A stretch of 64,000 nt of DNA from Podocnemis expansa. Its lineage: Eukaryota; Chordata; Testudines; Podocnemididae. Both the position numbers and the translations under genes were made by a program. This document shows, piece by piece, positions 1 through 64,000 of this stretch. The first letter of the stretch is position 1; every line of letters starts with the position of its first letter. A model generated the notes under the pieces. The model saw only the letters and a list, made by a program, of their open reading frames with translations. It was not told the origin of the DNA and did not search any database. The DNA lies in assembly GCA_007922195.1 (NCBI GenBank), contig ML681981.1, positions 12,315,403 to 12,379,402 of the forward strand. The letters run 5' to 3'.

Positions 1-1477
1 GATTAACATTGCTTACATGTGATAATAGACAGAGTCAGTCAATAAAGGGTGAGAATAATATGCATTTAAGAAGCACAAGAATCTAGCACGGGATTACTTG
101 CTCCAAACAGATAATATTTCAAAGTGAGAGGAAAACAGGAAGAAAGACAGGCAAAACTCCCATTTTTAATACCTTGGCATTCAAGGAACAAGCCAGTCTA
201 ATTGTTGCAAAGTTACATATTAAACATCATGTCCTTTCCTCTCACCCAATGTAACTAGACAAATAGTAAGAACTGAGACAAAATATTGTTTGAGCAAGTT
301 ATGTCACCTAAGTAATGGGAAGAAGACTCTTCTGAGGAAAATACCTTTCAACTTCAATGGTGATGAATCCCACTGAAAAGCAGTGATTTCTCTGATGAAA
401 CATTGTTTCAGACTGGTGCCGCTGAAAGGAAGGAGATTTTTTTTAAAATACATCTAATTTTAACACCAGAGAAAGAGGGTCTACATGACACGGATCTCAA
501 ACAGTTTCGCAAAAAATGAAAGTGAAGTTGCCACCGTCCTCTCTTTAGTTAATGCAACATGTGGTCATAATCTTCAACTGTACCACTTTGACTAGTAAAG
601 AACTAAGATTTTGTTGTAGGCCCCAGAGCTTACTGCAATGTTTCATAATGCAGTTTAATAGCTAAAGAATAAAGAAACAAACTTGAAATGGTAGGCGGGG
701 AGGGTTGAGAGAAATCTCTGACAGCAGTCAGCCAATAGGTACATTATCAGACCCGGACAAGTGGTTTTGGTTTCACTTACAGCTTGACTATAATCATATT
801 TCTAAATCAGTGATTTTGTCTATTTTTTCATTACTGGTCCAGTGGCTCCCAAGTCTAGGATAGTGTTGTCTAACGGATGTAATTTCATTAGCCACTGAAG
901 TAAGTGGTGCAGGCATACCCAGCCTACATTACTGTAATGTGCTTCTCATGAGGCAGCCCTTCAAGAAACTTCAGCTAGTCCAAAATGTGAATGAGTTTAT
1001 CACACTGTGCTTCCCAAATTGCACTTCGTCCTGTTTGGTTTGTGGGCACAATTGAAGGTGTTTATTTTTGATCTGTAAAGTCCTTTGTGTTTTTGATATG
1101 GTATGTGTTCTCTCATATCCTTACCCAGATGCTGAAATTAGCTGGATCTTTCATCTAATGGCTGAAACAGGTTTATTGGCTTGAGTTTACCTGCAAAGAG
1201 GTCTCAGTTGAAAGCCTCCAATTTTGGAACTTGCTCTTGAACTAACAGAGCCCAAGTTTATTGACCTTCAGGGCATATTTCAATGCATTTACTCAAATGC
1301 ATTTACTGAAATGGTAGGATTTCAGTTATCCAGTTGGTGGAGTCTTTAATAGTTTTATCGATATTTGGTCAATTTATTGCATGTTTTTAAATTTGTATGG
1401 ATGCACTTAGAGGCTCTACCTTACTACAAATGGGCTGTATAAATTGAAAAATAAAGACCAAGTAGTTCAGACAGTAT

Positions 1478-1877
1478 GCTGTGTTCACACACAGGCATTA
1501 TTTCGATACAAGTTGTGTCGAAACAACTTGTATCGAAATAATACCTTATTTCAAAATAACTTAATTCAAATTAACTGTTTGTTAATTCGAATTAAGGGAA
1601 AAAGCTCAAAGCGAAATAGCAGTTTCAGGCAACAGTTATTTTGAAACAAGTCACTGTTGTTTCGAAACATGTTCAGACTGCATTGTTTCGAAACAACTGT
1701 TTCGAAAAAACATTGTTTCGCCCCCAAATGGGGTTTAAGTTGTTTCGAAACAACGCCATTGTTTCGAAACAACGGATGACGTTGTTTCGAAACTACCGTG
1801 CATCGTGTGAACAGGGTATTTCTTATTTTGAAACAACCTCTGTTGTTTCGAAATAAGAGTGCTGTGTGAACACAGCC
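1478..1877. mobile_element. Palindromic TTTCGAAA-rich MITE, copy 1 (Harbinger-like)
   Basis: This is a 400-bp element with terminal inverted repeats: the left end reads GCTGTGTTCACACA and the right end is its complement, TGTGTGAACACAGCC. It is flanked by a 3-bp direct repeat, TAT (1475-1477 and 1878-1880). The interior is mostly repeated TTTCGAAA / GTTTCGAAAC blocks plus a TTAATTCGAATTAA core, so a single strand could fold into a long hairpin. It has no coding capacity. A 3-bp duplication and GG(C/G)-starting ends suggest a PIF/Harbinger-derived MITE; the class is inferred. Confidence 0.75.
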
Positions 1878-4800
1878 TATGGCTCTGGAATAGATCTTCA
1901 GAGAATAGACGAAAGAGATGGTCTGGGTAAAGAGGCAGTATCTGGTACTAATTATGGTGTCAGATGTTGGAGGCTATGATGGTCATCTAACATAGGAATA
2001 CACAACACTAGACCATGTTCCATACCTTAGTGTGAGGCTTTACATTATTTCTTGTATTTAGATTTCCAGTTTTCTGAATGCTGTAAATGAAACAAAGGCA
2101 CTCTGTAGATTAAAGTAAACAAAAAACAAAAAAGTCAAAAAAGGACTCACCCATCAAAATAAACTACTTCCTTCCTCCTACTGTGGAGCTCCAATTAACC
2201 TCTGCAGAAACAGATAAATGCTTCAGCATATCCTGAAGGTCACTGAACTCTGTGATGGTGGGAGGACAGGGCATTCCAGAGTCAAGAGCCGCCTAAAAAC
2301 AAATGATTGAAAGAATCTGCTGAGACACCTCATCAAAATCCAGTGCTAGAATAGTATCATCAGCAACCTATATAACCATTGTGATCTCTGTCTCCTTCCA
2401 AGGCACAGCTCTGTTTTGTAACGCGGTGTGGCTTGTGTGATGTATAGTTTGGTCTGAATCTGAAAAATTGTATTGCATCATAACTCAAAAACTTCCCACT
2501 GACGTACTCAGTTCTTTCACCAGATACGAACAATCCATATTAACGAAGTGGTTCACCTGCTGGAGCAATTCAGCTGATTAAGAATTTGCAAATGGAAGTG
2601 AAGAAATCTGTGTTTTCTAGTGCACAGTCATAATTTAAGATATTAAAGCTTCTTATGTCACAGTGAGTCATGGCAGAACTGGGCTACCGCAAACAAAGCT
2701 TAAACTACCTTCCCTCTTGCATCATTTTACATAGCTATATTCAAGTTTCCAACTTTACACTCTAATTATTATGCTTTTAAGCAGAGCACTTCAGTGTTCA
2801 GTTCTATAACACAATAGATTGTCTTTTTTTATTTGATATGCATGTACATAAGGACAGATAGGGTTAGCTTGCTCAAAATGGTATTTTACCAGACAGCTTG
2901 ACTTCTTCTTGGTTAAAAATCTGTGTACCCAGGTTTAGTTTAATATGTTAATAAGATTGTAGACAGAGAGACCTACACTGATAATGCTAAATTTCAGGTA
3001 AATTAAATGACCAGAGACAATCCAAATTGATCAATTCTTTGTTCTTAGGAGAGAGTAGCATAGCACTGTTGTGGTTCCCCATGCCTAGTAGTATGATATC
3101 TAAGTGAGATGCTTACAGAGTCTGCCTTTGAAAATAATGGATGATAAAGTGAACAAACCATGTACTTAGAAACAGCATATTGCACTTTTACCAAACTTTA
3201 GACAGTGTTTAGAGAAATGCAAAGTGGATCTGATTTAAACAATAAATTTTATTATTCCTAAGTAACAGCAGCTGCAAACATACATTTTATAAGATACTAC
3301 AAACGAAATTTTATCTAAAAGGTTGAAGCATGTGATAGTTTTATTACAGATACAGCAAAAGTTATTAAAAGAAACTCCTGTGCCCTATTTATTGTATGCT
3401 TCATTTCAATCTTCAGTTTTAAAAACAAACAAAACATTTAAAATTAAATCAGTTAAAAACCTGATTAAAAACCACTTAAAGAAGAATATTACATCTTATA
3501 GAAAAATATAGTTGTACAAACCCAATTTGGGTAAAAGTTCACTTTCCATGTTTGAACCTGAAGTAAAGCTTATAAACCCCTGTAAAAACGACTTAACATA
3601 AAAATTACAGCTTTAAATTCAGCTATAATATTGTAAATGTTTACCCATAATTAAAGCATGTAATTTAGATTTTGAAAACATTGTGCAGAACAGAGGCATA
3701 CATTCTTTTTGGGGGCTATGATGTTTGAAAGTGTACGCTTTTGCGTCATAAACTCAAAATTTTAGTGAATGACCTGAAAATTGCATAACACCCAATTTTT
3801 AATCCACCCCAAATTTTACATTGACATAGTTCTAGGCTTTGTCTAAAGGGACGTCATATAACTGACTACGCAGGAACTATTTGGCCAGAACCCCTGCCTT
3901 CTAGACAGGCTGACTGTCTGCCAGACTGCTGCTTTTGAAACTCTTGTCCATTTCTAAACTCAAAAGGCAGTTTGTTTTTTTCTGCTTTTTTGTTTTCCCA
4001 CTGGTCCATTATTCTTTAATGAAGAAGAAAAAGGCATTTTATAATAAAGATTTTTGTACTGTAATTAAACAAATCTTTTGTATTGTGTTGCTGTATTGTA
4101 CTGGCCTGCCTACTTCTACTTGCCTCAATTACTGCTTCACAGCAACTTTCTTCAGAAGACCATGGCTTCTTGAAGTATTAATGGGATTTGCAAAAGTTGT
4201 AGGATCTGAAAGTTTTTCTGGTTATGCTAACAAAGCAGGAGGCTTGGTCACGTAACTCCAACAACACGCATTTTTCCTGCAGACAGTCCTAAATGTATTT
4301 GAAGTGCCAGAGAATTAGAAATCTATTTGGGTTTACTTGTGAATGTAACAAGACCAGGCATCTCTCAAAATTTACCTCAAGGTCCAGATTTTAGGAAAGT
4401 ATTCTGCCCTTTGGGAGAATTTAGGTTATAAAGGATTAGTTTGAACTTTTGGCTTTTTCTAAGCAAAGCAATAGTTCCCTCTGGTTCAGATGTCATAACC
4501 TCTGAGTTTACATATTATACATTTACAAACGTGTGAGAGATTATACCCTAACATTCTAGATAGTGACAGTTACTATCTTCACTTATGGACATAAATTTGA
4601 AACAGATGTAAGTATTTAAATGTAAAAATAAGATTTCATTATTTGATAAATGTTTAAATGCTCTCTTTTGAGTACAATTTCTAAACATAATCAGAAGGTT
4701 TTTGAAAACCTTCCAGTTTAAGTGTAGTGCTCTAAACACTGGAGACTAATGTATTGCCTTTCTAACACACAAACTATCCTGCTTTTGAAAATCTAGAGGT

Positions 4801-5554
4801 CAGTTTTCAAAGCACTGCCCAGGAATTTAGCCTGCGACTCCCATTGACACTAATGAGAATTGCATAGCTAACTCCTGGAACATCACTTTGAAAGCATATT
4901 CCTTAGATGGTGAGCGATCCAGAAAAAAAAAGTAGCATAAGCTATAGAGAGACATTCACAGATCGAGAGATCAGTTTACACTTTGAAATATTATACTTGC
5001 GTGTGTTATTCCTGTTATGTGATCAGTTGAAAGGATTTTAAAATTCACCCCATTCACAAAGTAAGTCACCAGAAGTAAATAAAAAATACTTCAGCAAGTG
5101 GCAGGCAGACTTGTTAACCTGGCTAATGTGGTATTTGTCAGCATTGAAGAGTGACAATTGGAGCTGTTTGGTACTGGTATTATTCCACACTTTGTGAACT
5201 TTTTGCTTGTTCTTAACGGGTTTAAATTGCATATCTGTATTTTTTTAAAACGTTTTTATTATTTGTTTGAAGTAAAAATGTCCAAATCTGCTTCCTTTTA
5301 CTCCCATGCTTTTGAGTTCTCATCTAGAAGGTACACTCCTTGTTTGTTTTCATGGTGTTAGTTGCAGTAACTATGGAAAAGATACCTTTTGTGAGTTAAC
5401 ATTATTTAGGGTCTGAAGTTTTCCTCATATAAAACCTCAACATTTTGTAACGGGATTTTATTTATTTATTATTGATAACTGTGCATCATATACAAAAAAC
5501 ATTGTGCTTGTTTATATTTTATGCCCATTGACTAAAAAAGACTTCTATCATTTT

Positions 5555-5690
5555 TATTATTTTATTACTCGTATTGTGATTGTGCCTAGCAGCCATAGCC
5601 AGGTAGCCAGAACCCCGTTGTGCTAGGCACTGTACAAACATAACAAAAAGGCTCTCTTCTTCACACTTTACAATCTAATGAGACTATAGT
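5555..5690. repeat. Ancient interspersed repeat fragment
   Basis: The stretch contains the phrase TTGTGCTAGGCACTGTACAA, which I associate with a dispersed repeat of reptile genomes followed by a segment ending in ACAATCTAATGAGAC. I cannot name the family with certainty. It is non-coding. Confidence 0.4.
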
Positions 5691-6208
5691 TCCATTGAAA
5701 TGTTCCAGTGAAGTCATAAGCCATGAAAATAGTGCTCAAGACGTTTTCATATCTATCTAGAAATACAGAATGTGATATATTACATTGATACTATCCAATC
5801 ATCTCCTCCTTTCTTAAAACACTTCTGATGTGGCCAGGTCTTTGAGACTCCTCCAGATCAACTGGGCATTGAAAGCAGTGTTTTGAACTGAGTTGAACAG
5901 GCGGAGTAGGTGCTACAAATTTTGACTGGGTGAACCTTTGTAATTGAGGAATGTGATATAAATAGCAAAAAAAAGTAGTTGGATTCTAATGATTCATAGA
6001 TGTGATATCATACTTACTGAGAATATCTTTTTGAAACAGTTTACAGAGTGACACTAATGGCCAAATCCTGCTTCGCTTACACAAGTAGCTCCTTTTCTCT
6101 TCAGCAAGCTCGTCTAATGAGTAAAACAAAGATTTGGCCCACTATGTTTCAGATGTTTGGACTGCAAACATACTCATGTGTATGTTCATAATACAGCAGG
6201 GCTGCTGT

Positions 6209-6228
6209 TGATGATGATGATGATGATG
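6209..6228. repeat. (GAT)n microsatellite
   Basis: Six to seven tandem GAT/ATG triplets are present. This is a simple repeat. Confidence 0.8.
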
Positions 6229-7712
6229 TTGTAGAGCAATTTTTCCCTTACACTTGCATGCAGTTATTATCAACATAGTATCCTCTAGTGATGTTGGCAT
6301 AGAATGGCTGGTGTCATCCACTCCAGGAAGGTCTTTGTATTGTTGATGGTTAAAGTGTTTCCTATGTATTCTGTAGAGTTTAAATGAAGGACAGCTTTTG
6401 TAGACTAAACCCTTTTGGGGGCAGGGCTGTCTTTTTTAGTAATGTTTATTGTGTGTGTTTGTACATTGTTTGACATAATTGGGCTCAATCCCTCATTGGA
6501 GCCTCTAGGCACTACCACATTTAAAATAATACTGAATTTATTATTAATATAGTAACAGTGCTTATATGAATTATTTAAAATATGTATGTACTTTACAACA
6601 GTGTCATGTATATTTTTATATAAAAAGCCATACACTCATATTTTAAAAAGCACATATATAATCTCTGTTCTCTGTTCAAAACCATCTTAGTATAGTTCAT
6701 AATTGTATATGCTCAACACCATTATTTTTCTGGAAAAGTTCACCCAGGCTTTTTAGGTTCTGGGGTTTTTTTTAATTAAAAAGGTCACAAACCATTATAT
6801 CTAAATTTCAAAGAATTTACCAATTAGCTGTAGTCTGCAATGCCCAGCAGGTGGCTTCTATACTATTAAATGGAGATTGTCTCCATCTCTGATCAAAGCA
6901 AAAACAAAAGTAAGGAAAATGTAAAGTGTTTTATTATGTAGCCTAAACAGTATGCCCTGTAAATTATGAGTAAATTGTGAGGCAGGAGATTAAATGATAG
7001 CATTTCAAGAGGGAGTTTCTTTTGTACATTTTTAACACTATTTTCCAAGTGGATTTTAATGGTAATAATTAAATATTTGTTTAGATTACTGATTCACTAA
7101 GAAAATTGATTAAGGTGAAGATGTGAGAGTTCTCAGTAATAAAAAGTCAAAGTAAATATCAATGTACTGAAGTAGTTTAAAGTATGTAGATGAGTATTAA
7201 TGTCAAATTATAAACTGGGTAAGAAAAGCTTTTTCTCAAGGTACTGAAAAAGTTCTAATTTGCAATTTTCAATTAATTTAAACTTTCCGGATTTGTACCT
7301 ACTTAGGAGGATGTTTGTGGCCTTTTGACCCTTTTGTTATCCCTAACTCAGAAAGGCTTTTATTCTGCAGGGCTTAGGTATAAAAAAATAAAAAGGAACG
7401 TTAATGGCATAACAGTCCTTTCTGATCACCCTGTGTAAGATGTTTATGCAAAGTGTCAATAGAAGCAATTGGCCTAACAGTGTGACAACCTACTTCGCTT
7501 GGAAATGGGCTAATCTCCTGTTTGGGTTATCCAGAGGTCAGATAGGGATTTCTTTTTGCACTCCCATAGTGCATGGGTACACAACTCATAAACACCGTTG
7601 GGCAGAAATTAGTCTACTGAGCCTTGAAGAGTCACTGTTAAAATCCCAAGAATATAAGTTTCACAGGGTTTTTTTAAGATTAATTGAATCGCCCTGTCTC
7701 CTTTTTTCTTTT

Positions 7713-7812
7713 AGCAAAACAAGCAAGGAGTCCTGTGGCACTTTTAAAGACTAACAAATATATTTATCACATGAGCTGTCATGGGAGAAAATTCCACTTC
7801 GTCAGACATACC
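7713..7812. mobile_element. Penelope-like element terminal fragment
   Basis: This fragment carries the shared terminal sequence of the Penelope-like element at 57-60 kb: GGAGTCCTGTGGCACTTT, then AAAGACTAACAAATATATTT, a CATGAGCT motif and a GGGAGAAAATTCCAC motif. Only the end is present, without reverse transcriptase sequence, which is typical of 5'-truncated insertions. The assignment rests on identity with the sequence flanking the degenerate reverse transcriptase near 58-59.9 kb. Confidence 0.65.
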
Positions 7813-10800
7813 AAACACTGTACTTAAACATGTACATGCAACACTGACCCACACAAAAGTTCTACCAGAATCATTATCGAGTACTTCACTCTCATTTTTT
7901 TCAAGCAGGCATCATCCCACTCCATTCTGAAGTTCATGTAGAAATCTACATTAAATCACAGTTCTTCAGTGTTGCCATTGGTGCCCTGTCACAGCAGGTT
8001 GGAACTCAATAAGCGCTCAGGCAAGCATGGCAGGCCATGAAATAGGCCTTGGCGGGGCTGCATGCTGTGAACTCCTGCCCTAGTGAATCAGCTTCTGTGT
8101 GTTTTTATAACTGCCTTTTTTCTCTGTTAATTACGCCCCAAGGCTGTGGAAAGACAGCATTTATCTGTTGAAACAGACTAAGCAGCAAGTGTTCTGACAT
8201 GTTTATCAGGCAAATTGTACCTGACAAAAGGTAATTACACATGCAATCAAGTCTAGAAGTAACTGGGTGATTAGGGGTTAATAAACTGTTTAGCATAAGA
8301 GATATCCTTCTTGTGTTCAAAGAAAGTGGCCAGAATTGCTTCTCCGCCTTTTAACTAAGATCAAATGTAACTAATAGCAATGCAGTGAGAAATTACTTTC
8401 CATATGTTGCATTATGTTCTCAAAAATCAAAACAGGTTTCTAAACAGTGAAGATGTGATCTTTCTCACAAACTGTAACTCATACCTAGTTGGGCAAGTCA
8501 AAACTGTTGGTTCTGAGGATACGAGAACAAAGATAAGGGGCTGTTCCATCTGTACACAGCTATTTAGATCATTTAAAATTTTATTCTAGAATTACTTACT
8601 TCAAGAGAAATGCTCTGGTTTTGTTCTCTGAGTGGTGCAGCAGTCCACATATTCCCTTCAGTGCTGACCAGCTCTACCTTTGCCCTAACCCTAGTTGCTG
8701 TCAGGAACCTCCCAACCAAGACTGTGCCCAGCTGGTCCCCAAAAGCAAAAGGGCAGTAAGCTCATGTGCACGTGTGTCTAGAACTAGTTAGAGTGAGACC
8801 ATAACATTTTTCTGATTACAGAACCAATATTATGTAGCTATGTAAATCCTGTTTACAATATTTCATTTTTATTAATATTTACATGTAGTAAGAGTCTGGT
8901 TCTCAAAAACAGTGCAAAGGTGTAGTCAGGTCTCACTAAGATAACTGCAAATAAATCTTCAAAGTCAGGTTCCAGTTGTTATGTGCAGACTCCTCCAAAT
9001 GGAGTATAAAATCCTAGAGGTAGAAGGAAAAATCCTAAAATATATCAAGTGTAGGTGATAAACACCTTCATTGTCTCAAAGAAAAAGTCCACAACGTGTA
9101 TTTGAGAGGAGAATTAGGTTTATAGAGTGGCACAACTCTAAGAATCCTGCACACACAAACACCTTCCCACACATTATATGCACTTCTAAGGTTGCCAGTC
9201 TGAAGGACTCAGACTGAACCGTTTAAGGCACTGAGTAGCAGCAGCTAATGCATTACTGTGCATTGATTACAATAAATCAGTTCCCAAGTACTCATGTATC
9301 ACCAGGTATTGGAAGTGAGCTTTGAAACCATAACATCTTTTCACAGGTATCGTTCAAAATGCAGGGACAGGAAAGGAGCAAAAGACTGCTCACAAGGGTA
9401 TCTAAAGCTGGAATCATGATATCTCAGGTAACAGCACAACAGCTATTTTGTATGCAGGAAGAGCATGTGCCCCAGCAGAGAAAATATGTAGTTATCTGAA
9501 CATTATTCCTGAAGGTTACCAGAAGTTGAACTAAGACTCCTCCTCAAATCTACCTTTTCCAAAGGCAGATCTTCCCAGAGGTGGCCAAAGTAGTTATAGA
9601 CATTTCACAGTATTTTTTAATTCGCTTTTCTATCTGTTATACTAAAGACATGGAATTTTTCCCTTGCTCCTCCTCTTTTTTGTGCACTTGTATGTGCAGT
9701 TGTTTCTATGCTCTCCCCTTTCCATACTCCTTGGTAGTTATGTCACAGTCTGAGCGGCAGGCAGGTATGCTCTAGCTTGGTAACAGGGATAGTTTTTCTG
9801 TTTGCCTGTAGATTTCTCTTCTCAGATGGTAGCATGTCTCAGTGCCTTGACCCACTCTTGTATTGCATGAAGGTGACAGGAGAACACTTGGGATAGAGTG
9901 TTTACAGCCAAATCTTTTTCATGTTACAGAATGAGTACATTTGTGCTTTTGCATGCAATACAGTATTTGTCAGCCGTATGCCCACGTCTGTTTTGGTAAG
10001 ACATAAGCAGGTGGACCCTTAAGTGTGTGTGATGGTGAGTAGAGGTGAAGTGGAGCCACCAGTTATAGTTCTGTACTGCCTTCAGGCTGAAGAGAGGAAG
10101 GGCCCATCCAGTTTGAAGGCTTGCCTTTGAGATGGTACATCTACAGCGGAAGTGAACAAATTTCCCATTATTTTTTGAGACGTAAATCAGATGTTACTTC
10201 TCAAGGACCAGCGTGTGTGTGAATATTCAACTCCAAGAATCTGACTGTATAGAATTGTATATACTTTAAGTACTTACGTGTATTTAGCTGGTACTTCATA
10301 AACACAGAGAAAAATAACACTTCATTTCCTGCTGATATCTCCCATTACATGCACTTATTTCTCTTATTGCAGTGTCACTGTGGTCCGTTCACCTTTGGCC
10401 AAACTAGGGGTTCTCAGCCTTTTCCTATTGTGACATGATTGGCAGTGTGGCCAGCTGTGCCCAACACAGGTATCTCCAGTAACCAAAAAAATGCTGCCAT
10501 GGGATTTTCTGTGGTGCCACAAATCCATCTATTCCCCCTTTCTCCCCTGGCTTCTGCAAGTCAACCTGCTGCCAGAGGAAACCCTTGTGTCTTTCAGCGA
10601 CAGCAGGGTTTCTTTCACTGGCAGCCTGACTCTCTGCAGCATATTCAGCCACATATTGCTAAATACTAGTGTGTTAGGCACCACTCTTCCAATCTTAATG
10701 ACTTAGTGTTTCTGTAGCTACTGGAGCTGCTACATTAGTGGAAAAAGGAGCATCAGGAAAATACTAAATATAATTTTAGTTTAGTTTTAAACCTGTGTTG

Positions 10801-12540
10801 CATAATTTTGAAAGCAATGGGTAGAATCACTTAAACATATATGACAAACAACAATTTATATTTTTGGTTGATTTCCATTTTTGGCAGAATTAACCTTTCT
10901 GTGATCAGACTTGCTCTCAATACATTTTGTCCTATTCCATATTAATATTAATTACATGATTTAAATCCCTAAGGATTGCAAACCTCCTTTATTTCAGTGC
11001 AATTTACCATGTTTAACATATTACATCTGCTGTATTATGAGTCATGTTGATGTCTCAAGCCAAACCCAGAAAAAGTATTACCATTACATTTTTACCTTGA
11101 TGAGAAATCTCGGTTATTGCATAACTTCACCACATGTTAAATCCTTATTCTTATTGTGGTTTTGCATACTTTTAATTCCTTCCGTATTAAGAGATGATTT
11201 TAATAGGTGTCCTAATGTAGACAGAAAATATCTAATGTAGGAAAAGTCTGTTTTTCTTCTTGCCTTTTTTTTTTTAACTGAAGATGCAAACAAATGTCAG
11301 ATTTTCATGATACCTTACTTATATCTGGATGTTAGGAAGCAAGGAAAAGATCTTCTGAACCCTGTAGATGAGATTCTCAATATATTTCAGTTCTGTAAAT
11401 AAAAGATGGACTTTCCTGTAGTTAATTCATCACTTGTAAACTCTTTTGTGAAAAACTCCATAGGCTAGTGAATAATGCCAGCTTAATCTTTCAAAGAGCG
11501 AATTAACATACTATGAAGAACACAGTACTCAAAAATTGCTATTATTGTTTTCATCTATGAAAACGTAGATTATGCTCCAGCCCAGAAAACTCCCCATGTA
11601 AAAACATGCAAGTCAGACAATGATGTGCCTATCTATATAGCTGTCATATTGTAAGAGAAAGAGATCTCTAAATGGTTAAAGGAGTTAAAGAAGAGGAACC
11701 AAATTCCATGCTTTTTTGTAAGAGAATTCATGATTGTCATGCGCAGTGGAAAACCTGCACAAGGAAGTAAAAGCTGAATGAGAATCTATGTCTGGAACCC
11801 CTGGAAGTATCCAGATACACCTGTCTATATGATTGAGGGAGGCTTCAGAGCTGAGCGCAGGTGTAGCTAAGTAAGAATTCATATGAAGATACTTCCCTTG
11901 CCATCTGATGCTCCTGGAATCAGCTATCTGTCCTTGCCAGTGTGCTGGCTGCTTGCCAACCCAGCCCTCCTACAAAAGTGTCCACATTGACAGTACATTC
12001 ACCAAATGCCAAATCGGATGCAGGTGACATGAATGGCCAGGATTGGATCTGAAGAATTGCACACCAGGCAGCTCTTGCCCACTCACACTGGGCAGTACAT
12101 GCTGTTAGAGCCAATTAAATACATCAGTATGTCACAGCAGTATACGCAGCTATGAATGCGGCATCATGCGTAAGAATGGAAGTGTGCACAACAGCAGCGC
12201 AGCCTTCAGTCACCTGTGTAGTCGTGTCCTGTTTATGCCAGCAGCAGTGAATAACTGTCGTGCTGTATCACCTGACTGTGCACTGAAGAAGAAGACTTAT
12301 GACTGAATGGCAAATGTCATTTGATTGCAGGTCCTTCGGTTCTGTTCCACAGTGTAATGGCAACTGCTGCAGCTCAATACATTTATTGGCTGCTGTGTAG
12401 CCATTTGACCATGCTGGAGGTAGCAGAAGAACTGTCCCAACACCTGATGCTCCTGTTGCTGACATGTCAGTTTCTGTCTGTCTTAGATCCTTTTAATGTA
12501 CCCACATCAATGCTATAGTGTCTGAGAACCTCACAGTCTG

Positions 12541-12735
12541 TAATGTATTTATCCTCATAACATTCATGTGAGGTAGGGAAATTTTGTCATCTGCATATTT
12601 TAAGATGAGAAGCTGAGGCATAGAGGGACTAAGTGACTTTCCCAAGCTCACAGAGGAAGTCAGTAGTGTAGCAAGAACTTGAAGCCAGGCCCCTGCAAAT
12701 CCTACACTAGTGCCCTTATCACTGGACTATCCCAA
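12541..12735 (+). mobile_element. MIR-like SINE (CORE-SINE fragment)
   Basis: The segment reads like the MIR core: AGATGAGAAGCTGAGGCATA, then AGTGACTTTCCCAAGCTCAC and a stretch resembling the MIR tail. The order and spacing match MIR elements of amniotes. It is an old, diverged, non-coding SINE. Confidence 0.7.
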
Positions 12736-13964
12736 TAGTTTTCTCTTTGTGCCCTGCAACAGGTTTGGAATGTACAGCGTGTGCGTAAGGTGCTAAAGAA
12801 GGTAGGACTTGGCTCCTTGTGGAAAATAAAATCTTTGGGTGGCAAAAAAGGTTGTATACACATCCTGCTTTTAGGAATATGAGCATTTATTCATGCTTAG
12901 TTGAGCCCTAATCTTCCAATGGGGCCTCACTATCATTAAGACATGAGTGCCTGAAAACAATCAACAGCTAGACCAAGAGAAGTTGGTTCTAGGTCTGCAC
13001 AGGAAAGATTGAGATGATGGTAGCAGGAAAGGGAAAACACTTTGGATTTTAGGTCATCAGTGGCCACAGGCTTTAGATTACAAATTGTTAAAGTTATGCA
13101 AAGCCTCAGGGTCATTCAGAACTTGTCATGCATCCAAATTCTACAGATTACAGCAACCATAAAGAATGTTACCTTCCATCTTCAACTGGCCAGGAGAGTT
13201 TTCTCTCAGACATGGGCCTAGCCACAAGTTAGATTATGGTAACTTGCTCTGTCGGGGGCAAACAAAGGCACTGAGAAAAGGCTGAAGTTGGTCTTGTCTT
13301 AAGATCCTCCTCTGTTGTGATGCCTATGGTATACTGCCTAGTGATAAAGCTAGCAGGTGAGATAGTAGTGTTTTATTAATGTATCTTGTTTGCTCATGTA
13401 AGGTAGGCTTAGAAGCTGTACCTAACAGCTTCGGGGGTGAGGGAGCATCTAATCTGCATAGGTCCTGTATTAGCTTGAACACAAAGAGCACAATTAGGTA
13501 TTAGCGTAATGGGTGCAGGCCATAGTGGGTAATGGTATTTGGGGTTAGTCTGATCACAGATCTGTCAATATCTATAATTCTTCTGAAGGGAAATATTAAA
13601 TACTGTCTTTGGCTATATGCTATTCTCTGCTTGTTCCAAATCTGTTTTGGTTAGTTAAGGGGTAAAAACAACCCTTAGTTAAAAAGAGACCTGTAAGAGA
13701 GGCCACTGGTTATTTCAGCCTAGAAAAGTTTTAAGACAGGGTTGGAGGTTGGCATGTCTCCTTCTGGAGTGATGCCTGAGGCAGTTTGCCTCACCCATCT
13801 AGCCCCACTGTCAAATGATAGATCTGGGTGGGCTTCTTTGAGGCCTCCTTTGTCATGTTAAAGTAAGTAGCAGTTTGCAGCTGCTTAAGGTTTAAGAGCT
13901 GAAATCACTAGAGGAAAGGAAACTCTCTCTCTAAGTTGAAATCACTGAAGAGGAGCAACAGATG

Positions 13965-14280
13965 GAGTGACCAGAGGGTGGAGACAGCGGACGGTGAGAG
14001 CAGCCAGCAGCGAGCTGGGCAGCATAAGTGACCAATGGGCAGAGCCAGCAGACAGTGAGAGCGGCCAGTAGCGAGCTGGGCGGTGTGAGTACCAGTGGGC
14101 AGAGCCAGCGGACAGCAGGCAGAGCTAGTAGACAGTGAGAGTGGCCAATGGCGAGGTTGGTGGCGTGAGTGACTACTGGGTGGAGCCAGCAGACAGCGAG
14201 CGAAGCCAAGGGACAGCACTAGTGGATGGAGTGAGTGACCTGCGGGTGGCGCTGGCGGACAGCTGGCGTGAAAGACACTC
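13965..14280. repeat. Minisatellite-like tandem array, unit about 60-70 bp
   Basis: Four to five diverged units repeat the phrases GTGACCAATGGGCAGAGCCA, GACAGTGAGAGCGGCCA and GTAGCGAGCTGGGCGGTGTG. Unit ends drift, with short deletions. Several open frames cross the array on both strands, but they encode the same repeated low-complexity peptide and look like by-products of the array. Confidence 0.75.
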
Positions 14281-17200
14281 CCTACGTACCCCAGGGTTGG
14301 CTGGGAGCCTAGTTAGCACTGATTCTCCAGATCAGTGCCAATTTTTGCCATTAAGTCTTTCTTGTATGTTCTGTTATGTGGTGTGGGTTGTTGGGAACTT
14401 TGCTCTGTATTGATTTTCTAGATCAGCACGATCTCTGTTATTTGGCCTTTTACATTACATTTTACTACTATTAAAAGTTCTGTTTGTTACACTCAGACTA
14501 GTGCTTGCAAGTGGGGAAGCCTTACTCCTTTGGGGTGCCCAGGGAGCAGTGGAGGATTCCTGAGAAATCTGGGTGGAGGCTTGAGCCAGTTGGTGCTGTA
14601 ACATTATTTGGAAACCTCTAGATATAGAACCTGGTCCTTGTCCTGCCAACCTGCCCCGGCAGAAGGGTTACGCTTGTTTTATTAAGAAAGCAAAACCCAG
14701 ATTCTTAGTTAATATGTGTTCCAAATGCTATCGTCACTGTCCTTCCTCTCCCCAGTTTGGTTCTTCATTAGCTTGTGGTATCTTGTCCCTCTTTGGACTC
14801 TAAACTCTTTGGAGTACAGACTGCTTTTCACAGAATCCATTTACCATGTTCTGCACAGTGGGGCTCCGATACAAATGAGGGCCTCTGGGCATTTCTGTAA
14901 TAAAAATAAGTAAAAATAAACATGCAACAGCAGGCCTAGTGTGCATGAAAGGCTGGTCTGAACATAAACTGTGCTTCACAAACTCCACCGATTACCAATC
15001 TGCCTCAGAACAGCAGCCAAAGTCCTAATTCTAATCTACAAAACCCCTGAAGTACTGGGATCTGGTTATTTCAGAAGCACACTAGCTGATGCTCCAGGGC
15101 AGCTAGAGTGGGATCTACAATGGTACTTACGTAGCTAAACCCCAGAATTAAGCACTTTAATATGAGGTGTAGGTGCCTAAGGTCCCAGTTTTGGCTCTTG
15201 TACAGTCTATAAAACTCTTTCTGAGAACCGTGTAGGCATTTAAACTCACTCAGCATTAATTTTTCAGAGTATAAGTTTCCCAGGCACCTAAGTTTCTAGC
15301 TCTTGGTGTGTGCACTGCTGTATCTGAAGGACTCCAGTCTTCTGCTTAAGCCTCAGAGTAATTTCCAGACCAGAAAAAGATGGGTGTTCTTCCATATAAT
15401 TCAGGTGTGGGGCCTAGTTTAGTAGGTAATCTCTGAAGATGATGGGGGGGGCACCACCATAACTGTTTAGTGCAGAATGCCTGTTTGGTCCCATAACTCC
15501 ATAGGTGCCTAAACCACATGACTCCAAGCAGCAGGTTTCTGTTCCTGGATCACTAAGCAGAGGTAGGCACCTTCCTATAGCCTGGACTTAAACACTTATG
15601 TCCAGTAAGGGGGTGGGGGTGGGGGGAGCTTAGCACACACTCATCTCCTAAACACTGTCTTCTGACTAGCTTAGGTAATATGGTTATTTTTGTGGATCTC
15701 ATTTGCAGGCACTTATCTCTTCCCAGACATTGCGGAGGGAGCTGAGTTGTCCAATTTGCAAAAATGTTCCATTGCCCTTCTAAGAGTGCAGTGTTAGATC
15801 TGCATCTTCTGTATTTGTCATGGAGAATCCCCAGAAGTCATTGCTTGACTAAAGAGTAATGTTATGTTGTCAACTTAAATTCTGAGATAAAATGAGTGAC
15901 CATTTGATCAAATTGGGCATTTGCCCGTGAGCAGGACTATGTTCTTTTGCTATATCCAGATATGTAATGAAGAAGAGTTGAAATAGCTTCCTTACTTTTT
16001 ATACACCTTCCACTTAAGTGAAATAGTCAAATGTAAATTTAAACACTTATGGAGACCAGTGTGGCTTGTAACGCTCTCATGAGAAGTTTCAGATAATATA
16101 TCAATAAATGTACCAGAAATCCATTATAAATCTATTTGTGGAGAAATATAGCCAATGTGAATATCACAATATTAATTCAAACATAATTGAGTAGGCATTA
16201 GTAATTGATGCTCATGTTCCTTACGCTAGATAACTGAATGTAATAAAATTTAACTGTTTTTAAAGAATTGAATTTTAAAAGCAATTAGTTCACCTTTTGT
16301 ATTTAACACATCATGGTTATTAGTGTATTAATTATTAATTCATTAATAAATAAAGACTTTAAAGGAGGATCTGGGTTTCCAACTTTAAATTTGTCTTATG
16401 TTACTACTCAGGTCAGGGCCTGCCTTTTACTGTGTTTGCATACTACCTTCCTCCCTGCTGATCCCTGATCTTGACTATGGGCATTGGTTAATTTTGTAAT
16501 ACACAGAGGTAATAATAGTGCTAGTGGCTTGCCACAGTTACATAGGTTATGTCTACACTGATGGAGGCAAATTCACCACCATCAGTTCTCCCTGCTGGGT
16601 CTGAATGAGCAGTCAGTTGAGGTGCGCTCAATTGATCTGAAGTTCAACTCAGTAACTCCAGCTCCAGAAGGAGAGTACCGCTAAGTCGAAGGCTTGCTCT
16701 GCACTTGTGGCACTCTTTAACTTGGCACAGCATGGACAGGGAAGTAAGTGGGAGTTACAGAGTCAAAGGAAGATACACAAGGTATTTTACATAGCTTGCA
16801 TATCTCCCTTCAACTGCCACCAAAAAGTGCCATGAGTGTAAACTAAGCATTGTCTGCTTAAACCAGCTTTGCTACATTGGATCTGTCTACTTTTTAGAAA
16901 AATCTGAAAATAACTGTGATTTAGGCTTGTCCAACCTAGAAAATCTAGTAATTTAAATATGAGTGAATGATCTGGAGTGAATTTCTGAGTAAATAGCTGC
17001 TGGAATTTTCATGCCAGCTCTTTATGTGGATAATGTTGCAGTGAAAATAGATGGGGAAGCCCTGCTTGGAGGGAATTGGTAGATGGGGGGGGGGGCGGTT
17101 ATAGAAATGGGAGCCCTATATGCTGGTTCCCCACTGGTGTCTTTTCAAAAGTTATAGAGGAAATTTTAGCCTGGTGTTTGCTAAAATAAGGTATTACAAC

Positions 17201-18354
17201 TGAGAGATTGTATTATTCAAGATTTTATTGGCTTTCCTATAAAGTCTTCCCTTACATTCATCATTTTATTTTCAAAACCCAGCAGCTTGTCAGAAACACA
17301 CTGTGCTTTGCTAGAATTTGGTTATCCCATTACTTTATTTCAGTCTTCTGACTTTGATTGGTAGACATTCAGTTCTAGAAATGGTATGAGAAATTGATTA
17401 TAGTGGATTATTTTTTGATATGAGGAATATGTTTTAATATTGTAATATACTCAGACCAGTGATAAGGCGCTTGTTTGCTAAATGGGAAGCAAAAGCTAAA
17501 CCAAAGGTGGAGTAGGAAAAGAGGATTGAGGGTTTGATCCACAGCAGTCAACTGGAAAATATTTTAAACCTTTATTATTTATGTATTTATTTATTTTATT
17601 ACTAAATCAAACCTACTTTCAGGTAGTTACATTTGAGGCCTGGTCTGCAGTTGGGATTTGAGCCATGGTGGACTGAACTGGTTCAAAGCCTGGCTGCAAG
17701 CCATGATTTGCATCAGTGTTGCTGACCCCTGCTTGAAACCAGGAATTTTTCTCAAAATTAGTCTCAAGGGAGGGTTGGATAGCAGAACTACTTAAAACAT
17801 GTAAGCTAAGTGATTGGTGCATACTGTACATGTGGGTGGGAAGGTGGAAATTAGATGCATATTCGTTGACCCTCTCCTAGAGCTGGTGAGCACTGGACTA
17901 GGCTTTAGAAAACACTGAGAAAATATGACATTTTAAAAACAGAACACAAGCTGAAGATGGTGATTCTGCTTGGTCAACATCTTTTTAAACTGTATCAGAA
18001 AGTGTTTCATTTCCTGTACCTGTCCAGTGACAGGGAGCTTTAGTCAAGGTGATATCGAGATTTGTCCTTAATAATTGTAAGGTGGGTGTTGGAGGATGTT
18101 GCCACAAATGAACTGTCTTAAAGCTGTGGGATGATCTATCGAAACCTATAGCTGTTTGAGACAGCTGAAAACAGCTAAGATGTTCATTGCTAGGTGAGTG
18201 GTGTGGGGTCAGGGAAGCACAGATTTGTGTTTATTATGAGTTTTGTAATTGTGATTTGACTCTTCCTTTTCACTTTGGTTTGAAGGGACCACATTCTACT
18301 CACTAATGGACTCAGGGAAGATTTTTCTTGTCAGTGACTGGCAAAGGAACTAAA

Positions 18355-19740
18355 GGGGCAGCCGCATTAGTCTAGTTCACAAAACCATCTTCAAGTGGCC
18401 GACAAAATGGGATTTTCTCCCATGAAAGCTCATGTGATAAATAAATTTGCTAGTCTTTAAATGTGTGACAGGACTCCTTGTTTGTTTTGGCAAAGGAACT
18501 GTCCATTTCCCTCATACTGTATGGTTGCATTGTAGGTTTAGTGGCATTTCCCTGTTTCATTTAAAATAAAATAATGGATACAATAAATCAAACTTTGAGA
18601 GCTTGTTTGACTCTCCTTTAATAAAGAGGGATTGCAAAAGCTTGCAGCACCAAATCTGTTCTGAGGAACTGCCGTTTTGCTCACACAGGGAGTCTTGTGG
18701 TACTTAAAGACTAGCAAATATATTTATTGCATGAGCTTTTGTGGGAGAAAATTCCACCTCGTCAGAAGCTTGGGATTTTCTCCCACAAATTAATTTATTT
18801 GCATGAGCTGTTGTGAGAGAAAACTGGGATTTTCTCCCACAAAAGCTCATATGATAAATGAATTTGTTAGTCTTTAAAAGTGCCACGGACTCCTTGTTTT
18901 AGTGAGTGCAATTGTGGGTCTGCAATTCATCTCTTAGTACAAGAACGGTGGGATCCAAAGGGGCAGCCATGTTGTGTTAGTCTAGTTCACTAAACAAACA
19001 CGGAGTCCTGTGGCACTTAAAAACTAACAAATTTATTTATTGCATGAGCTTTTGCAGGAAAAAACTGGGATTTTCTCCCACAAAAGCTCATACAATCAAT
19101 AAATGATAGTCTTTAAAAGTTCCATGGACTCCTTGTTTGTTTTAGGGAGTGCCATTGTGGGGCTGCAGTTCATCTCTCAGTACCAGAAAGGCAACATCCA
19201 AAGGGCCAGCTGTGTTAGTCTAGTCCAGCAAAAAAACCAAGGAGTCCTGTGGCACTTAAAGATTAACAGATTTATTTTTCACATGAGCTTTGGTGGGAGA
19301 AAATCCCACTTGGTCAGATGCTTTGAAGGTGAGTGAAGTGGGATTTTCTCCCACCAAAAAACAATAAATGTTAGTCTTTAAGTGCCACAGGACTCCTCCT
19401 TGGTGGGTGGGTGGGTGGGTGGGTGTTTGCTTCTTTGTTTGTGGGGGGGGTTCCCCAAGATCCAAAGGGGCAGCCCTGTTTTGTTGGTCTGGTTCAGTAA
19501 AACAAACAAGGAGTCCTGTGGCACTTAAAGACTAACAAATTTACTTATGGCATGAGCTTTCAGGGGAGAACATCCCAGTTGGTCAGATGCTTAGAAGGAA
19601 GTTCCCCCATCTTCTAAGCTTCTGACCAAGTGGGCTTTTCTCCCACAAAAGCTCATGCAATAAATATATTTGTTAGTCTTTAAGTGCCACAGGACTCCTT
19701 GCTTGTCTTGCAGAGCTAGACCAAGCAGGCTGCCCCTTTG
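18355..19740. mobile_element. Cluster of five Penelope-like terminal fragments in inverted pairs
   Basis: At least five copies of the Penelope-like terminus lie side by side (about 18355-18495, 18675-18900, 18955-19150, 19195-19400 and 19455-19740). Each pairs the phrase GGAGTCCTGTGGCACTTAAA with its inverted complement AGTGCCACAGGACTCCTT around a centre of GGGATTTTCTCCCACAAAAG. The flanking phrase CCAAAGGGGCAGCC recurs between copies. Penelope-like retroelements are known to carry terminal repeats and to insert as tandem or inverted partial copies, which fits. Confidence 0.7.
19402..19424. repeat. (GGGT)n microsatellite
   Basis: Tandem GGTG units lie inside the Penelope-like terminal cluster. 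Confidence 0.85.
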
Positions 19741-20837
19741 GGGCACTCTCAAAGACACTCCCACAGAGGGGGTAGGTGAGGGCTGGGAAGTGGAGCTGGC
19801 TGTGTGGCTGTGGAGATGTGAACCCTTCCTTTCCCTTCCCTTCCCTCCCTGCTCCCCGACCTCCCTTGTTGCCCGGCCTTTCCCCCCGCAGGCTCCCACC
19901 GCCCTCTCTGGCAGCCTGGCCTTGCGGCTAATGCCCTCCAACCAGCCCCTTCCGACGGGGGGGGAAGCCCGAAGCAATTAAACCGTGGATAGGAAGTAGG
20001 TTTTAACTGGCTTAGAGGGGATTATGGGTTTAGGGCTGGATCAGGGGGTGGCTGCAGCAGGTTAGGTATCACATTAGCTTTTAAAAGATTACTTTTATAT
20101 TTGACAACAGCTCTGATGGGGGATTAGAAAGCAAATGCTCCACGCTGAAACGCGGGCAAACCAGGACTGGTTTGTTTTTTTTCCCCCCCTTCTTTCTTTC
20201 TTCAATTTGTTGTATTTTTGTTTGGGCTAAAAGAGCTCCCAGGGCTGACAAGCAGGATCTTGAAACCGCCCTTTCCCAGTCCCGGGGAGGATCAGTCACC
20301 ATGGAGAATCCGGCGGGGGTGTTTCATGTAGTTAATTTAGATTATCCAGACCTCTGGGTTCAATTAGTGTGGAGGAAAAAAGAGCAGATTTCAAGGTAAA
20401 ACCAGGTTCCTATCGCCTAGCAAATGGGAAGCTCCTGCTAAGGTGCTTTCTGTCGCGCAGCCCATGAAATATAAAGTGGCCCCGGCCATGGCAAGGGAAG
20501 GCAAAACACGCTAGGAAGAGGGTGCAATGGTTCAGCAATGAAATTGTTTGCTGGCTAGTCCTTGGCTTGTAACTGGTTTATTCCCGGTAACAATTTCAGG
20601 TGACTTGTGCAGGAGGAGTCCAAAGGATGATGTGAGAGCTGGTGGAGACGGTGCATTGCAAACCCCACTGGCTGGCTGGAGGGGGTCTGTTGTTTGAGGG
20701 ACTCGCTGCTCTAAAACCCAGCCAGGTCGCTACTTCTCTGAGGCAGCGCCGGGACTTCGGGGGCGTTAAACCCCCTGCTCCCTGCCCTCTTTCCCAAAGT
20801 AACAGCGGATCTGTCTTGTCTTTCTGTCCTCATGTAG

Positions 20838-22378
20838 CTTCTGGACCTTTTCATGGTGTGGGACTGGTCAACCTACCTAGCCGACTATGGGCAGCCCACT
20901 TCTAAGTACCTGCGAGTAAATCCAAGCACAGCCCTCACCCTGCTGGAGAAGTGAGTATCCAGTATCGTCCTGGGAGTGTGAGCCGGGTCCCTGCTGCTCC
21001 GCTTCGCCTAGCGGCTCTTCTCGTTCGGTTTGAAGGCCAAATAAAATGTAAAGGCGTCTGTCTGCCCCGTCTCCTTTCCTTTAGGCTTAGCTGGTCTGGT
21101 CATAAAGTTACCGAGCCCCTAGACATGAACAGCGGAGGCCAGCCTCCCTGACCTGGGCGGGCTTCCTTTGCCGACCTGGAGCTAGAAATGTCGGGTTCCT
21201 TGGCTTGCGCCACTTTCAACCCGCGATGAAGTGCCAGATGTCCCTGTTTGTATAAATCAGGAGTGGGTCACACTTGCTGAGATTTTAGCGTGCTCTTCCC
21301 AGGTTTGCTGTGCCTAAGAAAGTGGGGGGCATCTCCTCTAGGAAATTAAACCCCAGGCCCCACTGAACTAGATATAGTCAGGTTCCTAAATCTCTTCAAA
21401 GCTCACAGCCGCATGCCAGGTTTTCCGGCCCCTTGGAGATCAATATAACAAAAGCTGGGCCCCCTCCTACCCAATAGACACTTACAAAAGAAAGTATTTA
21501 AAACCCGCGCGGTTTTGCACATTTTCGTATTTGAACCTACGGTAGGTAGGTAATTAGATTTGAGAAGCAGGCTGGGAGAAAGCAGCATGCATATATCTAT
21601 ATCTATATCTATATCTATATCTTTGCTAGGAACAACTAACTTGGCAAGCTCCTCTCTGTAGCTGAATCATAAATCTGATGTAAATGTGTTGTCTAATTTT
21701 GTTTCCTCTCCCCGCAATGAATGTATGCTTTGCAGATTTCATAGAGGGTATGTATTTTTGGATATCATGTTATATGTATAATATTGTCTTTATTGAGGCG
21801 TTAGTTTCCCATATTTCGTTTTTAAATCACCATAATATTTCATCTTCAAGTTGAGTATGAAAGACTTGGGGTAACTTGTCAATGAACGGACGCACCATTT
21901 CATTGCGATGAACTCACAAACGCAACCGCGTGGAGAACGGTTTAAACATGCTGCAATTTTGTTCCTTTGCAAATGTAACTTTTTGGGGGTTGTTTCCTGT
22001 TTGCCTAATGTTAAGCTTAATGATTTTAAAGGGTTTTTAAAAGGAGCAGTTGTTCAGACTGGGTCGTGAGCCTGGAATTTAATTTAAATATACAGCTAGG
22101 GGAGTAAGAGAGACGGCGAAAGAGATTTTTTTAAAAGCTGTTTAGCTCTTGTTCCCACGAAATGAACATAGAAAGTGGAGCTGAATTTGTTAGCCGGTCC
22201 GATTTTCTCTCTCTAACGCGGATGGCATGTCCTGTATCTTTGCAGAATGAAAGACAATAGCAAAAAGAACAATATTTTCGCTCAGTTCAGGAAAAATGAT
22301 CGTGACAAGCAGAAGTTGATGGAGACCGTGGTCAGACAGCTTCGCAGTTTGGTGAACGGGATGTCCCAGCACACATAG
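20838..22378 (+). CDS. EXOC6: Exocyst complex subunit Sec15A, last two coding exons
   Basis: Two exons encode the C-terminus of Sec15A, a subunit of the exocyst that tethers secretory vesicles to the plasma membrane and binds Rab GTPases such as Rab11. The first exon spans 20838-20950 (acceptor TAG, donor GTGAGT) and starts with the peptide LLDLFMVWDWSTYLADYGQP. The last coding exon spans 22246-22378 (acceptor TTTGCAG) and ends with RQLRSLVNGMSQHT then TAG. The join is phase 2 (AA|A, lysine). The residues match my memory of the human protein almost throughout. Only the final 81 residues lie here; the rest of the roughly 800-residue protein is upstream of the window. Splice sites and frame are all intact, so this is a functional gene end. 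Confidence 0.96.
21591..21623. repeat. (ATCTAT)n microsatellite
   Basis: Five or more tandem hexamers lie in the last EXOC6 intron. Confidence 0.85.
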
Positions 22379-23336
22379 ACCCGGCCGGGCCGGCGATGGT
22401 GTCTCCTCCTGCGGGGCTGAGCCGCGGCCGAGTCGGTAAAGGGAAAACGCGAGAGAGGTGGAGTATCGGAGGGGAGTGGGACTTTGGGTGTGTTTTTAAC
22501 GAGGCGAGTCCTATTTTCTATATTGTGCACAAATGGTGAAGGCTGTAAAATAAAAAGCAGATCTCCCATACTGTGCATGAAGCAGCTGAAGTGTACATAC
22601 ATACTTTAGAAGTCGGTGGCCATTACATACAGATTTTTGCTCCAGTAAGAAATGGCTTGAAAAAAAAAAGTTTTGCCGTTTTCTGTATAAATCCCAATTT
22701 AATCTTTTTAAACGTTTGAATTTCAAATGTTGCCTGTCATTTTCTTTTCATTAATTGTATATGAGCCTTAAAGTGGTTGGGACAGGATTTTGTATTTCCC
22801 ATTTTGTAGTCTGGCGGTGCGGAAAAATCTGGTTCTTTTGTACCCTTTAAAACTACCTGGAAACCAGACTTGCTGTATATTGAGTGCTGGGGCTTACAGC
22901 TTTGTACTTCGAAAGTGGTTTAATCTTGAGTTCATGAATGTAAATAACCATTTGGACTCTCCGCAGTGTGCTTTGGTTTCTGTTCCTCAGGGTCACATTT
23001 ATAACTGGACTTTTGTAGATGATTCCCGGCCCCTTTCCCTCCTCCCTCGGATGAGAGTAAGGGAGAAAGACACAGGAGATGGGATTTCATCCCAGACCCC
23101 TGTGCCTCGAGCTGAACCTTTCTGCAGCATTTCTTCCTACAGCCCGGCTTTCTCCACAGAGGGATCCTGGTGGCTCTTTGACCCCCCCCGAGAATGTCTC
23201 ACAATAAATTCAAAGCAACCCATCTATGGACCATGCGACAAGACTGTAAATTTCGGTGTGTTTTTAAGTTATTGACTGTCCAAATACAGTAATATAAATC
23301 TTACCCGCCTTATTTTTCAATTGTGTGGATTAAATG
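22379..23336 (+). other. EXOC6: EXOC6 3' UTR and polyadenylation signals
   Basis: This sequence follows the EXOC6 stop. Candidate polyadenylation signals are AATAAA at 22549-22554 and 23203-23208, with an ATTAAA near 23330. A 161-codon open frame at 22790-23275 has no recognisable protein similarity and no splice or promoter context, so I treat it as untranslated 3' sequence. Which signal is used cannot be decided from sequence alone. Confidence 0.55.
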
Positions 23337-24867
23337 CATTACAGACTTAAATTTCCTGTCGGACTGTGCGGCCGGGCTCTTCCCTGTCCTGGCTCCCACC
23401 AGTTACTGGCCTGGCCCTGTGGCCCGCTGGGTCGGTAATATTAAAGGTCTCCAGGGAGCTGGCCCGGGGCGGGCGGCTCCAGTCCCGGCCTTGCCCGGCG
23501 TGTGAACGCGGAGCTGAAATTGCCGGCGCTGGCCCGGGACTCTGGCTCCCCGCGGGGCAGAGCCAGGGGAGTTTTTCCGGGGCCAGTTCTCGGGTGCAGC
23601 CACATTTGGGCTCCCTGGAGGGTTATTTTGCAAGGGGGGGGGCAGGGGATGGGGCACCCGAGGGCTCGGGCTGGGGTCACCTCCCTCCGATCCGCAGCTG
23701 GTTAACTCGGGAGGAGCCGACGGGTCCGGATCCAGGGCCGGGGACTCTCAAGGAGCAAAGCGCCGGCTGCGGTGCCTTGTTGGCCGGCGGGGTGCGCAGA
23801 GCAGAGCAGGGGGGAGATTTTGGGGTTTCCAGCTGGCCGGGAGGGTCACCTCGAAGGGAAAGGCCTGGCCCGCAGCCAGCTAAAGCGGCCGGGAAGCTGC
23901 TGACCCAGCGCAGAGGCAGTCTGGCAAATGCGAATTGCGCCGCAAATGGGCTCCCGTGTGGACAGAGACAGCGCTGGCCACCAGCCTTGCGCTTTGAACA
24001 GTCTGGTTTCCACCAGGCGCAGCCCCCAGGACTGGTTTCCATGGGGTCCTCCTGTGGCACCTGTTAGACACCGGCCCAGGTGTGTCGGAGTGACACTCTC
24101 TTTCATCTCGTGTAAACGCAAAGCGCAGGAGCTGCGGACCTGGCCTGGCAGGCGGCATTTGCCCCAGGCTCTCTGCTCCTTGCTCCGCCTGCTGAGACCC
24201 CGCCAGCCCCCAGCCTCCTCACTCCCAGGACCAAGGCCGGGGGGGGGGAGATGGCCCAGTTTGCTCACCACAGCAGCCTTGGGCAGGCCTGGGCAAAGCA
24301 AAGCGGAGTCACTTCTCCAGAGGGGCCGAGGTTTCACCCAAGCCCTGGCACCAGACCAAACTGGGAGCCGCCCAGGCTGGGGAAAACGGGTCTGGCCTGA
24401 GGCTGGGGGTGTCCTGTGCCCCACAAGCTGGAGACATGGGTCCCCAGGGGAGGGCAGCAGATACGGGGCGGTGCCGCTGCCGAGAAACTGGCCCCGATGT
24501 GGCTCAGCCCCACTGCTCAGGGAGAGGTTTGTCTACACGGGGAACAGGGCAGGGGAGCCACAGTGTCCGGCCCGGCCCGTTCTCCGCACCCGGCCTCAGG
24601 CTAACGGGACCGGTGTCCCCGGAGCCTAGCGGGGCCCTGCCGAGAGCTGAGGCCCCCGGAGACTCAGCGGCCGCCCGCAGCCCCCCTCCACCCCGGCCCG
24701 CACCCCAGAAAGCCCGAGGCTGCCGGTCCCCGGGCCGAGCTGGGGGTCCGTCGGGGGGACACCAAGCCTGCAAGAGTCACAGTCTAGCCGGCCGCGCCGC
24801 TTCCTGTGTAAACGCCTTCGCCTGGCCAGCCCCGCTCCGCTGTAGCTCCGGACCGGGACCCCGGGGT

Positions 24868-25130
24868 ACAGGGTTACCAGATGTCAGGCCAAAGGAGGAC
24901 ATGGCCTCCTCTTTACCGTCCAGTCCCCCGCACGGCAGGCATTTGAAAATACAAGATTTTCCCTGGCTTTTTTACCTATATTGGTTGAAGGATGCTGGAA
25001 CGCCCCGGCACACCCTATATTTAGGGGGAAGCCGTCCAGGGCCCCCTAAAAGCAGAAGAATATTACACTTGCTCCATGTGTCCTCCTTTTCCTCCTTCCC
25101 TGGCCTCCTTTCCTGGTAGTCCAGCTGGGG
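24868..25130 (+). repeat. Dispersed repeat, 'ACCAGATGTCAGG' family, copy 1
   Basis: The copy begins with TTACCAGATGTCAGGCCAAA and GGAGGACATGGCCTCCT, passes through AAGGATGCTGGAACGCCCC and GGGCCCCCTAAAAGCAGAAG, and ends near CTCCATGTGTCCTCC and GGCCTCCTTTCCTGG. Two other copies lie in this window (36409-37077, same strand; 42490-42720, opposite strand). I cannot assign the class. Confidence 0.8.
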
Positions 25131-25589
25131 CAGAGCCTGGGCGGACAGAGAGCGGCTCCTGCCCCGGCCCCTGCAAACTAACGGGCCCGGCTGGGCTGAG
25201 ACCTTTGCCCGCCCCGAGCGGAGTAAAGCCCGGCGGTGCGGGGGGTGGGGTGGGGCCCCCCACGTTTAATGCCGTCCCGGGACCCCAGCAGCAAACGCCC
25301 GCCAGGGCCGGTGCCCTGTAGCGCGGCGGGTGGCCGGCGGGGCTCAGAGCCGGGGGAGGATCCAGGACCGAGGCTGGGGGCTCTCGGCCCGACGTGAGGG
25401 GCTGCCGTGGGGCCGGGGGCGCGGCCGCCTGTCATTGGCTCCCTGCACCGCTGCCCCAGCCCCCCAGCTGGCGGGATCTGCCAGGGCAGCCCCCGGCCCC
25501 CCACACCTCACTTCTCAGGGGGCCAAGCCTTGCCCCCAGCGCGCCGCACGGCCAGACGTCAGCCTGGAGGGGCCCGGCTGTCAGGAGGC

Positions 25590-25713
25590 TATAAAACCGG
25601 GAGGCAGAGACCGGCTGGGGAGGACAGAGCCGGCCAGAGGCGGGGCAGGGCCGGGGCTGAGCCGACGGTCCCGGGGAGAGTCCTCCCTCCTCCATGGTCG
25701 GGGCCCGGGAGCC
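25590..25713 (+). promoter_or_regulatory. CYP26C1: Candidate CYP26C1 TATA promoter and upstream first exon
   Basis: A TATAAAA box lies at 25590-25596. About 100 bp further on, an ATG (25694-25696) is followed 20 bases later by a strong splice donor, GTGAGTA, at 25714. If the transcript starts near 25620, this is a short first exon spliced to an acceptor at 26127 or 26132, just before the annotated CYP26C1 ATG at 26161. Unspliced, the ATG opens only a seven-codon reading frame. The promoter call is inferred from TATA position, CpG context and donor. Confidence 0.5.
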
Positions 25714-25729
25714 GTGAGTAGCAGGATTG

Positions 25730-25850
25730 TTGGGGGACTTGAAATGAGGGGTGCAGGGGCGGGTGGGGTGCTCACTGCATCGGGCTAACACTGTCACTAG
25801 CTGACACTTGGGGCTGGTGGGAAATTCGGGGGCGGTGTTAGAGAAACCCC
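25730..25850 (+). repeat. Fragment of 'GTGTTGGGAAATTCGGGGG' repeat
   Basis: It shares GGGGTGCTCACTGCAT, CACTAGCTGACA and GGGAAATTCGGGGGCGGTGT with the tandem repeat in CYP26A1 intron 4 (44480-45020). It lies in the putative 5' intron of CYP26C1. Confidence 0.65.
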
Positions 25851-26160
25851 CCCGCGAGTCCCCATCTCCCTTGCCCGGCTCCTCGCCCTTTGACGGCGGC
25901 AGCCCCGGGAGGTGCCCGTCGGGGCCGCGTTTGCGGGGCCGGTGCGGGGCAGTCGGAGGCTGTGCCCGGCGGGGCTGCAAGGGGAGCGGCCGGGAAACCG
26001 GCGGGGACACGCGGCTGCTCCCCTGGCCCTGGGCGGGGAGTCCCGGGGACCCGGGGGGGAGGCGCCTTCCCCCGACGCCGCGCTGTGCCGGCCCCGCAGT
26101 CACGGGCTTTCCCGTCTGTTCCCCCAGCCCAGGCCCCGCTGCCCCGGCTGGACGGCGAAG

Positions 26161-29100
26161 ATGTTGGCGGCAGGGATCGGCGCCTTGTCCTGGCTCGGAG
26201 CCGCGGCCACGGCGCTGCTGGCCCTGGGACTCCTCCTCGCCGCCTCCCGGCACCTGTGGGCTCTGCGGTGGGCGCTGAGCCGGGACCCGGGCAGCGCCCT
26301 GCCCCTGCCCAAGGGCTCCATGGGGTGGCCCTTCTTCGGGGAGACCCTGCACTGGCTGGTCCAGGTAAAGTCCGCCGGCGGGGCTGGGGGTGGGGGCTGG
26401 CGGGGCGGGAGGACGAGCCGGGGATCCCTCGAGTCCTTCCCCCCAGGCGGGGCATCCGCAGACGTGAGCGCCTTGCCGTGTCCGCTCCCTCCAGGGCGCC
26501 AGTTTTCACAGCTCCCGGCGGGAGAGGTACGGGCCCGTCTTCAAGACCCACCTGCTGGGCCGGCCCGTCATCCGCGTGAGCGGGGCCGAAAACGTCCGCA
26601 AGATCCTGCTGGGGGAGCACAGCCTGGTCAGCACCCAGTGGCCGCAGAGCACCCGCATCATCCTGGGCTGCAACACCCTGCTCGGCTCCGCCGGCGAGCT
26701 GCACCGGCACAGGAGGAAGGTGAGAGCCCAGCCCGGGGCAGAGGGGGAGGGGGCCGGGGGCCTGCTGTACCGATACAAATAAGTGGATCCACATCCCGCC
26801 CGCATCGGCAAAAAAAGGTCAGCGGATATCCGTGTTGTATCCGCGGGTGCGGATATAAGGCGGATATCCGCGGATCTGCAGCGCTCTACCGCGGGGCAGG
26901 AGCCGGCGGAGAGCTCGGATCCGCATCTAAAGCCCGCCTGCTGCGGCAAAGGGCAGGGAAGCGGGTCCCTGGGGGAGGAGGTTGCCATTAGCCCCCCGGA
27001 GCCCGGCAGAGCCGCGGTGGGGAGCCAGACAAACAGCCAGCCCAACCCGACGGCCTTTAACTCTCTCCCTTCCCTCCCAGATCCTGGCTGGAGTCTTCAG
27101 CCGCGCCGCCCTGGACAGCTACATCCCCGGCATCCAGCGAGTGGTGAAGTGGGAGCTCCGGGGCTGGTGCAGGGAGCCGGGCCCCGTCACGGTTTATTCC
27201 TCCGCTAAAACCTTGACTTTCCGCATTGCAGCTCGGCTCCTCTTGGGCCTCAGCCTGGAGGAAAAGCAGTTCAAGGACCTGGCCAAAACCTTTGAGCAGC
27301 TGGTGGAAAACCTTTTCTCCCTGCCCCTGAACCTGCCCTTCAGTGGGCTGCGCAAGGTACTGGGCCCCCCTCTGCTCCGCCGCCTAGCCCGGCTCGGCAT
27401 TTGCGTCCCGAGCCAAAGCGGACCAAATGCCCGGCTTGTCCAGCACCAGCCTGGAAGCTAGAAATGCAGGGCCGGGAAAACAGCGTGCCGTCTTATGCTG
27501 CAAGGGTCTTGCACTGGACGTAGCTTTTGGTAGCAACAGGTGGGTGCTGCGCCCCCCTAGACTACAGGGAGTCCTTCCTGCCCTCCCCCAGGAAAGGGGC
27601 CCAGAGGGCTAACTTCTGACAGCCCCCCCGTATGAGCCAGGCTTCATTGGTGGATCACTTACAATGGTCAATTAATTTCTGCCCCCCTCTTTTTGCATGG
27701 GTTGCCTGTAATTGTCAGGTTATTCTCTTCTTACTGGTTGAGTTGCACCTCCTGGCCATGTCTTTCTGTTACTTGCTGGCTATTTGCTTCCCCCGCCTTG
27801 GCTTCAATTTCTCTGTCTATGGTCCTGGTTGACAGCTGGGCATGGTGCAGCTAGGGTTTTCTCTGGAGCAAATTTGGGTTCTGGGCTCCTGTATTCCCAG
27901 CTGGAGAGGAATCTGTCAAGGTCCTTTCCACTTTCCACAGACCATTGGCTTTGCTGGCATCACAGTGGCCTCTGGCTTTGACATGACAGGCACCTGTGCT
28001 GACTGCACCTGTGTGCTGGCTCAGAGCCTGTCATTTCCTCATCTACTGGAGACACAAGCCAGTGACCTGTTTGTGCCTGCCTCTGTGGGGCAGGATGTGG
28101 GAGAGGGCTAGACAAGGATTGGTAGATCCTAAGGACAGAAGGGACTGCAGCGATCTCCCACTCTGACCTCCTGTATTAGCACAGGCCATAGGATTTTCCC
28201 CCAAAATAACAGCTGGAGCAGATCTTTTAGGGAAAAAAAATCCAATCTTGATTTAAAAGTGTTCAGTGGCAGAAATTGTTGGTAAATTGTTTTCAGAGCT
28301 AAGCAGCTGGCTGTTAAACATATATGACATAATTGCCAGTCTGAATTTGTCTGTCTGCAGCTTCCAGCCATTGGATTGTGTTAAACCTTTCCTTGCTCGA
28401 TTGATTTGGTCCCCATGTAAATGTTTACAAACAGTCATCCTCACCTCTTTACCTTTTTCTTCTTGAGCTAAATAAAGGGAGCTCCTTGTGTCTGTCAGTA
28501 TAGAGAGCTCAATGTATACGTTTGATTATATTGCATGATCTCTTGGGTATGCGTATGACACACACAGCGTTTGGGGGTGTGATTTTCTAGGGTTTTGAAA
28601 AAGCAAATGGAAAATGAATCGAACTTGTGCCATATAGCGTCATATGAATAGCCACATGGGTAAACAGAATTGGAGTCTTTGGAGCTCTCCAACAGACCTC
28701 TGCCATTTGAGCCAAAGGAATAATTGCTAGCACTAGTATATTATTCCCTGTGTAGATTAGCAATAGAGGAGGAGGAGGCTTATGTTCCCAGTGGATTTTA
28801 GGCATATTTGCTGACAGCAGAGAAATGGTGAGATTCAGGGCACTTGGGTTTAATTCTAGGCTCTGGAGGGAAGTGTCCTAGAAAACAGACTCTTCTGCCT
28901 CCCACTCTAATGTAGCCTTTCTATCCTATCCCCTTCAGTCACCAATGTCTTCTGCACATCCAATCTCCTTGCCCAGCCTGTCCCAGTTCACCTCAGCTCC
29001 TTGATTCCTCATCTCCAATGTCCTTGCCCAGTGCCTAGCCACTCTCAGGTCCCCCAGCTTCTGGTCTGGTCTTCTTCTGTCCCTGCCTTTTCAGGCTCTT

Positions 29101-32100
29101 TGTCCCAGTCTGTTTGCTCAGCCAGGCCCAGTTCTCCCCTGATTCCTTTTCAGATCTGTCCTTCCTCCCCTCATGTCCCACCTTCCCCACATCCCATTTT
29201 CCTGGTCCAGTTACCTCTCTGAGGTCACACTAGCTCCTAATGGCTCATTCTGGCCTTAAAATCTATGAACCCTCCATTCCCTCCCTCCCCCAGCTCCCCG
29301 TCCAAGTCTCCTGCCCAACCAATCCAGGTTTCACACCATCTCAACATCTAGTCCCAATTTACCTTCTCTCTTCCCCTGTGGCCTGCCTTCAGTCTCAGTC
29401 CTGTATCTTTTCTTCATAGCCTCCCTCTTCTAATTACTCCTCCAGCTGGCTTTTGCCCCTTGTGTATTGAAATCAGGCTGTTTCCTCCCATGTGCTATCT
29501 GCATCTAGCAGGGTGCTGGGACCCTGAGAGCACAGGAGAGACAGTTCAGTATCTGGCTCTGGCATGGATTGTAGCAGCCCAGAGTTACTATTTCGCATGA
29601 GGTCCTTTCAGCACCGTGGAGACCCAAGCTGGAGCAGATGGGATTTCCAGAGTTTTTAGCTGTGAGGATTTAGCTAGATTCAAGGGCTTATAATGGTGAA
29701 ATCTGTGTGAATGTTCATAGAGATGGAAAAAGGCTCCCCCCAACCCCAGATGGAGGGGTAGAGACTCTCAAATAGAAGTTCACCGAAATCTTTTATCATG
29801 TGCAAAACAATGAATTTTTCATTAGCCTTGTTTTTGGAAAGGCTAAAATCTTTTGGCCAAAATTTGCTAAAATAGTTAAGCCTTATGTAGCCAGCTGGCA
29901 TGGAAAAAAATTTCATCCCAAACAGCTGAAGTTTGGCAAAGCTATAAGGAGAAAGGGTCCTGTAATGGGAAGTGTTGTGCAACCTTAAGAAGTGGTACTA
30001 CTACCCTATCTTGCATACCGTTTTGATTATTAGTGCTACTGTGCAGATGCTCAGTGGGGCTGGTGGCCTGTACCAATATTGTGACAGAGTCACTGTGTTT
30101 AATGCAGGAGGGAACCACCAGGTCATCTCGTCTGGCCTCCTGTAGATGGCTCTATAATAATATTGTCCTAGCAAAATCTGTGCCTGGATTTCTTTCAGGT
30201 TAGATTACCCAGTCTCTGGGCTTCTGAAGCAAGGCGCTCTCTAGTCAGATGAGGCCAGCCTGAGACAGCCTTCTTGCTGTGGAACCATATACCCCTTATA
30301 TTTGGAATGCATTTCTACTTCAGACAGTGACAACTTCAAAGTGACGCCTCCATATACATTAGATGTTTGGTTGCACAGCATGGTTCTTTAAAGGAAATGC
30401 ACCCTTCTGAGAGAGACATTACTTATGACTCTTTTGGGTGTGGTTATTAAGAATTTAGCTAGCCTGGTTGTCTAGAATAGTGAATCCCTTTGTCACTTTC
30501 TTTGAAAAGTCACTGGAATATTATGGCTGCCTGCATTACACTGGGGTTGGCCTCTTGAGTTAGCCTTTTGTCCAGATAGCAGAGAGCGTCCCTTGGCCTG
30601 AGCAGAAACTGAGTCTGTTCATGGCAGTCAGCAAGAGGCAATGTGGCTTTAAAATCCAAGGGAAGTGCTGCCCAAAGAATACTTCATTGCTTCCCTGCTC
30701 AAGTGTTCCTGGCTTAGGCAGCAATCTTCCGCTTATAGAGTGTGCTGGAGTCTACAGGGAGAAGCTACTGAATTCCCAACAGTGCAGCCTGGCCTAGCAC
30801 CAACTAATGACACTAAAGACAAACCCAGTCTTGAAGAAGAGCTCTGTGTGGCTCCGAGCCCATCTCTCTCACCAGCGTATGTTGGTCCCAGAAAAGATCT
30901 CTCCTCCCACTTGCTCTGTTTCACAAAGACAAATGAATTTGTCCTTTTCACTTTCTTAATTGAGAGATGTCAGATTAAAGTGCAAAATAATCCTGGATTT
31001 CAGCTCCTGTTATTAGGAAATTAGAAATGCCGCTGGTGCTATTCTTGGGGTCCTTGATTGCCATTCACTCTAGGTAGGGTTTTTTTCTGAGTCTCCTCTT
31101 ACAGTGCTTCACTAGTGCAGCAGGGCTGGACTGTCCCTGACCCATCACGTCTGACTCTTCGCAGGGGATCAAGGCCCGGGATATGTTACATGACTACATG
31201 GAGAAAGCCATCACAGCAAAACTGCAGAGAAAGAACACGGAGGGTCAGAGTGATGCCCTGGATTTCATAATAAACAGTGCCAAGGAACATGGCAAAGAGT
31301 TCACCATACAGGAGCTGAAGGTAAAGAGAATCAATCTCCTTTGCTGTTTTATCTTCTAACTGTCTTTAAGCAGTTTGACTGGGCAGGCACCAGACAGCCC
31401 CTGGTCTCTGCCTTTGTTTTACCCACCTGGGAGAACCCATGAAAAAATAATGAAACCCACAATAAGCCATCTTCCTCACCCTAACCTCACACCATCCAGT
31501 GGCACTAAACATCACTTGGTCACCTGGACGAAATAAAGCTCTGAAGCGGGGAGCGGGCAGGATCCTTGGAAATGCAAGGATATCCCAAGAGAGAGTTGAC
31601 ATGTAACATCTAAGGTAGGTACCCAGCAGAGTAAGGTGAGCTCTGCAGCATCTCACCAGTACCAGGGCTGGCCCAAGGGTTTTTGGTGCCCTCAGTGAAC
31701 TATGATTTTGGCACCCCCCTCCTCCACACGTTATAAGAGATAACATATTAGCATATTTTTTTTAAATAGCAAAACAAATCACTTCCATCTAATTTGGCAC
31801 TCCTCAATGTCTGCACCCTAGGCGACCTCCTAGTTCACCTACATACTTGGGCCAGCCCTGACCAGTACCACCCTGAGCAGACAGCAGGTGAGGCAAACAG
31901 ATACAAAGAGTGGGTCAGCCCTGCAGATGTCCTTTTCATAGCCACTTTGCCTTTGAACTATTTTGATAGTTTAAAAGTAAATAAATGACTCTCTGGCCCT
32001 TGCACTTGCTATATCCTCTTGGCTTTCATTCCAGGCATCTGCCTGACTTACAGGACCACTGCTAGGTTTGCCCAGCTCTGATGGGGCTCCTTGCCATCCA

Positions 32101-35100
32101 TGTATTCTCAAGACACTTCAAAATATCACTTTTGACATGATAGAGCCATCCTTGCAGTCCCCACGTCTACTGTAGTCGGGGGGGTGGAGTATGCCTCTGC
32201 ATCCTGGAGGGCTGTAAATGCAGAAATCTTTGAAGCAAGGTATCGGAATGAGAAGGAATGATGGATTTGGGGCATTCCCTACAACCTGCTCATCAATGTG
32301 ATTATGCAGAATGTCCTGGGGCAAGGGAGGGTGTGCAGATCAGTGCCCATGAGACAGCACCATGGGCCAAATCCGGCAGTTCTTACTTTAGCAATGCTCC
32401 TCATTGAAAGCCATGGGAATTGGCCTATGAACTGAGAAAGGATTTGTCCTTAGTGGCCAGTCAGTTCATCCCACCAAGCTAGTCTGGTGTCACTATGGAT
32501 GTGAGATATGCAAATCTGAGCTGCTATTTATAAAGGTTGGAGCAGTTGCAGTAGCTGGTTTAAATCTATTTACAATTGTGGGGTTTTAATATTGTATGGA
32601 GGTGACAGTCCAGGGCCTGGTCTTGCTGTGAAACCCAGAATGGGTAGCTGACCTTCTGTATCTTTCGCTTCTCTGGCTGCAAATCAGCTTCCAGACTTGG
32701 TGCCCCCACTTGGGTTCCCAAAACCAGGCATCTTTGAAGTCCTTCTAGGTCAGGGGTCTCAAACTCATATCATCATGAGGGCCGCATGAGGACTAGTACA
32801 TTATGCCGAGGGCCATGCCTGTGAAACCTTTTCATACAATAGTATTGCAAATATTGGTAAAAATAGTGCTGTTGCAGGCCAGATAGCTTTAGGGCCTGCA
32901 GGCCACATGTTTGAGACCTCTTTTCTAGGTTTTCTTGTTTCCTGAGCAGATGTGAAGCCAGTTTCAGGGTATGAGATGCCGTTAATTTGGAAAGTAAAAA
33001 CTATGCTTCTTAGCCTCCTTCCTGATGAAATCCTGGCCCCCTTGGCTCCAAAGCCCCCTCCCCCCAGTATTTGCAGCAACACAGAATCTCCTGACTGGAG
33101 ATTTGATGGGTATGGTTGGGGCCAAACCCTAAAATATGTGGAACCCACCAAAGGGGTGCCCAGTCTGCCAATAGGGAACCATGGGCTGCTTTTCTTCTGA
33201 GTAAAAACCAAGGGTCTGGGAGGGAACTGGCAAGCAGTTCTGTGTGTAGTCCCACTTTGTAGGAGGACCCCCCCCCAACACATTTTAATACTAGGTTACC
33301 AGGAAAACAATTAACTGTAGATTTTAATTAAAATGACCCAGTGAATTGATCTCGATCTTTCAGAAAATCTAAACTGTGGGACAAAACTAGTTGCCTGACT
33401 TGTAAATGTTGCTAATGAAGGCAACATCCTCCCGGAGAGCTCGGTGTAACTAGAATAGCGGGGGTGTGAAGTGGTCACCACCCTCTTTGTAAAACTGAGC
33501 TCGGGCCCTGTCCTGTGATATCTGGCAGCTCATACCCGAGGAAAGCATGTTAGAAAAATAACCAGAGGAGCCCCAGGCGAGCCCCGTGGGGACTGGGCCG
33601 GGGGTGAGAGGCTGAGGGGCTCCTTCCAGTGGCCATACTGGGCAGTAATGGGGAGGGGTCGGCACCTGCACAGCTGGAGCCTCCCACAGCAGATGTTCGT
33701 GAAGAGCCCTGGCTGCGGCGTGGGCGAGGATTTACCTTCACCGGCCAGTGGAGCTGCGGCGTTTACTAAAATAAAAGAGGCAGCGGAAATTAATGTAGCC
33801 AAAGGGTCTGCCTAGGTAAAACATCCTGTTGCTTTCCAGCAGTGGAGACCTACACCTGAGAGACTCGAAGTAGCAGCACCAGAGACACACTAATTTCCTG
33901 ACTTGGCAATGATTTGCAGGGGGCGCTTTCCACCCCCCGGCGAAGGGCACTCAAGGCACGAAAGCAACAATCCAGGTTAAAAGGCCGCAGTTTTGTGGAC
34001 ATCCCGCTGCGGCAGAAGGACCCGGGTGCAGGGCCGCGCTCAGGGCCATGGGGACCGTCGCAGGGGCTTGGCACCTCGCTCTCCCAGCCGGCCCCCAAAG
34101 AAATTCAGAGGGGCGATGAAAGCGGGAAGGAAAACGGGCTGTTCCCGCTCCTCTTGCCATGGTGCCCCAGCTGGCAGAAGAAGCAGGGGAGTCTCCCAAA
34201 CAGCGGCTGTGCGGCTCTGAGGGAGGGGAATAAAAACCTCCCCAGCCTCCAGCTCCGGATCAGCCTTTCACAGCCTCGCCACCGCCCGGATCCGGAGCAT
34301 CCTCCGCCGGCCGCTTGGCAGGGGTCTGCTCCGCCCCGCTGGCTCCAGGGGCCCGGGCCGAGGGAGGGTTTGGAGCGGCCCCGGACACGCAGCCTGCAGA
34401 GCCGGGGCTGGAGCCAGGGATGCCCCGCAAAAGCCCCTGGCCCCTTCCCCTGCCCGATCCGCCGGAGCGTTCACACTGCGGGAAATAAACCCCACGCCGG
34501 TTTGTGGCTCCCGCACCCGGGCTCTTTCTTCCCCTCCGGGCTGCCCCGGGGCCCCTCCTGACACCCGGCTGGTTACCTGCCCCCCCCCCCGCCGCCTTCC
34601 CGACACCTGGGCCGGGTAAGGTGCGGGGCTTGCCCCGCCCGGGGGACACGGCCAGGGGAGGACAGACAGACGGCCTCCTGTCCGAACCCGCTTTGTGCGG
34701 CTCGGCGCGGCTGGTCTGGCATCACATATAAAGGGAGGGAGGGCGGCGGGGCCAGAGGCGGGACCCTCTCCCAAAATTTGTTACACGCCTGAGTCCTGGC
34801 TGTGACCCAGCAGAGCCGTAACTTGAGGCACGGCAGCGGGAAAATCCCTTTAAAGGTCGGTTCAGCATCTGGCCAAATCCAGAGGTTTGGGGTCCGGCGG
34901 CGCCCGCAGCCCCTTGGGCTCTGCCCCGTGCGGCTGACACCCTCAGGGGATTTGGACGCATCCAAGATGAGTGACAGGTTTTCAGATAGTCCGCTCAGGT
35001 CACTGAGCAGGTACCAAAATGGTTGATTGACAGCCAGCCCCCCTCATGCACTCACCTCTGGGGAGAGCGAGGAATCCAGATTTTGCCAAACATCTGCACC

Positions 35101-38100
35101 AGGCTAACGCCCCATTGACTCCGGAGCTGCAGAGCTACACGCGTGTAAATGATGCCCTAGCAAGTTGTTTGTTATTTTTTACTCACTCTTGGCCTGAGTC
35201 CACTTCTGTTCATATAAATGGGAGCTGCACCTGGACCTCAGGGCGAATTTGGTCCAGATGGGAGCCTGGGGACCTCGCGGATCAACAGCGACCCTCCCAA
35301 ACGGAGAAGACCCGCCTGGCTGCTGAGAAGGGGCAAATCTGTCCCGACCAAATCAGTGCCTGGCACCTGGGCTGCCCCTCAGGCCAAACCAGCGTGAGAG
35401 TAAGCTGGTCTCCCCAGTTCTTTCTACCTCCCTTACTCTTTGTCCTGACAGTGTTTGCGAATAGTGGGCTCCATATCGTGCGTGTCTGTCACGACATGTA
35501 AGGGAGAGGGGCACTGAAAGGCTCCGTTCAGGTAAAGGAGCCGAGTAAAGGGTCCGTGGTGGTTCCAGCTCAGAGCAAGGGGTGGAAAGAGGCGGCTGGG
35601 GGCAGCCGGGTGTGACAGGGGTGGAAGTTAAACCCCAGCCGTGTTCACTGTCTCGCAGGAGACCGCGATTGAGCTGATCTTTGCTGCTTTCTTCACCACC
35701 GCCAGCGCCAGCACGTCTCTGATCCTCCTGCTCTTGAAGCACCCCTCGGTGATAGAGAAGATGAGGGAGGAGCTGGGGGCCCAGGAGCCCGACGTGCAAT
35801 GCCGCTGTCTGCCACCGGCCGCCCCCCAAAAGAAACCCTCCTGTGCCGAGCCCCGCCAAGACCCGGCGACCGTCGCTCAGCATCTCTCCCCGCCGGACGC
35901 CCGGAGTCCGCGGCTTGATCCGAAGGAGCCCGGCGCAGCCCGTGTGAACGCAGAGCAGCCAGGGAGACCCGGCGGGGCAGCCGGCTGTGAGTGTCCGCCG
36001 GAGATGAGCCTGGAGCGGCTGAGCCGCTTGCGCTACCTGGACTGTGTGATCAAGGAGGTGCTCCGGGTGCTGCCCCCCGTTTCTGGAGGCTACCGGACGG
36101 CCCTGCAGACCTTCGAGCTGGAGGTAAGGTGCCTGCGGCCGCCTCCTGGCCGCCGGTGTCAGACTCAGCAGCCCCAAGGTCCTTTCGCTTCCCTCCTCGC
36201 TTCTGGGCACCGCAAAGGCCCGATGTCCCTGGCACGGAGGGCTGCATCCTCGGCTCTTCGACGGGCCCCTTGGGGCTCCGGCCTCTGGGCTGCCCCCGGC
36301 CAGCAGGGCACCCTGCAGGGGGCGCACTCCTGGTTTGGGGCTCCCTCCCCACCCCACGAGGGGGGCCCCTGGCTCAGCTGCCCCCACCAGGCTACACCCA
36401 ATTGCTGGGGTGACCAGATGTCAGGGCAAAGAAGGACATGCCTCCTTTTTACCTCCAGCTCTTCTGTCCGGCAGGTATTTACAAATACATGATTTTGTCT
36501 GGCTTTATTTCTTATAGTGGTTCCAGTATGCTGGAACACCCCCTAATACTCTATTGTTAGGGGAAAGCCTTCCAAGGCCCCCTAAAAGCAGAAGACTATG
36601 ACATCAATCCTACATTTTCTCCATACGTCTACACATGCATTGTGATTTCGAAATAAGGATTTCGAAATGAGTTATTTGGAAATCAGTTAATTCGAATTAA
36701 GGGAAAGCCTGCAATCCAAATGGCTGTTATTTCGGAAGGGATATTTCCAAATAAAGCCGTTTGGACCCGTTCTTTCGAAACAGCTCTTTCGAAACAACAG
36801 GTCTACACAGTGTTGTTTCGACAGAACAGCTTTATTTCGAAATATCCCTTCCGAAATAACAGCCGTTTCGAGGGGGCAGGTTTTACTGTTTTGAAATGAA
36901 GATTCTCATTTCGAAACGACGAGTTCCGTCCTTTCGAAATAAGAAAACGTGATGTAGACCTAATTCCTTTTATTTCGAAATAACAAGTGTTATTTCGAAA
37001 TAAAAGTGCTGTGTAGACGAGCCCCATGTGTCCTCCAATGTCCTGCTTTTCCTACCTCCCCGGCCTCCTTTCCAGGCTTTGGGAGCTGGCAGCCGTGCCC
37101 ATTGCGGCTCTGAAAACTCTTGGGTATTGAAGGGATTTTTAAAAACGGCTCTTGTATTTCTTACATTGCCGACCCCCGCCTCAGCATGAAAGCTGTGTAA
37201 CTAGGCGGTTTGTCCGGGGAAAGAGGTTATCCTTAGTAGGAAACACCTGTTAAGGCGCAGGGTTTGATATTTTGCCAAGCGCGGATGCACCTCAGTAAGT
37301 GCAAAATAAACTTGCTCCGATTTTTTGCCGCCTCCCCCCAATTTTACATGCAGGGGAAGCACACAATACTGGGGAAGGTTGCACCCAAGAACCTGGCCGT
37401 TTAAAACAGAAAAAGAAACCCGGAAAGCCCGTAGACATCACATCTCTGGCTCGGGTTTTAAATTAATTTATTTACAGGGTATCCACAAAGGCATCCTCTT
37501 CCCTGGCTTTCCCAGGAGGCGGATTTTACCCGGAATCAGCCATTTCAAAGGTGCCCCGTGGCTGGGTGACTGTGGGGGTGGAAAGGGGGGAGCTCCCCCG
37601 GCGGGGCCGCCCCCAGTGAGCCCTCGGGGCACGCCCGGCCCCGCCGGTGGGAGAAGCAGGGTCGGGTGTGCCCGCGGTGCACGGCGCTGTACACCGGAGT
37701 CCCGCCGGTCTCATTACACGGGCGGTACCCAGCGTTCAGCGCCCCGGGGAGGTGTCCGCTGCCCTTAGAGACCCCCCGGAGGAAGGGGGGTCCCGGCTAC
37801 CCCTCTCGCTGACGCTCCCCTTCCCCCCGCAGGGCTACCAGATCCCCAAGGGCTGGGGCGTGCTGTACAGCATCCGCGACACACACGACACGGCGGCCGT
37901 GTACCGGAGCCCCCCGGCCAGCTTCGACCCGGAGCGGTTCGGCTCGGCCCGGCAGGAGGAGGGCCCGGGGGCCGCCCGCTTCCACTACATCCCCTTCGGC
38001 GGCGGGGCCCGCAGCTGCCCCGGCCAGGAGCTGGCCAAGACCATCCTCAAGCTGCTGGCCATCGAGCTGGTCTGCTCGGCCCGCTGGGAGCTGGCCACCC

Positions 38101-38225
38101 CCGGCTTCCCCGCCATGCAGACGGTGCCCATCGTGCACCCCGTGGACGGGCTGCGCCTTTTCTTCCGCCCCCTGCACCCCGCCGCCCCGGGGACCACAGG
38201 CCAGGGGGTGGGGACCGGGCACTGA
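26161..38225 (+). CDS. CYP26C1: Cytochrome P450 26C1, retinoic acid hydroxylase (six coding exons)
   Basis: This enzyme hydroxylates all-trans retinoic acid (and, from family knowledge, 9-cis retinoic acid) at the ER membrane, clearing the morphogen. Exons: 26161-26364, 26495-26719, 27081-27356, 31165-31320, 35659-36123 and 37833-38225; all introns are GT-AG and phase 0, and the product is 572 residues. Visible parts are a hydrophobic N-terminal anchor (about residues 5-27), a proline hinge [18 protein letters not shown]-helix [16 protein letters not shown] (ExxR) and the haem loop [11 protein letters not shown] with the cysteine ligand. The I-helix lacks the usual acidic residue, as I recall for human CYP26C1 too. 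Oddity: exon 5 carries about 45 more residues than human CYP26C1 between REEL and the KEVLR region, at the position of a CYP26A1 intron. The start at 26161 matches the family; a longer start is possible (see promoter entry). Confidence 0.95.
26765..26935. repeat. GGATATCCGCGGAT palindromic repeat in CYP26C1 intron 2
   Basis: Several overlapping palindromes of the type GCGGATATCCGC and GGATCCGCAT, with variants (TATCCGCGGGTGCGGATAT), are packed in about 170 bp. I recall similar CGGATATCCG-rich dispersed repeats in reptile genomes, but cannot name the family. It is non-coding and intronic. Confidence 0.6.
28119..28200 (-). mobile_element. CR1-like LINE 3' fragment
   Basis: The phrase AAGGACAGAAGGGACTGCAG followed by TCTGACCTCCTGTATTAGCA resembles the antisense 3' end of CR1 retrotransposons of reptiles and birds. 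The fragment is diverged and short. Confidence 0.55.
28870..29470 (+). repeat. Pyrimidine-rich, degenerate repeat tract
   Basis: About 600 bp are strongly C+T-rich on the + strand, with recurring phrases such as CCTTGCCCAG, CCCAGTTC and CAGCTCCTTGATTCC. It looks like a degenerate tandem or low-complexity repeat. No protein is likely. Confidence 0.5.
31321..35658 (+). other. CYP26C1: CYP26C1 intron 4 with an internal CpG-rich block
   Basis: This 4.3 kb intron contains an hAT-type MITE (32751-32922) and a CpG-rich block at about 33.9-35.0 kb, including a TATAAAG at 34727-34733. The block could be an enhancer or internal promoter; nothing in the sequence proves either. The rest shows no recognisable feature. 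Confidence 0.8.
32751..32922. mobile_element. hAT-type MITE with 8-bp target duplication
   Basis: The left end reads CAGGGGTCTCAAACT and the right end reads ATGTTTGAGACCTCTT, which are inverted repeats. It is flanked by the perfect 8-bp repeat TTCTAGGT (32743-32750 and 32923-32930). The interior GAGGGCCGCATGAGGACTAG is shared with the copies at 47.6 kb and 57.6 kb. The 8-bp duplication and CAGGG ends are hallmarks of hAT transposons. Confidence 0.88.
36409..37077 (+). repeat. Dispersed repeat, 'ACCAGATGTCAGG' family, copy 2 (interrupted)
   Basis: This copy in CYP26C1 intron 5 matches the one at 24868 in order: TGACCAGATGTCAGGGCAAA, GTATGCTGGAACACCCCC, GGCCCCCTAAAAGCAGAAG. It is split by a palindromic MITE (36625-37023) and resumes with CCATGTGTCCTCC and GGCCTCCTTTCCAGG. 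The uninterrupted copy gives the pre-insertion sequence. Confidence 0.8.
36625..37023. mobile_element. Palindromic TTTCGAAA-rich MITE, copy 2
   Basis: It is inserted in a dispersed repeat within CYP26C1 intron 5, between CCAT (36621-36624) and CCAT (37024-37027). The ends are ACGTCTACACATG and GTGTAGACGAGCC, inverted repeats of each other. The interior has many TTTCGAAA and TTATTTCGAAATAA blocks and the TTAATTCGAATTAAGGGAAA core seen in copy 1. Confidence 0.82.
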
Positions 38226-39241
38226 GCCCCACCGGCCCCGCCGCCCCTGCTCCCTCCTCCCCGCATCCCGCCCCGGGAGGGAGGCGCAGCCCCCCCACCA
38301 GCCCCGGGCACCTGGAGGGGTCTCAAAACCATAGCCAGAGCCCCAGCCCTGTAGTTTGGCAGGGAGGTGTTGACTGGGGGCAGGAAATCAGCTCTTCCAA
38401 AACCCCCTGGATCTGGCTTCCCTTCAAAGTCTGGGGGAAAGTCCCGTCTCCACCGACCAGCCCTCCCCGCCGCCCCCTGCCGCCCTGTCCCCTTCCCCTT
38501 CTTTCTGACCACCTCTAGGCCCGGCCCCACGGGGCAGTGGTGGAAAAATGGGGGCAAATAACTAGCACATCTGTGTTACAGGCGCTGGGCTAAAGGTGGC
38601 CTGGACTTTTCTGTCCCCCCTGTAGAAGAATTATGCCCCATAGGACACTTGTAAGGGAGGTGGGAGGGCTGGGCCATAGTTTTGTAGAAATGTTCATGAA
38701 TATTTAAAAAGAGAAAAAAAAGCAATGGGATGGTTGCAACCTGACAGGTCCAAGCCTGTCAGATATATCCCAATTATCCCAGACTTTCTAAAAATGCCAA
38801 GTTCCCGTTTCTAGACTAATGCAAAGAGTTTGTTTGTATTTCCTTTAACTCCCGGGCTATCCCTTAGACCCAGCATCCCTAGGACAAAGCCCATTCTGGT
38901 CCATCCCACCCTACTGTGTTAGGGAAAGGACTGTGCTGCTGCTGTTAAGGGGTTAACTTTAAATCCCGTTTTCAGGGTAAAGGGGATCTTTAAGAGGTTA
39001 GTTCCAGGTTGAAATCCGCATGAGAAAATAAGATCTCTTCCTTGTTGATTTCTTAGAGAATCTGGACATTTGAGTGAGAAGCACTTGGGTTTAAAGTTTG
39101 GAAACCAGTTCCTGTGTGTACACTGCGATACTTCTCCGGCCTGATTCCACTATTTAAAGCGATAACCATCTTACAAGACCTATCAGACTGGCACTGAGCC
39201 TCTCCTGCTGTGTCATCGTCTCTACCTAGGTATTCAGCTGG

Positions 39242-39624
39242 CGTCTGTGTTCACACAGCACTTTTGTTTCGAAACAACCTCGTTGTTTCGAAACAAAACA
39301 AAAACCCAAGTTCACACCATGCACCGTTGTTTCGAAACAAGTTAAACCCAATTTGGGGTCGAAACAACGTGTGTGAACCTATTGTTCCGAAACAACATTT
39401 AAAGGGCTTCCCCCTCAGCACCCTGGCCAGGGAACACTCAGCACCCTGGCCAGGGTGCTGAGGGGTGTCCCCTGGCCAGCAGGCACTGTGACCCTGCTAT
39501 TTCGTTTCCGGCTTTTTCCCCCTTATTTCGAAATAACAATTTTTAATTCGAAATAAGGTGTTATTTTGAAACAAGTTGTTTCGGCACAACTTGTTTCGAA
39601 ATAACCGCGTGTGTGAACACAGCG
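39242..39624. mobile_element. Palindromic TTTCGAAA-rich MITE, copy 3
   Basis: Ends of the type CTGTGTTCACACAG and GTGTGTGAACACAGC enclose repeated GTTTCGAAAC blocks and the TTTAATTCGAAATAAGG core. A direct repeat, CAGCACCCTGGCCAGG, occurs twice in the middle. The boundary duplication is unclear here. Confidence 0.7.
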
Positions 39625-40474
39625 TGTCTGAAAACTGGCTTGCCTCTTCCTGCACTTCAGTTCTGGCATCTTTCTTTCTGCCCACAGAAAAGACTATCTC
39701 ACAGATATTTCCTATTGGTTAAATGAAAGCTCTCTGCAGTCTACCTTTCCTGTCCAGCAATGGAAAAGGCAGTTACGCTGGCCCACAGTGAAGACAGTTT
39801 AGAAGAGTAATAATTTGTGTAGATGGGTGAATAAGTAATTTCACTTTCAACTGGGGCATGAGGACAACTCATTGAAGTCAAGGAGAAGCCTTCACTGCCA
39901 GGCAGGCGTGTCCAGCCTGCGGCCCACTGGCCAGAAGCCACCGGCCAAGGGCCTGGATGGGCAGAGGTGAAGAAATGGACACTCCTGATATTTACTTGCT
40001 ATATGTTTTGATGGAAAATATGGACACTCCTGCTCTAGGTCAAGCTGTGGTGTAGTATTAAAATGTATCATAGAATTGAGTTGTGGAGCCCAGGTCCCCA
40101 GACTTGTTCCCCTTAGGAAGAAGTTTCCTTTTGTGAAGGTTGACAGCCTGAATCCTGGAGAACTTTTCCGGACAGATCTTCCTTGAATAAATTTGTCCTT
40201 CTGCAGCCTCCGAAAAGGAGAAAAGTCAAAGTATTTGACCCTCTTGTCTTAAACGGTGCCCCGCTGCCTGAAAACTCCCTGGCCTGGTGTATTATTTCCA
40301 AAGGGAGTGTGAACTGTTAGTTCACCTGGGTGGGCTTTCCCAAGCCAGCTCCAAACAGCCAATTTCACCCACCCAACATCTCAGCCACCTAGAGCAAAAC
40401 AGGGCTACCCAGGGTGACAGGTCAAATCTGGAAAAGGTTGTAGGGAAAGTCCCAGTTAAGTGCTGTTGGCAGGT

Positions 40475-40491
40475 TGACCCTTTAGTGAACC
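40475..40491 (-). promoter_or_regulatory. CYP26A1: Candidate retinoic acid response element (DR5), far distal
   Basis: The + strand reads TGACCC-TTTAG-TGAACC; the minus strand is GGTTCA-CTAAA-GGGTCA. Both halves fit the RGKTCA half-site consensus with a 5-bp spacer, the preferred spacing for RAR/RXR heterodimers. It lies about 2.75 kb upstream of the CYP26A1 start codon. I know of no counterpart at this distance in other species, so its function is inferred. Confidence 0.5.
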
Positions 40492-41116
40492 AGCAGCCTC
40501 TGCCCTCCTGACCTTGTCTTTAAGGTGAATCTTTGTGGTGAACGGAGGGGAAATCAGTAGGCGGTGGATCCGAGTGTCAATGACTAACTTAAATTAGCAC
40601 AAGATCCATCCCAAGGCTGCTGACTCTATTGTAATCCTCTGAAAAAAAGCAGGAGACCTCTGATCCACCTCCAGCTCCCTGTTATTTCGGAGGGACCTAA
40701 CCGCTCACCTGGGCAATGATCGGCCGGGGAGCCGGCTCCCTAGCCGGGGTGAGGAGTAATCGCCTACCCGGGGAGGAGTCCCCAGGAGCTAGCTAAAAAA
40801 TCACCCTGAGCACTAACGCTGGGACCACTGGGGAATGAAGTGAAGTGACTCGAGATCCTGGTTTTATTTTCCAACTAAACCCCAGCATTTGCAAGTGAAG
40901 TTAAGGAAGGATTCTGACTTGTAATCCAAGAGCGTTCCGATTAGGCTGGTCATTTCTTGACCCCCTTCCAAGCTGCCTTTAATTGTCCCTTTCACCCTTC
41001 ACCGTTTGCTGCTTTTCGGGCCGACGACTGGAGGATAGCTGGCTGAGGAGATAATAAAGGTTTCCTGTGGTAATTATCGGTGCTCAGGCCACCGTAGCTC
41101 GTTATTTGATGGACAC

Positions 41117-41217
41117 TGAACTTGGCGAAGTTTCGCAGGGTTCATTCAGATGTCACGGTCCGTGTTGTAGGTCACAAGCAGGTCAGAGGATGGGAAAGGG
41201 AGAGAGCCCCGAGGTCA
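41117..41217 (+). promoter_or_regulatory. CYP26A1: Distal retinoic acid response module with perfect DR5
   Basis: A perfect DR5, AGGTCA-CAAGC-AGGTCA, lies at 41169-41185. Around it are TGAACT (41117-41122), an imperfect DR5 of GGTTCA and ATGTCA with a 5-bp spacer (41139-41155) and a further AGGTCA (41212-41217). The module is about 2.0 kb upstream of the CYP26A1 transcription start, matching the position of the distal element plus half-site known for mammalian CYP26A1. It would bind RAR/RXR and cooperate with the proximal element. Confidence 0.85.
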
Positions 41218-42489
41218 TGGCACCGCTTCCCTGCCCCATTCACCGGCCATGCGCAGCCTCGCCGGCGGGCGGGGAAACCGCAAGAGACCCACGGCTTAGT
41301 TTATATAGGTCAGAGGAGGGGCGGGGGACGGGAACAAGCAGCGCTTTAAACATAAAACAGGGGCATTTACCAGATTAAATTTAGGCTGGAAAGATCTGAC
41401 ATATAACTAGATCTCACCTCGGGGCGCAGCAAAGAACCCGCGGCGCCCGTTTACATTGCGCGCACGGCTATATAGGAGCGCGCTGCAACCCGCTACCCAT
41501 AAAAGCTTTTTCAGCACGATGTAGGGACCAGGACTTCACCGACATTTTAGTGAAACGCATCTGAAAAGCCCCTAGCTCTCCGGGGCCGGCTCATTTGCTG
41601 ACAGTGCGACGTTTAGAAATAAACCCTCGTTTTCCAAAATCCGGGTGAAGGAGTCTCGTCCCAAAACCAGACCACGTTCACCTGGATGCGTCTGCTGCAT
41701 AGAAATATCGCGTAGTCAACGAATGCTTTCCCAGATCGCCGTCAAAAGCAACCGGCCCCTTAAATATTAAGGAGAAATCCTGAAAGGGGAGAAATTGGAA
41801 GACAACTTTTTTTTGTTAAGAAATCGCACTCTCCGGTTGATTGTGGTCGGCCCGGGAAACACAAAGCGAAATTTACTAGACATGAAATGAAACTGACCAG
41901 GCGTCCCGCCCAGCTTGAGTGAACTAGGGAAAATCACCATATAAAAGATGACAAAAGAGTGACAGCTCTTTGGATTTTGAAACTTCCTTCTGTTTTAATA
42001 GATCACGGTGCTTTTTGCAGGGACATTTTTTAGGAACAAATATTACTTTGAACCTTGGAGTGACCCCTTTAAACATTGCCCAATTTAGTCACTAATTGAC
42101 AAAAAGAAATCGCGAGGGAAGTTTCAGCCGTGCAGAGAGCACCAGGGGGACAAACAGAGAGAAAAAGTTTTCTAATTTGGAGGCTGTGGAGGGTCTTGCT
42201 TCTATCCATCATTTGCTCTATTTGCACGAAACGGTGCCTGAGTTAAATACAAACATAAAACACGGTGATAGGCGCCTGTCCCACTTCATCCCGTCCTTGC
42301 CGCTTGTCTTGTAATAAAGGGAGCTGCGGCTCAGGGATTTGCGGCCGGGTGCTATCGGTGCAGGTTGGGAGTCCGTGTGTCCGGCCAGCGACGCCCTTTT
42401 CCAGTCCGATATGACCCAGGGTTGGCTCCGCACGAGCCCTTCTCTGCACGCACGACTCGGGCTACCAGCTCCCGAAGCCTGGAAAGGAG

Positions 42490-42720
42490 GCCAGGGAAGT
42501 AGGAAAAGGAGGCCACTGGAGGACACATGGAGCAAATGTAATAGTCTTCTCTTTTTAGGGGACCCTGGCAGGCTTCCCCCTAAAAATAGGGTGTTAGGGG
42601 GCTTTCCAGCATCCTTTAGCCCCTGTTACTACAAAGCCAGGCAAAACCCCGCGTTTTTAAAACGCCTGCTGGACGGGAAGGTAACGAGGAGGACATGTCC
42701 CCCTTTTGCCTGACATCCGC
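42490..42720 (-). repeat. Dispersed repeat, 'ACCAGATGTCAGG' family, copy 3 (inverted)
   Basis: This copy reads on the minus strand: GGATGTCAGGCAAAAGG at the right end, then CAGCATCC, the CCCTATTTTTAGGGGGAAG phrase, and CTCCATGTGTCCTCC at the left end. It is the opposite orientation to copies 1 and 2. Confidence 0.75.
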
Positions 42721-43147
42721 TGACGGCTCGGGGTGAAGCCCGCTCCCAGCCCCGGTTATGAGATTGTCTCTCCCCGAGCGCTGCCTGTCGCTGCCCGCAC
42801 AGCAGGCGGCTGCCGCCCCCGAAGCCCGCAGCTCCGGCTGGGAAAAGGCGGATTCCCTCGGGGAAGCGCCGGTGCTACGTGCCGGGTCAGCCGTCAGCCT
42901 CCCCGGCCGGGCTGCGCTTCCCAGCTCCCGGGGCTTTCCAGCCTTCCTGCCCCCCGGCTGCCCCGCCTCTGCACCTGCGGCCGCCCCCTGCCCCCCAGCC
43001 CAGCTTGCCCCGCCAGGGAGGCATTTCCCGCCCGCCTGGGGGGCAGCCGCCCCCGTCCAGCCTGTGCGCCCGGCGTGCGGGGCCAAGCGGAGCCGGCGGC
43101 GGGCAGGGCGGTTAAAGCGCCCGGGGGAGGAGCCAGGCGGCGATCGC

Positions 43148-43194
43148 TAATTACAGCTGAACTTTGGGTGAACTAATTTGGCCGGCTATAAAAG
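43148..43194 (+). promoter_or_regulatory. CYP26A1: CYP26A1 core promoter: proximal DR5 retinoic acid element and TATA box
   Basis: A perfect DR5, TGAACT-TTGGG-TGAACT, lies at 43158-43174 (minus strand AGTTCA-CCCAA-AGTTCA). A TATAAAAGG box starts at 43187, 13 bp downstream. This is the known proximal element of vertebrate CYP26A1 promoters, through which retinoic acid induces the gene. Directly upstream are a TAATTA homeodomain-type core (43148-43153) and an E-box CAGCTG (43154-43159) that overlaps the first half-site by two bases. The start of transcription should be near 43215, with only a very short 5' leader before the ATG at 43229. Confidence 0.95.
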
Positions 43195-43228
43195 GGGCGC
43201 GGCGGGCGGGAGTGCGGCGCCGCTAGCC

Positions 43229-46200
43229 ATGGGCTTCTTCGCCTTGCTGGCCGGCAGCCTGTGCAGCCTCCTGCTGCCTCTGCTGCTCTTCCTGGCCGCC
43301 CTGCGCCTCTGGCACCTCTACTGCCTGAGCGGCCGGGAGCCGGGCTGCGGGCTGCCGCTGCCCCCGGGCACCATGGGGCTGCCCTTCTTCGGGGAGACGC
43401 TGCAACTCGTGCTGCAGGTAAGAGGCGGGCGCCGGGGCCGGAGGCCAGGCTGGCCCGGAGCCCGGCGGTCACGGCGCTTCCCTCCTTGCAGCGGCGGCGC
43501 TTCCTGCAGATGAAGCGGCGGCGGTACGGCTCCGTCTACAAGACCCACCTCTTCGGCCGGCCGACGGTGCGGGTGATGGGCGCCGACAACGTGCGGCGCA
43601 TCCTGCTGGGCGAGCACCGGCTGGTGGCCGTGCAGTGGCCGGCCTCGGTGCGCGCCATCCTGGGCTCCGGCTGCCTCTCCAGCCTGCACGACGGGCAGCA
43701 CAAGCGGCGCAAAAAGGTACCGCGGCCCCCTCCCGCCTCCCCCGGCCCGGGCTGGGCTGCCCTGCGCCGCCCAGCCCCGCCTGAGCCTGCCCCTGCCCCT
43801 TCCCGCAGGTGATCATGCAGGCCTTCTCCCGGGAGGCGCTCCGGAACTACGTCCCGGCCATGCAGCAGGAGGTCAGCGCCTGCCTGGCGCGCTGGCTGGG
43901 GAGCGGCGGCGCCCGGCTGCTGGTTTACCCCGAGGTGAAGCGCCTCATGTTCCGCATCGCCCTGCGGGTCCTGCTGGGCGTGGAGCCGCGCCAGGCCGAG
44001 CAGGGCAGCGAGCAGCTGGTGGAGGCCTTCGAGGAGATGATCCGCAACCTCTTCTCGCTGCCCATCGACGTGCCCTTCAGCGGCCTCTACCGGGTAAAGC
44101 GCCGCCCGCCCCCCGGGCTCCCCCTGCCCGCCTGCGGCTGCGGGAAGGGGCGGCCCGGCAGCCGGCTGACTTGCCTCCCTTGCCCCCAGGGCCTGCGGGC
44201 GCGGAGCGTCATCCACGCCAGGATCGAGGAGAGCATCCGAGCCAAGATGGCCCGGCCCGGGCCCGCGGGCGGCTGCAAGGACGCGCTGCAGCTGCTGCTG
44301 GAGCACACCCGGGCCAACGGGGAGCCCCTCGACATGCAGGTGAGGAGCCCCAGCTACCGGCATCGGCACCGGCCCGGGGGCAGCCGCCGCCCCCTCCCCG
44401 GCGTCGGGGCCCCGCCGCTGGGAGAGGGCGCCTGACTCAGCCCCAGGACTGCAAAGTGGGGGGACGCTGGGACCGGCTGACAGCTGGGGGTGTTGGAAAT
44501 TCAGGAGGTGTAAAGGGGGTGCTGGGGTGCTCATTACATTGCTATAACACTGGNNNNNNNNNNGGTGCTCATTACATTGCTATAACACTGGCACTAGCTG
44601 ACAGCGGGGGGGTGTTGGGAAATTCGGGGGGGGTGTCCCTGCTCCCATCGATGGCCCCTCTCCCGGGAACCACATGGCTGCGGGGGGACAGAGGCAGGTT
44701 GGCACCGGATCCCCAGGCAGGCAGGAGCCATGTCACTGTTCAAAGGGAGCGAGCTGCAGCACGGTGAAAACCGTCTCCCTGCTTCCCCCCTTGTACTCGG
44801 ACAGTATTCTCCCCGGGACCTGAAATTGGGGGGGACAGGAGGAGGTGTGGCGGGGTGCTCACTATGTTGGTGTAGCACCGGTACTAGGTGACAACTGCAG
44901 GCGTGTTGGGCAATTCAAGCAGGTGAAAGGAGGTGCTGGGGTGCTCACTACATCGGTGTAACACGGTTACTAGCTGACAGCTGGGGGGTGTTGGGAAATT
45001 CAGCGGGGTGTCAGGGAAATCCCTGGTGCAAAGCCGGGAATCCGCTCTTCGGATCAGCCCCTTGTCTTGCTGTGGCTTCCTATTAAACTGCGGTCGGTAG
45101 CTCTGGAGCCCGGGTGGCCTTAAAATCAATTTGTTTTAAAACTGGGTCTCCTGGAGAAGGGTGTTTGGGCAGCGGCAGGGCAGGCAGTGAGCTTGGGGTA
45201 GCTTAACTCCGGGGTGCAGCCGGGTCTCCACAACAGTTTTTTAAACCAACCACCCTATCTGCTCTTTGCCTTAGGAGCTAAAAGAGTCGGCAACAGAGCT
45301 CTTGTTTGGAGGGCATGAAACCACTGCCAGCGCTGCCACCTCTCTGATCACCTTCTTAGGGCTTCACCGTGATGTTTTGCAAAAAATGAGAAAGGAGCTA
45401 CAGATGAAGGTGGGTGTATTCCCTTTGCAAGTTAAACAGTAAACAATACAAAGGAATTTTTATTTCTCCTTGGTGAGAAAGGAGTATTAACTCTCTGACA
45501 CATTAGAAAATACATCTCAGTTACACCCTTTAAAACCATACATTAGGGAAGAGAGCTGAATTTTCAATCTCAAAATGAGATTTGCAGTGATTCAAGCTTG
45601 TTTGAGGAGCCCCTCTGTGGTGAAAAGGAACAAGAAGAGCAGCTCGTACCCTTACTTGTAGCAGTGTGATGTTTAGCTACCGCAAAATGTAATCTGATTT
45701 ATGCGTAGTTTTATTGTTAGCCATTTGCTTTTCCCAGGGTTTACTGTGCAGCATGAACCAAGGCAACAAACAGCTGGATATGGAAGTCTTGGAACAGCTG
45801 AAGTACACAGGCTGTGTCATCAAAGAGACTCTCAGGCTGAGTCCACCAGTTCCTGGAGGATTTCGGGTTGCACTGAAGACTTTTGAGTTAAATGTAAGCT
45901 GTGCTCGGGGCATTTCTTGTAGTAAATCCCCCTCAAGGGTAAGGAGCTTCTCAATAGGAAGGGTCTAACAGTAAGTCAAATTATGATGACAAGGTATACA
46001 GAACCCTAAGAAAGGGCTTTTCTCTGTAAAATATTTGCATCTGTCTGCCTCTGAGATGAACCCTTTACATGTTGGAATTTCTGGACTTTTTTTCTTTACA
46101 GGGTTACCAGATTCCTAAAGGCTGGAACATAATTTACAGTATCTGTGATACACACGATGCTGCAGACCTCTTCACTAACAAGGATGAATTTGACCCTGAT

Positions 46201-46443
46201 CGCTTTATGTCTCCCTCACCAGAGGATTCCTCCAGGTTCAGTTTCATCCCTTTTGGAGGGGGCTTGAGAAGCTGTGTGGGCAAAGAGTATGCAAAACTCC
46301 TCCTAAAAATATTTACTGTCGAGTTGGCCCGGAATTGTGACTGGCAGCTGTTAAATGGACCTCCTACAATGAAAACTGGCCCCATAGTGTACCCGGTGGA
46401 CAACCTGCCAACCAAATTCATAGGTTTCAATGGCCAAATCTGA
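43229..46443 (+). CDS. CYP26A1: Cytochrome P450 26A1, retinoic acid 4-hydroxylase (seven coding exons)
   Basis: CYP26A1 is the main all-trans retinoic acid 4-hydroxylase and limits retinoic acid in embryo and liver; it sits in the ER membrane. Exons: 43229-43417, 43492-43716, 43809-44093, 44190-44339, 45275-45409, 45738-45893 and 46102-46443. All introns are GT-AG and phase 0; the product is 493 residues (human about 497). Visible parts are an N-terminal hydrophobic anchor (about residues 3-25), the hinge LPLPPGTMGLPFFGETL, I-helix FGGHETTAS, KETLR (ExxR), the meander region near FDPDRF, and the haem loop FGGGLRSCVGKE. The start was chosen because it lies 42 bp after the TATA box and matches the family; an in-frame ATG at 43178 precedes the TATA box and is not transcribed. 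All key residues are intact. Intron 4 contains a 10-N assembly gap. Confidence 0.98.
44480..45070 (+). repeat. Tandem repeat in CYP26A1 intron 4, with assembly gap
   Basis: Diverged units contain GGGGTGCTCACTACAT, TAACACGGTTACTAGCTGACA and GGGGTGTTGGGAAATTCAG, repeated about four times. Ten N occupy 44554-44563. A related single unit occurs at 25730-25850. The end of the block (AAATCCCTGGTGCAAAGCC, then CTTCGGATCAGCCCC and a TATTAAA) could be part of an LTR, but this is speculative. Confidence 0.7.
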
Positions 46444-46900
46444 CATCAAAGGTTACTTCTGGCTGGAAGGTATAGCATTTAAAGTACACAAGCTTTTATA
46501 GAAACTTAAATTGATATTATTTAACTTGTATAATAGTTATTTATGTCTCTTAAAATATTTTAAAAATTTATTACATTTCCTAAGTTTGGCTGATATTGTT
46601 CAAGCACTATAGTTGTGGGTCAGCATGGTCCATAAGTAGATAACTTATTTCCTTGTATTTAAGAATCTTAAAACTTAGTCAACTTAGCATATGAAGGCAT
46701 TTAAGGAAAGTATATGTATTGAGATGTGACTTCTAACAAGCATATGAAACCATGGGACCTAACTGCACATTCTGACCAAACTACAGACATAGCTTATTTA
46801 AGCAAGGAGAATGTTTTTGGATTACACTTTTTTATATTAGGCTTTGTGTGCAAAGTGTGGATTTTTACAACTAAAATAAAGTCTATTTTTGAAGATGCTT
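46444..46900 (+). other. CYP26A1: CYP26A1 3' UTR with polyadenylation signal
   Basis: A-T rich sequence follows the stop. The first good polyadenylation signal is AATAAA at 46875-46880, which gives a 3' UTR of about 450-460 bases. AT-rich motifs such as ATTTAT near 46540 could influence message stability; this is inference. Confidence 0.7.
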
Positions 46901-47566
46901 TGCTCTGAGTATGTTTCTATCTCTGAATAGGAGTTTCTATTGTATGCAAAAAAGAGCTAGCTTAACTATTCAGGGTATTATAAAGGAGTTGAATTCTGGA
47001 ACTGGGATTTTTCTCCTCTTACAAAGTAGGTGGCGGGTTTTTGTTTTGTGTGTGGAGCCTCCATTCCTACTGCACTCCTCACAACTCTGTCTAAAGAGAA
47101 GACTCCACCTGGAGTCAAAACAGTCGACTAGTTAAAGATACTGAAGCTCTGAAATTAAAACTCTGACGTTTTCTATCATCCAGATAGAAAAGCCACCCCA
47201 TATACAGCTGACTAAAATTCCTAGGCAATAACATAGGCCCTTTCCTTGCCGGTTCCAATGTTTAGTAATACATACATCTAAATGTGAAACTGAGACCAAA
47301 TAAAACACATTGTCCCAATCATAACCAGCCTTAGCCTACACAGATAGGAACTTATTATAGTGGTCTAAGACAGAATAAGGTATCTTCCAGTCCTCATCTC
47401 CCACAGTATTCTTCTATATGATCACTTACAGTAATCTATGTCTAAATCTCTCTGCCTATTGAAAGGTGTCCACTACTGCAAGCAAGCTCGCTCCACAGTG
47501 GGGGTTGAGCTTACAAACGCTGAAATGAAGTGCCCTTAGCAGAAGGGTGGTGTCTTCCATCTAACC

Positions 47567-47735
47567 CAGGGGGTCTCAAAGTCAAATCATCATGAGGGCT
47601 GCATGAGGACTAGTATGTTAGCCCGAGGGCCGCACCACTGAGATCTTTTCATACAATGACACTGCAAATATTGGTAACACTAGTGTTGGTGTGGGCCACA
47701 GGAAACAGCTTCAGGGGCTGCATTCAGGAATGTCT
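47567..47735. mobile_element. hAT-type MITE copy, right end eroded
   Basis: The copy begins CAGGGGGTCTCAAAG, then GAGGGCTGCATGAGGACTAG and a TTTTCATACAATGACACTGC stretch, matching the elements at 32751 and 57638. The right terminal repeat and target duplication are not clear. Confidence 0.7.
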
Positions 47736-48625
47736 AATGTGCAAAATAAAAGGCAAGCTACAAAAGCAGTCAGCAGTAGCTCAGGCCCTGTTAACTGTTC
47801 TAGTGGAGTGTGGGAGCAGAACAGATGAAATGCTCTGGGCTTGGCTTTCCCGCAACCTTGGCTAACCTTAAAAATTAAGTTTTTGGAATATAAGCAGGGC
47901 TGAAAAGTGACCAAAAAGGGCTCAGCTGACCTGGCTGGCTGTGCAAATACCAAAAAAGGGAACTGTCACACTACGGTGCCACATACATTGCTATCAGCAA
48001 GACCTAATTAAGCAAACTTCATTGACACTGGTTACTCCTGATACTGAAAAATTCTTGGGTAATTTCTTTCCGCTTATTCCTGATCTTGCGAAGGCGTTCA
48101 GGGGGCTGTGGAAAGAACTCTGAATTGCCTCTAAACCACTGCAAATGTTCCATTTACCAAATAAGTCTTATGAATAGTTATACTCTGTGTAAATAGCATT
48201 TGTCATCTATTAATGCTCAGAATCAAAATACTAATTTCTAGGCCAGGACTTTAATCACAAACTGTCTGTTACAATGAATTTCTTTTTAAATTTTTCCAGA
48301 TCACAGATTAAAAGTGATTTACGTTCCAGTTCTAGAGGTATACTGCTGAAATTGTCTCATTAGAAAGCTCTGCTTTCTTTTTTAATACTGTTGCATCTAT
48401 TTTAAAGAGCCCTCTTTTTATTTGAAAAAAAAGTTACCATTTGTCAAGAATCTTCAGAGTTAGTTTGCCCAATTTTAACATTGCTGGTACCGCATCAGCT
48501 CTCTGAGTAATATTTTATTTATACCATTTGACAATTTATACTTATTTAGGCCCCTTTGCACTGCCACAGTAATGTAAGGTAGCCTTGGTATAAAAGAGAA
48601 TCTCTTCTTTGATTGCAATCACTTT

Positions 48626-49129
48626 GGCTATGTCCACGCATACATGCTTATTTCAATTTATGTTCCATCAAAATAAGTTAATTTGAAATAAAATCCTTAA
48701 TTCGAATTAAGTTAAATCAAAATAAGCAAAAACCTCAAATCGAAATAGCAAGTCCAGACACAGGACTTGCTATTTCAAATCAGGAGAGGGGCACCATGGG
48801 AGGTGCAGCAACATGGCCCCCTCACCGGGCCATGCCCCCAGCCAATATATATATAAAAAGGAAGGCACCCGGAGAAGGGCAAATGTGTTATTTTGACATA
48901 AAGGCTATTTCAAAATAACATGTCCGAACAACATTATTTTGAAGTAACCATTTCGAAATAACAGACTATTCAAATTAAAGTAGGTTTAAGCTATTTCAAA
49001 ATAACATCTCTTGTTTTGAAATGACAGAGCTCGTCATTCTGAAACAAGAAAACGTCGTGTGGACCTAGTCTTTCTTAATTCGAAATAACCAGTGTTATTT
49101 CGATTTAAAAGATACATGTGGACACACCC
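48626..49129. mobile_element. Palindromic TTTCGAAA-type MITE, copy 4, with GC-rich core
   Basis: The ends are GGCTATGTCCACGCAT and ATGTGGACACACCC, flanked by TTT (48623-48625 and 49130-49132). The arms hold diverged TTATTTCGAAATAAC blocks. The centre contains a different segment, GGGGCACCATGGGAGGTGCA through a short (TA)n tract. No open frame of note is present. Confidence 0.75.
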
Positions 49130-49784
49130 TTTGATTTATAAATCATCTGTAGCCATGTGTAATAGGCTAGCCACACACTTAAGAAATAGCACTAGAGTCC
49201 TGCTAACTTTTTAGTAGCAATAGTCTGCAAATAGAAACAGATATAAGGTAATAAATACTTTGGAAATGAGTTTTGTTTTCTTTTTTCTTTTTTTAACTAC
49301 AAGATTGTTGTGTTAGTATTACACAGTGATGTAAGCAAAACAAAAAAAAACGCATTTGCTACCAATGTTTTTAACCATGTGTCAGTCAGTAGGGACTGTT
49401 CTAATAAATAATGGCAACCTTAAGCACTGAAGTTATGTTTGGTGATAAATGGCTTTATCATAGTGTAAGTCTAAGACTGCACTTGCTGCACAGTAACATT
49501 TTTTTCTCACTGTTGATGAGGTTTGAGCCACATGGGAGCAATTTGTGTTTGGAGCTAAATTTTTTTAGCTGTGGTAGTTATAGCAGGATCCGTCAAGATA
49601 TCTTGGGGCAGATTCTCAATTGCTGTAAATCATGACAATCTACACCAGCTGAAGGTCTGCCCTAAACAATTTTAGCATCGTAACTAAACAGTGGTGCCAC
49701 AGAATAAATTTTCCACCCCCCCCCTCCGATTTTTTATTGGAATGTTGCAACATTTTTAGCCAAGGTCATAAAAAAAGGTAATTA

Positions 49785-49862
49785 GAGAGACAAGCTGGGT
49801 GAGGTAATATCAACAGAAGCTGGTTCAATAAAAGAGGTATTACCTCACTCAGTTTGTCTCAA
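49785..49862. repeat. Palindromic dispersed repeat, 'GAGAGACAAGCTGGGTGAGGTAAT' type
   Basis: The two halves, AGAGACAAGCTGGGTGAGGT and ACCTCACTCAGTTTGTCTC, are inverted copies around AACAGAAGCTGGTTCAATAAA. The sequence resembles a common turtle/crocodile dispersed repeat; I cannot give its class with certainty. Confidence 0.6.
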
Positions 49863-50494
49863 ATATCCTGGGACCACCAGAGCTACAAGAACCCTGCTTA
49901 TGTAGAAGGGTAAGGCTGAATTTAAAAGTAATGAGTCTGTGAATGAGCAACAACTTCACAAACATTGTAATGAATCATGAAAACTGAGTTGGAAAAGAAG
50001 GATTGTTTGTTTGATTCAGCCTATCGATTGCCATTGTCTTAGTGAAATTTTACAGGTGTTAGAATATTTTTATCCAGTTGAACTGTTGAAATCTATTTTA
50101 CTTGCTAATATATTTAAAATATATTTAAAAACCTAGAATACTTACAAACTTTTACATTCAACATCATGCATTTTGTTTAGCATAGACTTAGGCTAGGAAC
50201 AGATTCCTAGATATTCAGGATCACGCATTGCGATAATAAGCTTGCTCTCCTTTGCTCACTAGTTTCTATTTGTATAATAGTGTCTAATGTCTCCTTCTGA
50301 TGACTTAAAGGGCTTTTTGAGTAGGACTGAGAAAAATACTTATCAATTCCACCCCCCCCCCAATGTATCCAAGTCACTTGTAAAAATTGGATTTAGGCAT
50401 TTTTGTAAATTTTATCCATGGACAACATTCATCAGAAAAGACATCACTAGAAGGTTCTATCATAGTGTTTTTAGGCCAACATTTAGAAACCTGC

Positions 50495-50650
50495 GTGCTT
50501 AAAGTTAGGCCCCTAAATCTATATTTCATTTTGAAATAACATCTGATTTTCATAAGTGCTGCAATTTTGCAGCTACCATTGATTTCAATGGAGGCTATAG
50601 TGCTCAACACCTAGGTACAAATCAAGCCCCTTTTGCTTTAGTTCCCACAT
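50495..50650. repeat. Dispersed repeat fragment with 'TTGATTTCAATGGAG' core
   Basis: The stretch TTAGGCCCCTAAATC, TGATTTTCATAAGTGCTG and GATTTCAATGGAGGCTATAG resembles a common reptile interspersed repeat. It is diverged and the family is uncertain. A related fragment may lie near 4800-4880. Confidence 0.4.
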
Positions 50651-52184
50651 ATGTCATTACATGCTTAACCACAAACAACCAGATCTGAAAATTTTGGCCT
50701 TAATACACATCTGGTATTAATTAGCTTTGTCAGATTAGGTTAATGTGTAGTTATGTTAGCTTGTATGAAGCCCCTTCATGCAAGATTGGGAAAAAGTCTG
50801 AAAGCACTAAACGGGTTCAAACCAAATTTTAATCCATGAGTATTCTGGCAATGTTTCAGCAATGGAAAGGTGATCACAAATATTGGTTTTGGGGTGTTTT
50901 GTACTGTTTAATGGATTTTATTCCACCCCCGGAAGTGGTCACAGTTAGTTACTCCAGGCTGGAAACCATTTGGGGGGAAAGGCTTTGTGTCAATGAACGA
51001 GTTTATTTTTTTCTGTGTAATAAAAAAGGGGTGGGCAGGTTTGGCTAGCATTTGTTAGGATAAAGAATTTTGTGTGCCAGGTGGTCTCCATTGCAAATTC
51101 TCTGTGTCAAGCTATACATCCAGAATGCACTACACAGCATATACAGATTAGTGACAAAGATTCTTAAAGTTTATTAGTTGCAACCATTAGAGTGATAGAT
51201 TAGGAGTAAGGGAACGTAACTGGCAGCAAGTTTAGAGAAGGTTCATTACTGGACTGGCCTGCCTAGCTTGTTTAATAATATCATATGAAAAATGTCAGAT
51301 GAGGAGTTTGATGAATAATGCAGCCTTCATTAAGTTACGTAAATGACTGTAACTTCATGGGTGGGTTAAAGATAAAATATTTCACAAATCTGTCTCTGCC
51401 CAAAGAATAAGAGTAGCATAGACCATTTTTAATGAGTCTTGATTGAAATGTGGCATACACTTTTGTAGCACAATTTTAATGGACTTTTACATTCTCCCTT
51501 TTAGTAGCAATATAGGCAACAAATATAGTAAGTATATTCACCTAACAAGGGCATTGTGGTCTCCTTTTATTAGTATCACCCTATTGCTCTGCTTGTGTTT
51601 TTTGCACAATTTTTAGTACTCTAAACCAGTGGGTGACGCTTGGGAAGTCTGCAATACTAACAGGGTTATGGTGATCATTTTAGCACTGGTGACTTGTCAC
51701 ATACTTGTACTTGTTGGCAACTTCATTGTATTCATTAAATACATTATAGGCCCTAGGGACAATCTGATTTTATTTAAGTTCATTCCTAACCATTTAAAAA
51801 ACAAAAGTGTCTTTCTCTTGTGTTCTAACCACTTTTCACACACTTAAAATGACAATAGCATAAAAGGTAACAACAACAGCACTAGAAAACAACTAAGCAG
51901 AGGTGAAATCAAGTCTAGACAATGTGCTACCCCACATGACCCCAAATACCAATGCTTATCATGCCCCTCCCATCACAAACTCTTGCTAAAGAGGTGGGCT
52001 TTACAGCATCCCCCAAAGGTCACATATTTTTGGAAGCTATTTTGGACCAAAAGGGGGAGAATAAAATTCTAAAACTGAAGGCCCTTCTCAGGCTCTCTTG
52101 GAGAAGTAAAACAAAAGTCACCTAAAGGCTTTTGCTGTCATTAGGGGGGCAGGCAAACCACAATCTCATGATCAATGGAAACTG

Positions 52185-52305
52185 TCAAAGTGGGATTTTC
52201 TCCCATGAAAGCCCATGCAATAAATACATTTGCTAGAATTTAAGTGCTACAGAACGCCTTGTTTGTTTTACAGAACTAGACTAACACGGCTACTCCTTTG
52301 GATCT
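52185..52305. mobile_element. Penelope-like element terminal fragment
   Basis: It contains GGGATTTTCTCCCATGAAAG, CCATGCAATAAATACATTTG, AAGTGCTACAGAACGCCTTG and AGAACTAGACTAACACGGCT, in the same order as the Penelope terminus at 57 kb but in the opposite orientation. No coding sequence is attached. Confidence 0.65.
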
Positions 52306-54495
52306 GAATTAGAGGCATCTCATAAGCTTTTTGCTCATTGTATGAAATGAAATGGATCAGATTTGTGATAGTTCAATGGGGACCTTTACTGTGGTTGGAG
52401 CTAGGATGGCACTGGTCATTCAAATCAACTCAGTAGAAAGCTATTGCTGAAAAGATTTCAAAGTCAGTCATGTAGAAACACATCGCAATGTACCTTTTAA
52501 AGAGCGAAACTACAATCAACTAACCATAATTTACAGTCTAAGGGAATGCTGTATTTTGTCGTCCTATTGTTTTGCTTAGTGTTGTTTATGTTTTTTGTTT
52601 TTTTTTTAGCAGTGGCTGCTATGTGCATATTATCGATACATTTAGAGGGAGAAAGAAAAAAGCAGAACATGAAGATGGAGAGACATGAAAATTCTTGCAA
52701 AGTAAAATGTAGATTATGAGGTACAAGCAATTTATTTTGGTGGTCACAGGTTAGGCAGTTGCTCTTTTCACCTTTTATTAACCTGCTGAGAGATTAGTCC
52801 TTGCAAACTTAAAAGGAAAGACCAATGCACACCATGCTGCCTCACAAAGAAGGGACATGTCCTGAGTACAACCTCAAAAAAAGAAACATAACTTTGAAGG
52901 CAGTTACACTAGGTTGACTTTATGCATTACTAGGGCTACTGTGATTTACTGTATCAGCTCTACTGCTGACACCTTTATGTCCTTCCCTCCTACTCCAGCG
53001 ACACAGTTCATGATAGATGCTGGTGAACTTTTCCTCTGATCACCTTCTGAAGAACTTTCCCATAATCTATTGTTTTCCATCACAGTGGCAAACAAAACAA
53101 GTTTTTTCTTTACTTTCAGTTACCAGCTATTTTGCCCTAACTTTAAAGCAATGTTCTGAATTTATTACAGCAGTGTGAAAGACATTTTAAACTCTTGTCT
53201 CTTTATCCCACTCCCTGAACTTAACATGGTCCAGAGTAAATCAAGGTAATTACTGTTAGTCTTACATTGTTGCAGGAATGTTTTATATTCCATGTTGTCA
53301 GTTATTTAGAACAGTTAATTGAAAATGCAAAGTTAAAAAGAGTAAAGCTACATTTAAGAAGTTAACTTACTTGTGCCTGTAGGTACTGTATGAATTATAT
53401 AAAAAGTGACATTAACATAAGATTTAAAACTGGATGACATACTTAAAAGAAAAAAAATACAGCTGTGGAGGTCAGGAGAATATTTCTTCTTATTGACAAT
53501 AAGCAAATACAAGATACTCTTCTTGATCAAGAGGAGCAGGTATTATATGACTGAACTGGTGTTCCCACCAGTACCTCCAAAATACCCAGCTGGTCCCTGA
53601 AAAATGCAGACTTTAGTACCAAAATAGTAACTGCTGTGGCTTGCACCTGTTTTTTTCTCTCATCAGCATTCAGCACCATTACCTTACCACGAAGGGAAAA
53701 AGAAAGTCACCAGAACATAATACAAATTACTTGGATGGAAAAAAGGGTGAACTGTGCTGGCAATTCTCTCTCTCTGTGTCTCTCTCAACGATTCTTCTTC
53801 ATTTACCCAGCATCAATTTATTGCTGTGCTGCTGCAGGCTGCAGATTGGATCAGCAGTGGTAAACATGCTAATGAACATATCTGGCACAGGGAAACACCA
53901 GCTTGTACATGGGAGTGAATTAGCTAGCAGTCAGTTTGGGATGGGGTTTCAAGAAGATGGGTGCTCACCCACAATGACTAAATAAATGTAGTGCTCTTCA
54001 CTGTTACTCAGCTTCATCCTTTGTGCTTCAAATTAGATCAGAGGAAATCTATGCTCCATAAAGTTTTCCAAAATTATCTTTTTAAAAAGTGAGACACTAA
54101 ATCCTAGCTGGCCTTCAGCAGCAGGAGAATGTACTCCCAGTGTATGCTGGGTAATGGATCACTTTTTGCCACAGCCGATTTCTCCATTTATTGGGCCTTG
54201 GTAAACAACTAGAATACTTTCCTTGTATAAAGATTACACTTTGTGCCCTTCCCTGACTAGGCTGACTTTGAATGGGCAGTGGTGAGAGTGGGGATCTGTA
54301 GAAAGGCCCAAGCTAAGTAAAGACTTGCTGGGCAGGACATAGTGATGATGATGTTGCTAACAGGGAAGCAAGGCTGTGAGTACTCAGGGCAGATTGTTTA
54401 AAAACGATGGCACAACCCCAAACTGACTGCATTCTGAACTTAGATTTCACCACATATCTGCATCAAATGCAAACTCTTCAGGCAAATTAACAGTT

Positions 54496-54783
54496 TTAAT
54501 ACACAGTCACAGACAGTCCCCTTGCGTACTCTGGTGTCTTGCCACCCAGGTTGGCATATCTCTGTAAGAGTGAGGAGAACAGAACATTACAGCGCTGTCT
54601 AGTCCTTTTGTTGACTGTTTCTCCAGCCAAATGTAGGGTGTTTCTAGCTGTATATAGCCATAGGCTTTCGGTAGGGCTGGGTCTCCTTTTTTGGGAAGAG
54701 TGTAACAATTTTTGCAGAAGAGCAGCTCTTAACATCTTTCTCCTGTATAGTGATTCATACAGCCACATAAGCTCAGCATACAA
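54496..54783 (-). other. Unassigned 95-codon open frame
   Basis: The frame runs from ATG (at 54783) to a stop at 54496 and encodes a basic, leucine- and arginine-rich peptide, starting MYAELMWLYESLYRR. I recognise no family, no clear splice sites and no promoter. It could be chance, a fragment of an unrecognised repeat or an exon of a long non-coding RNA. Confidence 0.15.
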
Positions 54784-55082
54784 CTGTTCGGATATTACAG
54801 TCCAGTGAGGAACACAGGTATTACTGATGTCACATTTAAGATTCAGGATTCAAGGCTCTTATCCTTAATGGTAGACAGGGATGACTAGCGCTGCTCTTTG
54901 CACTCAGTGAAGCCCACTTCTCTGGGCTTTTCTGATTTTTATGGAACAGGGGATATAAAGCTAGGTCTTGCCCAGTTCTTCTCAACTACTCATACCAAAG
55001 TCCCTGTGCCCCAGCTGGACAGCAACAGACCTAGAGCAGCAAGCTTTTTGGCTCCTCTGGGATTTAATAATTGATAACTTAA

Positions 55083-56306
55083 GGCATGTCTACACTTACA
55101 ATTCAGTTTGAATTAATAAGAATTAATTCAAACTAAATTAATACATGGCCAAGCTGCTTTCATTACTTCAGAGTAAGTAATTCCTTAGTATGAAGTAAGG
55201 AATGCTTATTTTGAAACTATAAAACCTCCCTTAACTTTGAAGTAACAGTTAATTTGAAGTTATTCATTCGAACTAACCCAATGGAGGTGTGTTAATTCTA
55301 ACTGTTAGTGCATGGCACCCTGGAAGGAAGTGCCTGTCCTGGGTGGGGCAATGGCCAGGGCCGCACCCCAGGCTCTTGGCTGGGCAGGGGTGCCTTCCCC
55401 GCCACTGGCTGAGTGCAGCCACAGCTGGGCGGTGGGAAAGGGAACCCCATGCCCAGCTCTGTCAGTGCTGGCCAGGAGGTGGGAAAGGGACCCCCTCGTC
55501 CGGCTCTGGCAGCGGGGACGTGATGCCATGCCCAGCCCGTGTGGCCAGAGCCAGGAATGGGATCCCTTCCCCTAGCCCCAGCCTGGCTCCCAGAAGAATG
55601 TGTCTTTGCCAAAGGTATATTCCTTTTTGGGGCCAGGTAGGGTCTCTCTGGTGCCCCAGGGCTTTGTCCCATTCCCCCCGTCCTCCAGTTATGGCCCTCT
55701 TTAGGGGCCATGTTGCCACACTTCCCATGGTGACCTCTCCCAAGCTGAGCAAGTCCTGTGCATGGACATGCTAGTTTGATTTGGGTTTCTAGTGGTGTTA
55801 TACCAAAAAGGGCACCCAGGAGAGCACCCCCTAAAAAAAAGAAAAGACTAGCAGGATCTTATTCAGGGGGGACAAGGCAATATGCCACATTTATTGTAAA
55901 TAAGTAAGAATAGCAAAAGAAAGTCACACCTCCCCCCCCACACACCCCTTCATTCAATCACCTTGTTCACACATTTAAATGAACATACACAGCATACGCC
56001 GAAACCAGATTTCATCAAGTATACAAAATGGAGTTCAATGTTTAAGCAGGAGTTCCAAACTGACAATATGGAGTCTTGTTAGACATTGGATATATCGTCT
56101 ATTACACATGGTTACAAAATTATTTTACTTATGACACTGAAAGACATATACACAACATTAACTTTAAAGGTACATGTAATTCATTATCTTTCTGTTCCCC
56201 TATATTATCTGTCTGTGCTCCACAGTGGGGCCATGTTTGTTTGAATTAACTTAGTTTGAATTAACCAACATTAATTCAAACTAAAGCGCTAAGTGTAGAC
56301 ATATCC
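55083..56306. mobile_element. 1.2-kb relative of the palindromic MITE family
   Basis: The ends GGCATGTCTACACTTA and TAAGTGTAGACATATCC are inverted repeats. Next to them lie TTTGAATTAA / TTAATTCAAA palindromic arms that look like diverged TTTCGAAA arms. The interior holds a G+C-rich block at about 55.3-55.75 kb with overlapping open frames on both strands, which encode nothing I recognise. It could be an older, longer family member with internal cargo. Confidence 0.6.
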
Positions 56307-56373
56307 ATAGGTGTTAGAATGGTAAGTGTTTAAAGTCTAATTAATGCACAGAAATCACTTCATTCACACTTAA

Positions 56374-56497
56374 TGTCATATCATATCATACAGCTGGAAG
56401 GGACCTCATGAGATCATCAAGTCCAACCCCCTGGGAATTGAACCCAGGACCTGCTGCATGTTAAGCAGAGGTGCTAGCTACTACACTATTTGCAGTC
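56374..56497 (-). mobile_element. tRNA-derived SINE with CR1 tail
   Basis: Read on the minus strand, the head looks like a tRNA: TAGTGTAGTAGCTAGCAC, an anticodon arm CTGC-TTAACAT-GCAG (anticodon AAC, as in tRNA-Val) and a B-box GGTTCAATTCC. It then runs directly into GGGGGTTGGACTTGATGATC and AGGTCCCTTCCAGCTGTATG, the 3' end of CR1 LINEs, ending in an ATGAT-type short repeat. A CR1-tailed, tRNA-headed SINE would be mobilised by CR1. Confidence 0.75.
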
Positions 56498-57102
56498 CTT
56501 CATACTTCATGAAAGCAGTGTTCTCTGAGAAAACAAACATCCATTTTCCAATATCCACTGCCCATGATTCATAGTCTTCCCTTGGAATGTCGCTTAATGA
56601 GATTTAACACCAATAAGGCTTGTGTGGTAGGTAAAGAAGGCAGGTGTGCACTTTCTGAAGGTTTCTTATCCTTCCTTCCTGCCACCATGATTTTCTGAGC
56701 ATTAAAGCACAATCTGGGTGCCAGGGTCTGTTACTCTTTTTCCAAGAGGAGTGCAACTTCACATCTGGCCGGACGGTAACTAATTTCTTATCCCAAAGGG
56801 TTTCTTTAAAGCAAAGATTTACAGCAACAAAGAATAGGCTAGATTCACTGGTGCATTCTGACCACTTTGGTAAAACACCATGATTAGCAGGCTGGAGCAG
56901 CTAGCATAGACCAGAAAATAGAACCCTTCAAGTTTTAGCTGTGTAAACCATCATACATGGGAAAGGTACATGGCCAGATTCTGATCTTGCTTCCAGTGGT
57001 GCAAATCCAGAATAATTGTCTTTTTGGAAAGTTTCAAAGGGGCAGCTGTGTTAGTTTAGTTCTGCAAAAATAGTAAGGAGTCCTGTGGCACTTAAAGACT
57101 AA

Positions 57103-57446
57103 GGGTATGTCCACACGAGTCTTTTATTTCGAAACAACACTGGTTGTTTCAAAATAAAAAATTGAATGTCCACACGATGTTTTCTTATTTCGAAATGACA
57201 GGCTCTTTCTGAAGGTTTCTTATCCTTCCTTTATTTCGAAATGGCTGTTATTTCAAAATGGTTATTTCAAAATAACGCCATTTGGACATGGTGTTTTGAA
57301 ACAACATGTCCAAATGGCCTTATTTCAAAATAACCATTTTGAAATAACAGCTGTTTCAAAAGCAGGCTTTCCCTTAATTCGAATTAACATTTTTCTTAAT
57401 TTGAATTAACTTATTTCAAAATAATGATGTATGTGTGGACACAGCC
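57103..57446. mobile_element. Palindromic TTTCGAAA-rich MITE, copy 5, nested in Penelope element
   Basis: The ends are GGGTATGTCCACACG and ATGTGTGGACACAGCC. It interrupts the Penelope terminus CTTAAAGACTAACAGATTTA, duplicating TAA (57100-57102 and 57447-57449). Because the uninterrupted terminus is known from other copies, the insertion boundaries are exact. The interior carries TTATTTCGAAATGG, CATTTTGAAATAAC and TTAATTCGAATTAAC blocks. Confidence 0.9.
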
Positions 57447-57637
57447 TAACAGATTTATTTATTGCATGAGCTTTTGTGGGAGAAAATATCACTTTCTCAG
57501 AGGCTTTGAACATGGGGAAACTTACAGAATGGGATGAAAATAAACACAAGGAAGTGTAAGACATGGGATCAAGTCATATAGTAACAGCAAATCAGAGCAG
57601 TTGTCAAGATTCAAACACTGGGAAACAGCACATAGAG

Positions 57638-57825
57638 CAGGGGTCTCAAACATGCAGCCCATGGACTGCATGTGGCCTCTAAAGCTATTCCCTGCAGCCT
57701 GCAACAACGTGATCATTACTGGTATTTGCAATATTGTTATATGAAAAGGTTTCAGTGGTGCGGCCCTTGGGCTACTGTACTAGTCCACATGCAGCCCTTG
57801 TGGTCATTTGAATTTGAGATCCCTG
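57638..57825. mobile_element. hAT-type MITE nested in Penelope element
   Basis: The terminal repeats are CAGGGGTCTCAAAC and TTTGAGATCCCTG. The flanking duplication is a perfect 8 bp, ACATAGAG (57630-57637 and 57826-57833). It is a shortened, internally diverged member of the family seen at 32751 and 47567, in the opposite internal orientation to the 47567 copy. Confidence 0.92.
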
Positions 57826-57848
57826 ACATAGAGGAGGGTGACGTCTAA

Positions 57849-59933
57849 TCACCTGTTGTAATAGGACAAGAAGTCAGACTCACGATTTAATCCTGCTTTC
57901 ACACAATCTAATCTGGCTGTCAATTCTAATTCAGCTGTTTCTCTTTGAAGTCTTGATGTCCCATTGACTTTCTTGAGCACAGTTGTTAACAAATTGTCCA
58001 TAGTGTGATTAGAAGGATGGAAGTGTTCAGCAACTGGTTTCTGTGGGCTGTGATTTCTGATGTCAGTTTTGTGCCCATTTATTCTTTTGCGCAGGGGTTG
58101 TCCTGCTTGTCCAATGTATGCGGGGGGCATTTCTGGCACATGATGGCATAAACCACATTAGTGGATGAGCAGGTGAATGAGCCCTTGATGGAGCAGCTAG
58201 CTTGATTAGGTCCTGTGATGGTGTTTTTTCGGCAGATATGTGGGCAAAGTTGGCAGTGTGGTTTGTTGCAGGGGCGTGTGCCTGCTTTAATGTTTCCATT
58301 GTTATGTTTGTAGTTGCTGGTGAATACCTGTTTAAGGTTAGAGGGCTGTCTGTAGGCGAGGAGAAGTCTGTCACCCAAGGCTTGAGAGGGCGAGGAATCA
58401 TCTTCTAGAATAGGCTGTAGGTCCTTAATGATCTGTTGCAGAGGTCTGACTTGAGGGTTGTATGTGGTGACCAGTGGCGTTCTATTGTTTTCTTTTTTGG
58501 GCCTCTCCTGCAGTAGTTGACTTTGGGGTACCTGTCAGGCTCTGTCAATCTGTTTTCTTACTTCCCCAGGTGGGTACTATAGTTTTAGGAATGCTTGATA
58601 GAGATCCTGAAGATGTTTGTCTCTGAGGGATCAGAGCAAATGCAGTTATATCTTAGGGCTTGGTTGTGGGACACTGGATCGTGTGCTGTGTTTTGGATGG
58701 AAGCTTGAGAGATGTAGGTAACTATATGGATTAGTAGGCTTTCCGTATACGGTGTTGTTGATGTGTCCACCCCTAATTTTCACTGTAGTGTCCAGAAAGT
58801 GGATCTTCTGTGTGGAATGTTCCAAGCTAAGTTTGATTGTGGAGTGGAAATTGTTGAAATCTCTGTGGAAATCTTAAAGAGCATCTCTGCCATGGGTCCA
58901 GATGATGAAGATGTCATCAATGTAACATAAGTACTGGAGAGGTGCTTTGGATGAGACCTGAGGAAATATTGTTCAAAGTCACCCATAAAAATGTTGGCAT
59001 ATTGTGGGGCCATGCGGGTACCCATAGCAGTGCCACTGACTTGCAGGTATAAATAATCCTCAAATCTGAAATGGTTGGGGGTGAGCACAAGGTCACAAAG
59101 TTCAGTCACAAGCTGTGCTCTGGCATCATCTGGGATGGTTCTAATAGCTTGTAATCCATCCTTGTGTGGGATGTTGGTGTAAAGAGCTTCTACATCCATA
59201 GTGGCCAGAATGGTGTTTTCAGGAAGCTCATCAATGGATTGAATTTTCCTCAGCAAGTCCATGGTATCTTGAAAATAGCTAGGAGAGTTGATAACATAGG
59301 GCAGTGGTTCCCAACATTTTCTCTGCTGTGGCGCACCTTGCTACCTTTAATTAATTTGAGTCACACCACCATACAGTTTCCAAATGAACTAATGAATATT
59401 CATGAGCCAACGAGCCAATCCAGAGCTCTTTGAGTAGTTTTTCATACATTTTGTGGCACACTTGCTCAGACCTGACAGCACACCTGTGTGCCATGGCACG
59501 GTGGTTGGGAAACACTGGCATAGGGTCTGAGGAGGGAATCCACATAGCCAGGTAAGCCTGCTGTAAGAGTGTCAATGCCTGAGATGATGGGGTGTCCAAG
59601 GTTTCCTTTTTTTTTTTTATTTTAGGTAACAGAATCTCCCTGATCGGGGGGGTTTCAATGGTGTGTCTGTCTTTATTTGTTCCTGTGCTGCCTTAGGGAG
59701 TTTCTTGAGTAGGTGTTGTAATTCCTTTTGGTATTCTTCAGTGGGGTCAGAGGAAAGAGGTTTGTAGAATGTTGTTTATAAATCTCCTGATCATAATCCA
59801 ATTTATTCATGATGATGACAGCACCTCCTTTGTCAGCCTCCTTAATAATAATGTCAGAGTTGTTTCTGAGGCTGTGGATGGCATTGCATTCTGCGTGGTT
59901 GAGGTTATGATGTGAGGGATGTTGTTTGTCCAC
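57849..59933 (-). pseudogene. Penelope-like reverse transcriptase / GIY-YIG endonuclease, broken
   Basis: The coding remains of the element above. The known product of this family is a reverse transcriptase joined to a C-terminal GIY-YIG endonuclease, which nicks DNA and primes reverse transcription. Here the frame is split into at least four pieces: 59933-59673, 59262-58780, 58378-58079 and 58139-57849. The hAT MITE at 59302-59517 lies in the reverse transcriptase region. A frameshift falls between the GTAMGTRMAP block and the YIDD box. No protein can be made from it. Confidence 0.88.
59302..59517. mobile_element. Second hAT-type MITE family, nested in Penelope element
   Basis: The ends CAGTGGTTCCCAAC and GGTTGGGAAACACTG are inverted repeats. 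The flanks are ACATAGGG (59294-59301) and GCATAGGG (59518-59525), an 8-bp duplication with one mismatch. The interior GCTGTGGCGCACC and TGTGCCATGGCACGG are sub-terminal imperfect repeats. It differs in sequence from the CAGGGGTCTC family. Confidence 0.9.
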
Positions 59934-59945
59934 AGTTTCAGCATT

Positions 59946-62900
59946 GGCACGGTGGCGGAAACAAATACCAGTAACAGAGAAAGATTTGCCCCAATGTCTC
60001 TTTATTAAATGCCGAAATGTTAACTCAGGGGCTCATTCTACAAGCACTTCTGCTCTTGCTTAACTTCATACCCATGAAGACTCCCACTTTGAGGCCTCAG
60101 ACCAAGCTCTCAGTGATTGCGGTAGAAGTTAGGAGCCTAAATGCCTTTCTGGATTTGGGCATCAGTGTTTAGCTGCACTTAGGTATTCTTTTGGGGTTAA
60201 CTATGCATATTTTCAGCAGATGGAAAACATTTAAATGACAGGTTGTACACAAGTGATCAAGATATAAGAAAGATATTGAGGATCTATCTTTTATTTCAGA
60301 AACCCATGAAAGGCAGGTCTCTTCTTGCCTAACTACATGAACATACCTGAAATTTCTGATCGTAGCAGAGTAGATGTTTAATAAGACTGTTCACTGACAC
60401 TGTGTAAATATATATATTTCCATACATATAAAGTGCATAGCATTGCATTATTTACACCGGGCAAGTAAATGCTGTTCCACTCTGGAAACTTACCACGGTC
60501 ACACATTCAGAATGATGCACTATACTGAACAGCTAAGCTCATTGTTGGCTATTAGAGTGTGCAAATCTGAGAGTGTGAAATTTTTATTAAAAAGCAAAGG
60601 CCTTTACTCTGATTATAACGAAATTCTGAATCATTTATATAGTTGAAGCAAAGCATTTTTCCCATCCATTTCCTGAATGCTATCTTGATGAGGCATATAG
60701 GATTGTCAGGTCCTAAGGAAAGTGTTCTGGCCTCTTGAGCCAGAAACAGCCTGTCTTGCAGGCAGAACAGCTAGAGAAAAGAGTTTAGGCCACCAACCAT
60801 TGATTCGTAGTTGCTTTCCCCCATTCTCAGTTTGTCTGAATTGAGGAGCAGCAGCTGTGTTCTTGAACCAGTAAGTGGGAACAGGTGACACTCTTTCCCT
60901 TAACCAGTGGATTTAACAGGTGAAGTCTTTCTTTGCTTTCTAGAGACTTCTCAGAAAGGCTAAAAGGGAAACAGTTGCTGAGGAGGTACTGACTTGCATC
61001 TCTGTTGAACTGAGTCATTGTTTTGTCTGAGTTTGTTGTCTACGTGTTGGTCATTCTAGAAGAAACATAGTTCAATCACTTGGGTTACTGATGGTAAATC
61101 TTTTGTGAGTGTTTAAAGACTTTGTCTATGAAAATCCTGGGAAAATACTTTTTTCCAAAGGAAAACTGATTCAGAACTCCATCGTTGGTATCAAATGGTG
61201 GGCCTGCTAGCTAATGCACTGGTCAATAGCCATACACAGTGAGTGCACTTACTTCACTAATGTAAACTTCCTTCCTATCACTGTACTGTTTCTGATGTGC
61301 TCATGAGCTAAATCTGGATTTGGACTGGGCTGGGTAGTCAAGACACAGATTATTCACAAAGTCAGCTAAAGGACAAACTAGTAAGCACTTAGCTAAGATG
61401 TTCTTATCTACAAAGACATTGAATACATACACACACACTTTTATCTTATAGGGTTACACAAAAAAATACCAGAACTCTTAGACAAAATTGTGCAGAACTA
61501 ATAGCCTATTATTTAGCTCATCTTTTCTCACTGCCCCCTTTGCCTCCTTCATTTGTTTGGTCATATGTAACAACTGAACTCAGTTAAGACTGATATATTG
61601 AGTTCCACAGTTAGCATCTCTAGCAGATAAGTTAAAGGCTTCTTCTTCTGACTACATATGAAGAAGGTGTGTTAAGCTTTTCCTAGTGATGAGTTGAATG
61701 TAACTGATTCACTAAAATGAATCCAAATATATTATGAGATGACTTGAAACTTGCTTGCAATGAAGTGATAGGTCATCTTTCATGCACAATTCACTTATGT
61801 GCACACTCTGTAATGAAAATGTCACTGTAATGTGTCCCATATTCCCAGACAGTACAGCAGAGATAAGCAAAATAAGTCTCTTTTAGAGGCTGACACTTGA
61901 AATCTTTCACACACTGGTCCCAGTTTCATAACCAGTCCCCCTGATCAGTGGCTGAAAGTTGTTAGCATTTGATAGTTCTTCAGTGGCTGATAAAAAAGTA
62001 GTTACTGGTCTCAATCAAGTCCTCAGTAAACAGATGACACCATAAAGCAACTGCACTTCAATTGGCAGTCTCAGACAGTAAAGAAAATGAACTACCTTTT
62101 GCTGGCCTTTAGAGAGTCAGTTCCTGGTTAAATTTGAAGCCTAGTTAGATTTGAATTATTTTGGGGAGAAAGGGTGTGAGAACCCTGTATTCAATATATT
62201 TCAAAAGCACTAAAAAAAACCCCAAAAAACATTTGGTACAATGTTGATAAAAATTAAGTGATGGTAGTAGACCCAAGCATAGTGTTTTTTTTAAAGCAAA
62301 GTACCAGAGAAGAAAACTACTCTTCCTAACACTCTTCTGTTTCCGCAAATCTTCCTTCTTTTTCTCAGCTCTTTTGTCTACTCGAGGAAAAGTCTCTGGC
62401 ACTTGGGAACACCTGGACATTGCCTGTAAACATAGTTTATCTGTAGCTGAAGAGATGCACGGAGCATAGCAATTTACCCTTCAGAATTTGAAACTGCACT
62501 GGTAGCATCTGCCTTCACATAGGTGAGATAAGAACGGCATTGTAAAAGTCAAGAAATATAAAAGATGATCATGGTTCTTTCTTTCTTTTTTTAAATAACC
62601 AAACTCTGTATCTGACAGAGTAAAGACTATGCCTACTGTGTCCTTTATGGTAAATAGAGGGCCATTCTGAGAACAGAACGTGCTGTGTGTTTCACTCTGT
62701 CTTCTGCAGATCGCATAATTTAAGATGAGCGGTACTAAAGATGTAACTTTGCTGAGAGTATGAGCAAACATTGGAACTGTTGCTAAGATATCAAATGACA
62801 AAATTAACATGTGTCTGTCACAAGCAGACTGCAAATCAAAGCCCTTTTCATTCCAATGCTAAAAGCAAACAGGACAGTAACACAATGTTACACTGGCTCC

Positions 62901-63864
62901 TGAGCAAGAGACACCAAAGGCCACTTTTAATTTTACCTCATTAGAATTTTTCTTTTATGAACCTTCTTTAACCACCATACCATCAATCACCTTAACTGTC
63001 CTCTTAACTGGTAACAACTTTCTTAGCTAAATCTAAGTAGTTTAAAGTTAAGACCTACAGTATACCATAGCACTGAGTAACTTTGGTAAGGGGAGGAGGG
63101 AAATTGGCCTTTACCTTTCAGCTTTATGAGCTGCTCCAAACTTCTAGACAATCACTGAGTAACATGCTTCTCCCCTCCCGCTCCCCCAGAGATGGTTGGA
63201 AACAAAGATCTTTAGGGCGGCTATCCCAGACTCCAGAACTCGCAGAATAGTTACTTGAATGGAGATCAAAGGTGGTTCTTACACAGTTTATCACTCACAC
63301 AAACACTCCACAACAAGAGTTAGCATTTCAAACTGTATTTAGAAATAAAATGCTTCAGCAGTTTCTTCTAACCATGCAATCTCATGCACAGGCTGCTGGG
63401 CATCTATTCTGTGGAATTATGGTGTAATTTTGAGGGGGAGTTAATCAATAGACATGAAGAACATATGCACAACCTCGTTTAAAAAACAACCTTTCTTTGC
63501 TGTATAAAAGAAAAGCAGCACTGTGTTCTGGGTAGGATACAGACTAAGAGCTAGAGGACTGGGTTTCCCTTTTTATACTGCTGGTGATGTGTGTCTGCTC
63601 ACCTCACTCAGCTACAAAATGGATAATGCTGCTCTCCCTTGGAAAGCATATTTCAGGACTAGAGAGATGCTCAGAGTGAAGGAATAATAAGTAACTCTCC
63701 CCAGCTTCATTGGGGCTAAAAGACGTTGCCAAACACTGACTTCCTCAGGATAAGATCAAAAGACTGTTGAGTTTTATTGAAAACCCTTTATCCCCTTGTG
63801 TCACCGACAGACTCTTAAGGCCGCTAGGTGGTATTTTGGAATGGACAGGACATAGTCTGTTTCA
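59946..63864. other. Gene-poor intergenic sequence
   Basis: Unique-looking AT-rich DNA with short (TA)n tracts near 60408. I see no exon, RNA gene or clear repeat. Open frames here are below 120 codons and have no recognised similarity. In human the next gene is MYOF on the opposite strand; I found no MYOF exon. Confidence 0.6.
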
Positions 63865-63960
63865 AAGGGGCAGCCATATTAGTCAAGTCCAGGAAAAAAA
63901 GCAAGGAGTCCTGTGGCACTTAAAGATTAACATTTATTGCACGAGCTTTTGTGGAAGACA
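63865..63960. mobile_element. Penelope-like element terminal fragment at window edge
   Basis: The phrases AAAGGGGCAGCCATATTAGT, AAGGAGTCCTGTGGCACTTA and TTATTGCACGAGCTTTTGTG reproduce the terminus of the element at 57 kb. No reverse transcriptase remnant follows before the window ends. Confidence 0.65.
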
Positions 63961-64000
63961 TAGTCCATGTGTACAACAGACGGATGAGCAGCTTTAAATC

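Follow-up and report, generated by a model that had tools for sequence, protein, structure and literature searches.

The induction of CYP26A1 by retinoic acid (RA) is a well-studied feedback loop, the elements of which have been mapped in mammals and in zebrafish. In zebrafish cyp26a1, a proximal RA response element (RARE), R1, is placed at 166 bp and a distal one, R2, at 1963 bp (PMC5247814), a lamprey paper describes a set R1, R2 and R3 conserved in zebrafish, mouse and human (PMC10879103), and "three and a half" RAREs are given for Cyp26a1 within 2.2 kb, the distal ones lying about 2 kb upstream (PMC7151129). At mouse Cyp26a1, both RARgamma and RXRalpha associate with the distal RARE, and mainly RXRalpha with the proximal one (PMC3905905); in mouse ES cells, RA induction is abolished when both RAR/RXR motifs of an upstream Cyp26a1 enhancer are mutated, and likewise when this enhancer is deleted, as seen in one homozygous clone (PMC8643627). 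Outside the vertebrates, the CYP26 cluster of amphioxus contains 13 conserved DR5 elements, 12 of which are bound in vitro (PMC5247814).

We considered the corresponding locus of the turtle Podocnemis expansa in a stretch of 64 kb, called here the window, at positions 12315403-12379402 of its contig. Among the best 120 of the 7,995 candidates scored, the nearest protein relatives of the gene that we identify as CYP26A1 are CYP26A1 proteins: the first match is that of the tortoise Gopherus evgoodei (87% identity over 100% of the query), and the same 120 include the softshell Pelodiscus sinensis (88% identity, with 92% of the query covered), birds (up to 85%) and tuatara (82%). Compared with solved structures, the last exon has CYP120 as its top match (2ve3, E 1.5e-22), and no CYP26 name occurs in the best 60 of 234 structure matches. 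The upstream neighbour, which we take to be CYP26C1, ends at a stop codon at 38225, about 5 kb before the CYP26A1 ATG at 43229, and all three exact DR5 elements of the window lie in this intergenic interval (Table 1). With a TATA box at 43187, the CYP26A1 leader would be roughly a dozen bases long.

Table 1. Features of the CYP26C1-CYP26A1 region of P. expansa, in window coordinates
Feature	Position	Strand	Remarks
ORF containing the last coding exon of presumed CYP26C1	37647..38225	+	same-strand upstream neighbour of CYP26A1; ORF list
Cluster of 7 RGKTCA half-sites containing site 3	40236..40514		half-site scan
Site 3, DR5 GGTTCA ctaaa GGGTCA	40475..40491	-	2,737 bp from its end to the ATG; the CYP26C1 stop lies 2.25 kb upstream
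CpG-rich domain containing R2, R1 and the first exons	41001..44500		CpG observed/expected 0.48-1.12, 250-bp bins
Cluster of 6 half-sites containing R2 and the near-DR5	41117..41312		half-site scan
Near-DR5 GGTTCA ttcag ATGTCA, one mismatch	41139..41155	+	13 bp before R2
R2, distal DR5 AGGTCA caagc AGGTCA	41169..41185	+	2,043 bp from its end to the ATG; pattern scan
Half-site AGGTCA	41212..41217	+	26 bp after R2
R1, proximal DR5 RARE AGTTCA cccaa AGTTCA	43158..43174	-	ends 54 bp before the CYP26A1 ATG; pattern scan
TATA box TATAAAAG	43187..43194	+	upstream of the CYP26A1 ATG
CYP26A1	43229..46443	+	seven exons spliced, 493 aa; protein comparison

Using the pattern RGKTCAN5RGKTCA, we found exactly three matches in the window, all inside 2.7 kb, at the coordinates and on the strands given by the initial annotation, with no further exact one. 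The proximal element had been equated there with the known mammalian proximal RARE, and this is well supported by the sequence itself, AGTTCACCCAAAGTTCA on the minus strand shortly before the start codon, which is letter-identical to human and mouse R1 (Table 1 of PMC5247814). Its distance to the ATG differs, being 54 bp here as against 132 bp in human and 134 bp in mouse (zebrafish, 166 bp; fugu, 103 bp; PMC5247814), and no further half-site is present within 250 bp of it. The R1-core pattern gives no match in viral and prokaryote contigs, as expected of collections without animals.

R2 lies about 2 kb upstream, and the correspondence with the mammalian distal RARE proposed for it is supported by position. 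The locus resembles the mammalian CYP26A1 promoter in its identical R1, in a distal DR5 at about 2 kb (a likeness of position) and in having several RAREs, but differs from it in site 3, an additional exact DR5 placed at -2.74 kb relative to the ATG. It likewise resembles zebrafish cyp26a1, for which a proximal RARE, a distal one at about 2 kb and a third RARE are cited, although zebrafish R2 reads AGTTCA aggat AGTTCA and not AGGTCA caagc AGGTCA as here. Next to R2, the near-DR5 is a candidate counterpart of an extra distal mammalian RARE and the half-site at 41212 may correspond to the mammalian "half" RARE, both by analogy. Since several RAREs are reported for Cyp26a1 and a near-DR5 and a half-site stand beside R2, more than two RAREs are to be expected at this gene. 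Part of the 2-kb R1-R2 spacing in this animal is repeat DNA: 42430-42724 belongs to an interspersed repeat, other copies of which are found at 25162-24873 (74%), 36604-36410 (73%) and 37094-37021 (89%).

Site 3, 0.7 kb outward of the R2 module, is a direct repeat of two RGKTCA half-sites spaced by 5 bp. Among the papers listed in literature searches, which covered few subscription papers, we noticed no account of it. Site 3, R1 and R2 are the only stretches of the window that fit the spacer-inclusive consensus of the DR5 elements bound in vitro by amphioxus RAR/RXR (PMC5247814); shuffled sequences give 0.22 such fits per window. The amphioxus CYP26 cluster is comparable in having several DR5 elements around a CYP26 gene, but its genes are independent duplicates, and we claim no site-by-site orthology. 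Compared with the RARbeta2 DR5 RARE (letters of Rarb2 from PMC4490549, longer letters from the reporter in PMC7527398), site 3 agrees in 13 of 17 letters by hand count and shares the 5' half GGTTCA and the A-rich spacer end, but its 3' half is GGGTCA where RARbeta2, a different gene, has AGTTCA. We also built a matrix from seven printed DR5 elements, which ranks R1 first (27.3), site 3 second (12.17) and R2 only 16th, the last because its training sites are nearly all of the AGTTCA type; unrelated 17-mers score 12.15 and 12.14, level with site 3, and we give the matrix no weight.

How surprising these matches are depends on the comparison made. Dinucleotide shuffles of the window contain 0.15 exact DR5 elements on average and never reach three (0 of 100), and a second set gives a mean of 0.21, again without reaching three (0 of 300). 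The DR5 cluster is real, but two of its three members are the known elements; the initial annotation called the group far beyond chance, which is right of the three taken together and does not apply to the third site by itself, for which P is about 0.01-0.07 depending on the null. When R1 and R2 are granted, the probability of one extra DR5 between the two genes, in the 5-kb interval, is 0.013 from 4,000 shuffles of this interval and 0.019 from the genome count, and P becomes 0.038 (shuffles) when any exact DR1, DR2 or DR5 in the interval is accepted. The flanking 200 kb contain three exact DR5 elements (88077, 119342 and 148286, all downstream), where the genome rate predicts 0.8, and at this density P is about 0.07 (by hand), a value that led us to lower our estimate for site 3 from slightly better than even to even. 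The chance rate first quoted, about one DR5 per half megabase, agrees with base composition, which predicts one per 540 kb, but is about twofold too low for the genome, which has 9,262 exact matches in 2.39 Gb, or one per 258 kb (7,249 for the reversed pattern used as a control). Repeats may account for part of this count: six of 100 genomic DR5 elements listed, from the 9,262, are the identical AGTTCAAAGTTAGTTCA. A foldback repeat of TTAGTTCAAACTAA units at window coordinate 115344-115593 yields AGTTCA half-sites and may inflate the genome-wide figure.

When one mismatch is allowed, the window contains nine DR5 elements, four of them in the 5-kb interval, where 0.70 are expected; the counts for DR0, DR1, DR2 and DR8 in the interval are 0, 1, 1 and 0 (expected 0.47, 0.39, 0.55 and 0.16). 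A scan of the whole window for direct, inverted and everted repeats with spacers of 0-15 returned, beyond the three DR5 elements, only scattered singletons, and no exact DR2 is present in the window.

The densest cluster of half-sites in the window is the one that holds site 3, with seven in 274 bp (40236-40509), and seven within 280 bp are reached in 1% of 300 whole-window shuffles. Besides its own two, site 3 has five half-sites within 250 bp, the same number as R2; given the half-site rate of the window, the Poisson P is 0.006, the 250-bp range having been picked after the cluster was seen. The first eight genomic DR5 elements listed, which are neighbours on one contig and not a random draw, have 0, 0, 1, 1, 2, 2, 3 and 11. 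The 5-kb segment from 39001 has the most half-sites over 264 kb (26, against a mean of 11.8). Once the six half-sites of the DR5 elements are removed, the intergenic interval retains 19 where 11.0 are expected (P 0.015, shuffles), a modest excess, and part of the intergenic excess is repeat-derived, 3 of the 25 half-sites (39309, 39374 and 39489) lying inside a foldback repeat. This repeat (39245-39622) has TTTCGAAA-type palindromes and GTTCACAC-like ends, and relatives of it are found at 1466-1875, 48627-48771 and 57108-57195 and outside the window.

Two further places in the 264 kb, one of them a repeat, have half-site clusters comparable in density. About 42 kb downstream of CYP26A1, beyond the window end, eight half-sites fall within 260 bp (88077-88342) and include one exact match each to DR5 (GGGTCA ggtaa AGTTCA), DR2 and DR1; we found no second copy of this cluster in the 264 kb, and from its motifs, which are richer than those around site 3, it is a candidate distal nuclear-receptor enhancer.

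The CpG landscape separates site 3 from the two known elements. The window has a median CpG observed/expected ratio of 0.22 (500-bp bins), and CpG is sparse around site 3, which stands just short of the CpG-rich domain of Table 1: the ratio is 0.12 in 40251-40500 (2 CpGs), 0.52 in 40501-40750 and 0.40 in 40751-41000, and it is 0.29 for the DNA up to 250 bp from the site. These CpG-poor surroundings suggest that site 3 is outside any methylation-protected promoter domain, though CpG-poor enhancers exist. Nearby, at 39905-40032, a short stretch has ends that by eye resemble inverted repeats, presumably of the hAT type from their appearance, and has no second copy in the 264 kb. Elsewhere in the window, the minus strand has a tRNA-like stretch at 56431-56488 (Rfam RF00005, 34.6 bits), possibly the head of a tRNA-derived SINE.

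Several explanations of site 3 have to be weighed. It may be a coincidental match in intergenic sequence that evolves neutrally, with function confined to R1 and the R2 module, and we regard this as a serious contender, somewhat short of an even chance: such matches are abundant genome-wide, the surroundings are CpG-poor, and P, at about 0.01-0.02 in the interval and about 0.07 at local density, rises to 0.19-0.22 for an extra DR5 anywhere in the window (from shuffles and from the genome rate of 0.248 per 64 kb), the whole window being the space searched for the initial annotation. Chance is less at ease with the fit of site 3 to the bound-site consensus, with the half-site cluster around it and with its closeness to a gene known for several RAREs. 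Delivery by a transposable element appears extremely improbable. Repeats of this genome do carry AGTTCA half-sites, as in the TTAGTTCAAACTAA foldback repeat, and one identical DR5 recurs among those listed, but the 17-mer of site 3 is single copy in the genome and no second copy of 40050-40720 was found in the genome, in a search that skips very common words, or in the 264 kb; a transposon origin is disfavoured on both counts.

Site 3 could also be an old RARE common to amniotes or vertebrates, functional and not lineage-specific, a reading that overlaps with the one we prefer and that we consider rather unlikely. Reports of a third Cyp26a1 RARE exist for mammals and for zebrafish (PMC7151129, PMC10879103; also the title of Li et al. 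2012), but the further sites are described within 2.2 kb or as distal at about 2 kb (PMC7151129) while site 3 is 0.7 kb further out, and the animal already has a candidate there, the near-DR5. It is very unlikely that COUP-TF, HNF4 or some other nuclear receptor, and not RAR, occupies the site in vivo: RARE sites are shared by RAR, RXR, HNF4 and COUP-TFII according to a review (PMC4490549), HNF4alpha acts through DR5 elements (PMC10218549), and a near-DR1 (40412-40424) and a near-DR2 (40501-40514) flank site 3, but DR5 is the classical RAR/RXR spacing and each of the two flanking motifs carries one mismatch, their numbers being close to expectation (DR1, 1 against 0.39; DR2, 1 against 0.55).

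The reading that we prefer is that the region is the conserved RA feedback promoter of CYP26A1, with site 3 most plausibly an auxiliary RAR/RXR site, and we give this an even chance. RAR/RXR heterodimers would occupy R1, beside the TATA box, as well as the distal module about 2 kb upstream, formed by R2, the near-DR5 and the half-site; RA would convert the bound RAR/RXR from repressors to activators, and the induced CYP26A1 enzyme would then remove RA. The function of R1 and of the distal RAREs is carried over from other species, and they presumably work in this animal as well. Site 3, if RAR/RXR do bind it, would be an auxiliary input in a second half-site-rich element, 0.7 kb beyond the R2 module, and would raise the inducibility of CYP26A1 and perhaps of CYP26C1. 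Its fit to the bound-site consensus and the half-sites clustered around it speak for function, and the CpG-poor DNA speaks against it. Judged from its motifs, whether it is a real auxiliary RARE is finely balanced; that it is in addition a lineage-specific one is unlikely, and that site 3 and the cluster at 40236-40514 form a turtle-lineage RA-responsive enhancer serving both CYP26C1 and CYP26A1 is quite unlikely. As a third element, it is a fair candidate, matching the known habit of this gene to have several RAREs.

At present, P. expansa thus appears to have kept the known architecture of the CYP26A1 promoter, plus one testable candidate. If the turtle-lineage enhancer were real, RA clearance would have an extra, separately evolved control element, and a functional further RARE in a reptile would mean that the number of receptor inputs to this feedback loop varies between lineages.
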